Below are positions 1-60,665 of a DNA stretch of 60,665 nt, piece by piece. Origin of the DNA: Nitriliruptoraceae bacterium (GTDB lineage Bacteria; Actinomycetota; Nitriliruptoria; Nitriliruptorales; Nitriliruptoraceae); contig SKJX01000102.1 of assembly GCA_007121785.1 (NCBI GenBank), positions 1 through 60,665 of the forward strand, read 5' to 3'. Each line of letters begins with the position of its first letter. Position 1 is the stretch's first letter. The position numbers and the translations under genes were made by a program. The notes under the pieces are model-generated. The model had not been told where the DNA came from. It saw nothing but the letters and a program-made list of their open reading frames with translations, and did not search any database.

Positions 1-1
1 G

Positions 2-292
2 CAGGGCGACCAGCGGGAGGCCGCCGCCCGGTGGCGCGAGGTCGGCGCCGGCCGCGTGATTCGGGCGAGCCAGCTCACGCCTCGCCGACTGCGCTGGGCG
101 GTCGTGCGCCACCTTGCCGACCGCCGAGCCCACGAGGCCGCCGCTCGTCTCGCCGCCGAGGCGCGGTGGCTCGGCGCGGGCCTAGCTGCGACGATCGTCG
201 AGCAGGTCGGTTCGGGGCAGGCGCCCGCCGCCGACGGTGCCGCCCACCACCTCGCCGGGGCCGCTGCATCCGTGCGGGGGCGCCGCCACTAG
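2..292 (+). CDS. Glycosyltransferase (UGT/GT28-like), C-terminal fragment
   Basis: The reading frame is open from the left edge of the window and stops with TAG at 290-292, so only the last 96 residues are present. The fragment has a pattern typical of the end of GT-B glycosyltransferases of the UGT/MurG-like type: a basic LTPRRLRWAV segment followed by an Ala/Arg-rich helix (EAAARLAAEARWLG) and a final helix with TIVEQV. In such enzymes this part packs against the nucleotide-sugar domain. The catalytic and sugar-binding parts are outside the window, so the substrate cannot be judged. The next gene starts only 10 bases later on the same strand. Assignment is by similarity of pattern and is moderate. 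Confidence 0.5.
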   Translation, partial: QGDQREAAARWREVGAGRVIRASQLTPRRLRWAVVRHLADRRAHEAAARLAAEARWLGAGLAATIVEQVGSGQAPAADGAAHHLAGAAASVRGRRH

Positions 293-302
293 AGTGAGTG
301 GC

Positions 303-1265
303 ATGTTTGCCGTCTCCGCCACCGCAGCCACGCCCGACGATCCGCTCGCCGGTCTCGCCCTCGGCGACTATCCCGACCCGCAGCCCCCCGCGGGGTGGGA
401 GGTCGTGGAGGTCCGCGCCGCCACGCTCAACCACCACGATCTGTGGACGTTGCGCGGTGTCGGCATCGATCCCGATCGGCTGCCGATCGTCCTCGGCTGT
501 GACGCCGCCGGGGTGACCGCCGACGGACGCGAGGTGGTTGTCCACGCCGTTGTCGCCGATCCGGACGGCATCGACGAGACCCTCGACCCAGGGTTCTCGA
601 TCCTCTCCGAGCACTACGACGGCACGTTGGCCGAGCAGGTCGCGGTCCCGGCCCGCAACCTGGTGGCCAAGCCCGCGGGTCTCAGTTTCGAGGAGGCGGC
701 GTGCCTGCCCACGGCGTGGCTGACCGCCTACCGGATGCTGTTCTCCCGTGCCGAGCTCCGGCCGGGGCAGCGGGTCCTGGTTCAGGGCGCCGGTGGGGGG
801 GTCGCGACCGCCGCGGTCCTGCTCGGACGTGCCGCCGGCCTCCACGTCACCGTCACCAGCCGTGACGACGCCAAGCTGCAGCGGGCGATCGACTTGGGTG
901 CCCACCAGGCGGTGCCGTCCGGCGAGCGGCTCCCCGCTCGTGTCGACGCGGTGCTGGAGACGGTGGGGGAAGCCACCTGGTCGCATTCGCTCAAGGCGCT
1001 CGAACCCGGCGGCGCGATCGTCGTGGCGGGTGCCACGTCCGGGTTCGATCCGCCGGCGGACCTCGCGCGGGTGTTCTTCCGCCAACTGCGGGTCATCGGG
1101 TCGACGATGGGTACCCGCGACGAGCTTCGACGGCTCGTCGCCATGCTCGATGCCACCGGGGTCCGCCCACCGATCGACGACGTGTTCGATCTGGTCGACG
1201 GCCGGCGAGCCTTCGAGCGGCTACTGGCCGGCGAGGTGTTCGGCAAGCTCGTCCTGCGGCCGTGA
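303..1265 (+). CDS. Zinc-independent alcohol dehydrogenase/quinone reductase-like (MDR family)
   Basis: A 320-residue medium-chain dehydrogenase/reductase, probably a cytoplasmic NAD(P)H-dependent oxidoreductase. The N-terminal GroES-like domain carries NHHDLWTLRG and VLGCDAAG. The Rossmann domain shows VLVQGAGGGVATAAVLLG followed by the usual LGAHQAV segment. The cysteine cluster that binds structural zinc in classical alcohol dehydrogenases is not seen, which favours the quinone-reductase branch (COG0604). ATG 303 was chosen because the protein then begins just before the family's usual N-terminus; an in-frame start at 237 would overlap the upstream gene. The substrate is unknown. Confidence 0.8.
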   Translation: MFAVSATAATPDDPLAGLALGDYPDPQPPAGWEVVEVRAATLNHHDLWTLRGVGIDPDRLPIVLGCDAAGVTADGREVVVHAVVADPDGIDETLDPGFSILSEHYDGTLAEQVAVPARNLVAKPAGLSFEEAACLPTAWLTAYRMLFSRAELRPGQRVLVQGAGGGVATAAVLLGRAAGLHVTVTSRDDAKLQRAIDLGAHQAVPSGERLPARVDAVLETVGEATWSHSLKALEPGGAIVVAGATSGFDPPADLARVFFRQLRVIGSTMGTRDELRRLVAMLDATGVRPPIDDVFDLVDGRRAFERLLAGEVFGKLVLRP

Positions 1266-1321
1266 CCCCAGCGGCGACCGGACGGCGCAGGTGAGATCGG
1301 GTGCGGACGGGCAGGTGGAAG

Positions 1322-1394
1322 CTCCGGGGGCCGGGCTCGAACCGGCGACTTTTCGATTAACAGTCGAACGCTCTGCCAACTGAGCTACCCCGGA
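1322..1394 (-). tRNA. tRNA-Asn (GTT)
   Basis: The minus strand folds into a full cloverleaf of 73 nt. The acceptor stem pairs TCCGGGG with CCCCGGA, the T arm is GCCGG-TTCGAGC-CCGGC, and the anticodon loop CTGTTAA gives anticodon GTT. The 3' CCA is not encoded (the next bases are CTT). Apparent protein fragments read across it on the plus strand are artefacts. Confidence 0.97.
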
Positions 1395-1430
1395 AGGTAG
1401 GACCGGCCCCGGGGGGCCGAGCGGGGGCGG

Positions 1431-1436
1431 AGTGTA
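1431..1436 (-). promoter_or_regulatory. Possible -10 box for tRNA-Asn
   Basis: On the minus strand TACACT fits TAnnnT and lies 37 bases upstream of the tRNA 5' end. No convincing -35 box is visible 16-18 bases further upstream, so this is only a candidate. Confidence 0.35.
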
Positions 1437-1509
1437 GCAACCACCCCGTCGCGCTCGGCACGCACGGGTTGCTGCCGGCTAGCCTCAACGAGCCAACGAG
1501 GAGGCGGTC

Positions 1510-1890
1510 ATGCGCAAGGATCTGGTGCTGATACCCGACGACGAGCCCGGCCAGCTCGCGCGGCTCGGAGAACTGCTCGGCGAAGCCGGGATCAACATCG
1601 AAGCCATCAGCGCGTTCACCGGTCAAGGCAAGGGTATCGTCCACGTCCTGGTCGACCAGGCCGACGAAGCGATGGAGGTGCTCCGCGGCGCCGGTATGGA
1701 CGTCCAGGCGGCCCGTCGGGTCGCGGTCGTGCCGCTGCCGGACTCGCCGGGCCACCTCGGCACCGCCTGCCGGACGCTGGCCGACGCTGGCGTCAACATC
1801 GAACAGGCCTACATCGCGGCCGGCAGCAAGCTGGTCATCGTCTGCGACGAGGTCGATCGCGCCAAGGAACTGCTCGGCGTCTCCGACTGA
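1510..1890 (+). CDS. Tandem ACT-domain protein
   Basis: A 126-residue soluble protein made of two ACT-like modules (about residues 3-66 and 68-124). Each shows the beta-alpha-beta pattern: DEPGQLARLGELLGEAGINI in the first, SPGHLGTACRTLADAGVNI in the second. ACT domains usually bind amino acids or other small ligands. With no catalytic domain attached, this is probably a small regulatory or ligand-binding protein. The start is supported by GAGGAGGCG a few bases upstream of ATG. It faces the convergent DsbA-like gene, 13 bases away. The ligand is unknown. Confidence 0.85.
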   Translation: MRKDLVLIPDDEPGQLARLGELLGEAGINIEAISAFTGQGKGIVHVLVDQADEAMEVLRGAGMDVQAARRVAVVPLPDSPGHLGTACRTLADAGVNIEQAYIAAGSKLVIVCDEVDRAKELLGVSD

Positions 1891-1903
1891 CTCGGGCCCG
1901 GCG

Positions 1904-2509
1904 TCACATCGGCAGGTCGACCTGCTTGAACTCGTGGAGCTCGAGAGGGCTGGCCACCAGATCGACGACCTGCTCGATCCGCTCGATCGAGGTCCGTGCC
2001 TCGCCGTTGGGCCGGTCGAGCAGCCGGACGAACACGGCCCGTTGGTCGGTGACGAAGGTCGGCACGCCCCAGATCTCGCGGTCGGCGGCGGCCTGGTGCT
2101 CCTGGCGGAGCGTCGCGAGCGCGCTGCCGTCGTCGATGCGCTCGAAGACGGCGTCCGGGTCGACGCCGGCAGCGCCGATGGCTTTGGCGATCACGTTCGC
2201 GTCCTTGAGGTCCTCGCCGCGATCGTGTCGGGCGGCGAACAGCTCCTCGTGGGCGTCCAGGAACCGCCCGTGATCCAGATCGCGGACCGCGAGGCCGGCC
2301 TGCAACGCCAGGATCCCGGACTCCTTCGATGGTTGCTCCCGGTCCCAGATCGCGACCTCGCCGTCCTTGACGTGGCCCTGCGCCAGCGAGTACGGCATCC
2401 ACCGCACGTCCAGGTCCGCGCCGGCCCGGAGGGCGGCGATGACGTGCTCGTTGGCGTTGCGGGCGAAGGGGCACAGGTAGTCGAAGGTGATGCCGAAACG
2501 ACGGGTCAC
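1904..2509 (-). CDS. DsbA-family (FrnE/HCCA isomerase-like) thioredoxin-fold protein
   Basis: A 201-residue cytoplasmic protein of the DsbA-like thioredoxin fold. It begins with FDYLCPFARNANEHV, in which only the first active-site cysteine is kept (CPFA instead of CxxC). It has the cis-proline loop WGVPTFV near residue 145. In Actinomycetota such one-cysteine members are often thiol-dependent (for example mycothiol-linked) reductases or isomerases rather than disulfide formers. No signal peptide is visible. The gene ends 13 bases from the convergent ACT gene, and a membrane-protein gene lies 81 bases upstream on the same strand. The precise reaction is not deducible. Confidence 0.8.
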   Translation of the reverse strand: MTRRFGITFDYLCPFARNANEHVIAALRAGADLDVRWMPYSLAQGHVKDGEVAIWDREQPSKESGILALQAGLAVRDLDHGRFLDAHEELFAARHDRGEDLKDANVIAKAIGAAGVDPDAVFERIDDGSALATLRQEHQAAADREIWGVPTFVTDQRAVFVRLLDRPNGEARTSIERIEQVVDLVASPLELHEFKQVDLPM

Positions 2510-2590
2510 GGGTAGGTCCTTGGGGTCGCGGTCGATGTGTTCGAGTTGCGGTCGGTCCGGTGGTGTCGCGGGTCGAGCTGGTCGGGGTCC

Positions 2591-3004
2591 TTACCAACCC
2601 AGACAGCGGGCGAGGTCTTCCCAGCGTTCGCCGCAGGCGGTCTGGATGCCCCGGAAGCTCAGGGCGAAGGCGAAGAAGGCTCCCCAGCCGAGGCCGACGT
2701 ACTCCCGCGACTCACGACGGAGCCCGGCGATGCGGCCGCCGACGATCGCCACGAGCGGGAACAGCGAGCCGTACAGGTAGTGCAGCCACGCCAGCGGCAT
2801 CCCGACCGCTCGTCGTCCGAGCAGGAGCAGGATGATCCCGGTGATCGTCTGGAGGACGAGCAGGTTCTCCGTCCAGTGCTGGGTGACCCACAGCCACGTG
2901 GGGGTCGCCTGCCGACCCGAAAGCCGCAGGAACAGTGCCGCGCCCATGACCACGACGAACAGCACCACGATGACGACACCGAGGTAGCGGTGGAATGGGG
3001 TCAC
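2591..3004 (-). CDS. Small four-helix membrane protein, unknown
   Basis: A 137-residue protein with about four hydrophobic segments. The first follows MTPFHRYLG, the second covers LLVLQTITGIILLLL, the third LYGSLFPLVAIVGG and the last WGAFFAFALSFRG. No enzymatic motif is recognised. Two cysteines sit near the C-terminus (CGERWEDLARC). It is read toward the DsbA-like gene and diverges from the histidine kinase gene. Nothing in the sequence gives a specific function. Confidence 0.7.
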   Translation of the reverse strand: MTPFHRYLGVVIVVLFVVVMGAALFLRLSGRQATPTWLWVTQHWTENLLVLQTITGIILLLLGRRAVGMPLAWLHYLYGSLFPLVAIVGGRIAGLRRESREYVGLGWGAFFAFALSFRGIQTACGERWEDLARCLGW

Positions 3005-3201
3005 AGGCGCTCCGGGCCGACGAGGCGCTCGACAGCGATCGCGAGCCGCGCTGGCCGGGGCAGCGGTCGCTCGCGGCGGTGCAGGGTATCCAGGGCCGGA
3101 TGCTCACCCCTTCGTCCGGACCGGGTCCTCCGAGACGACGAGGTGGATACCCCTCTCAGGGACGACGCGGGGCGGGCCGACCACTGGCTAGCGTCGGTGT
3201 C

Positions 3202-4578
3202 GTGGATGAGCAGACAGATGGGCCGCGATCGTCGGGTTCGGTCGCCCGTGCGACCTCGACGAGCGCGACCGCGCCGGCGGTCGGCCCGGAGCCGGTGGGT
3301 CGGCGCTCGCAGCCGTCGGCTTTCGATGTCCTGCTCGCGGCGGTCCTCGCGGCCTTGGCGGTCACCGATCACCTGACCGATCCACGGCAGATCGCGTGGT
3401 TGCCCTTCGACCCGTGGTGGTTCGTGGGGCCGCTGCTGCTGCTGATGTACGTCCCGTTGGCGTGGCGACGGGTCGCTCCCATGCCGACGATGGCGGTGAC
3501 GGGGACCGCGACCGGCGTGTTGGCGCTCCTCGGACTGCCGCTCGGCGCGGCGCTGTCAGCCGTGATCGTGGCGCTGTACTCGGTCGCTGCCTACGGCAGT
3601 CGCCAGGAAGGGCGGGTCTCCCTGGTGATCTCCGGCATGTTCATCGCTGGTTCGGCCTTGTCCGCCTGGGCGCAGGGCACGCCGTTCGGCCCCGTCGACT
3701 TCGTGATCAACGCCCTGGCGTTCGTCGGGGTGTGGGCCCTTGGCGACCGTGCTCGCGCACGCCGGCAGGTCCTGGCGCAGCTCACGGCACGTGCGGACGA
3801 GGCGGAACGCTCCCGGCAGTTGGCTGCCGAACTCGCCGTCGCGGACGAGCGATCGCGCATCGCACGCGAGCTCCACGACGTCGTCGCTCACGCGGTGAGC
3901 GTCGTGGTGGTCCAAGCCGGTGCCGGTCAGCGCGTCGCCGAGCGCGACCCGTCACAGGCCACCCAAGCGCTCGCGGCGATCGAATCGACGGGGCGGGACG
4001 CGCTGCGGGATCTGCGGGATCTGGTCGGGCTGTTGCGTGACCCTCACACCGGCACCGTCGACGGTCCGCACGGGTCGGTCGGTGCCGACGGTCCGTACGG
4101 GTCGGCGGCCGCCATCGGGGACCGGAGCCCACAACCGACGGTGGCCGATATCGAGAATCTGGTCGAACGGCTCAACGATGCGGGGGTGCCGGTCCGACTA
4201 CAGCGGCAGGGCGATCTCGCGTCGCTGCCGACGGGGGTGGCGGTCTCGGTCTACCGCATCGTCCAGGAGGCGCTGACGAACGTGCTCAAGCACGCGGGAC
4301 CGGTCGATGACGTCTTGGTCACCCTCGACCGCCGCACCGACCGGGTGCTGGTATCGGTCGAGGACGACGGTCGAGGCCCTCCCGGCGACCAGCGGGGCGC
4401 CGCCGGCGGTGGGACGGGGCTGGCCGGTATGCGCGAACGCGTCGCGGTGTTCGGTGGTCTGCTGCGGGCGGGGCCTCGTCCGAACGGTGGCTTCCTGGTG
4501 CGTGCGCGGCTGCCAATCGCCGTTGATGACGTCCCGGGAACCGATGGAGCGGACGCCGGTGACGGTGCGCGCTCATGA
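3202..4578 (+). CDS. Sensor histidine kinase, HisKA_3 type
   Basis: About 458 residues from GTG 3202. The N-terminal 180 residues hold five or so membrane segments, with no clear extracellular ligand domain. A dimerisation/phosphoacceptor helix follows with ARELHDVVAHAVSVVV (His about 225). The HATPase domain shows VQEALTNVLKHA, VEDDGRGPP and GTGLAGMRERV. This is the NarX/LiaS-type architecture of two-component kinases that phosphorylate NarL-family regulators, and such a regulator follows directly. The frame is open upstream to 2995, but that part is Pro/Arg-rich and overlaps the divergent membrane gene, so the later GTG was chosen. The stimulus is unknown; LiaS-like kinases often sense envelope stress. 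Confidence 0.85.
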   Translation: MDEQTDGPRSSGSVARATSTSATAPAVGPEPVGRRSQPSAFDVLLAAVLAALAVTDHLTDPRQIAWLPFDPWWFVGPLLLLMYVPLAWRRVAPMPTMAVTGTATGVLALLGLPLGAALSAVIVALYSVAAYGSRQEGRVSLVISGMFIAGSALSAWAQGTPFGPVDFVINALAFVGVWALGDRARARRQVLAQLTARADEAERSRQLAAELAVADERSRIARELHDVVAHAVSVVVVQAGAGQRVAERDPSQATQALAAIESTGRDALRDLRDLVGLLRDPHTGTVDGPHGSVGADGPYGSAAAIGDRSPQPTVADIENLVERLNDAGVPVRLQRQGDLASLPTGVAVSVYRIVQEALTNVLKHAGPVDDVLVTLDRRTDRVLVSVEDDGRGPPGDQRGAAGGGTGLAGMRERVAVFGGLLRAGPRPNGGFLVRARLPIAVDDVPGTDGADAGDGARS

Positions 4579-4657
4579 TCGGGTGGCAAGGTCGCACCCG
4601 CGACCGCTGGACGATCCCTGCGGTCGCGTACCGACCGCCGAGGTGGAGGCGACAGAC

Positions 4658-5320
4658 GTGAGCATCACGATCGCGATCGTCGATGACCAACACCTGGTTC
4701 GGACCGGTTTCCGGATGATCCTCGAAGCCGAGGATGATCTGGAGGTGATCGCCGAAGCGGCCGACGGGCTCGCTGCGGTCGAGGTCATCGAGCGGGACCG
4801 TCCGGATCTCGCTCTGGTCGATGTACGGATGCCCCACCTCGACGGGATCGAGGCGACCCGCCGCCTGGTCGCTGGCGGCTCACCCACGAGGATCGTGATC
4901 CTGACGACCTTCGACCTCGACGAGTACGTGTTCGCGGCCTTGCGTGCCGGGGCGAGCGGTTTCCTGCTCAAGGACACGCCCGCCGACCGTCTCGTCGAGG
5001 CGGTCCGCACCGTCGCCGCCGGGGACGCGCTGCTGTCGCCGGCCGTGACCCGGCGGGTGGTCACCGCCTTCGTCGAGGGGGTGGCGACGCAGAGCGTCCC
5101 GCCACCGGAACTCGACGAGCTCACCGAGCGCGAGCAGGAGGTACTGCGGTTGCTGGCTCGAGGGCGCAGCAACGCGGAGATCGCCGAGGCCCTGTTCATC
5201 TCCGAGACCACCGTCAAGACCCATGTGGGACGGGTCCTGCAGAAGCTGCGCCTGCGCGACCGTGTCCAGGCCGTGGTGTTCGCCTACGAGCACGGCATCG
5301 TGCGGGCCGGGAACGGGTGA
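4658..5320 (+). CDS. NarL/FixJ-family response regulator
   Basis: A 220-residue transcription factor paired with the preceding kinase. The receiver domain has the acidic pair D9/D10 (IVDDQ), phosphoacceptor D55 in LVDVRMPHLDG, and the switch region ILTTFD with the conserved Lys in FLLKDTP. The C-terminal LuxR helix-turn-helix is clear (LTEREQEVLRLLARG, ISETTVKTHVGRVLQKL). GTG 4658 is preceded by AGGTGGAGG at good spacing. The start lies 79 bases after the kinase stop, so the two are probably co-transcribed. Target genes cannot be read from the sequence. Confidence 0.92.
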   Translation: MSITIAIVDDQHLVRTGFRMILEAEDDLEVIAEAADGLAAVEVIERDRPDLALVDVRMPHLDGIEATRRLVAGGSPTRIVILTTFDLDEYVFAALRAGASGFLLKDTPADRLVEAVRTVAAGDALLSPAVTRRVVTAFVEGVATQSVPPPELDELTEREQEVLRLLARGRSNAEIAEALFISETTVKTHVGRVLQKLRLRDRVQAVVFAYEHGIVRAGNG

Positions 5321-5414
5321 CCGTTCAGCCGTGCGTCCTGCCCCGGCGACGTCGACCTCGGAGCGTAGAGCGTAGGCTGGGCGGCAGGCCATACCGCCAC
5401 CGGGAGGTCCTGCG

Positions 5415-5729
5415 ATGCTCGCCGCGTTCTCCGTCAGCCCGTTCGGTCAGCAGGATTCGGTCGGTGACGTCGTGGCCGGCGTCGTCCGGCTGGTCCGCGA
5501 GAGCGGCCTGCCCAACGAGACCGGTCCGATGTTCACCACCGTGGAGGGCGAGCCCGGCGAGGTGTTCGCGCTGCTCTCGCGCTGCCTGACCTACGTCGAG
5601 CAGTACGCGCCACGGGTGTCGATGGTCGTCAAGATCGATCACCGGCCCGGCCACGACGGGCAGCTTCGCGGCAAGGTGGAGCGCATCGAGCGGGTGCTGT
5701 CCGAGGGTGGCGATCCGCCTCCGGTGTGA
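5415..5729 (+). CDS. MTH1187/YkoF-like thiamine-binding family protein
   Basis: A 104-residue protein resembling the MTH1187 family (PF01910, formerly DUF77), which folds as a small ferredoxin-like domain and is linked to thiamine or hydroxymethylpyrimidine binding. Supporting features are the start LAAFSVSPFG, the segment GPMFTTVEGE and the end VVKIDHRPGHDGQLRGKVERIE. GGGAGG lies 9 bases upstream of ATG. It stands between the two-component regulator and the convergent EamA transporter. Whether it binds thiamine here is inferred from the family only. Confidence 0.7.
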   Translation: MLAAFSVSPFGQQDSVGDVVAGVVRLVRESGLPNETGPMFTTVEGEPGEVFALLSRCLTYVEQYAPRVSMVVKIDHRPGHDGQLRGKVERIERVLSEGGDPPPV

Positions 5730-5732
5730 GCG

Positions 5733-6710
5733 TCAGCCCGCGGTCTGGTCCGACGCCGGGCGGGTGTGCTCCCGTCGGGAGGTGACCCAGGCGCCGACCA
5801 GGACCAGGGCGGTGCCCGCGAGCGCCAACGGGTGGACGTGCTCGCCGAGTGCCACGACGCCCAGGATGATCGCGACGACCGGGACGAAGTAGATCGCGAT
5901 CGAGCCACGGGGACCGCCCACGCGACCGACGAGCGTGGCCATCAGCACGAACGCGAGCCCGGTCCCGAGCACACCGAGGGGGATCATGGCCAGCGCCGGT
6001 CCCCAGGCGAAGGTGGATCCTCGCAGGGCCACGAGCCCGAACGGGACGACCACCACCAGCGCGGCGAGCTGGGCGCGTAGCAGCACCGCGAGCGCGCCGT
6101 ACCGCTGCTGGAGGGGGACCGCGAGGTTCGCGGCCAAGCCGTAGAGGATCACGGCCATCACGACAAGGCCGGTGCCGGCAGCGGTCTCCGCGGTGCCGGC
6201 GGCGGCAACCTGGCCGAGAGGGATCTCCGGTAGGGAGATGGCCACGATCCCCCCGAAGCCGATCACCAGGCCGATCGCCTGGGTTCGTGCCGGAAGCCGC
6301 CACAGCAGGACGGCGGACCATGCCGCCACGGTCAGGGGCATCGCCCCGTTGACCATCCCGGCGACGGAGGAGTCGATCCACTGCTGCGCCACCGGGAACA
6401 GCAGCAGCGGGATGCCCATCCAGACGACCCCGAGGAGCGCGACGCGCGGAAGGTCCTCGCGGTCGATCCGGGTGCGCCGGGCCCGGGGGACCAGCGCAAG
6501 GGCGAGGGCGCCGAAGCCGATGCGGCAGAGGGTCACCAGGCCCGGGGCGAAACTGCGCAACCCGATCTCCATGAGCAGGAACGACGAGCCCCAGACGGTG
6601 GCGATGGCGGCCAACAGGCCCCACTCGCGCCAGCCGAAGGCGTCGAGGTGGGTTCCCAGGCTGGTACTGAGCAGGCGCGGCCGACCCGGGCCACCGAGGT
6701 GTTGCGTCAC
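5733..6710 (-). CDS. EamA/RhaT-family (DMT) transporter
   Basis: A 325-residue inner-membrane protein with about ten transmembrane segments in two EamA repeats. Typical landmarks are ATVWGSSFLLMEIGLRSFAP at the start of repeat one, VPLQQRYGALAVLLRAQLAA in the middle, and the proline-containing segment SIAIYFVPVVAIILGVVALGE in repeat two. Members export amino acids or other metabolites, but the substrate cannot be predicted. The frame is open for another 980 bases upstream, but that portion is not EamA-like. GTG 6710 has AGGAGG six bases before it, which fixes the start. Confidence 0.88.
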   Translation of the reverse strand: MTQHLGGPGRPRLLSTSLGTHLDAFGWREWGLLAAIATVWGSSFLLMEIGLRSFAPGLVTLCRIGFGALALALVPRARRTRIDREDLPRVALLGVVWMGIPLLLFPVAQQWIDSSVAGMVNGAMPLTVAAWSAVLLWRLPARTQAIGLVIGFGGIVAISLPEIPLGQVAAAGTAETAAGTGLVVMAVILYGLAANLAVPLQQRYGALAVLLRAQLAALVVVVPFGLVALRGSTFAWGPALAMIPLGVLGTGLAFVLMATLVGRVGGPRGSIAIYFVPVVAIILGVVALGEHVHPLALAGTALVLVGAWVTSRREHTRPASDQTAG

Positions 6711-7043
6711 CGCGTCCTCCTGCGCACCGGTCGTCCGGGGTACCGGACGACGGCTCCAGCGTACCGACCCGCCTCGCCGCTCCGGGCGCGCCGGCGATGA
6801 CCGGATCCCCCGCATGGCGTCAGATCGCATCGCGCCGCCGCAGCCGCCCGGACCCCGGCGCACGGACGGGGGTGGGGCTGGCGACGATCGGGTGCGTGCG
6901 GCAGACTCGGTCGCGCACCGGATGTGCCCAGGTCGGCACGTACCGGATCGACCGGGACCTTCAGCGTCCCTTCGCAGCGCTCGCTGCCCCCGTGACCACC
7001 AGGTCGCGACCAGATCCCACCTTCCCCTGGCTTCGGAGTCCCC
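6711..7043. other. Divergent intergenic region, no gene seen
   Basis: This 333-base region separates the EamA gene (minus) from the Rpf-like gene (plus) and must hold both promoters. Apart from the inverted repeat at 6731-6750 I see no coding frame with credible start and composition. I looked for a c-di-AMP (ydaO-type) riboswitch, which often precedes rpf genes, and could not match its conserved core by eye. Confidence 0.5.
6731..6750. repeat. Perfect inverted repeat upstream of EamA gene
   Basis: TCGTCCGG-GGTA-CCGGACGA is an 8-bp perfect stem with a 4-base spacer, about 20 bases upstream of the EamA start. It could be an operator or a leader hairpin. No cognate regulator is adjacent. Confidence 0.4.
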
Positions 7044-7682
7044 TTGCGGTCCATCCTGCGTGCGTACACCTCCCGGCGACGCTGGGAGCATCTCGGCGTC
7101 GTCGCGGCGATCGCCGTGGTCGGCTCGGCCGCGGTCGTGATCGAGACCACCACCGCCTCCGACGATCCGGCCGATGACCACCGACGGGCCGCGCAGGTGA
7201 CCACGGTCACCGTGCCGCCGGCCAGCACGCTCGACGCGAGCGCCGTGACCCATCGCGACGAGGTCGCGGAGATGCTCCTGGCATCGTTCGAGGCGGCCGA
7301 CGAAGCCGAGGCGGCCGACGGCGCCGACGGGACCGGTGACCCGCAGGAGACGACCGAGGACGCCGGCGGCGCGGAGGAGACGGCGGCCGACGAGCCGACC
7401 GACGACGCTGGTTCGGACGGTCACGTACCGGATGCTGTCTGGGACGAGCTGGCTGAGTGCGAGTCGAGCGGCGACTGGTCGATCAACACCGGCAACGGGT
7501 TCTACGGCGGGCTGCAGTTCGAGCTCGAGTCGTGGGAGTGGGCCGGCGGTCACCGCTACGCGGAGTACCCGCACTACGCGACCCGCGAGCAGCAGATCGA
7601 GATCGCCGAGGAACTGCTCGAGATCCATCCGGCCGGCTGGGGTGCCTGGCCGGCCTGCGCAGCGCAGCTCGGACTGCGCTGA
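7044..7682 (+). CDS. Rpf-like secreted/anchored transglycosylase
   Basis: A 212-residue envelope protein. A basic start (RAYTSRRRWEH) precedes one hydrophobic segment (about residues 17-33) that acts as signal anchor. An acidic, Ala/Asp/Glu/Thr-rich disordered linker follows (about 40-128), then a C-terminal Rpf-type transglycosylase domain with LAECESSGDWSINTGNGFYG. Glu140 in CES matches the catalytic glutamate of resuscitation-promoting factors. Such enzymes cleave peptidoglycan glycan strands and aid growth resumption. The start is TTG 7044 with CGGAG a few bases upstream. The core is nearly the same as that of the second Rpf-like protein at 19764-20768. Confidence 0.85.
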   Translation: MRSILRAYTSRRRWEHLGVVAAIAVVGSAAVVIETTTASDDPADDHRRAAQVTTVTVPPASTLDASAVTHRDEVAEMLLASFEAADEAEAADGADGTGDPQETTEDAGGAEETAADEPTDDAGSDGHVPDAVWDELAECESSGDWSINTGNGFYGGLQFELESWEWAGGHRYAEYPHYATREQQIEIAEELLEIHPAGWGAWPACAAQLGLR

Positions 7683-7760
7683 CCGCACCCAGCTCGCTGG
7701 ACGGAGATGACGCGGCTAGAACCGCGCTGTGGAGTGTCGCCGACCGACCGGAGTGGAGAC

Positions 7761-8000
7761 GTGCGCATCCGCACGCTGCTGACGCTGTCGACGGGCGCGG
7801 CTATCGGCGCCGGCTCGATGTACCTGCTCGACCCCGAGCACGGTCCGCAGCGACGCCGTGAGGCGCGTGCCTACGCGCTGGCGCAAGCCCGTGAGGGCTC
7901 CGTCCGTGCCGCGCTCGACGCCAAGCGGCGCGCAGAGGGGTTGGCCGTGGCTGCGGTCGCCGGCTACCACGAGGCACGGGTCGCCGACGCGGCCGGGTGA
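7761..8000 (+). CDS. Small YtxH-like membrane-associated protein
   Basis: A 79-residue protein from GTG 7761, with GTGGAGAC just before it. One hydrophobic stretch (about residues 5-22, [19 protein letters not shown]) is followed by [13 protein letters not shown], a motif common in short actinobacterial and proteobacterial proteins annotated as YtxH-like. A long charged, probably helical tail follows. It likely sits in the membrane with the tail in the cytoplasm. It follows the Rpf-like gene by 78 bases and could be co-transcribed. Function unknown. Confidence 0.6.
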
Positions 8001-8104
8001 GCGACGACCGTTCGGTCCGGCCCCGAAGCTGTCGCTGCACCCCTCGGTTGGGTTCCCCTGCTCGTCGCCACGTAGCGTGTGCGGCATCGACGTGGGAGCG
8101 GGAC

Positions 8105-9322
8105 ATGGATCTGGGACTCAGCGACCGAGGGCGCGAACTCGAGGCCGAACTGCAGGGGTTCATCGACGACGTCATCCTTCCGCACGAGCAGAGGTTCTTC
8201 GAGGAGATCTCGGCGTCCGGTGACCGCCACCACCATCCGGCGCTGATGGAGGAGCTCAAGGCCGAGGCACGGCGCCGTGGGCTGTGGAACCTGTTCCTCC
8301 CGGACGAGCAGCACGGGGCCGGGCTGACCAACCTGGACTACGCCCACCTCGCGGAGATCACCGGACGTTCGCCGGTGATCGCGCCGGAGGCGACCAACTG
8401 TGCCGCACCGGACACCGGCAACATGGAGGTGCTGCACATGTTCGGCACCCCGGAGCAGCAGGCGACCTGGCTCGAGCCGCTGCTGGAAGGCGAGATCCGG
8501 TCCTCGTTCTTCATGACCGAACCGGACGTGGCGTCGTCCGACGCCCGCAACATCGGCTCGCGGATCGAGCGCGACGGTGACCACTACGTGATCAACGGTC
8601 GCAAGTGGTGGTCGTCGGGCGCCTCCAGCGAGCGGTGCAAGGTCGGCATCTTCATGGGGGTGACCGACCCGGACGCGGACCCTTACCGTCAGCAGTCGAT
8701 GGTGCTGGTGCCCATGGACACCCCCGGGGTCCGCGTGGTGCGCGACCTGCCGGTGTTCGGCCACTACGACGGCCAGGGTGGCCACCCGGAGGTCGCCTTC
8801 GAGGACGTCCGCGTCCCCGCCACCAACCTGATCGGGGGTGAGGGGGACGGCTTCGCCATCGCGCAGGCCCGGCTCGGGCCCGGGAGGATCCACCACTGCA
8901 TGCGTCTGATCGGGATGGCCGAGCGGGCGTTCGACCTGATGTGTGAGCGGTCGCTGGTCCGTGAACCGTTCGGGCAGCCGATCGCACAGCAGGGGGTGTT
9001 CCGCCAGTGGGTGGCGCAGGCCCGGATCAAGATCGAGCAGGCACGCCTGCTGACCCTCAAGGCTGCCCACCTGATGGACACGGTGGGCAACAAGGGCGCG
9101 CGGATGGAGATCAGCGCGATCAAGATCGTCGCCCCGTCCATGGCCGAGTGGGTCCTCGACAAGGCGATCCAGACCCACGGTGGCGGCGGGTTCACCAACG
9201 ATCAGCCGCTGGCCATGATGTGGGCCCATGCGAGGACCCTGCGGGTCGCTGACGGACCGGATGAGGTCCACGAGATGGCGCTGGCTCGTCGCGAGCTCAA
9301 GCGCTACCTCCCGCAGGGCTGA
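8105..9322 (+). CDS. Acyl-CoA dehydrogenase (ACAD10/11-like)
   Basis: A 405-residue FAD flavoenzyme that would oxidise acyl-CoA to enoyl-CoA in fatty-acid or branched-acid breakdown. Family signs are the flavin-contacting [16 protein letters not shown], the middle-domain WWSSGASS, the helical-domain [16 protein letters not shown], and the C-terminal [12 protein letters not shown]. The [11 protein letters not shown]-like form and overall length match the ACAD11-like branch, which includes enzymes for unusual (e.g. hydroxylated or phosphorylated) acyl chains. ATG 8105 follows GGGAGCGGGAC; the frame extends upstream to 7997 but that part is not family-like. It converges on the epimerase gene. 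Confidence 0.9.
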
Positions 9323-9367
9323 CCGGCCCGGCGACGGCTCGCTCGGGCTCGACCCGCCGCCGGCCGC

Positions 9368-10312
9368 TCAGGCGGGCTCGGCCGTCCCGCCGAGCGCAGC
9401 GGCCACGCTCGCCGCGACCGCGTCCGCGTGCGGGGTGAGCTCGATCGGCCCGAAGGTGGCCTCGAACGCCGAGGCGTCGATCCGGTAGGGCCGGTCGAAC
9501 TGCGGCACCACCTCGCGCGCTTCGCGTAGCTGGGTGTTGACGAGCCCGAGCGTCCACAGCAGCCGTGGGGAGACGTGACCGACCTTGGGTCGACGTCCCA
9601 GGGCCTGGGCCAGCAAGCTCAGCAGGTCCCGTTGGGTCACGGCCGGAGCGGCCGGCAGGATCCAGACGCGACCGTCGGCCTCCGGCTGTTCGACGAGCGT
9701 GGCGAAGCCCCGCGCCGCGTCCGGCAGGTAGTGGAACGTGTGCGGTTGGGCGGCGTCGATGAACGTCCGCGCGGTGCGGCCGGCCACCGCCGGTCGGATC
9801 ATGAGTTGGTCGACCAGCGAGTTGCCGCCGGCGGGGCCGTAGTAGTCGCTGAACCGTCCGATCGTGGCACGGACGCGGCCCTGTTCGTGGGCGTCCAGGA
9901 CGCGACGTCCCAGCCGGGCACGCAGCCGGCCCTTGCGGCTGGTGGCCGTCTCAGGCGTCGCCTCGCTGATGGGGGTGCCGGGGGAGCCGTAGGCGTACAG
10001 GTTGTCGGCCAGCACCAGCCGTGCGCCCGCAGCGGCCGCCGCATCGACGCTCGCATCGAACAGCGGCTCGAGTTCGCGTGCCCACCCGGCGTAGGGCACC
10101 TGGGCGGCCATCACGACCACCTCGGCGTCCTGGGTGGCGGTGCGGGCCTGGTCGGGGTCGGTCAGGTCGGTCGTGATCGGCCGTACCCCGGACGGCCAGG
10201 CCACCTGCGCGACGGACCGGCTGGCGGCCGTGACGGCGTGGCCCCGGGCCGCGAGCTCCTCGACGACCGAGCGGCCGATCCCACCGGTGGCTCCGAGGAC
10301 GGTGACGTGCAT
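9368..10312 (-). CDS. NAD-dependent epimerase/dehydratase family protein
   Basis: A 314-residue extended short-chain dehydrogenase-like protein. The N-terminus has the dinucleotide-binding motif VLGATGGIGRSVVEELAARGH, followed by VVVMAAQVPYAGW and the segment LVLADNLYAYG, where the tyrosine occupies the usual catalytic area. The remainder resembles atypical NmrA/epimerase-type members, so it may be a redox enzyme or a nucleotide-sensing protein. It diverges from a TetR regulator, and a duplicated palindromic site lies in its promoter, so it is very probably repressed by that regulator. Substrate unknown. Confidence 0.8.
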   Translation of the reverse strand: MHVTVLGATGGIGRSVVEELAARGHAVTAASRSVAQVAWPSGVRPITTDLTDPDQARTATQDAEVVVMAAQVPYAGWARELEPLFDASVDAAAAAGARLVLADNLYAYGSPGTPISEATPETATSRKGRLRARLGRRVLDAHEQGRVRATIGRFSDYYGPAGGNSLVDQLMIRPAVAGRTARTFIDAAQPHTFHYLPDAARGFATLVEQPEADGRVWILPAAPAVTQRDLLSLLAQALGRRPKVGHVSPRLLWTLGLVNTQLREAREVVPQFDRPYRIDASAFEATFGPIELTPHADAVAASVAAALGGTAEPA

Positions 10313-10366
10313 GCTGGCGCCGATCCGAACGGCCGCGGTGGCGGTCCGCCGCGGGTGGGTGGAAGT

Positions 10367-10414
10367 GCGAACGATGTTCGCGGGGCGGTTCGAGTATGTG
10401 CGAATGGTGTTCGC
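10367..10414. promoter_or_regulatory. Duplicated palindromic operator for the TetR regulator
   Basis: Two inverted repeats, GCGAAC-GAT-GTTCGC at 10367-10381 (perfect) and GCGAAT-GGT-GTTCGC at 10400-10414 (one mismatch). They lie within an 18-base direct repeat that differs at two positions. Their centres are 33 bp apart, close to three helical turns, so two dimers would bind the same DNA face. The sites overlap the inferred promoters of both divergent genes, the layout of an autoregulated TetR repressor. Confidence 0.7.
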
Positions 10415-10421
10415 GAATCAA
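10393..10421 (-). promoter_or_regulatory. Promoter of the epimerase gene
   Basis: On the minus strand TTGATT (10421-10416) and CATACT (10398-10393) are separated by 17 bases. Each matches four of six consensus positions. The second operator copy occupies the spacer and the first lies just downstream. Confidence 0.5.
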
Positions 10422-10438
10422 GGGGGCGCGGGTAGGCT
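10410..10438 (+). promoter_or_regulatory. Possible promoter of the TetR gene
   Basis: TTCGCG (10410-10415) and TAGGCT (10433-10438) are 17 bases apart and end 36 bases before the GTG start. The -35 element overlaps the second operator copy. The -35 match is weak. Confidence 0.4.
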
Positions 10439-10474
10439 GTGCGCTCTGCAGGCCACCGAGGTGGAGGAGGAGCT

Positions 10475-11311
10475 GTGGGTGCGCGGGCAGGCGACCCGTC
10501 GGGCGAGGGAACCGGTGGGGACGCCGCGACCGGGTCGACCGACACCGGGCATCTGGGTCGCCGCCAACGGTCACGGCGACGGACCCTGGCCGGTCTCAAG
10601 GCGGCTGCGCTGGAGGAGGTGCGCGAGGTGGGGGCTCCCGCGCTCGCGTTGCGGTCGGTCGCTCGTCGTGCCGGGATGAGCCCCGCCGGGCTCTACCGCT
10701 ACGTCGAGTCGCGTGACGGGCTGCTGACGCTGCTCATCGCCGATGGCTACGACGATGTGGCCGACCACCTCGACGTGGCCCTCGGCCGGCCTGCCGCGCA
10801 GGCCGCCGACGCCCCGCCGACGGTCCCGCTCATCGCCGGCCAGGATGCGGGCCCGGCGACGAGGATGACCGCGGTCGCGCTGGCCTACCGCGCCTGGGCC
10901 GTCGACCACCCGCACGAGTTCGGCCTGATCTTCGGGGACCCGGTGCCGGGCTACGTCGCCCCACCGCAGGGCCCGACGACCACCGCGATGAGCCGGGTCG
11001 GTCTGGCGCTGGCCACCCCGGTGATCGAGGCGTTCGAGGCGGGTCGGTTGACGATCCCGCCGGCGATGGCCGCGACCGACCTGCAAGCGGCGGTCCGACC
11101 CATGGAAGCGCTCGCCCCGGACCTGCCGAGCGAGCTGTACCTGCTGCTGCTGACGATGTGGGGGCGGCTCCACGGGCAGGTCAGCCTCGAGGTGTTCGGC
11201 CACCACGCCTGGTTGTTCCCCGACGGCTGTGAACCGCTGTACCGCGCCGACGTCGCCGCACTGGTGACCGAGCTCGGGCTCGCGGTGGCCGTCGACCAAC
11301 CCGGGAGGTGA
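10475..11311 (+). CDS. TetR/AcrR-family transcriptional regulator
   Basis: A 278-residue repressor. After a charged 30-residue N-terminal extension the DNA-binding domain shows AALEEVREVGAPALALRSVARRAGMSPA and GLYRYVESRDGLL, the helix-turn-helix of TetR proteins. The C-terminal ligand domain resembles TetR_C_33/WHG-type members (LLLLTMWGRLHGQVSLEVFGHH). GTG 10475 is preceded by GGAGGAGGAG. The gene diverges from the epimerase gene, and the intergenic region carries two copies of a palindrome, so it likely controls that gene and itself. The inducer is unknown. Confidence 0.88.
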   Translation: MGARAGDPSGEGTGGDAATGSTDTGHLGRRQRSRRRTLAGLKAAALEEVREVGAPALALRSVARRAGMSPAGLYRYVESRDGLLTLLIADGYDDVADHLDVALGRPAAQAADAPPTVPLIAGQDAGPATRMTAVALAYRAWAVDHPHEFGLIFGDPVPGYVAPPQGPTTTAMSRVGLALATPVIEAFEAGRLTIPPAMAATDLQAAVRPMEALAPDLPSELYLLLLTMWGRLHGQVSLEVFGHHAWLFPDGCEPLYRADVAALVTELGLAVAVDQPGR

Positions 11312-11324
11312 ACCCCGCCGCGGT

Positions 11325-11345
11325 CCGGCCGATTGGTCCGGCCGG
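11325..11345. terminator. GC-rich hairpin between convergent genes
   Basis: CCGGCC (11325-11330) pairs with GGCCGG (11340-11345) around a 9-base loop, between the TetR stop and the stop of the facing small gene. There is no T tract, so function as a bidirectional terminator is inferred from position. Confidence 0.35.
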
Positions 11346-11359
11346 TCAGCCCCCGCCGG

Positions 11360-11620
11360 TCAGCCCGAGCCGATCAGCCCGACGGGAGCGGGGTCGGGCT
11401 GGCCGACGCCCGTCACCGCGAAGTACACCAACGCGCCGACGATCACCGCGATCAGCAGCCCCCACCAGGCCCACACCTGGATCCGTCGACGGCGGGCGCG
11501 TCGGCGCGCGGCTTCGGCCCGCTGCTTCTTGCCCGGGGTCGGCCGTCCCTTCGGTGCGGGACGCCTCTTGTCCCCGCCGCCGTCCGCTGGACGGGCTGCT
11601 TGGTTCCTGCGACGTGCCAC
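11360..11620 (-). CDS. Small basic single-pass membrane protein
   Basis: An 86-residue protein. The first 50 residues are strongly basic (VARRRNQAARPA, KKQRAEAARRRARRRR) and should stay in the cytoplasm, perhaps touching nucleic acid or lipid head groups. One transmembrane segment follows (QVWAWWGLLIAVIVGALVYFAV), then a short proline-rich tail outside. GTG 11620 is preceded by GGGAG at six bases, which fixes the start although the frame is open much further upstream. It diverges from the DUF429 gene. Function unknown. Confidence 0.65.
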   Translation of the reverse strand: MARRRNQAARPADGGGDKRRPAPKGRPTPGKKQRAEAARRRARRRRIQVWAWWGLLIAVIVGALVYFAVTGVGQPDPAPVGLIGSG

Positions 11621-11711
11621 CTGGTTCTCCCTCGTTGCGACCACCGGGGTGGGGTTCGCGATGCGCGGTAGGTCGTACGGTAACCGTCCGACGGCGACCC
11701 GGAGGGAACGT

Positions 11712-12440
11712 GTGAGCCGCGCGGTGATCGGAGCCGACGGGTGCGCCGTCGGCTGGGTCGTGGTGCACCTGCTCGACGGCGCTGTCGCCGACGTCGAGGT
11801 GGCCCCGGCGCTGGCGGAGGTGCTCGACCCTGCGCCTGCCGCAGCCGGCGTGGACATGCCGATCGGCCTGCTCGACCGCGCCCGCGATGCGGACACCGCG
11901 GCGCGTGCGATGCTGACGGGGCGTGCGAGCAGCGTGTTCTCGAGCCCGCCGAGGTGCGTCGTCGACGCGTTCCGGACGGGCACGGTGAACGAGCACGCGA
12001 CGGCCACTGCGCTCGCAGACCGGATGACCGGGACGGGCATCAGCATGCAGGCGTGGCGGTTGGTGCCAAAGGTCACGGAGGTCGACGACCTGGTCGCGGC
12101 GGGCCACGACCTGCGCGAGGTCCATCCGGAGGTGGCCTTCGCGGTGCTCGCCGGCGACGTGCTGCCGCGCAAGCGGTCGTGGGCGGGGTTGACCACGCGT
12201 CGCGCGATCCTCGAGCGGCACGGGATCGTGCTGCCCGAGCGGTTCCCCGGCGACGAGGACGTCGCTCCCGACGACGTCGTCGACGCGGCCGTGTGCGCCT
12301 GGGTCGCCGACGCGGTCGCGGCGGGCGGCCCCCTGCTCGAACTGCCCGAGACCACCGCGCAGTACGACCATGGCCGACCGATCACGATCACGGCGCGCCC
12401 GCCACCACCGGTGACGCCCGGGCCCCGCCGGACCTCCTGA
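11712..12440 (+). CDS. DUF429 predicted RNase H-like nuclease
   Basis: A 242-residue soluble protein of the DUF429 family. It starts with AVIGADGCAVGWVVVHL, the first strand and hairpin of an RNase H-like fold, with an acidic residue at the expected metal position. GVDMPIGL and SSVFSSPPR follow, both characteristic of DUF429, and then EVHPEVAFAVL. The C-terminal DDVVDAAVCAWVADAV supplies the last acidic cluster. It is predicted to be a nuclease, but no activity has been established for most members. GGAGGGAA precedes GTG 11712. Confidence 0.8.
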   Translation: MSRAVIGADGCAVGWVVVHLLDGAVADVEVAPALAEVLDPAPAAAGVDMPIGLLDRARDADTAARAMLTGRASSVFSSPPRCVVDAFRTGTVNEHATATALADRMTGTGISMQAWRLVPKVTEVDDLVAAGHDLREVHPEVAFAVLAGDVLPRKRSWAGLTTRRAILERHGIVLPERFPGDEDVAPDDVVDAAVCAWVADAVAAGGPLLELPETTAQYDHGRPITITARPPPPVTPGPRRTS

Positions 12441-12471
12441 ACGGGGCTGCGGGGCTCGGTACGGTCGTCGC

Positions 12472-13728
12472 ATGCACACGCTGCGTCGCATCCCCGTCCT
12501 GGTCGCTGCGACCGTCCTCGTCCTCGCCGCTTGCGCCGACGAGGACGTCGACATCGCGGTGGAGGACCCACCCGAGGACGCGCATGACGACGCGGACGAG
12601 CTCGACGACGACCCGGACGTGCCCGAGGACGACCCGGACGAGCCCGACGAGCCGGACCCGGACGCGGACGAACGTGCACGCGATCCGGACCTCGACGTCG
12701 ACGTGACGCTGACCGAGGTCGCGTCGATGACCTCGCCGACGGCCGGGGCGGTCGGCCCCGACGGGACGCTCTACCTCGCGGAACGCGGCGGCACGGTGCA
12801 CCCGTTGACCGACGATGGCGTGGGGGAGGCGGTCGTCGACCTCTCCGACGAGACCACGACCGACGGTGAGCGGGGGCTGCTCGGCCTGGCGTTCGCCGCC
12901 GACGGCTCCGAGCTGTTCCTGTCGTCGACCGACCTGGAGGGCCACACGGTCGTGACGGCGATGGGCGTCGAGAACGACCAGGTCGACCCCGAGCAGCGGC
13001 GCGAGCTCTACACCCTCGAGCAGCCGTTCGCCAACCACAACGGTGGTGATATCGCGGTCGGACCGGACGGGTTGCTCTACATCGGTCTGGGGGATGGCGG
13101 CGGAGCTGGTGACCCGCTGGAGGCAGGGCAGGACCTCTCGACGCCGCTGGGGTCGCTGCTTCGGATCGACCCGCACGCGGGGGATCCGTACGCGGTCCCC
13201 GATGACAACCCCTACGTCGACGACGACGCGGCCGTGGACGAGATCCTCGCATTCGGGCTCCGCAACCCGTGGCGGTTCTCGTTCGACGCGGAGACCGGCG
13301 ATCTGTGGATCGCCGACGTCGGCCAGGACGACCGGGAGGAGGTCAACCTCGTCACCCTCGAGGAGGCATCGGGCGCCAACTTCGGGTGGAACCTGATGGA
13401 AGGCACAATGGAGTTCGCCGGCGGCGAACCGGACGATCACGTGCCGCCGATCTACGAGTACCAGACCGGCGGGGACGAGGGGTGTGCGATCACCGGGGGC
13501 TACGTCTACACCGGTGAGGCGATCCCCGAGCTGTACGGCGCGTACCTGTACGCCGACTACTGCAACGGCTTGGTCCGCGCGCTGGTCGTCGACGACGACG
13601 GGCAGGTCATCGAGCAGGACGACCTCGGGGTCGACGGCGGACAGGTCGTCTCGTTCGTCGAGGACGACCAGGGCGAGCTCTACCTGCTCGACCTCGGCGG
13701 GCAGGTCAGTCGGCTCGACCCCGCCTGA
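12472..13728 (+). CDS. PQQ-dependent sugar dehydrogenase-like lipoprotein
   Basis: A 418-residue exported protein. The signal peptide ends in the lipobox LVLAAC (Cys at about residue 22), so it should be lipid-anchored outside the cell. An extremely acidic spacer of about 50 Asp/Glu/Pro-rich residues follows. The rest is a six-bladed propeller of the soluble glucose/aldose sugar dehydrogenase family: GERGLLGLAFAADG, HNGGDIAVGPDGLLYIGLGD, NPWRFSFD and GANFGWNLMEG. Such enzymes oxidise aldose sugars with PQQ, but many homologues have unknown substrates. No PQQ biosynthesis genes are in the window. It stands alone between DUF429 and the luciferase-like gene. Confidence 0.85.
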   Translation: MHTLRRIPVLVAATVLVLAACADEDVDIAVEDPPEDAHDDADELDDDPDVPEDDPDEPDEPDPDADERARDPDLDVDVTLTEVASMTSPTAGAVGPDGTLYLAERGGTVHPLTDDGVGEAVVDLSDETTTDGERGLLGLAFAADGSELFLSSTDLEGHTVVTAMGVENDQVDPEQRRELYTLEQPFANHNGGDIAVGPDGLLYIGLGDGGGAGDPLEAGQDLSTPLGSLLRIDPHAGDPYAVPDDNPYVDDDAAVDEILAFGLRNPWRFSFDAETGDLWIADVGQDDREEVNLVTLEEASGANFGWNLMEGTMEFAGGEPDDHVPPIYEYQTGGDEGCAITGGYVYTGEAIPELYGAYLYADYCNGLVRALVVDDDGQVIEQDDLGVDGGQVVSFVEDDQGELYLLDLGGQVSRLDPA

Positions 13729-13796
13729 TGGCCCGGTGCGCCGACGCCGGTGGCGAAGTAGCGTCGAGCACTCGCCGATGTCGCCAGGAGCCACCC

Positions 13797-14732
13797 GTGC
13801 GCGTGAACCTCATGATCGAGGGCCAGGAGTCCGTCACCTGGGAGCAGTGGGTCGACCTGGCCCGAGCCACCGAGGCGGCCGGGCTCGAAGGGCTGTTCCG
13901 CTCCGACCACTACCAGTCGGTCGCCAGCCGGACGGAGCGCTCGGCTCTGGACGCCTGGGTGACCCTCGGCGCGCTCGGGGCGATCACCGAGCGCATCCGG
14001 CTCGGGACGATGGTCTCGCCGACCTCCTTCCGGCATCCATCGGTCCTCGCCAAGGGCGTCGTCACCGCCGATCACGTCTCCGGTGGCCGGGTGGAGCTCG
14101 GCATGGGGGCCGGGTGGCACGAGCTCGAACACACCACCTACGGCCTGCCGTTCCACGACCTGGGGACCCGCTACGACGTGTTCGAGGAGCAGGTCGAGAT
14201 CGTCACGCGGCAGTTCACCGAGGAACGCTTCGACTTCCACGGCCAGCACTACACGCTGGAAGGATGCGAGGCCCGGCCGAAACCGCGGCAGCAGCCGAGC
14301 GTGCCGCTGATCCTCGGTGGGGTGGCGGGCCCGCGCTCAGCCCGCCTGGCGGCCCGGTTCGCTGACGAGTACAACACCGTCTTCCCCTCGCTGGACGCGG
14401 TGCGTGAGCGCAAGGGTCGGCTGGACGCCGCGTGCGCCGAGATGGGCCGTGACCCGCTGCCGTTGTCCATCATGACCGGCTGCGTGCTCGGCGCCGACCA
14501 GACCGAGTTCCGCGACCGCGCCGCCCGCCTCAAGGAGCGCTCGGGCGCGGAGGGAGACCTCGACGCCTGGCTGGACGGGCTGCGCGACGAGTGGATCCTC
14601 GGGACCCCGGAGCAGGCGGCCGAACGGCTCCAGGCGTACACGCACGCGGGCGTGAGCCGGTTCATGCTGCAGCACCAGCTCCACGACGACCTCGACATGG
14701 TCGCCGTCGTCGGCGAGCTGGCGGGCAGCTGA
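13797..14732 (+). CDS. LLM-class (F420-dependent type) oxidoreductase
   Basis: A 311-residue TIM-barrel flavin/F420 oxidoreductase of the luciferase-like family. Family signs include LARATEAAGLEGLFRSDHY, RIRLGTMVSPTSFRHPSVLAK, the GGRVELGMGAGWHELEH motif, and PLILGGVAGPRSARLAARFADEYN. These features fit the F420-dependent branch common in Actinomycetota rather than true luciferases. GTG 13797 follows AGGAG by seven bases; the frame is open to 13728, where it would overlap the previous stop. The substrate is unknown. Confidence 0.88.
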   Translation: MRVNLMIEGQESVTWEQWVDLARATEAAGLEGLFRSDHYQSVASRTERSALDAWVTLGALGAITERIRLGTMVSPTSFRHPSVLAKGVVTADHVSGGRVELGMGAGWHELEHTTYGLPFHDLGTRYDVFEEQVEIVTRQFTEERFDFHGQHYTLEGCEARPKPRQQPSVPLILGGVAGPRSARLAARFADEYNTVFPSLDAVRERKGRLDAACAEMGRDPLPLSIMTGCVLGADQTEFRDRAARLKERSGAEGDLDAWLDGLRDEWILGTPEQAAERLQAYTHAGVSRFMLQHQLHDDLDMVAVVGELAGS

Positions 14733-14782
14733 AGGACGCGGGACCGGACGGCTGGCCGCTCGGTCCGATCGCCGACGGGCTG

Positions 14783-14788
14783 TAGCAT
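14783..14788 (+). promoter_or_regulatory. Possible -10 box for tRNA-CAT
   Basis: TAGCAT fits TAnnnT and would start transcription about six bases before the tRNA. No good -35 element is visible. Confidence 0.35.
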
Positions 14789-14800
14789 CGCGCCCGCCTT

Positions 14801-14874
14801 GGGCCGGTAGCTCAGCTGGTCAGAGCAGCGGACTCATAATCCGTCAGGCGCGGGTTCGAGCCCCGCCCGGCCCA
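14801..14874 (+). tRNA. tRNA-Met or tRNA-Ile2 (anticodon CAT)
   Basis: A 74-nt cloverleaf: acceptor GGGCCGG pairs with CCGGCCC, T arm GCGGG-TTCGAGC-CCCGC, anticodon loop CTCATAA with anticodon CAT. The acceptor begins with a paired G-C, so it is not an initiator. Elongator Met and lysidine-modified Ile2 share this anticodon. Elongator Met is the more likely reading but is not proven. CCA is not fully encoded. Confidence 0.93.
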
Positions 14875-14882
14875 CCGACGGG

Positions 14883-14909
14883 AACCGCGTGTGCCTCGTG
14901 CACGCGGTT
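14883..14909 (+). terminator. Hairpin just after the tRNA
   Basis: AACCGCGTG (14883-14891) pairs perfectly with CACGCGGTT (14901-14909), nine bases beyond the tRNA end. No T tract follows, as is common in such GC-rich genomes. Confidence 0.5.
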
Positions 14910-15009
14910 GCCGCGTGGGCGGTCACTGCGCGTGTCCATGGCGTGTGCCGAGGGTTGAGCACGTAGGTTGCGTCATCGACCGTCACACGTCGGCGGGGGA
15001 GGAGATCGG

Positions 15010-15558
15010 GTGGTGCCCGAGGCCGACGATCCGCTGACGGCCCTGACCGCCGTCGTCACGGCGTTCGCCGCCGGCCTCCTGGTCCTCGCCGGTGCGATCA
15101 AGGTGCGGGATCCGCGTGCCGCGGCCCTCGCGCTGGGCTTGCGTCGAGGCCCCGGGCGCCCGTGGCTGGCCGGCGGTTTGGGTATCGGGGAGGTGCTGCT
15201 CGGAACGGCCGGGCTGCTCGTCGGTGGCCCGTTCGGTTTCCTCGCACTCGCGGCTGGCCAGGTCGGGTTGCTGGGGACGGCCGCTTCGCGGCGCCGCCAC
15301 GGCCGGTCGTGCGGATGCTTCGGGACGGCGTCACGCGTCGGTGGCGCCCACCTCGTCGTCCTCGCGGTCGGGGCCCTGGCAGCGGTCGGTGCCGCGGCCC
15401 GGTCGGCGCCGACCGCGTTCGGGCTGGTCGTCGTCGACCCGTGGCCGGGGGCGCTGCTGCTCGTCCTGCTAGGGATCGGCGTCGCCCTCATGCGGGTGTT
15501 GATGACCAGCGCCGTGGCGCTGCGCGACGCCGTCGTCCTCGTGGAGGGACCCTCATGA
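15010..15558 (+). CDS. MauE-like (DoxX-related) membrane protein
   Basis: A 182-residue protein with about four to five membrane helices. The first carries LVLAGAIKVRDPRAAA and another LAAGQVGLLGTAASRRR, both usual in MauE. The cysteine pair C101/C103 in RSCGCFGTASRVGG is the MauE signature. In methylotrophs MauE works with MauD to form the many disulfides of the methylamine dehydrogenase light chain. GTG 15010 follows GGAGGAG. It starts the operon, overlaps the MauD-like gene by ATGA, and lies five genes before a MauA-like cysteine-rich protein, which supports a role in disulfide formation. Confidence 0.8.
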   Translation: MVPEADDPLTALTAVVTAFAAGLLVLAGAIKVRDPRAAALALGLRRGPGRPWLAGGLGIGEVLLGTAGLLVGGPFGFLALAAGQVGLLGTAASRRRHGRSCGCFGTASRVGGAHLVVLAVGALAAVGAAARSAPTAFGLVVVDPWPGALLLVLLGIGVALMRVLMTSAVALRDAVVLVEGPS

Positions 15559-16274
15559 CCATCGTCGTCATCGCGCTGTCGGTCGTGGTGTTGCTGCTGA
15601 GCGTGCTCGTGGCCGGGTTGCTGCGCTCGCACGCCACGATCCTGCGCCGGCTGCACGAACTGGGTGTCGGCCTCGAACGCGATCCGGGGACCACCGCGTC
15701 TCCGCAGGTCCCTCGCACCGACGGATCCGTGCCGCCGCCGCGCGATGTCTCCGACGGCCGCCGCGCGCACGACGTGGTCGGTGTCGATCCGACCGGTGCA
15801 GCCATCGGCCTGCGGACCGTGGATGTCGACCACGACACCTTGCTGATGTTCCTCAGCTCCGGCTGCACCTCCTGCGAGGCCTTCTGGTCCGAGTTGGCCG
15901 GCAACGGGTCCATCGACGGCGTCCGCGTCGTGGTCGTCACCCGTGACCTCGCGGAGGAGAGCACCTCGGCGATCCGTGAGCTCGCCCCCGAGGGGGTGAC
16001 CGTGGTCGCCAGCACCGGCGCGTGGAAGGACCTGGAGGTGCCGGGGAGTCCCTACGCCGTGCTGGTCCATGGTCGCAGCGGCCGCGTGGTCGGTGAGGGC
16101 ACCGGGGCGAGCTTCACCCAGGTCAAGGAGCTGTTCCTCCGGTCATCACACGACCACGACGGCAAGGCGCGTGCCGATCAGCGCCGCGAACGTGAGCTCG
16201 ACCGGGTCCTGCTCGACGCCGGGCTCGGTCCCGGTGACCCCAGCCTGTACCGACCACCGACGGAGCCGCGCTGA
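15555..16274 (+). CDS. MauD/TlpA-like membrane-anchored thioredoxin
   Basis: A 239-residue protein. An N-terminal membrane anchor (about residues 2-23) precedes a linker with MauD-like spacing and a thioredoxin domain with active site C104-T-S-C107 (FLSSGCTSCEAFW) and cis-proline VPGSPYAVLV. The active site faces outside, so it is suited to thiol exchange on exported proteins. A charged C-terminal tail is added. The ATG lies within the stop of the MauE-like gene (ATGA), so translation is probably coupled, and GGAGGGAC is the ribosome site. MauD proteins assist folding of disulfide-rich MauA; here the likely client is the cysteine-rich protein at 17473-19050. Confidence 0.8.
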   Translation: MTIVVIALSVVVLLLSVLVAGLLRSHATILRRLHELGVGLERDPGTTASPQVPRTDGSVPPPRDVSDGRRAHDVVGVDPTGAAIGLRTVDVDHDTLLMFLSSGCTSCEAFWSELAGNGSIDGVRVVVVTRDLAEESTSAIRELAPEGVTVVASTGAWKDLEVPGSPYAVLVHGRSGRVVGEGTGASFTQVKELFLRSSHDHDGKARADQRRERELDRVLLDAGLGPGDPSLYRPPTEPR

Positions 16275-16351
16275 TGCCATCGACGGTGCTGCTGGTCCTC
16301 GGGATGGCGGTCGCGCTCCTCGCGGCGCTGCGCAGCGCCTGGTCACCCTGA
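16274..16351 (+). CDS. 25-residue single-pass membrane peptide
   Basis: ATG 16274 overlaps the MauD-like stop by one base (TGATG). The frame codes for 25 residues, MPSTVLLVLGMAVALL followed by AALRSAWSP, then TGA. It is one hydrophobic helix with a short basic tail. It fills exactly the space between the MauD-like gene and the next ribosome site. Codon choice is GC-rich at third positions, as in its neighbours. Small peptides of this type often tune membrane complexes. Existence of the peptide is inferred from operon geometry and composition. Confidence 0.5.
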   Translation: MPSTVLLVLGMAVALLAALRSAWSP

Positions 16352-16360
16352 GGTGAGTCG

Positions 16361-16990
16361 ATGCTGGCCAGCATCTCCCCGGTCGGGGAGGCCGGACGAG
16401 GGCAACGGTGGACCATCACGGTCACGGCCTTCACGCTCGCGTCGACCGCCGCGGGGGCCGCGGTCGGTGGCGCGCTCGGCCTGGCTGGTGCCTGGATCGC
16501 CGGTGCAGCGCTGGTCGGGGCGTGGTCGCCGGCCATCGCCGCGGTCGTGCTCGGTGTGCTCGCGGTGCTCGGCGCCTCGGTCGATGCGGGTCGGCTGCCG
16601 CTCACCGTGCCGAGCTGGCGACGCCAGGTGGACGAGCGGTGGTTGACGTCGTTCCGCGGCTGGGTCTACGGGGCCGGGTTCGGTGCCCAGCTCGGTGCGG
16701 CGGTGCTGACCGTGGTGCCGACCGCCGCCACCTACGTCGCGTTCGGGTCGGCGTTGCTCGTAGCCGGCGTCTCCGGGCAGGCTGTGGCGGGGGCCGCCAT
16801 CGGCGCCACGTTCGGGCTGGGGCGGGCGGTCCCGGTCCTCGCGACCGCCCGCTGGCGCGATCCGGAGCGGCTGCGGGCCTCGTTCCACCGGTTCGACGCC
16901 TCACGGACGCGCGCGGCCACCGCCACGGTCGCCGGACAGCTGGTGGTCGCCGCCGGCGCGGTGGCCCTCGTGCCGTTCGTGGCGAGCTGA
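16361..16990 (+). CDS. Polytopic membrane protein of the Mau-like operon
   Basis: A 209-residue protein with about five or six hydrophobic segments separated by short charged loops (PSWRRQVDERWL, ARWRDPERLRASFHRFDASRTR). The start MLASISPVGEAGRGQRW and the Gly/Ala-rich helices recall CcdA-like or MauF-like membrane proteins, but the redox cysteines of CcdA are absent. AGGTGAG precedes ATG. Placed between the MauD-like gene and the cysteine-rich exported protein, it may belong to the same assembly or export function. The family assignment is weak. Confidence 0.6.
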   Translation: MLASISPVGEAGRGQRWTITVTAFTLASTAAGAAVGGALGLAGAWIAGAALVGAWSPAIAAVVLGVLAVLGASVDAGRLPLTVPSWRRQVDERWLTSFRGWVYGAGFGAQLGAAVLTVVPTAATYVAFGSALLVAGVSGQAVAGAAIGATFGLGRAVPVLATARWRDPERLRASFHRFDASRTRAATATVAGQLVVAAGAVALVPFVAS

Positions 16991-16999
16991 GGAGGCCGG

Positions 17000-17476
17000 A
17001 TGTACCTGGAGTCGCACGGGATCGCCGCTGACCTGCCCCCCGGATGGGAGGGCTCGATCGAGGTGGAACGCGACCCGGACGCGGTCAGCCTCGCCGAGCT
17101 CGGCGGGGTGCTGCGACCGGTCACCCACCTCGGCACCTTCCCCCTGCCGCGCGACCGGGGCGACTTCGGCAGCGGCGCCGTGGACGTGATGGGCGGCGAG
17201 GACGCGTTCATCGCCCTGGTGGAGTACGACCCGGCCGAAGCCTCCAGCGAGTTGTTCGCCTCCCGCGGCCTCCCGCGGTCACTGGATCCACGCGCGTTCA
17301 GCTCCCAGGCGCTCCAACGCCAGCGTGGCCGCCAGGCTGGATGGCAGGGGTTCTTCAACGAGGGCGGCCGGGCCTTCTGCCTGTACGTCGTCCTCGGCGA
17401 TCTCGACGACCTGCACCTGCTGGCCCGCAAGGTCGAGCAGGTCTTGGCCGGGATCCGCGTCGAGGTGGAGCGATGA
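17000..17476 (+). CDS. Unknown soluble protein of the Mau-like operon
   Basis: A 158-residue protein without signal peptide or membrane segment. Near the start it reads LPPGWEGSIEVER, followed by a conserved-looking GTFPLPRDRGDFGSGAVDVMGGEDAFIAL split over two strands, and ends with a helix LHLLARKVEQVLAGI. I do not recognise the family. GGAGG lies shortly before ATG, the gene is nine bases after the preceding stop, and its own stop overlaps the next ATG (ATGA). It is thus fixed in the operon and may be a cytoplasmic chaperone or regulator for the Tat substrate encoded next; that role is only a guess from position. Confidence 0.65.
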   Translation: MYLESHGIAADLPPGWEGSIEVERDPDAVSLAELGGVLRPVTHLGTFPLPRDRGDFGSGAVDVMGGEDAFIALVEYDPAEASSELFASRGLPRSLDPRAFSSQALQRQRGRQAGWQGFFNEGGRAFCLYVVLGDLDDLHLLARKVEQVLAGIRVEVER

Positions 17477-19050
17477 ACACGACCAGGCGACGGTTCGTGG
17501 ACCGCGCGGTGGACCGGGTCAGCACCCGGCTCGGGCGCCGCGACGCGGACCGCCCGGGCCTGACCCGGCGCAGCTTCCTGGTCCGGGCCGCCGTGGTCGG
17601 CTCCGCGCTGACGATCGCCCCCTTGCGGTGGATGGTCCGTCCGACGAGCGCGTACGCGTCGGTCTGCGGCGAGGGTGCGGCCTGCAACCAGGGATGGACG
17701 GCGTTCTGCTGCACGATCAACGAGGGGGCCAACACCTGCCCACCGGGCTCGTTCGTGGCGGGCTGGTGGAAGATCGACCGGTCGCCGTTCTGCGAGGGCG
17801 CGCCGCGCTACATCATCGACTGCAACCGCTCACCCGGCTCGAGCTGTCGGTGCCGATGCGCGAGCGGCACCTGCGATCAGCGGCGGGTCTGCTGCAACGT
17901 CTTCCGGTACGGCCAGTGCAACACCCAGATCGGCGGGGTCACCGAGGTGGTCTGTCGGGTCGTGTTGTGCACCGCGCCGTGGGTGTGGGATCCGGCGTGC
18001 GGCCGGACGGTGCGGACGGACAACCGGACCCGGACCCACAACGCGCCGTGCCTCTACGACCGTGACGCGACCGTGATCGAGCGGTCCTACCAGGACCTCG
18101 GCCTCAACGGGTCCGAGCTGGGTGAACCGGTGGGATCGGAGCGGTCCGGGCCGCGGGGTGGTGCCTGGCAGGTCTACGACCACGGCGTGCTCGCCTGGCA
18201 CACCGCGATCGGGGTGCTCGTGCTGCGTGACGCGATCGCGCGGCGCTACGCCGAGCTCGATGGGCCATCCGGCGCGCTCGGCTACCCCCGGGACGAGGGC
18301 GAGACGATCGACGGGGGCGTCTCCCGCACCAGGTTCGAGCGGGGAGCGATGTACGGCGTCGGCGACGACGCGTTCGCCCTGTTCGGCCCCGCCGCCGCCC
18401 GCTACGAACGACTGGACGGTCCCGTTGGCACGTTGGGGGCCCCGACGGCCGGGACCGAGCCGGTCGGCGATGGTCGCGGCTCGGTGACCCGTTTCGAGAA
18501 CGGCGCGATCTACGCCTCTGGTCAGGGGGCCCAGCCGGTGCAGGCGCCGTACCTCGCGACCTACGAACAGCTGGGTGGTCCCGCCGACGGTCCGCTCGGC
18601 TACCCGATCGGACCGTCCGAGGACGGCCAGCAACGCTTCGCCCGCGGCGTGCTCGTCGCCAGCGGTGACGGGGCCTTCGCGTTGTGGGGCCCCATCGCCG
18701 ACCGGTACCTGGCGTTGGACGGTCGCGACGGCCCCTGGGGTCCCCTGCAGGAGTCCCAGACCACCGAGGCGGGGGTCGACGTGGCCCGGTTCGCCGCGGT
18801 CACGGTCTTCGCGGCCGGGTCGATCGGGGCCAGGGCGCTCGACGGCCGGGTGCTGGAGACCTACCTCGATGAGGGGGGACCGGCCGGTGACCTCGGCGCG
18901 CCGACCACCGACCGCTTCCGGACCCGCACCGGCCAGCAGCGTGCCGGGTTCGAGCACGGCGCGATCGAACTCGACCCGGGTGCGTCGAGCCCGCGGGTGC
19001 TGCGGTTCCGCTCGACCCGTCGCGCCAACGACCTCACGATCACACCGTAA
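17473..19050 (+). CDS. Tat-exported cysteine-rich MauA-like protein with LGFP repeats
   Basis: A 525-residue protein. A twin-arginine signal TRRSFLV (31-37) precedes a hydrophobic stretch ending near residue 62. Residues 65-193 hold 18 cysteines and resemble the methylamine dehydrogenase light chain: CPPGS at 89-93, GWW at 97-99, YIIDCN at 113-118, CRCRC at 125-129, and CTAP at 166-169. In MauA two tryptophans form the TTQ cofactor. The first seems present (W98/W99); the second position looks like V160 before C161, although W170 and W172 are nearby. From about 205 to the end run LGFP-type repeats (GALGYP, GTLGAP, GPLGYP, GDLGAP with RFERGAMY and similar), which tether proteins to the cell envelope. 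MauE- and MauD-like genes lie upstream in the same operon. A heavy chain and MauG are absent here. Probably a disulfide-rich surface protein and not a classical amine dehydrogenase. Confidence 0.75.
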   Translation: MNTTRRRFVDRAVDRVSTRLGRRDADRPGLTRRSFLVRAAVVGSALTIAPLRWMVRPTSAYASVCGEGAACNQGWTAFCCTINEGANTCPPGSFVAGWWKIDRSPFCEGAPRYIIDCNRSPGSSCRCRCASGTCDQRRVCCNVFRYGQCNTQIGGVTEVVCRVVLCTAPWVWDPACGRTVRTDNRTRTHNAPCLYDRDATVIERSYQDLGLNGSELGEPVGSERSGPRGGAWQVYDHGVLAWHTAIGVLVLRDAIARRYAELDGPSGALGYPRDEGETIDGGVSRTRFERGAMYGVGDDAFALFGPAAARYERLDGPVGTLGAPTAGTEPVGDGRGSVTRFENGAIYASGQGAQPVQAPYLATYEQLGGPADGPLGYPIGPSEDGQQRFARGVLVASGDGAFALWGPIADRYLALDGRDGPWGPLQESQTTEAGVDVARFAAVTVFAAGSIGARALDGRVLETYLDEGGPAGDLGAPTTDRFRTRTGQQRAGFEHGAIELDPGASSPRVLRFRSTRRANDLTITP

Positions 19051-19059
19051 GGGATGCCC

Positions 19060-19710
19060 ATGCGATCAACCCGCCCATGGCTGTTGGCTGGAGCGCTCGT
19101 CAGCGTGGCGCTCCTCGCCCCAGCGGCAGCGGCGACCGACGGGTTCCAGGATGTCTCACCGGGATCGCCGCACGCTGCGGCGATCGATGAACTCGTCGAA
19201 AGCGCCATCACGTCGGGCTGCGCACCGGGCGAGTTCTGTCCCGGTGACGACGTCCGACGTGACCAGATGGCGTCGTTCCTCGCGCGGTCGGCGCCCCGGT
19301 CACGAGGATCGTCGGGGGTGACCACGCTCACCGACGCCAACGGGTTCGACGGGGTACCCACCGCGGTGACCGTGGACACGACGGGAGCGACGGGCGGGAC
19401 CTCGACGGTCACCGTGCTGGGGACGGTGACGGTGTTCGCCGACGGCGACGTCTCCTCGTGCCCGTGCGAGGTGGAGGCGTTCATCTTCCGGGCGGAGGAT
19501 GAGTCGCAGGGCCCGTCGAGTTGGGCGCAGCTGCCGGGCGAGTCGACCGGGAGCGGATCCGCGGTGACCTCGCTGCCCGTGGCCTGGACCGTCGAGGTGC
19601 CAAGCGGGACCGAGCAGGAGTTCCGCGTCGCGGTGTTCCTCAACGACGGTTCACCCGGCGAGGCCCGTGCGGAGGCGACCGTCTCGGCGACCACGACCGC
19701 GATGCGTTGA
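19060..19710 (+). CDS. Secreted protein with one Cys-containing SLH-like repeat
   Basis: About 216 residues. ATG 19060 is preferred because AAGGGA then sits six bases upstream; ATG 19054 is the alternative. A signal peptide ends near APAAAA. One SLH-like repeat follows, GFQDVSPGSPHAAAIDEL to RRDQMASFLARS, with two cysteines in SGCAPGEFCPGDD. The rest is a beta-rich, Thr/Val-rich domain with a CPC pair (SSCPCEVEAF). It is probably exported and envelope-associated. It comes right after the MauA-like gene and could be part of the same transcript, making it another possible client of the thiol-exchange proteins. Confidence 0.7.
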   Translation: MRSTRPWLLAGALVSVALLAPAAAATDGFQDVSPGSPHAAAIDELVESAITSGCAPGEFCPGDDVRRDQMASFLARSAPRSRGSSGVTTLTDANGFDGVPTAVTVDTTGATGGTSTVTVLGTVTVFADGDVSSCPCEVEAFIFRAEDESQGPSSWAQLPGESTGSGSAVTSLPVAWTVEVPSGTEQEFRVAVFLNDGSPGEARAEATVSATTTAMR

Positions 19711-19728
19711 CGGGCGCGCACTGGACGA

Positions 19729-19748
19729 CCGGGGCGTCCCCGCCCCGG
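19729..19748. terminator. Hairpin between convergent envelope genes
   Basis: CCGGGGCG (19729-19736) and CGCCCCGG (19741-19748) form a perfect 8-bp stem with loop TCCC, 18 bases after the SLH gene and 15 bases from the facing Rpf gene. It is likely to terminate both. Confidence 0.5.
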
Positions 19749-19763
19749 CCGCGGGCGTCCCGG

Positions 19764-20768
19764 CTAGCGCCAGCCGAAGGAGCGTGTGCACGCGGGCCAC
19801 TGACCCCAGCCGGAGCGCTGCTGGAGGATGTGGCCGCGGTAGATCTGCTCCTCCTTGGAAGCCTGGTGTGGGTAGCCGGTGCCGCCGACGCTCTGCCACG
19901 TGCTGAGCATGAACTGCAGCCCGCCGTAGAACCCGTTGCCGGTGTTGATGCTCCAGTTGCCGTTCGACTCGCACTGCGCGAGCCGTTCGAACATCGCGAC
20001 CCGGTCCGGCGGGACGTAGAACCGCTCTGCCTCGCGCGCCTCCTGCTCCTGCTGTTCGCGACGCTCCTGCTCCTCGCGCTCCTGCTCCTCGCGCTCGCGC
20101 TGCTCGTCGATCTCGTCCTGTTCGGCGCGGCGGTCCTCGTACGGGTCCATCGAGACCGGGTCGACCAGATCCATGGTGCGGGCGAGGAACAACGCGGCCT
20201 GCCAGCGCAGCACCTCGTCGCCGGGGCAGAAGGAGACGAGGCTCTCCGAGCAGCCGGCGGTGACGCCCGCCTGTGCAAGGGCCTCGATGGCCGGCTGGTG
20301 CGCCCCCTCGATGTCGTCGAAGAAGCGTTCACCGTTCTCCACATCGTCGATGAGGAACGCCCGTTGGAGCAGCGAGGCGAGTTGCCCCCGCGTGACGGTG
20401 TCGGATGGACAGAACGACTCCTCGGTACATCCCGTGGTTATCCCCGCATCGGCGATCGCGGTGATGGCGCCCTCGTGCACGCTGCCTTCGACGTCATCGA
20501 ACGGGGCACTCCCACGGTCGAGCGACAGTCCTCTCGCGCGGGCCAGCATGCTGGCCATCTGGCCGCGGGTGACCGCATCATCAGTGCAGAAGCGGTCGTC
20601 CTCGCAGCCACGGAGGACGTCGGCGCGGGTGAGTTCCTCGACCGCCTCCTCGTAGGAGGTGCCAGCGGTGTCGCTGTAGGTCGCGGTGTCCGCGACGGCG
20701 GGGGAGAGCGGTAGCAGCAAGCCGAGCAGGAGCGCTGGCAGCGTGAAGAGGAGACGGCGTGCAGTCAC
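19764..20768 (-). CDS. Triple-SLH, coiled-coil Rpf-like transglycosylase
   Basis: A 334-residue exported protein. The signal peptide ends at about AVADT (residue 26). Three SLH-like repeats follow, each with a cysteine pair: RGCEDDRFCTDD, TGCTEESFCPSD and AGCSESLVSFCPGDE, each before a (T)RGQMASMLARA-type helix. A Glu/Arg/Gln coiled coil (about 210-250) leads to the C-terminal Rpf domain with AQCESNGNWSINTGNG, whose CES glutamate is the catalytic residue of Rpf enzymes. It should be bound to the wall by the SLH part and cut peptidoglycan. GTG 20768 overlaps the stop of a small upstream frame (GTGA). Confidence 0.85.
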   Translation of the reverse strand: MTARRLLFTLPALLLGLLLPLSPAVADTATYSDTAGTSYEEAVEELTRADVLRGCEDDRFCTDDAVTRGQMASMLARARGLSLDRGSAPFDDVEGSVHEGAITAIADAGITTGCTEESFCPSDTVTRGQLASLLQRAFLIDDVENGERFFDDIEGAHQPAIEALAQAGVTAGCSESLVSFCPGDEVLRWQAALFLARTMDLVDPVSMDPYEDRRAEQDEIDEQREREEQEREEQERREQQEQEAREAERFYVPPDRVAMFERLAQCESNGNWSINTGNGFYGGLQFMLSTWQSVGGTGYPHQASKEEQIYRGHILQQRSGWGQWPACTRSFGWR

Positions 20769-21022
20769 GAGGGGTTCCGATGGCTCGGGGGCAGGGCGAT
20801 CACGACGTGGTCGTGCACGTGCGCACGACCTCTCACGCCCAAGGCGTCGGGCACGTTCGTGGTCTTGACGCCCTCGGGGTCACACAGCGGGTCGAACTGG
20901 CCTGGTGGTGCACATGGCGACGGGTGCCCGAACACCTCGTTCGCGTTCCTCACACTCGCGCCGGCCGGGCAGGGTGGCGGTCCCGACGCAGGACCGCAGC
21001 CCGATCCGGTCCGTCCGTACAC
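20765..21022 (-). CDS. Possible small protein coupled to the Rpf gene
   Basis: An 85-residue frame fills most of the 300 bases between the MFS gene and the Rpf-like gene, all on the minus strand. Its TGA overlaps the Rpf start (GTGA), and its codons are GC-rich at third positions. The C-terminal half (FDPLCDPEGVKTTNVPDALG, then VRGRAHVHDHVV) has normal protein composition with several His. The start is uncertain; GTG 21022 is proposed and has GAGGCG just upstream. No signal peptide from this start and no family recognised. It may be spurious. Confidence 0.4.
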   Translation of the reverse strand: MYGRTGSGCGPASGPPPCPAGASVRNANEVFGHPSPCAPPGQFDPLCDPEGVKTTNVPDALGVRGRAHVHDHVVIALPPSHRNPS

Positions 21023-21068
21023 CGCCTCGCGTGCGGTTGGCGCGCGCAGGTCGGGGGCCGCAACGCCA

Positions 21069-22397
21069 TCAGGACGTGCCGGCGGACACCTCCGGTAGGC
21101 GCCAGCTGACCGCGACCCCGAGCAGCCCGAGCCCGGCCAACACCAGCAGCGGCAGCTGGGGGCCGACCAGAGCGGCCAGGGAGGTGATCCCACCGGTCGC
21201 GAGCAGGATCATCCCCATCGCGGTGTTGGAGACCGCGACGTAGTCCGTGCGCTGGTCGCCATCGGCGAGGTCGACCACGTAGGTCTTGCGACCCAACCGC
21301 GCGCCGGTGTGCGCCAGTGCCAACAGCAGGTAGACGGACGGGTAGAGCAGCGCCAGTTCGCGTGCACCCTCGATGCGCAGGACCGCGAGGAACCCCAGCA
21401 GGATCGCGGAAGAGACGCCCGCGGCGAGCATCATCGTGCGGCGGGACGAGCGGTCCGCGGCACGTCCCCAGAAACGCCCCCCGATCAGGGACGCGATCCC
21501 GCTGCCGATGACGAACGGTCCGAGCCCGGCCAGCCCCGCCCCGCCCTGCTCGGTCGCCAGCGTCACCACGAACGGCGGGCTCAACGCGGAGACCAGCAGC
21601 AACCCCCGCGCGATCACGAACCGTCGGAACGGCGGGTCGTCGCGGAGGAGCCGGAGGCGGGCCGCCGACCCGTCGGCGCCGCCCGCCTCGTCGGCCTGCC
21701 CACCGGGCACCTCCCGGATCGTCCCGTAGACGACGACGGCCAGGATCCACGCGAGCGCCGCAGCCGTGAGCAGCCACGCGAACGTGCTCGGTGGTGTGTC
21801 CTCCCCTCCGAGACCGCGCATCGCGACCCCGACGGTGATCGCCGCGATCCCGGAGCCGATCGTGGCGAAACCGTTGATCTGACCTCTCGACCCCTTCGGC
21901 ACGGTGCGCCCGAGGACGTCCTTGGACGCGATCGACGACAGCGAACGGGCCACGGCGAAGGCGGTGAGCGCCACCAGGATCGCGACCCCGGCGGAGGCAC
22001 CGTCGAGCGTCGCGGCCACCGCGGCCATACCCAGGACGGCAGCACCCTGCAGGCTGCCACCGAGCACCCACACCCACTTGCGTACCGCGCGTCGCCGGAC
22101 GGCGGCGACCAACGCCAGTTGGGGCAGCATCGATCCGGACTCGCGGATGGGGACCAGGAGCCCGGTGAAGCCCGCAGGGGCACCGACGGCCACGAGCAGC
22201 CACGCCAGGACCGTCTTCGCGTCGACGATCAGGTCGCCGGCCTTCTGCAGCGTCATCGCGACGATCTGCTTGGCCGCGTTGCTCGGGACCACCTCGACGT
22301 GCGAGGAGTCGAGGTCCCCGTGACCGTGATCCTCGTCCTCGTCGATCAACCGCGAGTACACCCGCTCGATGGGGGTGGGAGGTTGCCGGTCGGTCAT
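21069..22397 (-). CDS. MFS transporter
   Basis: A 442-residue membrane protein with about 12 helices. The N-terminus is cytoplasmic and acidic (RLIDEDEDHGHGDLDSSHVE). Helix 1 is long and weak, helices 4-5 include VARSLSSIASKDVLGRTVPKGSRG, a loop typical of MFS domain one, and the second half begins with FVIARGLLLVSALSPPFVV and includes GGRFWGRAADRSSRRTMMLA, the matching domain-two loop. Substrate unknown. ATG 22397 has a GGAG 10 bases upstream; an alternative GTG at 22442 lies behind pyrimidine-rich DNA without a ribosome site. Confidence 0.85.
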   Translation of the reverse strand: MTDRQPPTPIERVYSRLIDEDEDHGHGDLDSSHVEVVPSNAAKQIVAMTLQKAGDLIVDAKTVLAWLLVAVGAPAGFTGLLVPIRESGSMLPQLALVAAVRRRAVRKWVWVLGGSLQGAAVLGMAAVAATLDGASAGVAILVALTAFAVARSLSSIASKDVLGRTVPKGSRGQINGFATIGSGIAAITVGVAMRGLGGEDTPPSTFAWLLTAAALAWILAVVVYGTIREVPGGQADEAGGADGSAARLRLLRDDPPFRRFVIARGLLLVSALSPPFVVTLATEQGGAGLAGLGPFVIGSGIASLIGGRFWGRAADRSSRRTMMLAAGVSSAILLGFLAVLRIEGARELALLYPSVYLLLALAHTGARLGRKTYVVDLADGDQRTDYVAVSNTAMGMILLATGGITSLAALVGPQLPLLVLAGLGLLGVAVSWRLPEVSAGTS

Positions 22398-22506
22398 CGC
22401 GGTGATGCTCCGGGTCGCGGGGACGCGCGCGTGGGACGTCACGGGGAGGAGGATGATGACACGGTGCCCGGACGAGGGTTCTCACGTGCCGGCCCGGACG
22501 GAGGGC

Positions 22507-24579
22507 TCAGGCCGGGTGCTCGACCACCACGTCCACATCCAGGTCGTGGACGTCGACCGTGACCCGCCCGGCGTGGACGCACACGTCCAGACGGCCGCCG
22601 GCGATCGGGATGCCGGTCAACTCCAGCCGTTCGAAGGGTGCCGGATCGAGCGGACGGAGGGTCAGGCGGTGGTCCGGTAGGTCGGCCTCGATCCCGAGCA
22701 GGGTCCGTGCCAGCAGCATCGCACCACCCGCGGCCCAGGCCTGGGGTCGACACGACGATGGGTAGGGCACGGGTGTCGGCGCACGGTCGGGGTCGTAACC
22801 GGTGAACAGCTCCGGGAGCCGGAAGTTGAAGGTCGGCGCCGCCCGGACCAGACCCTCGAGGAGCGTGGCTGCTGCCGCCCCGTGTCCGTCGCGCGCCAGG
22901 CCCCACACCGCGATGGCGGTGTCGTGCGGCCAGACCGTCCCGCAGTGGTACGACAGCGGGTTGTACCCACCGGACCGGTCCGACAACGTCCGAAGGCCCC
23001 ACCCGGAGGCGAGGTCCGGGCGAACGAGCCGGTCGGCCACCGCGGCCGATTCGTCCGCGTCGAGCAACCCGGTGCCCAGCAGGTGCCCCATGTTCGAGGC
23101 GAGCCCGTCGACCGGCCGTCCGTCGCCGTCCACCGCGATCGCGGGGTAGCGCCCGACCTCGTCCTCGACCCAGAACGCGGCTCGGAACCGCGTGCGCAAC
23201 CCGTCGGCCCAATCCCGCCAGTGGTCGCCATCGGGACGGTCGAACCGGTCCAGCAGGGCGGCGCCGCGTCGCGCGGCGTCGTAGGCGTAGGCCTGGACCT
23301 CGCACAGTGCCAAGGGCGCGACCGCGATCCGGCCATCGCGGTAGCGCACCCCGTCGTGCGAGTCCTTCCACCCCTGGTTGGCGAGCGTCCGGCCGGTGCC
23401 CGGTACGTAGCGCAGGAAGCCGTCGCCGTCCGGGTCGCCGTGGTCGCGCATCCAGGCGAGCGCCGCTTCGATGTGGGGCAGCAGCGCCTCCACTTCGACG
23501 TCCGGCAGGCCCCAGCGCCAGGCTTCGTGGGCGAGCACGACGAACAGCGGGGTCGCGTCGACCGTGCCGTAGTAGAACGGTGGCAGGTCGCCTCGGTCGG
23601 CGAGGGCCCCACGGCGGACCTCGTGGAGGATCTTGCCGGGTTGCTCCTCGGTGTCCTCGTCGTCGGTGGTGCCCTGCCGGCGGGCCAGGGCCCGCAAGGT
23701 CCCGCGGGCCAGCCCGGGGTCGTGCGGCAGGGCCATCAGCGCCGACCAGATCGAGTCACGACCGAACAGCGTGAGGAACCAGGGGCTGCCCGCGGCCAGG
23801 AACCGGTCCTCCTCGGCCTCCGGGTCGCAGAGCACCAGCGAGTCCAGGTCCGCGAGCGATCGCTGGAGCAGGCGACTGAACCGGCTGTCCGAGCAGTCGA
23901 CCGACGGGTGCTCGGGGCGTTCGGGGCCGGCGAGGCTCTGCACGGGCGCGTGGACGGCCGTCGCGGCGCCCTCACCGGGGCGGACCTCGCCGTGATGGTC
24001 GCGGCAGGCCACCTCGACGTCGAGGTAGCACGTCTGGCCGGGCGCCAACGTGACGGACCGGCGCAGCCGGTCACCGTCGGCGTGTGCGCCGGCGAACGAG
24101 ACCACGGTCCGCTCCGTCCCACCCGCCCGCTCGAACGTGAGCTGGCCGTCAGCGGCCGTCGGCTCGACGGGCTCGAGGACGAGGCCGTGCTTGACGTCGA
24201 AGATGTAGGCGAAGTCGGTCGCGGCTCGGACCGTGACCTCGAGCGTCTCCGGCCGGCTGCCGTGGTTGGCGACCTCGAGGGTCTCGCGGAGCCCCCCGTC
24301 CACGGCGCGCCGTCGCGTCACGGAGATGGTGGGGTCCACCTCCGTGTCGCTGGAGGGGTGGAGGTAGGCGTGGAACACCGCCCGCTGCCCACCGACCGAC
24401 GCGCCGGAGAGGTGGCTCGGTCGTGCCCCGTCGACGGTCAGCGAGAGGCGCGAGAGGAACCGGGTGTCGCGGACGTAGAACCCGTGATCGCCGTGCTCGA
24501 CGTCGCCGGTCGGTCCGGAGATGGCGAAGGACTCGCCCTGGACGCAGACGATCTCGGAGAGCGGACCCAGGTCGGACAC
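22507..24579 (-). CDS. Amylo-alpha-1,6-glucosidase/glycogen debranching-type protein
   Basis: A 690-residue protein. The N-terminal beta-sandwich is the bacterial glycogen-debranching N-terminal domain (SGPTGDVEHGDHGFYVRDTR). The C-terminal alpha/alpha-barrel glycosidase domain shows LFGRDSIWSALMAL, NQGWKDSHDG, and NPLSYHCGTVWPHDTAIAVW, in which the acidic catalytic residues of this superfamily lie. Homologues act on alpha-glucans or glucosides in the cytoplasm; no signal peptide is present. It follows a GT4 glycosyltransferase on the same strand with a 65-base gap, so the two may make or trim a glucoside together. GTG 24579 follows GAGGAA by seven bases. Confidence 0.85.
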   Translation of the reverse strand: MSDLGPLSEIVCVQGESFAISGPTGDVEHGDHGFYVRDTRFLSRLSLTVDGARPSHLSGASVGGQRAVFHAYLHPSSDTEVDPTISVTRRRAVDGGLRETLEVANHGSRPETLEVTVRAATDFAYIFDVKHGLVLEPVEPTAADGQLTFERAGGTERTVVSFAGAHADGDRLRRSVTLAPGQTCYLDVEVACRDHHGEVRPGEGAATAVHAPVQSLAGPERPEHPSVDCSDSRFSRLLQRSLADLDSLVLCDPEAEEDRFLAAGSPWFLTLFGRDSIWSALMALPHDPGLARGTLRALARRQGTTDDEDTEEQPGKILHEVRRGALADRGDLPPFYYGTVDATPLFVVLAHEAWRWGLPDVEVEALLPHIEAALAWMRDHGDPDGDGFLRYVPGTGRTLANQGWKDSHDGVRYRDGRIAVAPLALCEVQAYAYDAARRGAALLDRFDRPDGDHWRDWADGLRTRFRAAFWVEDEVGRYPAIAVDGDGRPVDGLASNMGHLLGTGLLDADESAAVADRLVRPDLASGWGLRTLSDRSGGYNPLSYHCGTVWPHDTAIAVWGLARDGHGAAAATLLEGLVRAAPTFNFRLPELFTGYDPDRAPTPVPYPSSCRPQAWAAGGAMLLARTLLGIEADLPDHRLTLRPLDPAPFERLELTGIPIAGGRLDVCVHAGRVTVDVHDLDVDVVVEHPA

Positions 24580-24644
24580 GGCGGGTTCCTCGGGGGTGGA
24601 TGTGCAGCGCGTTCAGGGTCGGCCGGACGGGGGCGGGCGCCGGG

Positions 24645-25676
24645 TCAGCCGACCAGGGCGGCGTAGACGTCGAGGTAGCGCTCGACCATCCGGGTGGCGG
24701 ACAGCTCCGACTCGACGTGCGCGCGACAGTCGGCCGGGGCCAGGCGGTCCACCGTCGCCACGGCGTCGACCAGACCGAGCAGATCGCCGGGACGGACCAG
24801 GGCCCCGGTTCGGCCATCGACGATCAGTTCCGGTGCCGCGCCGCGGGCGTAGGCGATCGCCGGTGTCCCGCAGGCCATCGCTTCAGCCATGACCAGCCCG
24901 AACGGCTCGTCCCAGCGGATCGGGACCACGATCGCGCGAGCCCGCCCCAGGAGGTCGACCTTCTCGTCGTGGCCCACGTCGGTACGGATGTCGACGTCGG
25001 CGCCGACCATGGCGGGGGCCATCATCGTCTCGTAGTACTCGATCTCCAACGGTTCGGCGATCTTGATCGCCATCACCAAGGGCAGCCCGGCGCGCTTGGC
25101 GACGTCGATGGCCACCTCCGGCCCCTTGTCCGCCGTCGCCCGTCCGACGAACAGCAGGAAGTCCTCCTTCTGTTCGCGGTAGGGGTAGCGAGCCAGCGGG
25201 ATCCCGTTGTGCACGACCTCCGGTACCTCGATGCCGTCGGGTGCACGCGAGGCCTGGTCCTGGCTGATCGCCACCAGCCGGACCTGGTCGCTGACCTGGC
25301 GGTAGAGGTGCTGGTTGGCTGTGGTCCAGGGTCCGTGCAGCGTGTGCACGACCGGGGGGCCGTCGGGACGCGCCGCGGCGATGGCGGGACCGACCGCCCC
25401 CAGGTGGTCGTGGATCACGTCGAAGCGGTCCCGCTGCGCGTACGCCGCCAGCGCGTGTGGCGCTTCGAACCACGGGTCGCCGACCTGCAAGGAGGGTGGC
25501 CGGTCGTAGTAGGTCTCGAGCTTGGCGGTGGTCCGGCTGCCACCGGGCGCGAACAGCGTGGTCTCGTGGCCAGCGTCGGCGAGCCCATCGGCCAGTGCCG
25601 AGACGATCCACTCGATGCCGCCGTAGCCGGTGGGAGGGACCGGGAACCACGGAGGGGCGATCTGCAGCACCCGCAT
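24645..25676 (-). CDS. GT4-family glycosyltransferase
   Basis: A 343-residue GT-B enzyme. The N-terminal domain has the glycine-rich acceptor loop PPTGYGGIEWIVSALADGL, FDVIHDHLGAVG and VVHTLHGPW. The C-terminal nucleotide-sugar domain has LLFVGRATADKGPEVAIDVA and the E-x7-E motif EPFGLVMAEAMACGTPAIAY. It is a soluble or peripheral cytoplasmic retaining glycosyltransferase that uses an NDP-sugar. It is transcribed ahead of the debranching-type enzyme, which points to alpha-glucan, compatible-solute glucoside or envelope glycan work. Confidence 0.9.
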   Translation of the reverse strand: MRVLQIAPPWFPVPPTGYGGIEWIVSALADGLADAGHETTLFAPGGSRTTAKLETYYDRPPSLQVGDPWFEAPHALAAYAQRDRFDVIHDHLGAVGPAIAAARPDGPPVVHTLHGPWTTANQHLYRQVSDQVRLVAISQDQASRAPDGIEVPEVVHNGIPLARYPYREQKEDFLLFVGRATADKGPEVAIDVAKRAGLPLVMAIKIAEPLEIEYYETMMAPAMVGADVDIRTDVGHDEKVDLLGRARAIVVPIRWDEPFGLVMAEAMACGTPAIAYARGAAPELIVDGRTGALVRPGDLLGLVDAVATVDRLAPADCRAHVESELSATRMVERYLDVYAALVG

Positions 25677-25782
25677 GCGTCCGCCCCGTTCGTCGTGAGG
25701 GGATCGGACCGTGTACCGGCCCGTCCCTGGGTGCCGACCCTATCCGGGTCCGTCACCGGGCGTCAGCGACCGAGCCCGTCGT

Positions 25783-25798
25783 CGGGCGTCGGCGCCCG
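25783..25798 (-). terminator. Hairpin after the SLC13-kinase-receiver operon
   Basis: CGGGCG (25783-25788) and CGCCCG (25793-25798) flank a four-base loop 17 bases beyond the receiver gene stop. The stem is short, all G-C, and lacks a T tract. Confidence 0.4.
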
Positions 25799-25814
25799 GG
25801 TCTCTGGTCAGCGG

Positions 25815-26300
25815 TCACCGGTCGCCGCGTCCCCGCAGCGCCGGCAGGATGCGCTGCTGGTCCAGCACGCGCAGGTGCGGCAGCGGGTCCACCCCGGTGT
25901 CGAGCACGAACCCGGTCAGCTGCTCGCGGGTGACCGCGACCAGCTCGTCGGGGTCCCATGGTTTGGCGAGGTAATGGTCGAGCCCAGCGGCGTTGACCGC
26001 GCGGATCGTGTCCTGTTGGTCGGCCTGACCGGTGACCAGCACCTTGCGTGCCGTCCGGTGCTCGGGCTGCTCGCGCAGTCGCACGAGGAACTCCACGCCG
26101 GTGGTGCCCGGCAGCCGATGGTCGGCCAGGACGAGCGCGAGCAGGTCGCCGTCGTCGCGCAGGCCGTCGAGCACCGCATGGGCGTCGGCGACGTCCTCCG
26201 CTGGCTCGATCCGGATGACGTCGCGCAGCGGGGCCAGGTCCCGCACGAGGGCGTCGCGGACCGCTGGTTCGTCCTCCAGGACGAGCACGCACAACCTCAT
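25815..26300 (-). CDS. Stand-alone receiver-domain response regulator
   Basis: A 161-residue protein with a single receiver domain and no DNA-binding part. It shows the acidic residues E9/D10 (VLEDEP), phosphoacceptor D60 in LADHRLPGTTG, the VTGQAD switch and the conserved Lys in YLAKPWDPDEL. The last 40 residues resemble the C-terminus of RRs found beside cNMP-domain kinases. The ATG overlaps the kinase stop (ATGA), so the partner is clear. It probably passes the signal to another protein. The frame is open far upstream, but that part is the kinase read in another frame. Confidence 0.85.
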   Translation of the reverse strand: MRLCVLVLEDEPAVRDALVRDLAPLRDVIRIEPAEDVADAHAVLDGLRDDGDLLALVLADHRLPGTTGVEFLVRLREQPEHRTARKVLVTGQADQQDTIRAVNAAGLDHYLAKPWDPDELVAVTREQLTGFVLDTGVDPLPHLRVLDQQRILPALRGRGDR

Positions 26301-28255
26301 GAGGCTCCCTCCGTGTCCGCTGGCGGTCCCTCCGTGGGCAACTGGACGACCACTTCGGTGCCGCTCGGTTCGCTCGTGGTCGAGGCCACCTCGATCGTCC
26401 CGCCGTGCGTCTCGACGATGCGCCGGCTGATCGCCAGCCCGGTCCCGAGCCCGTAGTGCACGGCACCATGCTTGGTCGTGAAGCGTGGCGTGAAGAGCCG
26501 CTCCTTCACCTCGTCGGCCATGCCGGGTCCGTCGTCTTCGATCCGCACCTCCACGTGTGCGGGTTCCGGGCAGGCGGTCGTGATCCAGATCGTCCCGGGT
26601 CCCGCCAGGGCGTCCGCGGCGTTGACCAGCAGGTTCGCCCACACCTGGCTGAGCGGCCCCGGATGGGCGCGGATCGGCGGCAGGTCCGCGGCGTAGTCCC
26701 GGACGACCTCGACCTGATCCAGGCGGTGGCCGACCAGCCGCAGGGCGTCCTCCACGGTCGCGTGCAGGTCCACGTCGTTCGGCGGGCGCTGGGTGGACGG
26801 GCGGGCGTACGCCCGCAGGCTGTCCACCAGTTCGGCCACGCTGCCGGCGGCGGTCGTCAGGTTGCGCAGGGCGCTGCCGAGGTCGGCCGCGCGAGCCAGT
26901 TCGTCCGCGTCGGCGCTGTCGGCGATCCTGCCTGCGACGTCGGCGTCGTCGATGCCGGCGGCGACCAACCGGTCCGCGAGCGCCGCGTCGCCGATCCGGT
27001 CCGCGACGGCCCGTCTGGCGAGGCGATCCTCCGCGGTGCTGCGTGGTGGGCGACGGTTCGCGGTGGCCAGCACCTCGGCGAGCGCCTGGGAACGCGGATG
27101 GACGGCCAGGAGCGCCTCCAGGTCCGTCGCGACGTAGGCGGCGGCCCGGGTCAGCGCGGCCACCGGGTTGTTGAGCTCGTGCGCGACCCCGGCCGCCAGT
27201 TCGCCGAGGGTGGCCATCCGTTCGGCCTCGATCAGCTCCAGCCGGGTCATCTCCAGTTCCGACAGGGCGTCGGCCAGGCGCTCGCGCTCGCGATCGAGCT
27301 CGCGGTTGAGCTTCACCTCGCGGACCTGGAGCTGCTCGGCCCGACGCAGCCGGCGGGCGAGGGCTCGCACGCTCACGGCCGCGAGCGCGGCGCCCACCTG
27401 GGGCTCGAGCTGCAAGGCCCGGTCGAGTTGCTCGAGGCTCAGGTGCACCACCTCGACGTCGGTGGTGGCCCGGGAGGTGAAGAAGGCCTGACGTTGCTGC
27501 GCCAGGGACAGCAGCCCGACGACGGGTCCGGTGGACGCGTGGTGCAGCCGCAGATCGCCGATCTCGGTGTGGCGGTGGAGGGCGACCGCGCCCTGAAGGA
27601 CGATGACGACGCCGTCGACACCGACGCCCTGATGGGTCAGCCGGGTCCCGGCCGGCAGGTGCAGGCGCGGCAGCGGGCCGAGCACCCCCTCGATGTCGCG
27701 GAGCAGGCGGGGCGTGAGGTCGTGGTCGTCGAGCTCGAGATCGAGGAGCATCTGGCTGGTCGGCGCCTCGGCGGGGCGAGCGCCGTCGTCCAGCGCCGCC
27801 AGCCGCGGGTCCGTGGCGTCGCGTCGACGCAGCCAGCGTGCGAGCTGTGACCGGCCCTGGTGCGCGACCTCGCCGACCGTCCACGGGACGGCGACGATCG
27901 CTTGGACCAGGTCGCGATCCAGCGAACGGTGGATGTCCGCGTGGCTCGCCCGTTCGCTCAGCACCACGGTGCTGGGCACCGGATCGAGGTCCGCCAGCGG
28001 TGCGAGCACCCGGTCGACCTCGATCGGGGTGCCTGCGGTGGCGCCACCGGCGTCCACCACCAGCAACGCCAGGGTGCTGCCCTCCGTCCGAGCGGCGAGC
28101 GCGTCCTCGACCGTGGGTGCGTCGACCACGGTGCTCCCGGAGGCACGCAGGGCGGGTGCGAGCTCACCGCGGATCGTCGCCGCACGCGCCGTGTCGGCGG
28201 CGATGACCGCGGCCATCAGCCGTGGCTCGGGTGTGGTGGCGTCAGCGGTGGTCAC
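26297..28255 (-). CDS. Histidine kinase with REC-like and cNMP-binding-like domains
   Basis: A 652-residue soluble kinase. Residues 1-130 look like a degenerate receiver that lacks the acidic pair. Residues about 190-300 form a cyclic-nucleotide-binding-like beta-roll (LPAGTRLTHQGVGVDGVVIV, LQGAVALHRH, GPVVGLLSL). A coiled coil leads to the H box GVAHELNNPVAALTRAA. An unusual insertion of about 70 residues, rich in Ala/Asp, separates the two helices of the dimerisation domain. The ATPase domain has VWANLLVNAADAL, IEDDGPGM and GLGTGLAISRRIVETHGG. Start GTG 28255 overlaps the permease stop (GTGA). It probably senses a soluble ligand linked to the transported acid and signals to the receiver protein that follows. 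Confidence 0.85.
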   Translation of the reverse strand: MTTADATTPEPRLMAAVIAADTARAATIRGELAPALRASGSTVVDAPTVEDALAARTEGSTLALLVVDAGGATAGTPIEVDRVLAPLADLDPVPSTVVLSERASHADIHRSLDRDLVQAIVAVPWTVGEVAHQGRSQLARWLRRRDATDPRLAALDDGARPAEAPTSQMLLDLELDDHDLTPRLLRDIEGVLGPLPRLHLPAGTRLTHQGVGVDGVVIVLQGAVALHRHTEIGDLRLHHASTGPVVGLLSLAQQRQAFFTSRATTDVEVVHLSLEQLDRALQLEPQVGAALAAVSVRALARRLRRAEQLQVREVKLNRELDRERERLADALSELEMTRLELIEAERMATLGELAAGVAHELNNPVAALTRAAAYVATDLEALLAVHPRSQALAEVLATANRRPPRSTAEDRLARRAVADRIGDAALADRLVAAGIDDADVAGRIADSADADELARAADLGSALRNLTTAAGSVAELVDSLRAYARPSTQRPPNDVDLHATVEDALRLVGHRLDQVEVVRDYAADLPPIRAHPGPLSQVWANLLVNAADALAGPGTIWITTACPEPAHVEVRIEDDGPGMADEVKERLFTPRFTTKHGAVHYGLGTGLAISRRIVETHGGTIEVASTTSEPSGTEVVVQLPTEGPPADTEGAS

Positions 28256-29658
28256 AGCAGTCCGAGGGCGGTCCACAGCGGGGGCATCGCGAATGCCAGC
28301 AGCGAGCCCCCGACGACCCCGACGACGATGCCGGTGGAGGCCATCGCGCCCTGCGGGACCTCACCCGTCGCGTAGGCGATCGCGTTCGGTGGGGTGGAGA
28401 TCGGGAGCGCCATCGCCAGCGCACAGCCGAGCGCGACGACGACGCCGACCAGGATGGGATCGATCCCGATGCCGGTCGCGAGCCCCAGCGCCAGCGGGAT
28501 CAGCAGGTTGGCCGCAGCCGAGGAGGAGATCACGGTGGAGAAAGCCAGGCCGGCCAGGACCAACAGCGCGATCAGCACGGTGGCGGGGAGCAGCTCCCAG
28601 GCGACCAGGTCCAGCAGCCAGGCGTCCAGCCCGGAGGCGCCGATGCCCGCACCCAGGGAGATGCCGCCGGCCACCAACCACAGCACGTGCCATGGCAGCG
28701 CCTGCAGGTCGCGTGCGCCGAGCACGCCCGTGGCGAGGAGCACCACGACGGGGATGAACCCGACCGTCGATGAGGCGAGCCCGTGCAGCGGCTCGGTGAG
28801 CCACAGCAGGATCGTCGTGGCGGCGACCACGCTGAAGACGATCGCGGCCGGGGAACGGTCGAACGACGCGTCCAGTTCCAGTTCGATCGGGGTGTCCGCC
28901 GCCACGAACCGACGGGTCAACAGCCACCACGCTCCGAGCAGGACCACGACCAGCAGGGGCAGGGCCAGCAGCATCCACCCGACGAACGACACCGACTCGC
29001 CCCGCGCGGCGAGCGCCCCGAGCGCGATCGCGTTGGGTGGACTGCCCACCGGGGTGCCGATGCCCCCGACGTTGGCGGCGATCGGCACGGCCAGGGCGAG
29101 CCCGGTCCGTGACGGCCCCGGTGGCAGCGAAGCGAGCACCGGGACGAGCACGGCGAACATCGTGGCGGTCGTGGCCGTGTTCGACACGAACATCGACAGC
29201 AGGGCGGTGATCAGCATCAGGCCGAGCACGATCGACCGGGCACCGCCGGCCAGGAACGGGCGCAGCAGCAGCGCTGCCAACGTCCGGTCGAGCCCGAACG
29301 TCGCTGCCCCGTTCGCGATCAGGAACCCACCGAGGAACAGCACGATCACGGGATCGGCGAGCGCGGAGAACACGTCCGCGGCGACCACCACCTCGTCGAC
29401 CGGGACGAGCGCCTGCTCGGAGAGCAACACCACCTGGAGCAGGACCACCGCGAGGGCGGTCGCCACCAGCGGGACGGCCTCGGTGATCCACAGCACGATC
29501 GCCAGGAGGAAGATGGCCAACATCCGCTCGCCGGGGGGCGCCAGCCCGGGGACGTCGAACACCAGGGGCAGCGCGAACGCGACGACCGCCAGTACCAGGC
29601 CGACACGCTGTGTGCGGCTGTAGGTGGGCAACCGCACCGAGGTCGCAGCTCCGCTCAC
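28252..29658 (-). CDS. SLC13/DASS-family permease
   Basis: A 468-residue membrane protein with about 12 helices. Two signature loops bind sodium and carboxylate in this family: SNTATTATM with GGIGTPVGSPPNAI in the first half, and SSSAAANLLIPLA with STPPNAIAYATG in the second. It should carry di- or tricarboxylates, or sulfate-like anions, with Na+. GTG 29658 follows GGAGGGA by 10 bases. It lies seven bases after the PPOX stop and overlaps the kinase gene by four, so uptake and signalling genes are one transcript. Confidence 0.9.
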   Translation of the reverse strand: MSGAATSVRLPTYSRTQRVGLVLAVVAFALPLVFDVPGLAPPGERMLAIFLLAIVLWITEAVPLVATALAVVLLQVVLLSEQALVPVDEVVVAADVFSALADPVIVLFLGGFLIANGAATFGLDRTLAALLLRPFLAGGARSIVLGLMLITALLSMFVSNTATTATMFAVLVPVLASLPPGPSRTGLALAVPIAANVGGIGTPVGSPPNAIALGALAARGESVSFVGWMLLALPLLVVVLLGAWWLLTRRFVAADTPIELELDASFDRSPAAIVFSVVAATTILLWLTEPLHGLASSTVGFIPVVVLLATGVLGARDLQALPWHVLWLVAGGISLGAGIGASGLDAWLLDLVAWELLPATVLIALLVLAGLAFSTVISSSAAANLLIPLALGLATGIGIDPILVGVVVALGCALAMALPISTPPNAIAYATGEVPQGAMASTGIVVGVVGGSLLAFAMPPLWTALGLL

Positions 29659-29665
29659 CGGTGGG

Positions 29666-30130
29666 TCATCCCTCCGCGAGCTGGGGCGGGAACCCTCCGG
29701 TCGCGATGGGACCCCACCGTTCGATCTCGACCCGGATCAGGCACTTGCCCTGGTCGCGCATCGCCTGCCGGTACTCGTCCCAGTCGTCGTGCTCCCCAGC
29801 GATCGACCGGAAGTAGCTGACGAGCGGTTCGATCGCCTCCGGCAGGTCGATCACCTCGGCCCGCCCGTCGATCTGCACCCACGGTCCGTTCCAGTCGTCG
29901 GACAGGACGAGCACGGTCGCGGTCGGGTCGCGTCGCAGGTTGCGTACCTTCGCGCGTCCGGGGTACGTGGCGATGACGATCGTGCCGGCGTCGACGCCTC
30001 CGGCGACCGGCGAGAGCTGCGGCCCGCCGTCACGGCGTCGGGTGACCAGCACGTGGCGATGCCGCGGGCGCACGAATCCGAGCAGCCCGTCGAGGTCAAC
30101 GGTGTCGTTGGTAGCGAGGGGTCGGCTCAT
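29666..30130 (-). CDS. PPOX-class (F420-type) oxidoreductase
   Basis: A 154-residue split-barrel protein of the pyridoxamine-phosphate-oxidase-like family in the F420-using actinobacterial branch. It shows RHRHVLVTRRRDGGPQLSPV, VIATYPGRAKVRNLRRDP and WVQIDGRAEVIDLP. ATG 30130 was chosen because the earlier in-frame start would add 13 residues outside the family pattern. It begins the operon with the SLC13 permease. Reaction unknown; members reduce or bind quinones, biliverdin and similar compounds. Confidence 0.82.
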   Translation of the reverse strand: MSRPLATNDTVDLDGLLGFVRPRHRHVLVTRRRDGGPQLSPVAGGVDAGTIVIATYPGRAKVRNLRRDPTATVLVLSDDWNGPWVQIDGRAEVIDLPEAIEPLVSYFRSIAGEHDDWDEYRQAMRDQGKCLIRVEIERWGPIATGGFPPQLAEG

Positions 30131-30209
30131 GGCGGTCACGATAGGGGAACCGAGGAAGCGCGCGCTCACCCGGTGCGCACCCCACTACCCGCAGCGATAC
30201 CTTGGGGGT

Positions 30210-30893
30210 GTGAACGAACGCATCCTGAAGCGGTCGGTCAACACCGATCGCGCACTGAATCTGCCACGGCCGCGGCTCCGTGGATGGTCCCATCGTGTCG
30301 CGGCGCTGCTGGCGATCCCGGGCGCCATCGTGTGGTTGGTCCTCGCACCCCCTGGACGGGCCACGGTCGGGATCGCGTCGTTCGCGTTCGGCATCACCGC
30401 GATGTTCACGCTCAGCGCCTTGCTGCACCTGCGCCGGTGGGACGCCACGACCTACGAGCGGCTGTTCCGCCTCGACCACACGGGGATCTACCTCGCGATC
30501 GGTGGGACCGGGGTCGCGCTGGCGCTGCTGGGTTTGCAGGGATGGCCGTCCCAGGTGCTGCTCGTGACCTCCCTCGCCGGCTCAGGGTTCGGGATCCTCA
30601 ACGAATGGCTCCCGTACGCCCCCCCGAAGGGCGCGAACAACGCGATCTACCTCACGCTCGGGTGGACGCCGCTGGTGCTCCTGCCCTGGTTGTGGTCGCA
30701 GGCGGGTGCGACGACCGTCCTGCTGCTGCTGGCCGGCGGCGTGATGTACACCACCGGTGCGATCATCGTCGGTGTCCGACGCCCCGACCCCTCGCCGCGG
30801 TGGTTCGGGTACCACGAGATCTTCCACATGCTGGTGATCGGGGCCGTCGCGACCCATGCCACGATGTTCGCGTTGCTGCTCGACCGAGCGTGA
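30210..30893 (+). CDS. Hemolysin III/PAQR-like membrane protein
   Basis: A 227-residue protein with seven membrane segments of the PAQR/hemolysin III family. Conserved spots are TLSALLHLRRW (Ser and His), LDHTGIYLAIGGTG (Asp and His) and the C-terminal GYHEIFHMLVIGAVATH. In the family these His, Asp and Ser residues form a zinc site inside the membrane. Bacterial members may be membrane hydrolases or modulators of fluidity; hemolysis is not generally shown. GTG 30210 has a weak GGGGG ribosome site. It diverges from the PPOX operon. Confidence 0.85.
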   Translation: MNERILKRSVNTDRALNLPRPRLRGWSHRVAALLAIPGAIVWLVLAPPGRATVGIASFAFGITAMFTLSALLHLRRWDATTYERLFRLDHTGIYLAIGGTGVALALLGLQGWPSQVLLVTSLAGSGFGILNEWLPYAPPKGANNAIYLTLGWTPLVLLPWLWSQAGATTVLLLLAGGVMYTTGAIIVGVRRPDPSPRWFGYHEIFHMLVIGAVATHATMFALLLDRA

Positions 30894-30972
30894 GCGCGGG
30901 GCGGCCCCCCGCACCGAGCCGGTCCGCGTGGCGGTCGGGTGACGAACCGGTCGCGTGAAACGATCGGACCCG

Positions 30973-31965
30973 ATGGTGACCTCCACGCTCCCGGCCGTCG
31001 CAGGGACGGCGCAGGATGGCGCCCCGCTGGCGCTGGAACTGTCAGGCCTGCGCAAGGTCTACCCCGGTCCACCGGAGGTCCGGGCGGTCGACGGTGTCGA
31101 TCTGGCCGTCCACCCGGGGGAGATGTTCGGGCTCCTCGGCCCCAACGGTGCTGGCAAGTCGACGACCGTGGGGATGTGCACCACTCGGATTCGGCCGACG
31201 AGCGGTCACGCCACCGTGATGGGGCTCGACATCGGCGCGCACGCGGCGCGGGTCAAGAGGCGCATCGGCGTCGTCACCCAGACCAACACCCTCGATCTGT
31301 CGCTCACGCTCGAGGAGAACCTGCGGTACCACGTCCGCTACTTCGGCTGGTCGGGGCGGGCATCACGCGATCGCGCGGCCGAGTTGCTGGACCGGTTCCG
31401 TTTAGGGGACCGGCGTCGGGCGTTCCCCGAGCAGATCTCCGGCGGCATGGCCCAGCGGCTCCAGGTCGCTCGTGCCATCGCCCACCGGCCTCAGGTGCTG
31501 TTCCTCGACGAGCCCACCGCCGGGCTGGATCCGCAGAGCCGGATCGCCTTGTGGGATCTGGTGCAGGAGCTGCGCGCTGACGGGCTCACGGTCGTGCTCA
31601 CGACGCATTACATGGAGGAGGCCGACGCCCTCTGCGACCGCGTCGCCATCATCGATCACGGGCAGGTCCTGGTCTGTGACCGGCCACAGGTCCTCAAGGA
31701 CGTGCACGGTGCGGGCGCGACCGTCGAACTGGTGCTGCAGGATCCGGCCAGCGAGGACACGGTCGCCCGGCTCGAGCAGCTCGGCGGCGTCACCACCGTG
31801 GAACGCACCGATGACGGGCTGCGGCTCTTCGGCGACGATCACGACGGGTTGCTCGCCCGCGTGGTTGCGGCCGCGTCGGGGGCGGGCATCCGCGACGTGT
31901 CGGTGCAGGGCTCGACGCTGGAAGCGGTGTTCATCAACCTGACGGGGAGGGACCTGCGTGAGTGA
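30973..31965 (+). CDS. ABC exporter ATP-binding protein (DrrA-type)
   Basis: A 330-residue ATPase. Walker A is GLLGPNGAGKSTT, the Q loop VVTQTNTLD, the signature ISGGMAQRLQVARA, Walker B VLFLDEPTAGLDP and the switch His TTHYMEEADALCD. The C-terminal extension of about 90 residues is that of DrrA/ABC-2 drug or lipid exporters. ATG 30973 is proposed; GTG 30955 would add six residues. It overlaps the permease gene by eight bases, forming a complete ABC-2 exporter. Substrate unknown. Confidence 0.92.
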   Translation: MVTSTLPAVAGTAQDGAPLALELSGLRKVYPGPPEVRAVDGVDLAVHPGEMFGLLGPNGAGKSTTVGMCTTRIRPTSGHATVMGLDIGAHAARVKRRIGVVTQTNTLDLSLTLEENLRYHVRYFGWSGRASRDRAAELLDRFRLGDRRRAFPEQISGGMAQRLQVARAIAHRPQVLFLDEPTAGLDPQSRIALWDLVQELRADGLTVVLTTHYMEEADALCDRVAIIDHGQVLVCDRPQVLKDVHGAGATVELVLQDPASEDTVARLEQLGGVTTVERTDDGLRLFGDDHDGLLARVVAAASGAGIRDVSVQGSTLEAVFINLTGRDLRE

Positions 31966-32836
31966 TGCCGCCGCGTCCGTCGACGCAGAGCCCGGCCGGA
32001 TCGACGTGCTCGACGGTCGTCTCGCGGACGAGCCGGGGTTGGCACGGGCCACGGTCCAGGTGATCCTCGGGTTGATGCAGCGCGACGCTCGGGTCCTGCG
32101 ACGTGAGTTCGCTTCGTTCCTGACCCGGACGATCGCGCAGCCGCTGCTGTTCGTGTTCGTGTTCGCCTACGTCTTCCCGCGCATCGGTCAGGACATCGGC
32201 GGGGTCGGGGGCGCGGAGGGGTTCGCCACCGTGCTCGTCCCGGGGCTGGTCGCGGTCGCCGTCATCTTCCAGGGCATCATCGCGGTCGCGCTGCCGTTGT
32301 CCAACGAGTTCGGGAGCACCCTGGAGATCGAGGACCGGATCATGGCCCCGGTCCCGGTCGGGGTCGTCGCGGTCGAGAAGATCCTGTTCGGTGCGCTCCA
32401 GAGCGTCCTGGCCGGCGTGGTCGTGCTCCCGATGGTCCTCCTGGTCCCGGCGACCCCGGTGGAACTGGAGATCGCCAGCATCCCGCTGCTGCTGACGGTC
32501 ACGGTGCTGTCCGCGTTGCTCTCCGGCGCTCTCGGGCTGGCCCTGGGCACCTACGTCAGTCCGCGGCAGATCGGGCTGATGTTCTCGATCGTGGTGCTCC
32601 CGCTGACCTTCCTGGGCGCGGTCTACTACCCCTGGGCGGCCCTCGACTCGCTGCCCTGGCTGCAGTACGCGGTGCTGGCCAACCCGCTGGTCTACGTCAG
32701 CGAGGGGCTGCGGGCCGCGCTCACCCCGACGATCGAGACCATGCCCCCGGCCGCGTTCCTGTCGGCGCTGGTGCTGTCCCTCACGGCGCTGACCGCGGCA
32801 GGCCTGCACGGGTTCCTGCGCCGCACGATCGGTTGA
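31958..32836 (+). CDS. ABC-2 type permease
   Basis: A 292-residue membrane protein. A cytoplasmic amphipathic start (LMQRDARVLRREFASFLTRT) precedes six membrane segments. The sequence has the ABC-2 pattern: FQGIIAVALPLSNEFGSTLEIEDRIMAPVP as the coupling region, and YYPWAALDSLPWLQYAVLANPLVYVSEGLR near the end, which is the family signature. It pairs with the preceding ATPase through an eight-base overlap and should export a drug, lipid or glycan. Confidence 0.9.
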   Translation: MSDAAASVDAEPGRIDVLDGRLADEPGLARATVQVILGLMQRDARVLRREFASFLTRTIAQPLLFVFVFAYVFPRIGQDIGGVGGAEGFATVLVPGLVAVAVIFQGIIAVALPLSNEFGSTLEIEDRIMAPVPVGVVAVEKILFGALQSVLAGVVVLPMVLLVPATPVELEIASIPLLLTVTVLSALLSGALGLALGTYVSPRQIGLMFSIVVLPLTFLGAVYYPWAALDSLPWLQYAVLANPLVYVSEGLRAALTPTIETMPPAAFLSALVLSLTALTAAGLHGFLRRTIG

Positions 32837-32860
32837 CCGTCGAGGAGGCCGCACCCGCGG

Positions 32861-34030
32861 TCAGTCGATACATGGTCCGGTCGCGCCGGTGACCCGCTCG
32901 GCCGCGAGGACGGCGTCGAGCTCGTCACGGTCCAGAGCGAACGCCGTCGAGGGACGGTCCGGGCTCACGGCAAACACCAGACCGACCATCTCCCCCTCGG
33001 CGTCGACGACCGGGGAGCCGGAGTCGCCCTGCTCGAGGTCGGCAGCCAGGAACAGCACCTCCCGTTCGGTCTCCGCGTCGCCGTAGATGTCCCGGCCCAG
33101 GGCGGTTCGCTGCTCGGCGATGGTCAGCGGAGCGACCCGAGGTTGGTCGCTGCCGCCCGGGTAGCCGATCGAGACGCCGTCCGCTCCGACCTCGGCGCGC
33201 CCGAGGCGCAGGGGCTCCTGGCCGAGGTCGGGCGCTTCGATGACGGCCAGGTCGCGAGCTGGATCGAACGCGATCACGCGACCGTCGCGTCGAGCACCGT
33301 CGGGGCGTGTCAGGTGCACCTCGTCGGCGCCAGCCACGACGTGGGCGTTGGTCAGGACCGTGTCTGGCGCGACCGCCACCGCTGAGCCCTCGTACCGCCG
33401 GTTGCACCCCCGCGCCGAGACCCGCGAGGTCGCGGCGGTGACCCGTTCGACGACCTCGTCGCTGACCTCGACGTCCGCCGGCGGGTCATCGATCGTCGGG
33501 GTCTGCGCGAGGTCGGTGAGGACCTCGGGGAACCGGGTGGATCCGACGAGCGCTCGCAGCCCCCGTGCCGCGTCGGGTGGTGGTGGCGCGACGGTGCGGA
33601 TCGTGTGCACGATCGTCGATCCGCGTACCTCGCGTGCGACACCGCCGGGCACGTCGGCGGCCGCTGGGAGCAACAACCAGGTGATGCCGACCACGAGCAC
33701 CGCGCCGACCACCCCGCCGGCGACTCGATCGATCCGTGGGAGGACCTCACCCCCGAGGCCATGCCGGAGCCGGCGGCCAAGCGAGCCGAGGAGCGCGCCG
33801 GTGAGCGAGACCGTCAGCGCGAGCACGGTGACGGCGAGGACGAAGCGCAGCGTCGGCGAGCCGTTGCCGACGACCGACAACACGAAAGGCACGGTCCGGG
33901 TCGCCAGGACCACCCCGACCGCGAAGCCGATCCAGGTGAAGGCACGCGTGATCAACCCGGCTCGCAGGCCGCCCAGGACGGCGACCACGACCAGGATGAT
34001 CACGATCAGGTCGACGATGTTGACGTTCAT
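32861..34030 (-). CDS. marP: MarP-like periplasmic serine protease
   Basis: A 389-residue protein with the MarP layout. The CvpA-like N-terminus has four membrane helices (about residues 5-125). A linker follows, then a chymotrypsin-like domain with triad H230 (TNAHVV), D260 (PARDLAVIEA) and S337 (GDSGSPV). C209 and C387 match the cysteines that form the regulatory disulfide in mycobacterial MarP. In Mycobacterium this protease protects against acid and activates a peptidoglycan hydrolase. Here it may serve the Rpf and M23 enzymes in the window, which is inference. It converges on the ABC permease gene. Confidence 0.88.
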   Translation of the reverse strand: MNVNIVDLIVIILVVVAVLGGLRAGLITRAFTWIGFAVGVVLATRTVPFVLSVVGNGSPTLRFVLAVTVLALTVSLTGALLGSLGRRLRHGLGGEVLPRIDRVAGGVVGAVLVVGITWLLLPAAADVPGGVAREVRGSTIVHTIRTVAPPPPDAARGLRALVGSTRFPEVLTDLAQTPTIDDPPADVEVSDEVVERVTAATSRVSARGCNRRYEGSAVAVAPDTVLTNAHVVAGADEVHLTRPDGARRDGRVIAFDPARDLAVIEAPDLGQEPLRLGRAEVGADGVSIGYPGGSDQPRVAPLTIAEQRTALGRDIYGDAETEREVLFLAADLEQGDSGSPVVDAEGEMVGLVFAVSPDRPSTAFALDRDELDAVLAAERVTGATGPCID

Positions 34031-34046
34031 CGACCCAACGGTACGC

Positions 34047-34082
34047 GACAGGGCCGGACCGTCTGGACGGTCCGGCCCTGTC
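34047..34082 (-). terminator. Long perfect hairpin between the small gene and marP
   Basis: A 17-bp perfect stem with a two-base centre (arms 34047-34063 and 34066-34082, GACAGGGCCGG to CCGGCCCTGTC). It lies 80 bases after the stop of the small upstream gene and 17 bases before the marP start. No T tract is present. It may terminate the upstream gene, or act in the marP leader. Confidence 0.5.
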
Positions 34083-34162
34083 CTGTCCGGGGTTGTCCGA
34101 CATCCGGCTGGCCGCGCTGGTCGGCGGCCCGGCCCCTTGAGAGGAGCCGGTGGGTCGTCGGA

Positions 34163-34471
34163 TCAGTTCATGAAGGCGGCCCGCTGGGACTCCCGGTCGA
34201 GGTAGTCGCTCAGCCGGGTGTGCAGCTTCGCGGGGCTGGTCTCCGCTTGGGGGTGGTGGCCATCCCGGCGGGCGATCCACAACTGGTGTCGCTCACCGTC
34301 CCAGCCTTCGGCGACGTCGACCTCGAAGCTCCACCCCGGGAACTGGTCCTCCAACCACGAGATCGTGACCGACTCCGGGTCGGCGTCCGGTTCGTGGCGG
34401 GTCACCGCCTGATCGGTCGGCAACGGGTCGGTGGCCTGCTCCTGGCGGGCCGTCTGCGACTGGTCCGTCAT
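34163..34471 (-). CDS. Small soluble protein, unknown
   Basis: A 102-residue acidic protein without signal peptide. After a Gln/Thr/Asp-rich N-terminus it reads SWLEDQFPGWSFEVDVAEGW, DGERHQLWIARRDGHH and LHTRLSDYLDRESQRAAF, a short alpha-beta module with several Trp. I do not recognise the family. It precedes marP on the same strand but is separated from it by a strong hairpin. GGAGG lies just upstream of the ATG. Function unknown. Confidence 0.65.
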   Translation of the reverse strand: MTDQSQTARQEQATDPLPTDQAVTRHEPDADPESVTISWLEDQFPGWSFEVDVAEGWDGERHQLWIARRDGHHPQAETSPAKLHTRLSDYLDRESQRAAFMN

Positions 34472-34726
34472 GGTTCCTCCAGCTGGCGAGCTGCGCGATC
34501 GCGTATCGGTTCATGTGGGGTTCGGCGTCCGAGCGATCGAGGATGCGCCGACTTCTCGTATCAACGTGTCCATCGGCCGCTTCCTTCCGGACCAACCGTG
34601 TCCGAGTGGCCGGGATCCCTGACCCACCACGATCCCGGCGTGGCGAGCGCTCACCCGGCAGACCCGCCCGTCGGAGGGGGCAGGCTCGAAGCCCTACGCT
34701 GTCCTGCTCGTCGCAGAGGAGGGGGT

Positions 34727-37700
34727 GTGCCCCGGATGCCACAGCTCACCTTCGTGCCCGCCGATCCCGTCCCGTCGGCGGGATCGCTCCTGCTGTGGTC
34801 CGTCCAGGCGGACGTGGACGCTGACGAGCTCGCCGAGTCGGCGGCGGAGCTCGACCTGCCCCGTGGCGAGGTCGGCCGGCTCGCGACGATCGAGGTGCGC
34901 GACGGTCGCGCACACCCTCGTGATGCGGTGGCTCGCCGACTACCGCTGCTGCCGACCGTTCGGCGCCTGGCCGCGCTGCCCCCAGGGTCGGACTGGCCGG
35001 CGTGGTCCCGGCCGTCCGCCGCCGTGCTGAGTTGGTCACATGCGGCCAAGCTCGCGCTCGAGTTGGTCGCCGCTGGCCGCGTGCTCCCGACCTTCCATCC
35101 GACCGACGACCCCGCCCAGGGCCGTGCCAGCTGGCGGGTGGTCGCACCGTCCGACCCCCGTCCGGCCATGCTCGCGGCGGCCATGCCCGTCGGAGCGCAC
35201 GCCCTGCGCCAAGCGTCCGGGCACCTGACGGACGCGGAGGATCTGGTCCGTGCGTTCCTGGACGCCGTCGCCGATGCCTGCGCCCGGGAGGGACGGCGAC
35301 CCGAGATCGACGCGCGCCGCCGCGGCCCACGCCGCCCCTGGCCGCAGATGTGGGCATCGGCGCTCGCTGGCAGCGATCCGACCGTCGAGCACCTGCGGGT
35401 CGCGGCGGAAGACCTCGCGGCCGACATCGACGAGTGGGCGGCGCCGCTGGCTGGCCACGACCGTCGGACGGTCGCGCACCTGGCGTTGCGGCTCGATCCG
35501 CCCCCGGCGGACGCCCCGGCCGAAGCCCCGACCGACGAGCCCCCGGCCGAGGAGCCCGGCGCGTGGAACCTGACGCTCTGCCTGCGCTCGACGGTCGAGC
35601 CGGACGTCGCGATCGAGGCCGCCGAGGTCTGGGAACGCGGCGGGGGCCCGCTCGAGCTGGGCGGTCGACGGATCGACGATCCCGCGGTCACGCTGGCTCG
35701 CGGTCTGGCGACGGCGGCTCGGCTGTTCCCGCCACTGGACGCGGCCCTGTCGCAGCCGCGACCGACGCGGCTTGAGCTGTCCGCGGGCCAGGTCGCCGAC
35801 CTGCTGACGGATGCGGTCGACGCGCTCACTGCGGCTGGCATCGGTGTGGAGCTGCCGTCCGACCTGGTGGGCGCGGGCGACCGTCGGCTCCGGCTGCGGG
35901 CCCGGATCGGGCAGGCGACGCCGTCGAGCCCCCGCGTCGAAGGTGCCGCCCCGCTCGGCCTGGAGGGCCGGACCGACCTGCGTTACGAGATCGTCCTCGG
36001 AGACGAGGCCATCTCGCCGGAGGAGTTCGCGCGGATCGTGGCGATGCGCCGGCCGCTGGTGCGTTGGCGGGGCCAGTGGGTACGGGTGGACCAGGACGAG
36101 GTCGACCGCATCGATGCGTTGGCTGGTGACTCCACGGCGTTGAACCTCACCGAGGCGTTGGCCGCCGCGCTGGCCGGACGGACCGAGGTCGCCGGCCTCG
36201 GGACGGTCGAGACCGTGGCTGACGGTGCCATCGCCGAGCTGCTGGAGCGGCTGCGGGGCGCGGACGAGCCGGGCGACGCGGAGATCGTGGGCATCGACGG
36301 TGAGTTGCGTGCCTACCAGTCACGCGGGGTGGCCTGGCTCCAGCGACTCACCAGCCTGGGGTTCGGGGGGGTCCTCGCCGATCAGATGGGCCTGGGCAAG
36401 ACCCTGCAGGCCATCGCACTGGCCACCTCGCGCGCCCAGGACCGACCACACCTGGTGGTGTGCCCGACCTCGGTCGTCGGTACCTGGGAACGCGAGATCC
36501 GCCGCTTCGCGCCCGATCTGCCGGTCGTCCGGCACCACGGGCCGCAGCGGGCGGTCACCCCGCGCGGGTTCAAACCCGGTCACGTCGTGGTGACCAGCTA
36601 CGCGCTGCTACGTCGCGACATCGGGTTGCTCGACCGCGTCGAGTGGGACGTCGTGGTCTTCGACGAGGCACAGCAGATCAAGAACCCCACCTCCAAGGGT
36701 GCGAAGGCGGCGCGAGCGCTCTCGTCCCGTACTCGGGTGGCGATGACCGGGACACCGGTCGAGAACCGCCTCGCTGAGCTGTGGTCGATCATCGACGTCA
36801 CCAACCCGGGACTCCTCGGCTCGCAGCGGGCCTTCACCGAACGCTTCGCGGTGCCGATCGAGCGCTGGCACGATCAGGCCGCTGCAGCGCGGCTCCGGCG
36901 CCTGGTGGCGCCGTTCGTGCTGCGTCGTCGCAAGGACGATCCGGAGGTCGAGGTCGACCTTCCCAGGAAGCAGGAGCTGACCGTCGGATGCACGCTGACC
37001 CGTGAGCAGGCCGCGCTGTACCAGGCCGCGGTCGAGGACGCCTTCGCCGGCCCAGGCCTGGGCGGCAGCGCGTTCGAGCGGCGGGGACGTATCCTGGCGC
37101 TCCTGACGGCGCTCAAGCAGATCTGCAATCACCCGGCGCAGTACCGACGTGAGGACGGCGGGCTCGCCCATCGGTCCGGCAAGCTGACCCGGGCGACGGA
37201 GATCCTCGGCGAACTCGTCGACGATGGTGATCGGGCCCTGGTGTTCACCCAGTTCCGTGAGATGGGTGAGCTACTCATCCGCCACCTGCGCGAGGAGCTC
37301 GGGCTCAAGGAGTTGCCCTTCCTGCACGGTGGTGTGCCGTTGGCCAAGCGCGACGAGATGGTTCGACGCTTCCAGGAGGACGAGGACGCCTCGCCCATCC
37401 TGCTGGTCTCGTTGCGTGCGGGAGGGACCGGGCTCAACCTGACGCGTGCCAGCCACGTCCTGCACTACGACCGGTGGTGGAACCCGGCGGTGGAGGACCA
37501 GGCCACCGACCGCGCCCACCGCATCGGCCAGACCCGCTCGGTCACGGTGCACACCCTGGTGACCTCCGGCACGGTGGAGGAGCGGATCGCCGACCTGCTG
37601 GAACGCAAACGGACGCTCGCCGACGCTGTGGTCGGCACCGGCGAAACCTGGATCACGGAACTCGACGACGACGAACTGCATGACCTGGTGTCGCTGTCGA

Positions 37701-37798
37701 CAGCCGATCTGGACGACGATGACGGCCCGGCACCGCCCGTTGACACCACCCCCAGCTCGCGGCCACGGCTCGTACCGATCCCCGGGGGTCGCTCATGA
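34727..37798 (+). CDS. SNF2-family DNA-dependent ATPase (HepA-like)
   Basis: A 1023-residue Swi2/Snf2 protein. The N-terminal half matches the bacterial SNF2-associated domain (DUF3670-type). The helicase core starts near residue 525 with LRAYQSRGVAWLQRL. Walker A is ADQMGLGKTLQAIAL, motif Ia VVCPTSVVGTWEREI, DEAQ box VVFDEAQQIKNP, motif III MTGTPVENRLAELWSI. Lobe two ends with LRAGGTGLNLTRAS and DRAHRIGQTRSVTV. GTG 34727 lies just after GAGGAGGGGG; the open frame upstream to 33605 is antisense to marP. It likely remodels protein-DNA complexes, with the SWIM protein encoded 16 bases later. Confidence 0.92.
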   Translation: MPRMPQLTFVPADPVPSAGSLLLWSVQADVDADELAESAAELDLPRGEVGRLATIEVRDGRAHPRDAVARRLPLLPTVRRLAALPPGSDWPAWSRPSAAVLSWSHAAKLALELVAAGRVLPTFHPTDDPAQGRASWRVVAPSDPRPAMLAAAMPVGAHALRQASGHLTDAEDLVRAFLDAVADACAREGRRPEIDARRRGPRRPWPQMWASALAGSDPTVEHLRVAAEDLAADIDEWAAPLAGHDRRTVAHLALRLDPPPADAPAEAPTDEPPAEEPGAWNLTLCLRSTVEPDVAIEAAEVWERGGGPLELGGRRIDDPAVTLARGLATAARLFPPLDAALSQPRPTRLELSAGQVADLLTDAVDALTAAGIGVELPSDLVGAGDRRLRLRARIGQATPSSPRVEGAAPLGLEGRTDLRYEIVLGDEAISPEEFARIVAMRRPLVRWRGQWVRVDQDEVDRIDALAGDSTALNLTEALAAALAGRTEVAGLGTVETVADGAIAELLERLRGADEPGDAEIVGIDGELRAYQSRGVAWLQRLTSLGFGGVLADQMGLGKTLQAIALATSRAQDRPHLVVCPTSVVGTWEREIRRFAPDLPVVRHHGPQRAVTPRGFKPGHVVVTSYALLRRDIGLLDRVEWDVVVFDEAQQIKNPTSKGAKAARALSSRTRVAMTGTPVENRLAELWSIIDVTNPGLLGSQRAFTERFAVPIERWHDQAAAARLRRLVAPFVLRRRKDDPEVEVDLPRKQELTVGCTLTREQAALYQAAVEDAFAGPGLGGSAFERRGRILALLTALKQICNHPAQYRREDGGLAHRSGKLTRATEILGELVDDGDRALVFTQFREMGELLIRHLREELGLKELPFLHGGVPLAKRDEMVRRFQEDEDASPILLVSLRAGGTGLNLTRASHVLHYDRWWNPAVEDQATDRAHRIGQTRSVTVHTLVTSGTVEERIADLLERKRTLADAVVGTGETWITELDDDELHDLVSLSTADLDDDDGPAPPVDTTPSSRPRLVPIPGGRS

Positions 37799-37814
37799 CC
37801 GGGAGCGTGCACCG

Positions 37815-38759
37815 ATGAGCGCGACCGATGCCAGGACCGAGGTCCGCCACTGGTGGGGGCAACGGTGGCTCGACGCGCTCGACGCCACGGGCGCCGGCGC
37901 GGCCCGCGCCGTGCGTCGGGGCCATGGGCTGGCCCGGCGGGGCAGCGTGCAGGACCTCACGCTCACCTCGGGCAGGATCACCGCCAGCGTGTCGGCTGAC
38001 CGCGGAAGCCGGGTACGGGTCGAACTGGCCTGGCCCGAACCGGACGATGCGGCGTGGACACGGGCGATCGATGCGTTGGCCGGTCAGCTGCGCTACACGG
38101 CCGCGCTGCTCGACGGCACCCTCCCGGAGGAGCTCGCCGACGACATCCAGGCGTCCGGCGTCGATCTGGTTCCCGACCTCGCCGCGCTCGCGATGCGGTG
38201 CTCCTGCGAGGAACGGGGGCCGATCTGTCGGCACGTCGCTGCCGTCGTCGTTGCGGCCGCGGTCCAGGTCGACCGGGACCCGAGCCTGCTCTTCGAGTTG
38301 CGGGGTCGGTCACGTGACGAGTTGCTCGACCGTGTCCGGCAGGGTTCGGCGTCACCCGAGCAGCGGGACCTCGACCTCTCCGGAGGGCTCGAGGCAGTTC
38401 GGGGTGACCTCGAAGCGATCGAGCTGCACCCTGCCCCCTCGGACGACCCCGCGGCCCTCCTGCGTCATCTCGGGCCGCCCCCGGGCGTCGATGATCCCGA
38501 GCCGCTGGAAGCGCTGGTGGAGCGCGCGGCCGAGACCGCCTGGCGGCTCGCCGCCGGTGCCGGGTCGCAGGCCGCCGACGAGGAGCTGCTCCTGACCGAG
38601 CTCCGCGCGCAGCGCACCTCCTCCGCGGACTCGATCGCCTCCGCCCTCGGGCGCGACGTGGATGAGGTCCGCGAGGTGCTCGACCGGCTGTTCGAGGCCG
38701 GTGCGGTGCTTCGCACCGGCTCGGGTGAGCGGGTCCGCTACCGCGCCGCCTCGTCCTGA
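37815..38759 (+). CDS. SWIM zinc-finger protein partnered with SNF2
   Basis: A 314-residue protein. The SWIM motif CxCxnCxH is seen as MRCSCEERGPICRHVAAVV at about residues 138-155, a zinc finger that binds DNA or protein. The first part (WWGQRWLDALD, GRRGSVQDL-like) is the usual N-terminus of bacterial SWIM proteins next to SNF2 ATPases (COG4279). The C-terminal 60 residues resemble a winged helix (ADSIASALGRDVDEVREVLDRLFEAGAV). Together with SNF2 it forms a conserved pair, which supports a joint role in chromosome maintenance. Confidence 0.88.
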   Translation: MSATDARTEVRHWWGQRWLDALDATGAGAARAVRRGHGLARRGSVQDLTLTSGRITASVSADRGSRVRVELAWPEPDDAAWTRAIDALAGQLRYTAALLDGTLPEELADDIQASGVDLVPDLAALAMRCSCEERGPICRHVAAVVVAAAVQVDRDPSLLFELRGRSRDELLDRVRQGSASPEQRDLDLSGGLEAVRGDLEAIELHPAPSDDPAALLRHLGPPPGVDDPEPLEALVERAAETAWRLAAGAGSQAADEELLLTELRAQRTSSADSIASALGRDVDEVREVLDRLFEAGAVLRTGSGERVRYRAASS

Positions 38760-38781
38760 CCCGTCGCATGACCGCGGATGG

Positions 38782-39871
38782 TCACCCCTCGGTCGGTAGG
38801 GGCCGAACGGCTCGGCGTCGGTCGGGGAGACCGGTCAGGGTGAAGCTGGCGTAGCTCGACAGCGCGAGCGCGACCAACGGTTCGCTGAACCGTCGCCGGT
38901 CGACCGGCTCGGGTTCCCGGTGGGCGACGGTGAGCGTGCAGGTGGTGGCTCGCCTTGCCCCCCGTGGATCGAGACGCGGTCGGGACCGTCCTCGTCCAAC
39001 CGGATCGTGTCGAACCGGGTGACGACGTCGGGGCCGAGCTCGCGGTGTCCGCCGATCTCGTAGAGCAGTTGCCCGGTGACGGTGTGCACGGTGACCCGGC
39101 CGCCGGTGCCCGGATGCTTGGTGATCGTGGCGGTGCCGTCGCGGGCGACCTCCGCGATCGGGAACCGGGCAGCGCCGGCCCGTCGGTGGGCAGTTCGTCG
39201 AGGAACACGTGGTTGCCGCCGGTGGCCTGCGCCCTGCACTCGATGACGTGGCCGGCGACGGTCGCGCCGGCCAGCCGGTCCCAGTCGTCACGTCGCCAGC
39301 CGAACCTCCAGGCAGCGGGGCCGACGGTCAGGCTCGCGTCGGTGGCACGGCCGGTGACCGCCACGTCCGCTCCGGTTTGCATCGCGTGAGCGATGCCCCA
39401 AGTACCCAGGTAGGCGTTGGCGGTCAGGGGTGGGACCGGGCCGTCGGGCAGCGGCTCGCCGGTCACCGGGTCGGTCAGGCCATCTCCCGGTGCGGTGAGT
39501 TCCGGCAGCCGCGGCAGCAGATCGTCACCCTCGACGTGGGCGATGCGTGCATCCACGCCGAGCTCGCTGGCCAGTTCGCGCAGCGCTGCGGCCAGCCCCG
39601 CGGGCTCGAGCCCGCCGGCGTTGACCACGATGCGGGTCCCGTGCGCCAGGCACGGTCCCAGCAAGTCGCGGGCCTGCCGCAGGAAGCTCCGGGCGTAGCC
39701 GCGGGCAGGATCTTTCTGGCGGGTCCGCCACAGGATCACCATCGTCAGCTCCGCCAGGTCGTCCCCCGTGAGCACGTCCAGCGGGCCGCCCTCGACCAGT
39801 TCGAGCATCGCCTCGTGCCGGTCGCCGTAGAACCCCGACCCGTTGCCGATGCGCAGGACCTCGCCGTCCAC
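38782..39871 (-). pseudogene. AtuA/DUF1446-family gene with two frameshifts
   Basis: The N-terminal 235 residues are a clear DUF1446/AtuA-family protein: LRIGNGSGFYGDRHEAMLEL, VEGGPLDVLTGDDLAELTM, RIVVNAGGLEPAGLA, and TGRATDASLTVGPAAWRFGW. Around 39165 the family sequence jumps to the second frame (FPIAEVARDGTATITKHPGT, then GQLLYEIG and FDTIRLDEDGPDRVS). Near a run of six C at 38958-38963 it jumps to the third frame (TCTLTVAHREPEPV to the stop at 38782). Both jumps fit the loss of one base in a G/C-rich stretch. Either the gene is decaying or the sequence has two errors. AtuA proteins act in breakdown of acyclic terpenes and related acids; an SDR gene is divergent next to it. Confidence 0.75.
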
Positions 39872-40013
39872 GCCTACCCCGTTCTCCGCGCCGTGATCGT
39901 CACCGCAGCGCCGACGGAACGTCTCGGACCCATCCGTTCCGTCCGCCCGGTATGGCGACGACCGTCACCGACTGTGTTTCACGCGGGGTGCCGTGTGACG
40001 TGAGGGAGCCGTC

Positions 40014-40793
40014 GTGGACATCGAGCAGCTGTTCTCCATCCGAGGCAAGGTCGCCCTGATCGCCGGGGGCGCGGGGGATCGGGGGATCGGGGAGATGATC
40101 GCTCGGGCGTACGTCGCGGCGGGAGCGAAGGTCTACATCGCCTCGCGCAAGGTCGAAGCGGGCGACGCGCTCGCGGCCGAGCTGTCGGCGTTGGGCAGTT
40201 GCACCTCGCTGCAGGCCGACCTGGGCCAACCCGACGGCGCGACGCAGCTGGCGGCGACGATGGCCGAACGCGAGCCCGAGCTCGATGTGTTGGTCAACAA
40301 CGCCGGAGCCAGCTGGGGTGCGCCCTTCGACGACGACCCGGTCGCCGGCTTCGACAAGGTGATGAACGTCAACGTGCGCGGCGTGTTCCTGCTGACGCAG
40401 GCGCTCGCGCCGCAGCTGCGCGTGGCTGCCAGCGCCGAGGACCCGGCCCGCGTGATCGACATCGGCTCGATCGACGGGATCCACGTGCCGGACCTGCCGA
40501 CCTACGCCTACTCGGCCTCCAAGGCGGCGGTCCACCAGCTGACGCGGCACCTGGCGAAGGAACTGGTGACCGACCACATCACCGTCAATGCGATCGCGCC
40601 GGGTCTGTTCCCGTCCAAGTTGACCGAGGTGTTGTTCGAGCACGAGGCCGCACTGATCGAGAGCATCCCCATGGGCCGGGTGGGGCAGCCGGAGGACATC
40701 GCCGGCCTGGCGATCCATCTCGCGTCGCGGGCGGGGGCCTACATGACGGGCGCGGTGATGCCTGTCGACGGCGGCGTCGCCACCCTCAAGTGA
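40014..40793 (+). CDS. Short-chain dehydrogenase/reductase (SDR)
   Basis: A 259-residue classical SDR. The cofactor motif is GGAGDRGIG (usually TGxxxGIG), followed by the NNAGA motif at LVNNAGASWG. The catalytic set is the Ser in IDIGSIDG and Tyr-Lys in YSASKAAV, with Asn in NVNVRG. The C-terminus shows GRVGQPEDIAGLAIHLASR and MPVDGG. It should use NAD(P) to oxidise an alcohol or reduce a ketone in the cytoplasm. GTG 40014 follows GGGAG. It diverges from the AtuA-like gene, so a shared catabolic path is possible. Confidence 0.9.
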   Translation: MDIEQLFSIRGKVALIAGGAGDRGIGEMIARAYVAAGAKVYIASRKVEAGDALAAELSALGSCTSLQADLGQPDGATQLAATMAEREPELDVLVNNAGASWGAPFDDDPVAGFDKVMNVNVRGVFLLTQALAPQLRVAASAEDPARVIDIGSIDGIHVPDLPTYAYSASKAAVHQLTRHLAKELVTDHITVNAIAPGLFPSKLTEVLFEHEAALIESIPMGRVGQPEDIAGLAIHLASRAGAYMTGAVMPVDGGVATLK

Positions 40794-41028
40794 CCGCCCG
40801 AGCGGTCCCGGCCGCCGGAACGCGCTGTCGTCGCACGGTGGCTCGTCGGGGATGGAACACCGCTCAAGCACGTGCGACCATCGGTCGACCTCGACGAGTG
40901 GATGTCGCGGATACTTGCCTCGTACGCAACATCCGGCACACTAGCCACCGCAGCCACGCGCTGTGATGGTCGGACCGCGCGGTGTTGGTACTGGTGTCGG
41001 GTTCGACCGACGAGCGAGGGGAGGCCCG

Positions 41029-42462
41029 GTGCGACCCCAGCAGGTCGGCGCGACCGTCGCGCCTCCACGCGGTCGAGGCGCGCCGGTTCGGCTCGTTGCG
41101 CTCGCGGCGATCGTGGCCCTCGCTGGTTCGATCCACCCCGTCGGTGCGCAGGAGGCCGACAGCGACGATCTCGAGCGTGAGCTCGACCGCGCCGAGGACG
41201 AAGCCGATGATCTGGCATCGGAGCTCGGTGATGTCCGTTCGGCGATCGAGCAGAGCGAGGCCGAGCTCGCCCAGATCCAGATGGAGCTCCAGGACGCGCG
41301 CGGACGGCTCCAGGCAGCGGAGGGCCAGGTCGCCCTCGCCGAAGCGGCGCTCGCCGAGGCCGAGGAGGAGCGCGAAGAAGCCGTGCAGGAGCACGAGGAC
41401 GCGCAAGCGGCGCTCGAGGCGACCGAGGCGGAGCTGGAGGCCGAGGAGGCGCTGCTGGTCGAGCAGCTCGTACAGACCTTCAAGCACGGCACCTCAGGCG
41501 CCCAACGGGGTGCGATGGCCATGGAGGTCCTCCAGCGAGCGGAGGACCCGACCATGTTCGCGCACGGGATGCAGCAGCTGAAGACGGTCGTCGACGCGCA
41601 GGATCGGACCGTCCAGCAGGTCTTCGCCCTGCGCGAGGAGCAGGCCGACCTGGCTGAGCAGGCGGCGGTCGCCCGAGCGCGCGCCAGCCAGGCCGAGGAC
41701 GAGGCCGAGACGACGCTGGCGACCGTCGAGGAACTGCGGGAGGAAGCCGCGCAACTCACCGCGGAGGTCGAGGAGCAGGAGGAGGCCGAAGCGGCCCTGC
41801 TCGCGTCGCTCGAGGCGGACGAGGAGGAGACCGAGGCGATGCTCGTCCGCGTCGCCGCCCAGGTCGACGAGCTCGAGGAGGACCTGGCAGAGCAGCGCGC
41901 TCGGGAGGAAGAGGAGCGGCAGGCACAGCTCGAAGCCGAGCGTGCCGCGCAGGCCGAGGCCGAAGCCGAAGCCGAGGATGGCAACGGCAGCAGCGCCGCC
42001 AGCGGCAGCTCACAGCCGGGTGCCAGCGGCGGCCCTGCGGTCGACGGCCTGGTCTGCCCGGTCCAGGGTGCGGCGGCGGGACGGGACTTCACCAACGACT
42101 GGGGCTACCCACGGGCGGGTGGACGCTATCACCAGGGCAACGACATCTTCGCGGCGCGCGGCACGCCGGTCGTTGCGGTGGACGACGGCGAGGTGATCCG
42201 GATGAACGGTCCATCCTCGCCGACCTCGCTCGGCGGTATCACCGTGACCTACCGCACCGCGGACGGCAGCGAGTGGTACAACGCGCACCTCGACTCGGTC
42301 GCCAACGGCATCTCGGTCGGGGCGAGCGTGTCCCGAGGTGACCGGATCGGCACGGTCGGCGACACCGGGAACGCGCGCGGTACGCCGCCGCACCTGCACC
42401 TGGGTCGTCGCTACGGGGGCAGTTGGGTCAACCCGTGGCCGACGATCAGCCCCGTCTGCTGA
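41029..42462 (+). CDS. M23-family peptidase with long coiled coil (EnvC-like)
   Basis: A 477-residue exported protein. The signal peptide ends near HPVGAQ (about residue 40). Residues 45-320 form an almost continuous coiled coil rich in Glu, Ala and Gln. A Ser/Gly linker and the C-terminal M23 (LytM) domain follow. Zinc ligands are H and D in YHQGNDIFA and the H of HLHLG, with the loop GYPRAGG. All appear present, so it is likely an active peptidoglycan endopeptidase or an activator of one. The layout is like EnvC/NlpD-type division proteins. GTG 41029 follows GGGGAGG. Confidence 0.88.
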   Translation: MRPQQVGATVAPPRGRGAPVRLVALAAIVALAGSIHPVGAQEADSDDLERELDRAEDEADDLASELGDVRSAIEQSEAELAQIQMELQDARGRLQAAEGQVALAEAALAEAEEEREEAVQEHEDAQAALEATEAELEAEEALLVEQLVQTFKHGTSGAQRGAMAMEVLQRAEDPTMFAHGMQQLKTVVDAQDRTVQQVFALREEQADLAEQAAVARARASQAEDEAETTLATVEELREEAAQLTAEVEEQEEAEAALLASLEADEEETEAMLVRVAAQVDELEEDLAEQRAREEEERQAQLEAERAAQAEAEAEAEDGNGSSAASGSSQPGASGGPAVDGLVCPVQGAAAGRDFTNDWGYPRAGGRYHQGNDIFAARGTPVVAVDDGEVIRMNGPSSPTSLGGITVTYRTADGSEWYNAHLDSVANGISVGASVSRGDRIGTVGDTGNARGTPPHLHLGRRYGGSWVNPWPTISPVC

Positions 42463-43170
42463 TCACCGGCTGCTCATCGGGCGGAGCGCACCCCGGGTGC
42501 CCGGCTCGGCATCGCGGAGGGTCAGCCGCGGCAACGCCCAATGGACCATCGGGCCGATGCCGAACGCGAACCACAACGTCCCGGCCCCGACGGTGCCGCC
42601 GAGCAGCCAGCCAACGGCCAGGACGGTGAGCTCGACCGCGGCGCGGGCGACCCCGACGGGGACGCCCAGCCGCGCCAGGCCCGTCATCACCCCGTCCCGA
42701 GGGCCGGACCCGAGGCCGGCGCCGATGTAGTAGCCCGATCCGATCGCGAACAGCACCGGGCCGGCGAGCATCATCGCGGTCCGTGCCCACAGGGGGTCGG
42801 GCGTCCGCAGGACCAGCAGGACGACGTCGATCACGACCCCGATGACGACGACGTTCAGGAGCGTCCCGAGGCCGGGCCGTTCCCCGAGCGGGATCCACAG
42901 GCCCAGGACGAGCAGGCCGACCAGGATGCCGACGGTCCCGATGGGGATGCCGGTCCGCGCCGTGAGCCCTTGGTGGAGGACGTCCCAGGGGCCGAGCCCG
43001 AGGTCGGCGGCGACCATCAGCGCGATGCCCAGCCCACAGAGGACGAGTCCGAACAGCAACCGGGGGAGCCGTCGGGTGAGTTCGGGGCGGGTGTGGGGGG
43101 CGAGCATCCACGCGACGCTATCGCGCAGCCGCGGGAGGTCGGACCGACGAGGCCGACCCGTACCGCTCAC
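42463..43170 (-). CDS. YczE/YitT-like membrane protein
   Basis: A 235-residue protein with about five membrane segments. The family pattern is seen in LFGLVLCGLGIALMVAADLG, GPWDVLHQGLTARTGIPIG and SGYYIGAGLGSGPRDGVMTGL. The GPWD and GPRDG loops are the repeated core of this YczE-type family. Function is largely unknown; some members influence secretion or antibiotic production. GTG 43170 overlaps the GNAT stop (GTGA); ATG 43107 is an alternative start. It converges on the M23 gene with no space between. Confidence 0.75.
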   Translation of the reverse strand: MSGTGRPRRSDLPRLRDSVAWMLAPHTRPELTRRLPRLLFGLVLCGLGIALMVAADLGLGPWDVLHQGLTARTGIPIGTVGILVGLLVLGLWIPLGERPGLGTLLNVVVIGVVIDVVLLVLRTPDPLWARTAMMLAGPVLFAIGSGYYIGAGLGSGPRDGVMTGLARLGVPVGVARAAVELTVLAVGWLLGGTVGAGTLWFAFGIGPMVHWALPRLTLRDAEPGTRGALRPMSSR

Positions 43171-43922
43171 CGCTCGTCACGGTGCTGGAGCCAGTCATCG
43201 AGTTCGACCTGGAGCTGCCGGAACTCGTCGTCCAGGCGCTGCCGGAACCCGCCTCCGGGCGTGCTGCCCTCGGCGGAGGACCCGCGTCCTGGCCGGCGCC
43301 AACGGCTCCAGACCGGGGGGAAGAGGCTGGCCAGCGCACGTTCGCCACGCGCCACGCCCAGGAACGCCCGCCCCGCGGGTGAGTTCGGGATCTGCTCCTC
43401 GTCGTCGGGAACGCGCAGGTCCACCCGCCACAACCCGTCGGTCTCCAGTTCCCGCTCCGCGCCGAGCTGATCGAAGACGTCCAGCATGGCGTGGTTGCCG
43501 TCCAGGACGTAGTTACGGAACACCTCGATACCGGCGTCCCGTGCCCGTCGTGCCAGGGCACCGAGCAGCAGCGTGCCCGCTCCCTGTCCGTGGTAGCGGT
43601 CGGCCACGGTGATCGCGGCCTCGGCGACGGTCGGCTCACGGGTCTCGCGGATGTAGCGGGCGACGCCGACCCCGGGATGGTCTCGGTGGTCGAGATCGAG
43701 GGCCACGATGGCTTCGTGATCGTGGTGGTCGACCTGCGTGAGGTAGCGCAGCTGTTCGTCGGAGAGTTCCTCGACCGGGGCGTGGAACCGCAGGTAGCGC
43801 GAGGCGGGTGACAGCTGTCGCACCCCCTCGGCGAGTCGCTCGGCATCGGACGGACGGATCGAGCGCAGCAGGACCCGGCTGCCGTCGCGCAGCGTGGCTC
43901 GGCGGGACCACTCGTCGGGCAA
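43167..43922 (-). CDS. GNAT-family N-acetyltransferase
   Basis: About 251 residues from a proposed TTG 43922. The family start is DEWSRRATLRDGSRVLLRSIRPSDAERL. The acetyl-CoA site lies in VADRYHGQGAGTLLLGALARRARD, followed by VLDGNHAMLDVFDQLGAE. The C-terminal 100 residues (RRPGRGSSAEG, FRQRLDDEFRQLQVELDDW) are an addition not needed for catalysis. There is no ATG or GTG near the family N-terminus; the open frame reaches 44297, but that would cover the promoter and coding area of the 31-residue peptide on the other strand. The substrate may be a small molecule or protein lysine. Confidence 0.75.
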   Translation of the reverse strand: MPDEWSRRATLRDGSRVLLRSIRPSDAERLAEGVRQLSPASRYLRFHAPVEELSDEQLRYLTQVDHHDHEAIVALDLDHRDHPGVGVARYIRETREPTVAEAAITVADRYHGQGAGTLLLGALARRARDAGIEVFRNYVLDGNHAMLDVFDQLGAERELETDGLWRVDLRVPDDEEQIPNSPAGRAFLGVARGERALASLFPPVWSRWRRPGRGSSAEGSTPGGGFRQRLDDEFRQLQVELDDWLQHRDER

Positions 43923-44181
43923 CGGCCGGAACGGGTCCGGGGACGACGGATCGGTGGACGTCAGGATCGGCTCCGAGGAGAGGCTGGCCGTCGCGATCGT
44001 ACGTGGCCGCCGACGACGTTCGTCGCCACGTGGAGGACGAGCGCTGGGGCGTCTAGGCTCCGCTCGTCCGCGGCCCCAGCCGATGTCCGGCCGGCTGCGC
44101 TCGTCCGTGCGGAACGGACGAGGGTGACGGCAGGAAGCGAACCGAACCCAGATGTGGACCCGAACCTCAGGAGGACCCCCG

Positions 44182-44277
44182 GTGACGTTGGGACAGTGGC
44201 TGCTCGCGCTCGGACTCGCGACGCTGGTGGGGTTGCTCGTGACCGCAGGCCTCGGCGTCTGGATCCTCTTCGGGTGA
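44182..44277 (+). CDS. 31-residue single-pass membrane peptide
   Basis: GTG 44182 is preceded by a full AGGAGG at six bases. The frame codes for 31 residues, VTLGQWLLALGLATLVGLL then VTAGLGVWILFG, and ends in TGA at 44277. It is one hydrophobic helix with almost no tail. It lies 22 bases before the membrane-anchored molybdopterin oxidoreductase, so it may be a subunit or anchor of that enzyme. The strong ribosome site makes the gene credible in spite of its size. Confidence 0.6.
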   Translation: MTLGQWLLALGLATLVGLLVTAGLGVWILFG

Positions 44278-44299
44278 GGACGCCGGCGGTCGGCCACGG

Positions 44300-45895
44300 G
44301 TGAGCGACGAGAGTGTGGCCGATCCGGAGGTGTCCGTGCCGAACCGACGGCTGGCGTCCCTGGCGGGCGTCGTGGCCACGTTCGTCGGCATCGCCGTCGC
44401 GGAACTGGCGGCGGGGTCGCTGGTCACGGTGCCCTCGCCCTTGGACGCGCTCGGCCAGCAGGTCGTGGCGTTGGCGCCGGGCGGGATCCTGACCACCGCG
44501 ATCGAGGTCCTCGGACCCGCCAACCGCGCGGTCCTGCTCGGCTCGTCCCTGCTGGTCGCAGGGGTGCTGGGCGTGCTCCTCGGGCGGGTCGCCGCTGCGA
44601 GGTTCGTCGCGGCGGTGGCGCTGGTCGGTGCGGTTGCGACGGCGGCGCTGGCTGCCAGCTTGACCTCGCCCGATGCGGCCGTGCCGACCGTGCTGTTGGC
44701 CCTGGCCGCATCCGGTTGGGCGACGCTGGGGTCCCTGCATGCGCTGTTGGCTCGGCTGGGCGGCCCAGCGGCGGCCACCTCGGCGGGTGCGGACGGTCCC
44801 GAGGGCAGCGACGTGGGGATCGCCGCGAACGGCGCGGTCGACCGTCGCCGGTTCCTGCGGCTGACCAGCGGCCTGGGGCTCTCGGCGGCGCTCGCCGGCA
44901 CGCTCGGGCGCACCACCTTCGGGTTCGCCCCGGCATCGGTGCCCGATGTCACGCTGCCGGAGCCCGCCAGCACGCTGCCGCCGATCCGCGGGGACCTCGC
45001 GGCCGAGCTCCCGGAGGTGACGCCGCTGCTCACCCCCGTCGACGACTTCTTCCGGATCGATGCCGCGATCGCCCTGCCCCGTGTGGATCCGACGGACTGG
45101 CGCCTGCGGATCCATGGCCTCGTCGATCGGGAGCTGGAGTTCACATACGAGGACCTGCTCGAGCGCGATCTGGTCGAGGTGGATGCGACGATCCTCTGCG
45201 TCTCCAACGAGGTCGGTGGTGACCTGGCCGGCACCGCCCGCTGGCTGGGAGTCCCGTTGGTGGAACTGCTAGACGAGGCCGGGCCGACCGCACGGGCCGA
45301 GCAGGTGGTGGGACGGTCCGTCGACGGCTGGACCGGTGGCTTCCCGCTCGAGGTGGCGACCGACGGGCGCCCGGCGCTGATCGCGGTCGCCATGAACGAC
45401 GTCCCCTTGCCCGTGCGGCACGGCTTCCCCGCCCGGTTGGTGGTCCCGGGGCTCTACGGCTACGTGTCCGCCACCAAGTGGCTCCAGGACATCGAGCTGA
45501 CCACCTGGGACGGGTTCGATGGCTACTGGGTCCCGCGCGGCTGGGCGAAGGAGGGGCCGGTCAAGACCATGACCCGCATCGACCTGCCGGGGTCGGGTGA
45601 CCGCGTGGAGGACAGCGAACTGGTCGTGGCCGGTGTGGCGTGGGCGCCGGTCCGCGGGATCGACCAGGTCGAGATCCGGGTCGACGACGGACCATGGGAG
45701 CCGGTCGAGCTCCTCCCGCCGTTGTCCGAGGCGACGTGGGTGCAGTGGCGGGGGACGGCGTCGCTGTCGACGGGCGAGCACACGATCGCCGCGCGTGCGG
45801 TCGACGCGCAAGGGGCGATCCAGCCCGAGGGGCCCGCACCGCCGGCGCCCGACGGTGCGGAGGGCTGGCACACGGTCCGTGTCGAGGTGGCTTGA
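44300..45895 (+). CDS. Membrane-anchored sulfite-oxidase-like molybdopterin oxidoreductase
   Basis: A 531-residue protein. Four membrane helices (about residues 20-155) precede an internal Tat-like segment DRRRFLRLTSGLGLSAAL, so the catalytic domain should lie outside the cell. The oxidoreductase molybdopterin domain shows TPVDDFFRIDAAIALPRVD, the Mo-ligand Cys in ATILCVSNEVGGD, RWLGVPLVELLDEAG, and LVVPGLYGYVSATKWLQ. A C-terminal Mo-co dimerisation Ig-like domain (GIDQVEIRVDDGPW) ends it. It is like membrane-bound sulfite-oxidase homologues with unknown substrate. GTG 44300. Confidence 0.88.
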   Translation: MSDESVADPEVSVPNRRLASLAGVVATFVGIAVAELAAGSLVTVPSPLDALGQQVVALAPGGILTTAIEVLGPANRAVLLGSSLLVAGVLGVLLGRVAAARFVAAVALVGAVATAALAASLTSPDAAVPTVLLALAASGWATLGSLHALLARLGGPAAATSAGADGPEGSDVGIAANGAVDRRRFLRLTSGLGLSAALAGTLGRTTFGFAPASVPDVTLPEPASTLPPIRGDLAAELPEVTPLLTPVDDFFRIDAAIALPRVDPTDWRLRIHGLVDRELEFTYEDLLERDLVEVDATILCVSNEVGGDLAGTARWLGVPLVELLDEAGPTARAEQVVGRSVDGWTGGFPLEVATDGRPALIAVAMNDVPLPVRHGFPARLVVPGLYGYVSATKWLQDIELTTWDGFDGYWVPRGWAKEGPVKTMTRIDLPGSGDRVEDSELVVAGVAWAPVRGIDQVEIRVDDGPWEPVELLPPLSEATWVQWRGTASLSTGEHTIAARAVDAQGAIQPEGPAPPAPDGAEGWHTVRVEVA

Positions 45896-46209
45896 GGGGC
45901 GGTCGTACCACCGCGTGGACGTCCGGAGGATGCGCAGGGCTCGTCGGTCCCTCTCATCCATGCTAGAACCGGTGGTGCCAGGCTGCGATGCGCCGTCGGC
46001 GCGCGGCTCCGGCGCACCTTGACCGGACGGGGGGCGGCCACGGTGCGCCGGGACCGCTGCGGACCGGTCAACGCAGCGCGAGCCCGTTCGCCTGGCCGCG
46101 TGACGCGGTGATCCGGGGCGTTGAAGCGCCCCGGTCGCCAGCCAAGGGGTGTCTCGGCGCCGAACCGGGGGCGTCTGCGCGACGAACGTCGCGCGACAAG
46201 GACCCCTTC
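45896..46209 (+). other. Intergenic region with hairpins before the lipid operon
   Basis: No convincing gene is seen in these 314 bases. A perfect 8-bp stem CCGGGGCG/CGCCCCGG with loop TTGAAG lies at 46113-46134, about 75 bases before the operon start. A weaker TGCGCCG/CGGCGCA pair lies near 45990. The region probably ends the oxidoreductase transcript and holds the promoter of the next operon, but I see no strong -35/-10 pair. Confidence 0.45.
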
Positions 46210-47469
46210 GTGCGCATCGTCATCGTCGGCACCGGCATCTCCGGGCTCGCTGCCGCGTGGCTCCTCGGGCCCTTCCACGAGGTCCACGTCCTGGAGCGTG
46301 CGTCCCGGCTGGGTGGCCACACCAACACCGTGGCCGCTCCTCGCCCGGACGGTTCCACCGTGCCCGTCGATACCGGGTTCATCGTCTACAACGAGCCGAC
46401 CTACCCGCTGCTGACCCGGCTGTTCGACGAACTCGACGTCGCGACACGTCCCTCGGACATGTCGTGGTCGTTGCGGTGCGAACGGTGCGACCTGGAGTAC
46501 GCGGGGACCCCGACCGGCATGGTCGCGCAACCGTCCAACCTGGCCGCACCGGGGTACTGGCGGCTGCTGTCCGACATCCTGCGCTTCAACGCGATCGGCC
46601 GTCGGTTGGTCGACGACCCGCGGGCCACCGAGCTCTCGCTCGGCCGCTTCCTGGCGGCCGCGGGCTTCAGCGACAGCTTCGCACGGCACTACCTGCTGCC
46701 CATGGCCGGCGCCATCTGGTCGTCGGGCACGGCGGTGATCGACCGGTTCCCGCTGCAGACCCTGTTGACCTTCTTCGACAACCACGGGCTGCTCGGGGTG
46801 ACCTCGCACCATCCCTGGCGGACCGTGGTCGGTGGATCCTCGACCTACATCCCCAAGCTGACCGCACGGTTCGAGGGCCGAGTCCACCGTGGCCGTGAGG
46901 TGGCCGCGCTCAGCCGGGACGCGGACGGGGTCACGGTGCGGCTCGACGACGGCACCGCGACCCGGTTCGACGCGGCGGTGGTCGCCACCCACGCGGACGA
47001 GGCGCTCGGCCTGCTCGCCGACCCGAGCCGCCAGGAGAAGGACCTGCTCGGGGCCTGGACCTACTCGCACAACGACACCTACCTGCACACCGATCGGGCG
47101 CTCTTGCCCGAACGGCACGCTGCATGGGCGTCGTGGAACTACCGTCTGGACGACTGCCGGGTCCCGACCGAACGCGTCAGCCTCAGCTACCACATGAACC
47201 GGTTGCAGGGTCTGGACGAGCCCGAGGAGTACGTGGTCACGCTCAACCCGAGTACCCCACCGTCGCCGGAGCGCACGCTCCAGCGGCTGTCGTACGCCCA
47301 CCCGAGCTACACCCCGGAGGCGGTCGCCAGCCAGGCCAAGCTCGACCAGCTCAACGGCCGGCAACGCACGTTCTTCACGGGCGCCTACCAGCGCTACGGG
47401 TTCCACGAGGACGGGCTGTGGTCGGCGGTGCGGGCGGTCTCGCACCTCGGCGTTCGGTGGCCGGTATGA
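46210..47469 (+). CDS. FAD-dependent amine-oxidase-like protein (COG2907)
   Basis: A 419-residue flavoprotein. The FAD motif is IVIVGTGISGLAAAWLLGP followed by LERASRLGGHTNTV. The middle carries TGFIVYNEPTYPLLTRLFDEL and MPMAGAIWSSG-like LLPMAGAIWSSGTAVI. Its length and these motifs fit COG2907, a family found beside DUF1365 and cyclopropane synthase genes in many bacteria. It is the first gene of a four-gene operon and overlaps the next by ATGA. It probably desaturates, oxidises or reduces a lipid acyl chain. GTG 46210 follows AAGGA at suitable spacing. Confidence 0.88.
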   Translation: MRIVIVGTGISGLAAAWLLGPFHEVHVLERASRLGGHTNTVAAPRPDGSTVPVDTGFIVYNEPTYPLLTRLFDELDVATRPSDMSWSLRCERCDLEYAGTPTGMVAQPSNLAAPGYWRLLSDILRFNAIGRRLVDDPRATELSLGRFLAAAGFSDSFARHYLLPMAGAIWSSGTAVIDRFPLQTLLTFFDNHGLLGVTSHHPWRTVVGGSSTYIPKLTARFEGRVHRGREVAALSRDADGVTVRLDDGTATRFDAAVVATHADEALGLLADPSRQEKDLLGAWTYSHNDTYLHTDRALLPERHAAWASWNYRLDDCRVPTERVSLSYHMNRLQGLDEPEEYVVTLNPSTPPSPERTLQRLSYAHPSYTPEAVASQAKLDQLNGRQRTFFTGAYQRYGFHEDGLWSAVRAVSHLGVRWPV

Positions 47470-48371
47470 GCGGTCGAGGTGGCGGCGCACCAGACGACCT
47501 GGCGCCGACGGTCTCGGCGCTGTCGGTGGGCACGGTACGACACCGGCGGCACCGCCCGACCCCGCATGCCTTCCGCTACCGGACCTACCACGCGCTGCTG
47601 GATGTCGACGAGCTGCCGCGGCTCGACGCCACGGTGCGCGGGTTCGGCTACAACCGGCCCGCACCGTTCGGGTTCCGTGACACCGACCACCTCGGCGACG
47701 GCGATCGGCCCGTCCGCGGCAAGCTGGCCGCGTGGCTCGACGCCCAGGGGGTCACGCTGCCCGACGGTCCCGTCCGTGTCCTGACCAACCTGCGGGTCCT
47801 GGGCCACGTGTTCGACCCGGTCAGCTGGTGGTTCTGCCACCGCCTCGACGGGTCGTTGGCGTTCGTCGTCGCGGAGGTCAACAACACCTTCGGTGACCGC
47901 ACCTGTTACCTGCTCGAACTCGAGCCGGGGGCCCGTCCGGGCGTGCAGCGGGCCAGCGCGACCAAGCGGATGCACGTCTCACCGTTCCTGCCCGTTGACG
48001 GGATGACCTACCGGTTCACCTTCGCGGCACGTGGGCGTCGACTCACCACCCACATCGACGTCGACGATGCACACGGCCGCATCCTCGACGCCACGCAGAC
48101 CGGCCGGCTGGTGCCGCTGACCTCGGGCCGGCTGGCACGCGTCGCCGTCACGCATCCGCTGATGCCGTTGCGGACCGTGGTATCCATCCACTGGCAGGCC
48201 GTGAAGCTGCTGCGCAAGCGCGTCCCGTTCCACCGTCGGCCGCGTCCGCCGGTCGACGATGCGCTCCGACCGCGCGAGCCGGCCGGTCACGGCGGTCGCT
48301 CCGACGATCCATCCACGGTCGCGGCACCCGCGAACCTGCCGGCCGACGCCCAGGAGGAGCCGGTCCGATGA
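47466..48371 (+). CDS. DUF1365 family protein
   Basis: A 301-residue protein of the DUF1365 family (COG3496). Landmarks are GTVRHRRHRPTPHAFRYRTY, VLTNLRVLGHVFDPVSWWFC, VVAEVNNTFGDRTCYLLE, and the MHVSPFLPVDG motif. The biochemical role is not known, but the family nearly always sits between a COG2907 oxidoreductase and a cyclopropane-type synthase, as here. ATGA overlaps at both ends show coupled translation. A disordered tail of 50 residues is added at the C-terminus. Confidence 0.88.
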   Translation: MSGRGGGAPDDLAPTVSALSVGTVRHRRHRPTPHAFRYRTYHALLDVDELPRLDATVRGFGYNRPAPFGFRDTDHLGDGDRPVRGKLAAWLDAQGVTLPDGPVRVLTNLRVLGHVFDPVSWWFCHRLDGSLAFVVAEVNNTFGDRTCYLLELEPGARPGVQRASATKRMHVSPFLPVDGMTYRFTFAARGRRLTTHIDVDDAHGRILDATQTGRLVPLTSGRLARVAVTHPLMPLRTVVSIHWQAVKLLRKRVPFHRRPRPPVDDALRPREPAGHGGRSDDPSTVAAPANLPADAQEEPVR

Positions 48372-49741
48372 CCCGACCCGCCACCCGACCCCTGTCGACC
48401 GCCCACCCGACCGACGTGCAGCGTCGTGCCATGGCGACGATCGTCTCGATGCTCGAGCAGCTGCAGGTCGGCCGCTTGGACCTCGTGCTGCCAGATGGCC
48501 GTCGTCGCACGTTCGGTGACCGGGACTCCGCCCTGCGATCGAGCATCGAGGTGATCGACTGGCGCTTCTTCACCCGGTTGCTCAACGGTGCCACCGTCGG
48601 TGTCGGTGAGGCCTACATGGACGGCCAGTGGCGTTCGTGCGACCTGGTGTCGTTGATCCGGATCGTGATCGCCAACCGGCGGGCGATGCGGGTGCTCACC
48701 CCTGCGGCGCTACTCAACGTGCTCGGCGACCGGCTGCTGCACTCGGTGCGGGACAATCGGCTCGGTCGTGCACAGCGCAACATCGCCGCACACTACGACC
48801 TGTCGAACGAACTGTACGAGCGGTTCCTCGATGCCACGATGACCTACTCCGCGGCGGTCTTCGAACACCCGCAGCAGTCCCTCGAGGAGGCCCAGGAGCA
48901 CAAGTACCGACGGCTCGCGGAGAAGGCCCGGATCCACGGCGACAGCCACGTCCTGGAGATCGGCTGCGGCTGGGGAGGGTTCGCGAGCTTCGTCGCTCGG
49001 ACCTACGGCTGCCGGATCACCGGGGTGACGTTGTCGGAGCAGCAGGCGGCGTACGCCCGCGAACGATTGGCACACGAAGGGCTCGACCACCTCGTCGACA
49101 TCCGGCTGATCGACTACCGCGAGGTCGAGGGCCGCTTCGACCGGATCGTGTCCATCGAGATGCTCGAAGCGGTCGGCCACCGCCATCTCGGCACGTTCTT
49201 CGGCACGGTCGACCGGCTCCTCGCCCCCGACGGGCTGGCGGCGATCCAGGTCATCACGATCCCCGAGCAGCGCTACGCCAACTACCGCCGTCGCCCCGAC
49301 TTCATCCAGCGCTACATCTTCCCCGGCGGCCACCTGCCGTCGTTGGAGAGCATGACGAAGGCGATGGGGCGCAACGGTGAGCTCTACGTCGAGTCGGCCG
49401 ACAACATCGGCATGCACTACGCGGAGACCCTGCGACGCTGGCGCGAGCGGTTCCTCTCGCAGGCCGACGAGGTCCGCTCCCTGGGGTTCGACGACCGGTT
49501 CGTGCGGATGTGGGAGTTCTACCTCGCCTACTGCGAGGGCGCGTTCCTCGCCCGCTACATCAGCGACCTGCAGCTGGTCCTCACCCGTCCGATGAACGCC
49601 ACCTTGGGCAGCGAGCCGTACGGCCAGCGGCTGGCGCTCGTCCGCGAAGCGGACCTGCCACCTCGGCGGATCGACCGCACCGATCTGGCGGAGCGATCGG
49701 CCGAGGGACGCCGCGGTCGTACGCGTCCGGTGAGCGCATGA
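48368..49741 (+). CDS. Cyclopropane-fatty-acyl-phospholipid synthase family enzyme
   Basis: A 457-residue methyltransferase. The N-terminal lipid-binding part includes FTRLLNGATVGVGEAYMDGQW. The catalytic part shows AHYDLSNELYERFLD, MTYSAAVF, the SAM motif VLEIGCGWGGFASF, and SIEMLEAVGH, FFGTVDRLLAPDG and QRYIFPGGHLPS. These are the CfaS hallmarks, including the Glu-His region that handles bicarbonate. It should methylenate or methylate a double bond in membrane lipids at the inner face. It overlaps both neighbours by ATGA. Confidence 0.92.
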   Translation: MTRPATRPLSTAHPTDVQRRAMATIVSMLEQLQVGRLDLVLPDGRRRTFGDRDSALRSSIEVIDWRFFTRLLNGATVGVGEAYMDGQWRSCDLVSLIRIVIANRRAMRVLTPAALLNVLGDRLLHSVRDNRLGRAQRNIAAHYDLSNELYERFLDATMTYSAAVFEHPQQSLEEAQEHKYRRLAEKARIHGDSHVLEIGCGWGGFASFVARTYGCRITGVTLSEQQAAYARERLAHEGLDHLVDIRLIDYREVEGRFDRIVSIEMLEAVGHRHLGTFFGTVDRLLAPDGLAAIQVITIPEQRYANYRRRPDFIQRYIFPGGHLPSLESMTKAMGRNGELYVESADNIGMHYAETLRRWRERFLSQADEVRSLGFDDRFVRMWEFYLAYCEGAFLARYISDLQLVLTRPMNATLGSEPYGQRLALVREADLPPRRIDRTDLAERSAEGRRGRTRPVSA

Positions 49742-50841
49742 GGGCTCCGTCGGTGGGGGCACGGCTGGTCGACGCCGTGCTGGATCGCGGCCTGCTGCCC
49801 GACCCGGTGCTCCGGCGGACGATCCGGATGCTGCTGCGACGGCGCCTGGCGGCGATCACATCAGGATCGATCGAGGACCGCGATGCACGGCAGCGGGCGT
49901 TGCTGACCTCGCTGGCCGGCTCGCCCGTCGCCATCGAGACCGCCGAGGCCAACGAGCAGCACTACGAGGTCCCGACCGAGCTGTTCGAACTGATGCTGGG
50001 ACCACGGCTGAAGTACTCGAGCGCCTGGTGGCCGTCCGGAGTGGACGACCTGGCACACGCCGAGGACGCGATGCTGGCGTTGACCGCCGAGCGGGCTGAG
50101 CTCGCCGACGGCCAGGACGTGCTCGAGCTCGGCTGTGGCTGGGGGTCACTGACGCTGTGGATGGCGGAGCGCTACCCGACATCGCGGATCGTGGCGGTGT
50201 CCAACTCCGCGACCCAACGCGACCACATCGTCGGACAGGCCGCGTCGCGGGGACTGGACAACATCACCGTACTGACGGCGGACGTGAGCCAGCTCGGGAC
50301 CGGCGCGGGCGACGACGGCGGGGACGGCATCGGCGCCGAGGTGGTCCACGACCGAGGGTTCGATCGCGTCGTCTCCGTGGAGATGTTCGAGCACGTCCGC
50401 AACCATCAGGAGCTGACCGGTCGCATCGCACGCTGGCTGCGGCCGGGAGGCAAGCTGTTCGTCCACGTCTTCGCGCACCGCACCGACGCCTACCCCTTCG
50501 AGCAGGGTGGCCGTGCCGACTGGATGGCCCGGCACTTCTTCAGCGGCGGGTTGATGCCATCGCACGACCTGCTGCTGCTCAGCGCCCGCGGGCTGGTGGT
50601 GGAGGATCGTTGGGCCCTCTCGGGTCGACACTACGCGCGTACGTTGCGGGCGTGGCTCGATCGGCTGGATGCCGAGCGAGACCGTGCCGTGTCACTCCTG
50701 GACGACGCCGACGGGCCGGCGTCCGGCGCGTCGTGGTTCCAACGTTGGCGGGTGTTCACGATCGCGTGCGAGGAGCTGTTCGCTTTCGACGCCGGCGACC
50801 AGTGGCACGTGTCCCAGGTGCGGTTCGCTCGACCGGCGTGA
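49738..50841 (+). CDS. CFA-like SAM-dependent methyltransferase
   Basis: A 367-residue second methyltransferase in the same operon. The SAM motif is VLELGCGWGSLTLWMAERYP, followed by ITVLTADVSQL, RVVSVEMFEHVRNH, and FVHVFAHRTDAYPFE. It resembles the coclaurine-N-methyltransferase/CFA-like branch, which lacks the full N-terminal lipid domain of CfaS. The N-terminus MRAPSVGARLVDAVLDRG and NEQHYEVPTELFELML fit that group. It may use a different lipid or a second carbon position. ATGA overlap with the gene before. Confidence 0.88.
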   Translation: MRAPSVGARLVDAVLDRGLLPDPVLRRTIRMLLRRRLAAITSGSIEDRDARQRALLTSLAGSPVAIETAEANEQHYEVPTELFELMLGPRLKYSSAWWPSGVDDLAHAEDAMLALTAERAELADGQDVLELGCGWGSLTLWMAERYPTSRIVAVSNSATQRDHIVGQAASRGLDNITVLTADVSQLGTGAGDDGGDGIGAEVVHDRGFDRVVSVEMFEHVRNHQELTGRIARWLRPGGKLFVHVFAHRTDAYPFEQGGRADWMARHFFSGGLMPSHDLLLLSARGLVVEDRWALSGRHYARTLRAWLDRLDAERDRAVSLLDDADGPASGASWFQRWRVFTIACEELFAFDAGDQWHVSQVRFARPA

Positions 50842-50947
50842 CCGGCCGGTCGTCGCTGCGCGTTCGACGGACCCTGGCGCTGCGTCGAGTGGACCGCCTA
50901 CGTTTCCTCCCGACAGGGGCACCGTGCACCGACCGATGGGGACCGCG

Positions 50948-52216
50948 ATGACCGATGATCTGCTCGAGGATGCGACGGCCCGGTTCGCGGAGGCCAGTGC
51001 CCTCGCCACCATGTCCGACGACACCCGGGAACGCCTGACGCGGCCCGCGTCGGTGCTGAAGGTGTCGATCCCGGTTCGGCTCGACAACGGTGAGCTCCAG
51101 ACCTTCGCCGGCTACCGCGTCCGGTACGACGACACCCGGGGTCCGGCGAAGGGCGGGATCCGGTTCCATCCGTCGGTCACCGCCGAGGAGGTGACCACGC
51201 TGGCGTTCTGGATGACCTTCAAGACGGCGCTGCTCGACCTGCCGTTCGGTGGGGGCAAGGGTGGAGTCACGGTCGACCCCAAGACGCTGTCCAACTCGGA
51301 GCTCGAGCGGCTCTCCCGCGGGTACATCGCGGCGGTGGCGGACGTGATCGGTCCGGACGTCGACATCCCGGCACCCGACGTGGCGACCAACCAGCTGGTG
51401 ATGGGCTGGATGGCGACCGAGTACGACAAGATCGCCCGCGGCCACGTGCCGGCGGTGCTGACCGGCAAACCGCTGGCGCTCGGTGGCATCCAGGGACGCG
51501 ACAGCGCGACCTCCGACGGTGCCTTCCACGTGATCCAGGTCCTGCGCGATCGGGTCCTCGGTGACCTGGAGCACCCGCGTGCGGTCGTGCAGGGCTTCGG
51601 TAACGCGGGTTCGCAGCTCGCCCGCAGCTTGCATGACGACGGTTGGAAGGTCGTGGCCGTCAGCGACTCGCGTGCGGCGATCCATGACCCCGACGGGCTG
51701 GATGTCCCGGTGCTGCAGCAGCACAAGGAGGACACCGGCTCGTTGAGCTCGCCACCGTCCGGCGAGGAGCTCAACTCCGGGACGGTGCTGGACGTGCCGT
51801 GCGACGCGCTGATCCCGTCCGCCCTCGAGGGCGCCATCCACGCCGGCAACGCCGCGGTCGTCGACTGCCGGGTGGTCTTCGAGGTCGCGAACGGTCCGGT
51901 CACCGCCGATGCCGACAAGATCCTGGATGCCAAGGGCATCGAGGTGGTGCCGGACATCCTCGTCAACGCCGGCGGGGTCACCGTCAGCTGGTTCGAGTGG
52001 ATCGCGAACCGGTCGGGTGACCGCTGGTCCGGTGCGATGGTCGCCGAACGGCTGGCGGAGCGCATGACCACGGAGACGCGCTACGTCGCCGATCTCGCCG
52101 ACGGCCGTGGCCTCAAGCTGCGTACCGCCGCGTACGTCCATGCCCTCGAGCGGCTCACCGCAGCGGTGGATGCGACCGGTACCTCGGCGATGTTCGGTAG
52201 CGAGGGCGGCATCTAG
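50948..52216 (+). CDS. Glu/Leu/Phe/Val dehydrogenase
   Basis: A 422-residue NAD(P)-dependent amino-acid dehydrogenase, most like glutamate dehydrogenase. It shows RGPAKGGIRFHPSV, LDLPFGGGKGGVTVDPK with the catalytic Lys, the PAPDVATN motif, and the cofactor site RAVVQGFGNAGSQLARSL. VVPDILVNAGGVTVSWFEW is the C-terminal signature. It links 2-oxoglutarate and ammonia with glutamate. ATG 50948 has GGGGA six bases before it; ATG 50936 has no such site. It overlaps the convergent DUF1667 gene by four bases. Confidence 0.93.
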   Translation: MTDDLLEDATARFAEASALATMSDDTRERLTRPASVLKVSIPVRLDNGELQTFAGYRVRYDDTRGPAKGGIRFHPSVTAEEVTTLAFWMTFKTALLDLPFGGGKGGVTVDPKTLSNSELERLSRGYIAAVADVIGPDVDIPAPDVATNQLVMGWMATEYDKIARGHVPAVLTGKPLALGGIQGRDSATSDGAFHVIQVLRDRVLGDLEHPRAVVQGFGNAGSQLARSLHDDGWKVVAVSDSRAAIHDPDGLDVPVLQQHKEDTGSLSSPPSGEELNSGTVLDVPCDALIPSALEGAIHAGNAAVVDCRVVFEVANGPVTADADKILDAKGIEVVPDILVNAGGVTVSWFEWIANRSGDRWSGAMVAERLAERMTTETRYVADLADGRGLKLRTAAYVHALERLTAAVDATGTSAMFGSEGGI

Positions 52217-52689
52217 CCGCCTTCGCTACCGGACACGGATGGGCGACCGGTGGCTCGATCCCGATCGTCGGATGATCCCGCTCCCGGTGGCGGGACCCCG
52301 CGGGTAGCGATCGCGTCGATACCGGTGCCGGCCACGTCCTCAGCGACGACGCTGCCGAGAGCGATCGGTGCGCTCACCCTGACCCCGGCCAGCGCCCGGA
52401 CGAACGATCGGACGGACGCCTTCGGGACCGGTGCGGCGGCTCGGACCGGGAGGCGCTGGACGTCACCACCGCACAGCCACACCGTCGTGGCCACCTCCCG
52501 CCGGGGATCGGTGTGCTCCTGGGTGCCGTACCGCAGCCCCCGCTTGCACCGGAAGCCGCGGACCTCCACCACCTCGTCGTCGATGGCGTCGACCTCCAGC
52601 CGGCACCCGAGCGGGCAGCCGGTGCACAGGTAGGTGACGGTCTCCACGCCGTCCGGTGGGGGACCGTCCGTGGTGCACGTCGCGGCCAT
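52213..52689 (-). CDS. DUF1667 protein of the glycerol-3-phosphate trio
   Basis: A 158-residue protein of the DUF1667 family (COG3862). Four cysteines near the N-terminus (YLCTGCPLGCRLEV and GFRCKRGLRYG) look like a metal or iron-sulfur site. The family is found beside a GlpA-type dehydrogenase and a FAD oxidoreductase in many anaerobes and some actinobacteria, as here. The ATG lies directly after the TAG of the FAD gene (TAGATG), with GGAGGAGG upstream. Its likely role is electron transfer or assembly in the trio. The last 30 residues are disordered. Confidence 0.85.
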   Translation of the reverse strand: MAATCTTDGPPPDGVETVTYLCTGCPLGCRLEVDAIDDEVVEVRGFRCKRGLRYGTQEHTDPRREVATTVWLCGGDVQRLPVRAAAPVPKASVRSFVRALAGVRVSAPIALGSVVAEDVAGTGIDAIATRGVPPPGAGSSDDRDRATGRPSVSGSEGG

Positions 52690-53973
52690 CTACGCCTCCT
52701 CCTGGCCAGCGGGGATCGCGTCGACGCGCAGCGTGTCGCCCGCGCACCCGTCGAGCAGCTTCGGGCCGACCTTGAGCGTGATCATCTCCGCCGGCACGAC
52801 CGCCCGGACCTTGCGACGATGGACGTCGCCGATCCGCAGGATCGTGTCGCCGTGGATCGGCTCCTTCACCCGGAAGGACACCGTCTGGGTCCGGCTGGTC
52901 GACAGCGTGTGCGGCACCACGTAGCCGACGTTGTGGCCCGGTGTGACGTGGACGTCCTCGAGGGGTCGGTGGCGGCCCAGCGCGAGGTCGCCGGCCGCTG
53001 CCCCGGCGACCTGCGCCTCGCGACTGACCCAGTCCGCGAGGTCGTTGACGTGGACCCCGTTCCCGGCCGCGAACACGCCCGGCCGGGAGGTCTCCATCGT
53101 GCTCGAGACCACCGGCCCACCGGTGACGGGATCGAGCCGTAGCTGGAGACGCTGCGCCAGCTCCGCGTCGGGGATCAGCCCGACCGACAGCAGCAGCGTG
53201 TCGCACGGGACGTGGGCCGACCGGCTCATCACGGGACGTCGGTCGTCGTCGACGGGAGCGATCGTCACGCCCTCGAGGCGGTCACGACCGTGGATGTCCA
53301 CCACGGTCGTCGACAGGTGCAGCGGGATGTCGAAGTCCTCGAGGCACTGCACCACGTTGCGGCCGATGCCGCTGGGGTAGGGCAGCAGCTCGCACACCCC
53401 GGCCACCTCGACGCCTTCCAGGGTGAGGCGACGGGCCATGATCAACCCGATGTCGCCGGAGCCCAGGATCATGGCCCGCCGACCCGGAAGGCGTCCGTGT
53501 AGGTTGACCATCGCCTGCGCGAGCCCGGCGGTCATCACCCCGGCGGGTCGCTCGCCCGGGATCCGGATGGCGCCGCGGGTCCGCTCGCGCGCTCCCGGTG
53601 CGAGCACCACCGTGGACGTGTCGACGGTCGCCACCCCGGTCGATGGGGACATCAGCTTCAGCCGCAGGTCCGAGGATGCATCCGTGACGTACGCGTCGGT
53701 GAGCACGTCCACGTCGTGGTCGACCACCTGCTCCAACGCCCGGTGGGCGTACTCCGGCCCGGTGACGTCCTCCCCGAACGTGTGGAGCCCGAAACCCGAG
53801 TGGATGCACTGCAGGAGGATCCCACCGGGGGTCGGGTCCCGATCGACCAGCAGGATCCGCTCAGCGCCCTGATCGCGGGCGCCGACGGCGGCGGCGAGCC
53901 CGGCCGGACCGCCGCCGACGATCGTGACGTCGTAGGAGTCGGCCAGCTGCCGAGGGTGCTCGGTGGTCACCAT
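52690..53973 (-). CDS. FAD/NAD(P) oxidoreductase of the glycerol-3-phosphate trio
   Basis: A 427-residue two-dinucleotide-binding flavoprotein. The FAD motif is VTIVGGGPAGLAAAVGARDQ with DRDPTPGGILLQCIHSGFG; the NAD motif is AMILGSGDIGLIMARRLTLEG; and GVFAAGNGVHVNDLADWVS binds FAD again. CIHSGFG is special to this glycerol-linked family (COG0446 group). ATG 53973 was chosen because GGGAG lies nine bases upstream; it overlaps the GlpA-like gene by seven bases. It probably takes electrons from that dehydrogenase and passes them on. Confidence 0.88.
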   Translation of the reverse strand: MVTTEHPRQLADSYDVTIVGGGPAGLAAAVGARDQGAERILLVDRDPTPGGILLQCIHSGFGLHTFGEDVTGPEYAHRALEQVVDHDVDVLTDAYVTDASSDLRLKLMSPSTGVATVDTSTVVLAPGARERTRGAIRIPGERPAGVMTAGLAQAMVNLHGRLPGRRAMILGSGDIGLIMARRLTLEGVEVAGVCELLPYPSGIGRNVVQCLEDFDIPLHLSTTVVDIHGRDRLEGVTIAPVDDDRRPVMSRSAHVPCDTLLLSVGLIPDAELAQRLQLRLDPVTGGPVVSSTMETSRPGVFAAGNGVHVNDLADWVSREAQVAGAAAGDLALGRHRPLEDVHVTPGHNVGYVVPHTLSTSRTQTVSFRVKEPIHGDTILRIGDVHRRKVRAVVPAEMITLKVGPKLLDGCAGDTLRVDAIPAGQEEA

Positions 53974-55487
53974 GCGACGCTGCTCCCGGCCGCGTCCAGC
54001 TCGGGTTGGTCGCCTCCGGTCGCGTCCGGCTCCGGCTGGTCGTCCCGCTCGCACACGATCCACGAGTCCCCGCCGCGCTTGGTCACGGCGGTGACGGGGA
54101 CGTCCAGCCCCTCGGCGAGGAGTGTCAGGCACGACCAGGTGCAGAAGGCCCCCTGGCAGCGACCCATGCCCGCACGGGTCCGGAACTTCAGGCCGTCGAG
54201 CGTTCGAGCCCCACGGCTGATGGCTTCGCGGACCTCGGCCTCCGTGACCAGTTCGCACCGGCACACCAGCCGGGCGTAGCGGGGATCGTCCGCGGCGAGT
54301 CGGCGTTGCTCGTCGGTCGACCGGCCGGCGAACCGCACCGGGTGCGGGGCGGTGGGATCCCAGTCGGTCGTCTCGACGAGCGCCAGTCCCTGATCGGCGA
54401 GGATGTCGACGAGGTGGTCCGCCAGCGCCGGTGCAGCGGTGAGCCCGGGCGACAGGATCCCGGCCGCGTTGATGAAGCCGGGCCGTTCGGTCGGTCCGAC
54501 GACGAAGTCCCCGGTCTGCGCGACCGGGCGCAGGCCGGCGAACTCCGCGATCACGTCGCGTTCGTTGAGGACGGGAACGAGCCGGCGCGCGTTGGCGAAC
54601 ACCTCCGCCGCGCCTTCCTCAGTGGTCGAGGTGTCCCACTTGTCATCGACCTCATGCGCGGTCGGTCCCACCATGATCGTGCCGTCGACGGTCGGGATGA
54701 CGAGCGTGCCCTTCGACGTCGGTCGCGGCGCCGGGAACACGATGCTGTGGACCAGCCCCTCCACCCGGCGGTCCAGGAGGTACTCCTCGCCCTTGCGCGG
54801 ACGGATCGTCAGTCCCGGGACGCCGGCCATGGCGGCGACCTCATCGGCGAACAGCCCCGTCGCGTTGATGACGTAGCGGCCGTGCCAGGGGCCTGCGGGT
54901 GTGTGCACGATCAAGGGAGCGTCGGGCCGGTGGGCATCGACCGGGTCGATGGCGATCACGGGCTGCTCCACCTCGATCCGGACACCGTTGCGCTGGGCAG
55001 CGTCCGCGACGAGCATCACCGCCTCGTACGGGTTGATCACTGCCGCGGTCGGCACCCACACCGCACCGGCGAGATCGCGGTTGAGGTTGGGCTCGGCATC
55101 GAGCGCCTGCTGGGGGGTCCATGGCTGGGTGCCGGGCACGCCCTTGTCGACGCCCTGCTGACGGATGGACTCGATCGTGGCGAGCTCGGCCTCCTCGACG
55201 GCCACGAGGGTCTCACCGACCGGGGCGAAGCCGAACCCGAGCTCCTCGTGCAGCTGGTGCCACCCCCGGTTGCCGGGGTACTCGAGTCGTCCCTTGAGGG
55301 TGTCGCCGGGTGCGTGCAGGCCGGAGTGGATGATGCCGCTGTTGGCCTTGCTGACCCCGAACGCCACCTCTGCCTCGGCCTCGAGGAGGACGACGTCCAA
55401 GTCGAAGCGTGAGAGGGCACGGGCGAGGGTGGTACCGACCGCGCCGCCACCGAGGATCAGCACGTCGTGGACGTGTGGTTCGCCCAT
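53967..55487 (-). CDS. GlpA-like FAD dehydrogenase with BFD iron-sulfur domain
   Basis: A 506-residue protein. The FAD motif is DVLILGGGAVGTTLARAL, followed by KANSGIIHSGLHAPGDTLKG and VINATGLFADEVAAMAG, as in glycerol-3-phosphate dehydrogenases of the GlpA2/LhgO-like group. The C-terminal BFD-type [2Fe-2S] domain has cysteines in LVCRCELVTEAEV and MGRCQGAFCTWSC. Together with the FAD protein and DUF1667 it should oxidise glycerol-3-phosphate or a related 2-hydroxyacid. The end of the chain is hydrophilic and without family similarity. ATG 55487. Confidence 0.85.
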   Translation of the reverse strand: MGEPHVHDVLILGGGAVGTTLARALSRFDLDVVLLEAEAEVAFGVSKANSGIIHSGLHAPGDTLKGRLEYPGNRGWHQLHEELGFGFAPVGETLVAVEEAELATIESIRQQGVDKGVPGTQPWTPQQALDAEPNLNRDLAGAVWVPTAAVINPYEAVMLVADAAQRNGVRIEVEQPVIAIDPVDAHRPDAPLIVHTPAGPWHGRYVINATGLFADEVAAMAGVPGLTIRPRKGEEYLLDRRVEGLVHSIVFPAPRPTSKGTLVIPTVDGTIMVGPTAHEVDDKWDTSTTEEGAAEVFANARRLVPVLNERDVIAEFAGLRPVAQTGDFVVGPTERPGFINAAGILSPGLTAAPALADHLVDILADQGLALVETTDWDPTAPHPVRFAGRSTDEQRRLAADDPRYARLVCRCELVTEAEVREAISRGARTLDGLKFRTRAGMGRCQGAFCTWSCLTLLAEGLDVPVTAVTKRGGDSWIVCERDDQPEPDATGGDQPELDAAGSSVAW

Positions 55488-55686
55488 CGTCGTGCCGTCC
55501 TTCGGTCGCAGTCGGGGGTCGGTGCCGGCTCGCTCGGTCCGGGGTCGCTCGACCTCCGAGCGTGGCGCGCGGGTCAGCTTGCCGGCAGTGCGGATGGTCC
55601 CGACCCGGTGGTCGGAACGGCCCCGTCAGATCCGGCCATTTGCGCCCTGGCGAGGCGGCCAATCGGTCCGGGGAGACCCCGACCGC

Positions 55687-56565
55687 TCAACCGGCGGACG
55701 ACCCTACCGTGGTGCCCGCCAGCGGACGGTCAGGAACATCCGACGGGTCGCCGCCGGGACCGCCACCTCCCGGTCCGTCGTCACCCTCGTCGTCCTCGTC
55801 ATCGGGGCGCTGCGCGGCCGGTTCCCGCCGCAGCCGGGTGCGCCACCAGGCGACGTAGCCCACCAGCCCGATCACGGCGAAGGTGTGCCACTGGACCGTG
55901 TACGACAGGTGGGAGCCCTCGTCGAGTTCCGGGGTGCCGGCCGGGAACGGCAGCTGGTCCTCGGTGGGGTTGTCGGGCTCCTCGTCGATACGCAGCACCA
56001 TCGGGAACAGCGCACCATCGACCTGCCGGTCCAACCGGGACGTGTCGGTGTGGAAGACCCGGTCGAGTACGCCGTCGTCCGGGTCGCTCGCGCCGAAGGA
56101 GGGTTGGTCGACGGGCCGCTCCAGGACCCCCTGGACGGTGACCTCACCATCAGGTGGGGCGGCCTCGGCGACGGGTGGTTCATCGAGCGAGGCGGGGACC
56201 CAGCCGCGCCGGACGAGCACGACCCCACCGGCATCGAGCTCCAGCGGCGTCAGGACATGGAAACCGGTCTGGTTCTGGAAGGACCGGTTGCGCTGGAGGA
56301 CCTCCTCGTCCGTCCGGTAGGTGCCGCGGATCTCGACCCGACGGAACTCCAGGGCGGCCTCGTCCACCGTGTCGGCACCGGGGTCGGCCAGCGCCTCGAG
56401 GTCGGCCGGCTCCTGAGCGAGCCGATCAGCGAACCGCGCGTTGTTCTCGCGGATCTGCTGGAGCCGGTCGAGCTGCCATTGACCGGCGACGAGACAGCCG
56501 ACCACGACCGTCAACACGAGGACGTGGGAGACGATCGCTTTCGGCCGGACGAGTGGATGCCTCAC
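55687..56565 (-). CDS. SURF1-family protein
   Basis: A 292-residue membrane protein. A first helix (VSHVLVLTVVVGCLVAGQWQLDR) and a last helix (WHTFAVIGLVGYVAWWRTRL) flank an outside domain with RRVEIRGTYRTDEEVLQRN, HVLTPLELDAGGVVLVRRGWVP and HLSYTVQWHTFA, which are the SURF1 signatures. SURF1 helps assemble haem a into cytochrome c oxidase. No oxidase genes are in the window. The C-terminal 45 residues are acidic and Gly/Pro-rich. GTG 56565. Confidence 0.92.
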   Translation of the reverse strand: MRHPLVRPKAIVSHVLVLTVVVGCLVAGQWQLDRLQQIRENNARFADRLAQEPADLEALADPGADTVDEAALEFRRVEIRGTYRTDEEVLQRNRSFQNQTGFHVLTPLELDAGGVVLVRRGWVPASLDEPPVAEAAPPDGEVTVQGVLERPVDQPSFGASDPDDGVLDRVFHTDTSRLDRQVDGALFPMVLRIDEEPDNPTEDQLPFPAGTPELDEGSHLSYTVQWHTFAVIGLVGYVAWWRTRLRREPAAQRPDDEDDEGDDGPGGGGPGGDPSDVPDRPLAGTTVGSSAG

Positions 56566-56617
56566 GTCTCGCAGCGTACCGACCCTGGCCGACGGTCTCG
56601 GCGCACGTCCGTGGCGG

Positions 56618-58315
56618 TCAGCCGGCGCCGACCCGCACGTCCCTGGCGCCCATCCTGGCTGCGTCCGCCGTCCGGTCGTCGGGCATCCGCTGCGACTCGA
56701 GCTCGGCTTCGACCCGCGCGTCGTAGTGCTCGATCTCGCGGGCGATGTCGTCGTCGTCCCAGCCGAGGACCTCGGCCATCAGGGGCGCGACGTCGCGGGC
56801 GGCCGCCTTGCCGCGATCGAAGGTCTCGATGGAGATGCGCGTCCGGCGGGTCAGGAGGTCATCGAGGTGGCGGGCTCCCTCATGGCTGGCGGCGTAGACG
56901 GCTTCGACCTTGAGGTAGTCGTCCGCACCGTCGATGCGTTCGGCCAGTTCGGGCCGCTCCTCCAGCATGGCCAGCAGTTCCGTGATCAGGGCGCCGTAGC
57001 GGTCGAGCAGGTGCTCGATGCGGGTGACGTGCAGCCCGGCGTCCGCCGCCAACCGATCGCGGCGGTTCCACAACGCGTGGTAGCCCTCGGCTCCGAGGAG
57101 CGGTGTGCGGTCGGTCACCGAGCTGGGGACCCGTTGGGGCAGGTTGCGTGCGGCGGCATCGACCGCGTCCTCGGCCATCACCCGGTAGGTGGTGTACTTG
57201 CCGCCGGCGACGGTGATGAGCCCGGCGACGGTCTGCACGACCGCATGCTCACGGGAGAGCTGGCTGGTGGCTTCGTCCTCGCCGGAGAGCAGGGGGCGCA
57301 GGCCCGCGTAGACCCCTTCCACATCCTCGTGGGTCAGCGGGACCCGCAGCACCCGGTTGACGTGGTCGAGCACGTACTGGATGTCGCTCGCCGACGCCGC
57401 CGGGTGGGCCAGGTCGAGGTTCCAGTCGGTGTCGGTCGTTCCGAGGATCCAGTGGCGACCCCAAGGGATGACGAACAGCACCGAGGTCTCGGTCCGCAGG
57501 ATCAGTCCGGAGTCACCGTGGATACGGTCGCGAGGGACGACCAGGTGGATGCCCTTCGACGCCCGCACCTTGATGCGGCCGCGACCCACCAGATCCTGCA
57601 CCTCGTCGGTCCAGACGCCGGTGGCGTTGATCACCTGGCGGGCCTGGACGTCGATCTCCTCGCCGCTCTCCTGATCGCGCACGCGTGCACCGACGACGCG
57701 TTCGCCCTCTCGCAGCAGGTCGTTGACCCGTGTCGAGATGGTGGTGACCGCGCCGTACGCCGCAGCGGTCCGCGCGATCTCCATGGTGTGGCGCGCGTCG
57801 TCCACCTGGGCATCGAAGTACCGGATCGCTCCGACGAACGCGTCGTCGCGCAGGGACGGCATCACCGAGATCGCACCCCTTCGGGTCAGGTGCCGGTGGC
57901 CCGGGAGGTGCTTCGACCCGCCGAGACGGTCATAGAGCTGGACGCCGGCCCCGATGTAGAAGCGCTCCCAGAGCGGGTGGGTGAGCGGGAACAGGAAGGA
58001 CACGGGCCGCACCAGGTGCGGTGCCAGCTCCTGCAGGAGCAGGCCACGCTCCTTCAACGCCTCCCGGACCAACCCGAAGTTGAACTGCTCGAGGTAGCGC
58101 AGGCCTCCGTGGATCAGCTTGGATGAGCGGCTGGAGGTCCCGGCTGCGAAGTCCCGCTGTTCGACCATCGCCACCGATAGCCCTCGGGTCGCCGCGTCCA
58201 GGGCGATACCTGCCCCGGTCACGCCCCCGCCGATGACCAACAGGTCGAAGGTCTCGTTGCGGAGCCGATCCAGGTCGGCTTGGCGGCGGGCGGGGGAGAG
58301 GGCGACAGGTTCCAC
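56618..58315 (-). CDS. glpD: Aerobic glycerol-3-phosphate dehydrogenase
   Basis: A 565-residue flavoenzyme. The FAD motif is DLLVIGGGVTGAGIALDAATRG. FAAGTSSRSSKLIHGGLRYLEQ is the GlpD signature, VINATGVWTDEV and LRPLLSG follow, and AGGKYTTYRVMAEDAVD ends the core. The C-terminal helical domain (DDYLKVEAVYAASHEGARHLDDLLTRRTR) is complete. It oxidises glycerol-3-phosphate to dihydroxyacetone phosphate at the membrane and reduces quinone. GTG 58315 follows GAGG; the open frame to 58423 is Arg/Pro-rich and not family-like. It lies near a second, GlpA-type system. Confidence 0.94.
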   Translation of the reverse strand: MEPVALSPARRQADLDRLRNETFDLLVIGGGVTGAGIALDAATRGLSVAMVEQRDFAAGTSSRSSKLIHGGLRYLEQFNFGLVREALKERGLLLQELAPHLVRPVSFLFPLTHPLWERFYIGAGVQLYDRLGGSKHLPGHRHLTRRGAISVMPSLRDDAFVGAIRYFDAQVDDARHTMEIARTAAAYGAVTTISTRVNDLLREGERVVGARVRDQESGEEIDVQARQVINATGVWTDEVQDLVGRGRIKVRASKGIHLVVPRDRIHGDSGLILRTETSVLFVIPWGRHWILGTTDTDWNLDLAHPAASASDIQYVLDHVNRVLRVPLTHEDVEGVYAGLRPLLSGEDEATSQLSREHAVVQTVAGLITVAGGKYTTYRVMAEDAVDAAARNLPQRVPSSVTDRTPLLGAEGYHALWNRRDRLAADAGLHVTRIEHLLDRYGALITELLAMLEERPELAERIDGADDYLKVEAVYAASHEGARHLDDLLTRRTRISIETFDRGKAAARDVAPLMAEVLGWDDDDIAREIEHYDARVEAELESQRMPDDRTADAARMGARDVRVGAG

Positions 58316-58896
58316 GGGAGCCTCGGCGGGGTTGAATGGTCGACGGGGTCGTTCGTGCGGGGTCGGGTCCGGGCGGCGTCTTCGCGTGGTTGGCGCGTTG
58401 GAACGGGTGGGTCGCCCGGCCAAGTCTACGAGTCGCGCTCGGGCATCCGGCGCTGGTGCCCTTCGACCTCGACCTGCGCATCCGGTGGGCCGGCGAGATG
58501 GGCGAGCTGATCGTCGTCACGGGATGGCATGCGTCCGAAGCAGGCCATCGTCGCCAGGCCGAAGATCTTCGAGAGCGTCTTCGCGGTCCCGAAGGCGGTG
58601 AAACGGATCGGTGGCACCGCGGCTGCGGACCTCCGGCGGTCCGATGACCGCAACGGCGGGTGGAGGCGGGGAGGTGGCTGGCGAGGTCCGGTCGGACAGA
58701 TCGATGCCCACAGGAGGACCCGCCACCCGTGGTGTGGCACGGGTGGCGGGTGGTCCGACCTCGGCGGAGGGGGTGAGGTCGGACGGACCGACGGTCCGGG
58801 TGGCGGCGTGCAGGGATGGGGTGCCCGGACGCGGCGGTCAGGACGGCACGGTCGGGTCCGGCGCGGACGATGGGGCCCGGCCGGACGCGGACCGCG
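58316..58896. other. Long gap between glpD and the HNH gene
   Basis: No well supported gene is seen in these 581 bases. On the minus strand a 40-residue frame at 58426-58548 (begins MACFGRMPSRDDDQLAHLAG) has normal amino-acid and codon composition and could be real, but its ribosome site is poor. Plus-strand frames here turn into Gly/Arg/Trp-rich strings of the kind produced by GC-rich noncoding DNA. The right part holds the hairpin at 58718-58751. Confidence 0.4.
58718..58751 (-). terminator. Hairpin downstream of the HNH gene
   Basis: ACCCGCCACCCGTG (58718-58731) pairs perfectly with CACGGGTGGCGGGT (58738-58751) around a six-base loop, about 145 bases after the HNH gene stop. There is no T tract. 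It probably marks the end of the HNH transcript. Confidence 0.45.
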
Positions 58897-60474
58897 TCAG
58901 AACGGCAAGCTGGGGTCGTCGGTGGTCGTCACCGCGGGATCGCGGATCGGACCCCGGGGTCGCGGTCCGGCGCGACGCCCGACCGGGGTCGGTGGCTGCG
59001 TGGACCCGACCAGGGTCGGCCCGGTCCCGGTGGCGGGTGGTCCGGAGCCGTCGGTGGCCGACCCAGCCCCGTCCCGGGGAGGTGGGCGCCACGTGCTGGC
59101 CGGGTGCGTGACGGTCAGACCGGTGGCCGGGTGATGCCAGGTCCGGGTGCCGTCGGCGCTAGCTGATGCCTGCCAGCCGTCCCGATCGCGCGCGTGGTTG
59201 TCGGTGGCGCAGAGGGGTGAGAGGTTGGCGAGATCCGTCGGTCCGCCGTCCGTCCAACGCCGGGCGTGGTCGAGGTGGCAGCGTCGCGCGGCGGTGCGAC
59301 AGCCCGGCGCCGTGCAGGTGTCGTCGCGGGCGAGCACGGCATCCCGCAGCCATCCGGGCGGGACACGCGTCCGTCGGCCGACGCCGAGGGTCTCCCCGTG
59401 GCGGTCGACGACGATCGTGCGCAGGTCCGCGCCGCCTTGGTCGACCAGTTCGCGCGACGCACGTGCGGAGAGGCGCAGCCGTCCGCCGGTGAGGTGGGTC
59501 AGGAGGTCACCGGGCACGTTGCCGCCGAGCAGCGCCTCGTACGGCAGCCGCAGGAGCAGGGTCGGACGCGGCCGCGCCCGACCCATCGGGCCCGCGGGGT
59601 CGCTGCCGTCCGACGTCGCGTCACGGGTGCCGCCCGTCGGTGGGACGTCGGGGTGGTCGCCGGTCAGATCCGTCGCCAGCCGCTCGATCAGCCGGTCGGC
59701 CCGGCGCCGTCCCCGTTCGCGGTGGGTGGCGGCGCCACGTTCCTCGTCCGGTTCCTCTCCGAAACCATCGCGGGTGCGGCCCTGGCCGACCTCGTCGTCG
59801 GACGGCGTGGCGAACCAGGCATCGAGCACCGCGAAGCCCGCCGGGTCGAACTCGCCGTACATCGAGCCGCCGCTCCCGTCCAGCGTGGGCTGGAGGGCGA
59901 CGAACCGCTCGCGGACCCGGCGGTCCTCGTCGCGGTCGTCGGGGTCCGGGTCGAGCGAGGCGGTCGCCCGGCTGACGGCGTGGATCAACGCGTCGGGTTC
60001 CGCGTCCGCCGTGGCGGGGATCGCACGGGCCAGTTCGTGATCGATGCGATCGTGGAGGTGGGCGGGGAGCCGACGGACCTCTAGGACGACCTGCCGGACC
60101 TGCCCCCAGGAGACCTGACCGTGCCGGAACGCCTGCCGCAGCGAGGGCAGCTGCTCGAGCAGGTCCGCGGTGGTCGCGTGCATCCGACGGTCGCTGCGGA
60201 CCTGCCGACCGCGGATCGACAGCCACAACTCCAGCGGCAGGCCGGTGGCGTTCTCCGCGTCGCCCGAGCGCTGAAGGTCGTCGACGAGCGTCACCGCCTC
60301 CGCGTTGAGCCGGTCGAGTTCCCCGAGGATCTCAAGCAGTCGTTCCAGCTCCGGGCAGCCGGCCAGCACCTGGTCCGTCAAGCCGTCACGGGCCCGCGCC
60401 GCGGCGCGCAGCCGTTCCGCGGTCGGGGTGACCGGCGTCGAGGTGGTGTCAGCGGTGGTGGTTTCGGGTTTCAT
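58897..60474 (-). CDS. DUF222/HNH endonuclease family protein (13E12-like)
   Basis: A 525-residue protein of the DUF222-HNH type that is often present in many copies in actinobacterial genomes. The DUF222 part (about 40-330) includes ELERLLEILGELDRLNAEAV and LELWLSIRGRQVRSDRRMHA. The HNH part is LARDDTCTAPGCRTAARRCH then LDHARRWTDGGPTDLANLSP, with the zinc cysteines and HNH histidines in place. The tail is Pro/Gly/Thr-rich. ATG 60474 is proposed with no clear ribosome site, perhaps leaderless; GTG 60504 is possible. Probable DNA nuclease of unknown role, sometimes mobile. Confidence 0.88.
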   Translation of the reverse strand: MKPETTTADTTSTPVTPTAERLRAAARARDGLTDQVLAGCPELERLLEILGELDRLNAEAVTLVDDLQRSGDAENATGLPLELWLSIRGRQVRSDRRMHATTADLLEQLPSLRQAFRHGQVSWGQVRQVVLEVRRLPAHLHDRIDHELARAIPATADAEPDALIHAVSRATASLDPDPDDRDEDRRVRERFVALQPTLDGSGGSMYGEFDPAGFAVLDAWFATPSDDEVGQGRTRDGFGEEPDEERGAATHRERGRRRADRLIERLATDLTGDHPDVPPTGGTRDATSDGSDPAGPMGRARPRPTLLLRLPYEALLGGNVPGDLLTHLTGGRLRLSARASRELVDQGGADLRTIVVDRHGETLGVGRRTRVPPGWLRDAVLARDDTCTAPGCRTAARRCHLDHARRWTDGGPTDLANLSPLCATDNHARDRDGWQASASADGTRTWHHPATGLTVTHPASTWRPPPRDGAGSATDGSGPPATGTGPTLVGSTQPPTPVGRRAGPRPRGPIRDPAVTTTDDPSLPF

Positions 60475-60527
60475 GAGAGGTATCGTCGCAGATGGGTGTG
60501 ACACCGGGAGGATGGAGGTAGGGCCGG

Positions 60528-60665
60528 ATGTGGAGAAAAGCCGGTCGCGGCCGGGGCGACCGACCGACGCCCGGGAGGCGTGACCGGCGGGCGGCGACGC
60601 CCGGGGAACGTGACCGGCGGGCGGCGACGCCCGGGGAACGCGAGCGGCGGGCGGCGACCCTTGGC
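60528..60665 (+). CDS. Possible gene with decapeptide repeats, cut by window end
   Basis: From ATG 60528, with GGAGGTAGGG just upstream, a frame stays open to the window edge for 46 codons. It begins MWRKAGRGRGDRPTPGRRD and then repeats TPGERDRRAA, matching the 30-bp DNA repeat. The product would be very basic. The other plus frames of this repeat are interrupted by stop codons. It diverges from the HNH gene. It may simply be a repeat that happens to be open. Confidence 0.3.
   Translation, partial: MWRKAGRGRGDRPTPGRRDRRAATPGERDRRAATPGERERRAATLG
60566..60665. repeat. 30-bp tandem repeat, three copies plus a partial
   Basis: The unit starts GACGCCCGGG and ends ACCGGCGGGCGGC. Copies lie at 60566-60595, 60596-60625 and 60626-60655, with a partial unit running into the window end. 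Copy two and three differ at two bases; copy one differs from copy two mainly in the middle (AGGCG against GGAACG area). The array is contiguous, without spacers. Confidence 0.9.

What the first reader, a model, noticed from the sequence alone, without database searches (positions are those of the whole stretch)
15010..19050. MauE/MauD-like operon ending in a Tat-exported MauA-like protein fused to LGFP repeats
Seen: six genes with overlaps or gaps of at most about 10 bases. They comprise a MauE-like protein with the CGCFG pair, a membrane-anchored CTSC thioredoxin, a 25-residue peptide, a polytopic membrane protein, an unknown protein, and a 525-residue Tat substrate with 18 cysteines in a MauA-like module (CPPGS...GWW...YIID...CRCRC...CTAP) followed by LGFP envelope repeats. 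Known: in methylotrophs MauE and MauD are needed to fold the disulfide-rich MauA light chain. Inference: the assembly part of the methylamine-dehydrogenase system has been reused to build a disulfide-rich cell-surface protein. No MauB heavy chain and no MauG are in the window.
Basis: partly seen in the sequence, partly recalled or inferred. Interest (0 to 1): 0.85.

Follow-up and report, generated by a model that had tools for sequence, protein, structure and literature searches.

The report
Selenoprotein MauF assembling a disulfide-rich surface protein
This gene cluster reuses the membrane machinery that folds an amine-oxidising enzyme to build a different, disulfide-rich protein on the outside of actinobacterial cells, and what looked like a tiny extra gene is the start of a machinery protein (MauF) that is read through a stop codon by inserting selenocysteine, the 21st amino acid.

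Summary
The cluster at 15010-19050 is real and widely conserved in Actinomycetota, but it has five genes, not six. The "25-residue peptide" and the "polytopic membrane protein" are one gene (16274-16990), a MauF homologue with an in-frame TGA at 16349-16351 (WSP-U-GESM). Paracoccus MauF and 18 relatives have Cys at that codon; 63 of 81 loci have TGA. Evidence that the TGA encodes selenocysteine: a SECIS-type hairpin preserved beyond what codon usage explains, only in TGA genes; selA, selB and tRNA-Sec in this genome; tRNA-Sec in 22/22 TGA-type versus 4/13 Cys-type genomes; selA/selD beside the operon in three relatives. A 2026 catalogue of 119 prokaryotic selenoprotein families has no MauF. 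So the operon carries the complete MauE-MauD-MauF assembly set and its likely client is the Tat-exported 18-Cys protein. That module fails the MauA HMM and lacks the second TTQ tryptophan; MauA kinship rests on synteny, a weak profile match (p about 0.04) and Foldseek ranking MauA-family light chains first (E>0.5). Its C-terminal repeats vary (LGFP, FG-GAP, RCC1-like, ricin-type); some stand-alone versions neighbour a separate propeller gene, recalling MauA plus MauB. Most likely a selenium-dependent disulfide-assembly line for an envelope protein whose own function is unknown.

The parts
15010..15558 (+). mauE homologue (182 aa, GTG start, CGCFG motif)
   Evidence: PF07291 34.6 bits, cut-off 27; family HMM hits P. 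denitrificans MauE, 46.8 bits
15555..16274 (+). mauD homologue (239 aa, N-terminal membrane helix, CTSC thioredoxin motif)
   Evidence: TIGR02661 E=5e-5, below cut-off; family HMM hits MauD of Pseudomonas (58 bits) and Paracoccus (39 bits)
   Evidence: HMM of the downstream part hits P. denitrificans MauF, 66.6 bits; in-frame TGA/Cys alignment in 81 loci; AlphaFold2 pLDDT 95.5, pTM 0.91 for the whole protein
16349..16351 (+). TGA codon for selenocysteine in WSP-U-GESM
   Evidence: TGA in 63 of 81 loci, Cys in 18; P. denitrificans MauF has WSPCG
16374..16391 (+). SECIS-type hairpin (stem 7, loop GGUC, 29 nt after the TGA)
   Evidence: fits the published bSECIS constraints; stems longer than a synonymous-codon null in TGA-type genes only
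16360..16375 (+). second hairpin GATGCT-GGCC-AGCATC; its 3' arm needs an AGC serine codon
   Evidence: AGC in 46/46 TGA-type versus 1/18 Cys-type genes; 96% of cells paired, no covariation
17000..17476 (+). conserved operon protein without a named family (158 aa, motif GRAFCLYVVLG)
   Evidence: found in 96 of 105 sequences surveyed (with duplicates); no significant Pfam or NCBIfam match
17473..19050 (+). Tat-exported client protein (525 aa): signal, 18-Cys module, LGFP repeats
   Evidence: TIGR01409 Tat signal and PF08310 LGFP x6
17665..18051 (+). 18-cysteine module (residues 65-193)
   Evidence: conserved in 29/66 class genomes and 31/397 phylum genomes; Foldseek ranks aromatic amine dehydrogenase light chains first, not significant
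19054..19710 (+). exported protein with a weak SLH-like domain, next to the operon in Nitriliruptoraceae only
   Evidence: adjacent homologues; PF00395 below cut-off

Best explanation
The operon (mauE, mauD, mauF, a conserved unknown, client) is a dedicated extracytoplasmic disulfide-assembly line. The client leaves through Tat carrying an 18-Cys module and is displayed on the envelope by C-terminal repeats (LGFP here). MauF is a CcdA-like membrane protein whose only redox residue is selenocysteine 26, inserted at a TGA by a SECIS hairpin, SelA, SelB and tRNA-Sec. Inferred: MauF passes reducing equivalents across the membrane, or to and from the membrane-anchored thioredoxin MauD (CTSC), while MauE (CGCFG) supplies or removes electrons, so that MauD can form and reshuffle the client's disulfides as MauE/MauD are thought to do for MauA. 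Shown by sequence: the five-gene unit, MauE/D/F homology, selenocysteine signature and machinery, Tat signal, LGFP. Inferred: direction of electron flow, client folding by MauEDF, MauA ancestry of the module, role of the 158-aa protein.
For: MauF homology. TGA in 63 and Cys in 18 of 81 loci at one codon, no other stop there, constant frame. AGC codon 46/46 versus 1/18. SECIS-type stems: mean 6.93 versus synonymous null 4.89 (maximum 5.39 in 200) for TGA-type; 3.89 versus 3.81 for Cys-type; 7 compensatory cells in one stem pair, 0/500 shuffles. Own genome has tRNA-Sec (67 bits), SelB (255 bits) and SelA (499 bits). tRNA-Sec in 22/22 TGA-type versus 4/13 Cys-type genomes, p=1e-5. selA and selD beside the operon in L075, L106, L114; selB-like genes in L075 and L106. 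Whole MauF model pLDDT 95.5 with the first helix confident; closest fold CcdA 5vkv. Module, MauE, MauD, MauF and the unknown gene stay together even when reordered.
Against: No expression or mass-spectrometry data. MauF has one redox residue whereas CcdA/DsbD use two cysteines, and the CcdA match is only E=0.07. Some loci lack a nearby mauF (e.g. L080, L084, L088), so the module may not always need it. Relatives share ancestry, so TGA and codon counts are not independent events. The first hairpin shows no covariation. Module-MauA kinship is not significant by sequence.
Confidence: 0.8

Rival explanations
1. The 25-codon ORF and the 209-codon ORF are two genes: a membrane micropeptide and a shorter MauF-like protein starting at ATG 16361.
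For: An ORF finder gives a separate 209-codon ORF here, and its ATG follows three codons after the TGA.
Against: The ORFs are always in one frame separated by one TGA, never TAA or TAG, and 18 relatives have a sense Cys codon there; SECIS-type hairpin only in TGA-type genes; TGA-type genomes all carry tRNA-Sec; the joined protein is modelled with high confidence.
Confidence: 0.04
2. The TGA is read through as Cys or Trp, or by leaky termination, without selenium.
For: Readthrough would also keep the frame and the Cys alignment.
Against: Genes in the same operon end in TGA; all 22 TGA-type genomes tested have tRNA-Sec and SelB, with two SelB scores slightly under the curated cut-off; hairpin constraints match the published bSECIS model.
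Confidence: 0.03
3. The Cys module is not related to MauA; it is an independent disulfide-rich envelope domain that recruited MauEDF.
For: No HMM match, profile-profile p about 0.04, low TM-scores, TTQ tryptophan missing.
Against: Shared gene neighbourhood and Tat-type signal with mauA operons, motif order CPPG...W...Y-I-D-C...C in register over the whole length, MauA-family light chains as top Foldseek hits.
Confidence: 0.35
4. The client is a redox enzyme with a protein-derived cofactor on the invariant Trp (GWW) and Asp, with the propeller-like tail or neighbour acting as heavy chain.
For: Invariant W42 and D59 of the module alignment; separate PD40 propeller gene beside stand-alone versions; MADH pairs MauA with a propeller heavy chain (own knowledge).
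Against: Second TTQ Trp is Gln/Asn; no PF06433 (control silent) and no MauG family in 12 genomes; tails are diverse and include ricin-type and other repeats.
Confidence: 0.12

Closest known systems
mau operon of Paracoccus denitrificans (mauF-B-E-D-A-...)
   Same: MauE, MauD and MauF homologues with an exported, disulfide-rich client bearing a twin-arginine signal in one operon.
   Different: Selenocysteine in place of the MauF Cys; no MauB, MauG, MauJ or amicyanin in the operon; client fused to LGFP repeats and lacking the second TTQ Trp; extra 158-aa protein.
Thermomicrobium roseum plasmid cluster (NC_011961, about 476-488 kb)
   Same: MauE, MauD-like and MauF homologues, and its MauF also has an in-frame TGA (WSP-U-GYSM) missed by the annotation.
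   Different: Two light chains that match the MauA family and keep both Trp positions, plus separate large propeller-like proteins (inferred from sequence).
CcdA membrane electron transporter (PDB 5vkv)
   Same: Best structural match of the MauF model (Foldseek prob 0.89); an SPC-type motif at the first helix is a resemblance recalled from memory.
   Different: E=0.07 only; MauF has one Sec/Cys, CcdA two Cys (own knowledge); no Pfam match.
MauE/MauD-encoding candidate RiPP clusters in Streptomyces (PMC7794033)
   Same: mau assembly genes reused outside methylamine metabolism.
   Different: Different clients; no MauF or selenocysteine in the passages read.
Corynebacterial PS1 protein (LGFP repeats, 6sx4)
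   Same: LGFP repeat region matches by sequence.
   Different: The match covers the repeats only; the Cys module is outside it.

Membership tests
Selenoproteins | In-frame TGA aligned with Cys of homologues | tested here: met
   63 TGA and 18 Cys of 81 loci; P. denitrificans MauF has Cys
Selenoproteins | SECIS-type hairpin downstream of the TGA | tested here: met
   stem 7, loop GGUC, spacing 29; beyond synonymous null; limited covariation
Selenoproteins | SelA, SelB and tRNA-Sec in the genome | tested here: met
Selenoproteins | Selenium found in the protein | not testable with these tools
   needs selenium-75 labelling or mass spectrometry
MauF | Sequence homology to the annotated P. denitrificans MauF | tested here: met
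   66.6 bits, E=2e-21 among 17 sequences; hhalign probability 97.5
MauE (PF07291) | Score above curated cut-off | tested here: met
   34.6 versus 27 bits
MauD (TIGR02661) | Score above equivalog cut-off | tested here: not met
   22.9 versus 188.6 bits; homologous but not an equivalog
MauA / Me-amine-dh_L (PF02975) | HMM match | tested here: not met
   none of 23 members; 0 of 397 genomes over cut-off
MauA / Me-amine-dh_L (PF02975) | MauA fold | tested here: inconclusive
   light chains rank 1, 2, 3, 5, 6, 8 but E 0.6-3.7, TM 0.24-0.29; model pLDDT 62
MauA / Me-amine-dh_L (PF02975) | Two Trp that form TTQ | tested here: not met
   first Trp present (GWW), second is Gln/Asn in FRYG[QN]C; placement of the second rests on the weak alignment
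Methylamine dehydrogenase system | MauB heavy chain and MauG | tested here: inconclusive
   neither family found in 12 genomes; MauG control rang, MauB control did not
CcdA/DsbD | CcdA fold with two redox Cys | tested here: inconclusive
   top fold hit 5vkv, E=0.07; only one redox residue in the window protein
LGFP repeat proteins (PF08310) | Score above cut-off | tested here: met
   107.6 bits, six stretches

The most novel reading that the evidence does not exclude
Actinobacteria use a selenium-dependent MauEDF system, with a CcdA-like selenoprotein as electron gate, to mature a family of MauA-derived modules that form a new, non-TTQ redox cofactor on a propeller scaffold.
Probability: 0.12. 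Interest if true: 0.95.

Novelty: new variant of a known kind. Interest (0 to 1): 0.82.

Why it matters
MauF has no established function (own knowledge). Natural Cys/Sec exchange at one residue marks that residue as its reactive centre and makes the role of MauF directly testable. It also appears to add a selenoprotein family found in about a sixth of the Actinomycetota genomes sampled (66 of 397, most hits with a TGA), which automatic annotation would split at the TGA and which a 2026 catalogue omits. It links selenium use to envelope protein folding.

Tried and rejected
PF02975, Pfam, NCBIfam and PDB sequence searches of the Cys module: no match. Profile-profile comparison with nine proteobacterial and two Thermomicrobium light chains: p about 0.04 against column permutations. 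DsbD_2 hit of the downstream MauF part (E=0.024) vanished with the whole protein. One-TGA flags inside stand-alone Cys genes were their normal stop codons where inspected (L174, L177). Plasmid tblastn with MauF found nothing. Pfam and NCBIfam searches of the 158-aa protein: nothing significant. Literature searches for selenoprotein MauF gave only irrelevant papers.
Full report
What is in the window. The window lies on a 60.7-kb contig of a 3.8-Mb, 88% complete genome; its nearest named relatives are Nitriliruptoraceae MAGs. After a tRNA-Met gene (14801-14876), a + strand operon runs from 15010 to 19050. MauE is a Pfam match over cut-off, the last gene has six LGFP stretches and a Tat signal, and its residues 65-193 hold 18 cysteines.

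Conservation. The Cys module is found in 29 of 66 genomes of the class and 31 of 397 of the phylum. Named relatives include Nakamurella, Pedococcus, Phycicoccus, Kineosphaera, Acidimicrobiia and Solirubrobacterales. In 105 sequences surveyed (some are the same locus from two sources) MauE occurs in 88, MauD in 95, the membrane protein in 81 and the 158-aa protein in 96, and they stay together even when the order changes.

The membrane protein is MauF. An HMM built from the family hits P. denitrificans MauF at 66.6 bits and the Thermomicrobium homologue at 48.9 bits; the next sequence scores 3.7. So the operon has all three membrane assembly factors of the mau system (compare).

The TGA. The 25-codon ORF ends WSP-TGA and the next ORF continues in frame as GESMLASISP. 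P. denitrificans MauF reads WSPCGYSS. Of 81 loci, 63 have TGA and 18 have a Cys codon there, counting the YSPC and SSPC variants; none has TAA or TAG. In the phylum sample the MauF profile hits 66 of 397 genomes, most with one TGA; inspected weaker subfamilies have the TGA or Cys at the same place, mostly with MauE/MauD nearby.

Selenocysteine evidence. The codon forming the 3' arm of a hairpin is AGC in 46 of 46 TGA-type and 1 of 18 Cys-type genes, while AGC is 34% of serine codons in the TGA-type operons. A second hairpin fits the published bacterial SECIS constraints (PMC13188914): in the window stem 7, loop GGUC, spacing 29. Mean best stem is 6.93 against 4.89 (maximum 5.39) in 200 synonymous recodings for TGA-type genes, and 3.89 against 3.81 for Cys-type genes. 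One stem pair shows seven compensatory cells in the non-Nitriliruptoraceae class; the window's class and the first hairpin show none. The own genome has tRNA-Sec, SelB and SelA, the last two adjacent. Counting matches of at least 56 bits, tRNA-Sec is in all 22 TGA-type genomes tested and in 4 of 13 Cys-type; one further Cys-type genome (L128) has SelA and SelB. In L075, L106 and L114 selA and selD lie beside the operon, with selB-like genes in the first two. The 119-family catalogue of 2026 contains no MauF, CcdA or mau entry, nor does any NCBIfam model match the protein.

Structure. The whole MauF is modelled at pLDDT 95.5, pTM 0.91, the first helix included. Its best PDB match is the electron transporter CcdA (prob 0.89, E=0.07). 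That supports, without proving, a thiol/selenol electron-transfer role.

The client. The Cys module has no HMM match. Profile comparison with MauA aligns the two over their full length in register but only at p about 0.04. The AlphaFold model is moderate (pLDDT 62); Foldseek places aromatic amine dehydrogenase light chains at ranks 1, 2, 3, 5, 6 and 8 of 350,542 chains, though with E 0.6-3.7. The first TTQ Trp position is kept and the second is Gln or Asn, so canonical TTQ is not expected. Tails vary: LGFP, FG-GAP, RCC1-like, ricin-type and others. Stand-alone versions in L110 and L119 have a separate PD40 propeller gene downstream, with a weaker PD40 match in L125, which recalls the MauA-MauB pair. 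That parallel is my inference.

Mechanism. In P. denitrificans MauE and MauD are essential for methylamine metabolism and are linked to maturation of the disulfide-rich light chain (van der Palen 1997, as cited in PMC7794033). I propose that MauF (Sec26), MauD (CTSC) and MauE (CGCFG) form an electron relay that makes and corrects the client's disulfides after Tat export. Client identity and electron direction are inferred.

Noticed in passing
L136 (NC_011961.1 about 479.2-479.4 kb, reverse strand): Thermomicrobium roseum mauF-like gene also has an in-frame TGA (MTLWLVPLALASGCSALWSP-U-GYSM) that the annotation skips; it sits beside two MauA-family light chains, one of them unannotated.
   Followed up: partly
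L203-L216: Further MauF subfamilies with SP/GP-U-GLSMVETITP or SP-U-GLSVTETVTP, most near MauE/MauD homologues and without this Cys module: a broader selenoprotein family.
   Followed up: partly
L206:5101-6492 and L207:4846-6243: Different Cys-rich protein (TF.C...WGWCWYASGCCADG...YCPSGT) next to a TGA-type mauF; possibly another client.
   Followed up: no
L075:1457-5608, L106:5398-8254, L114:10436-12777: selA and selD (and selB-like genes in L075 and L106) lie directly beside the operon.
   Followed up: yes
L074:6766-9873: Orphan Cys-module gene with a ricin-type tail and no mau genes in the held DNA; same isolate (YX2bin23) as L072, which has the full operon.
   Followed up: no
window 19054-19710 and 19764-20768: Two related exported SLH-like proteins on opposite strands; the first follows the operon in Nitriliruptoraceae.
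   Followed up: partly
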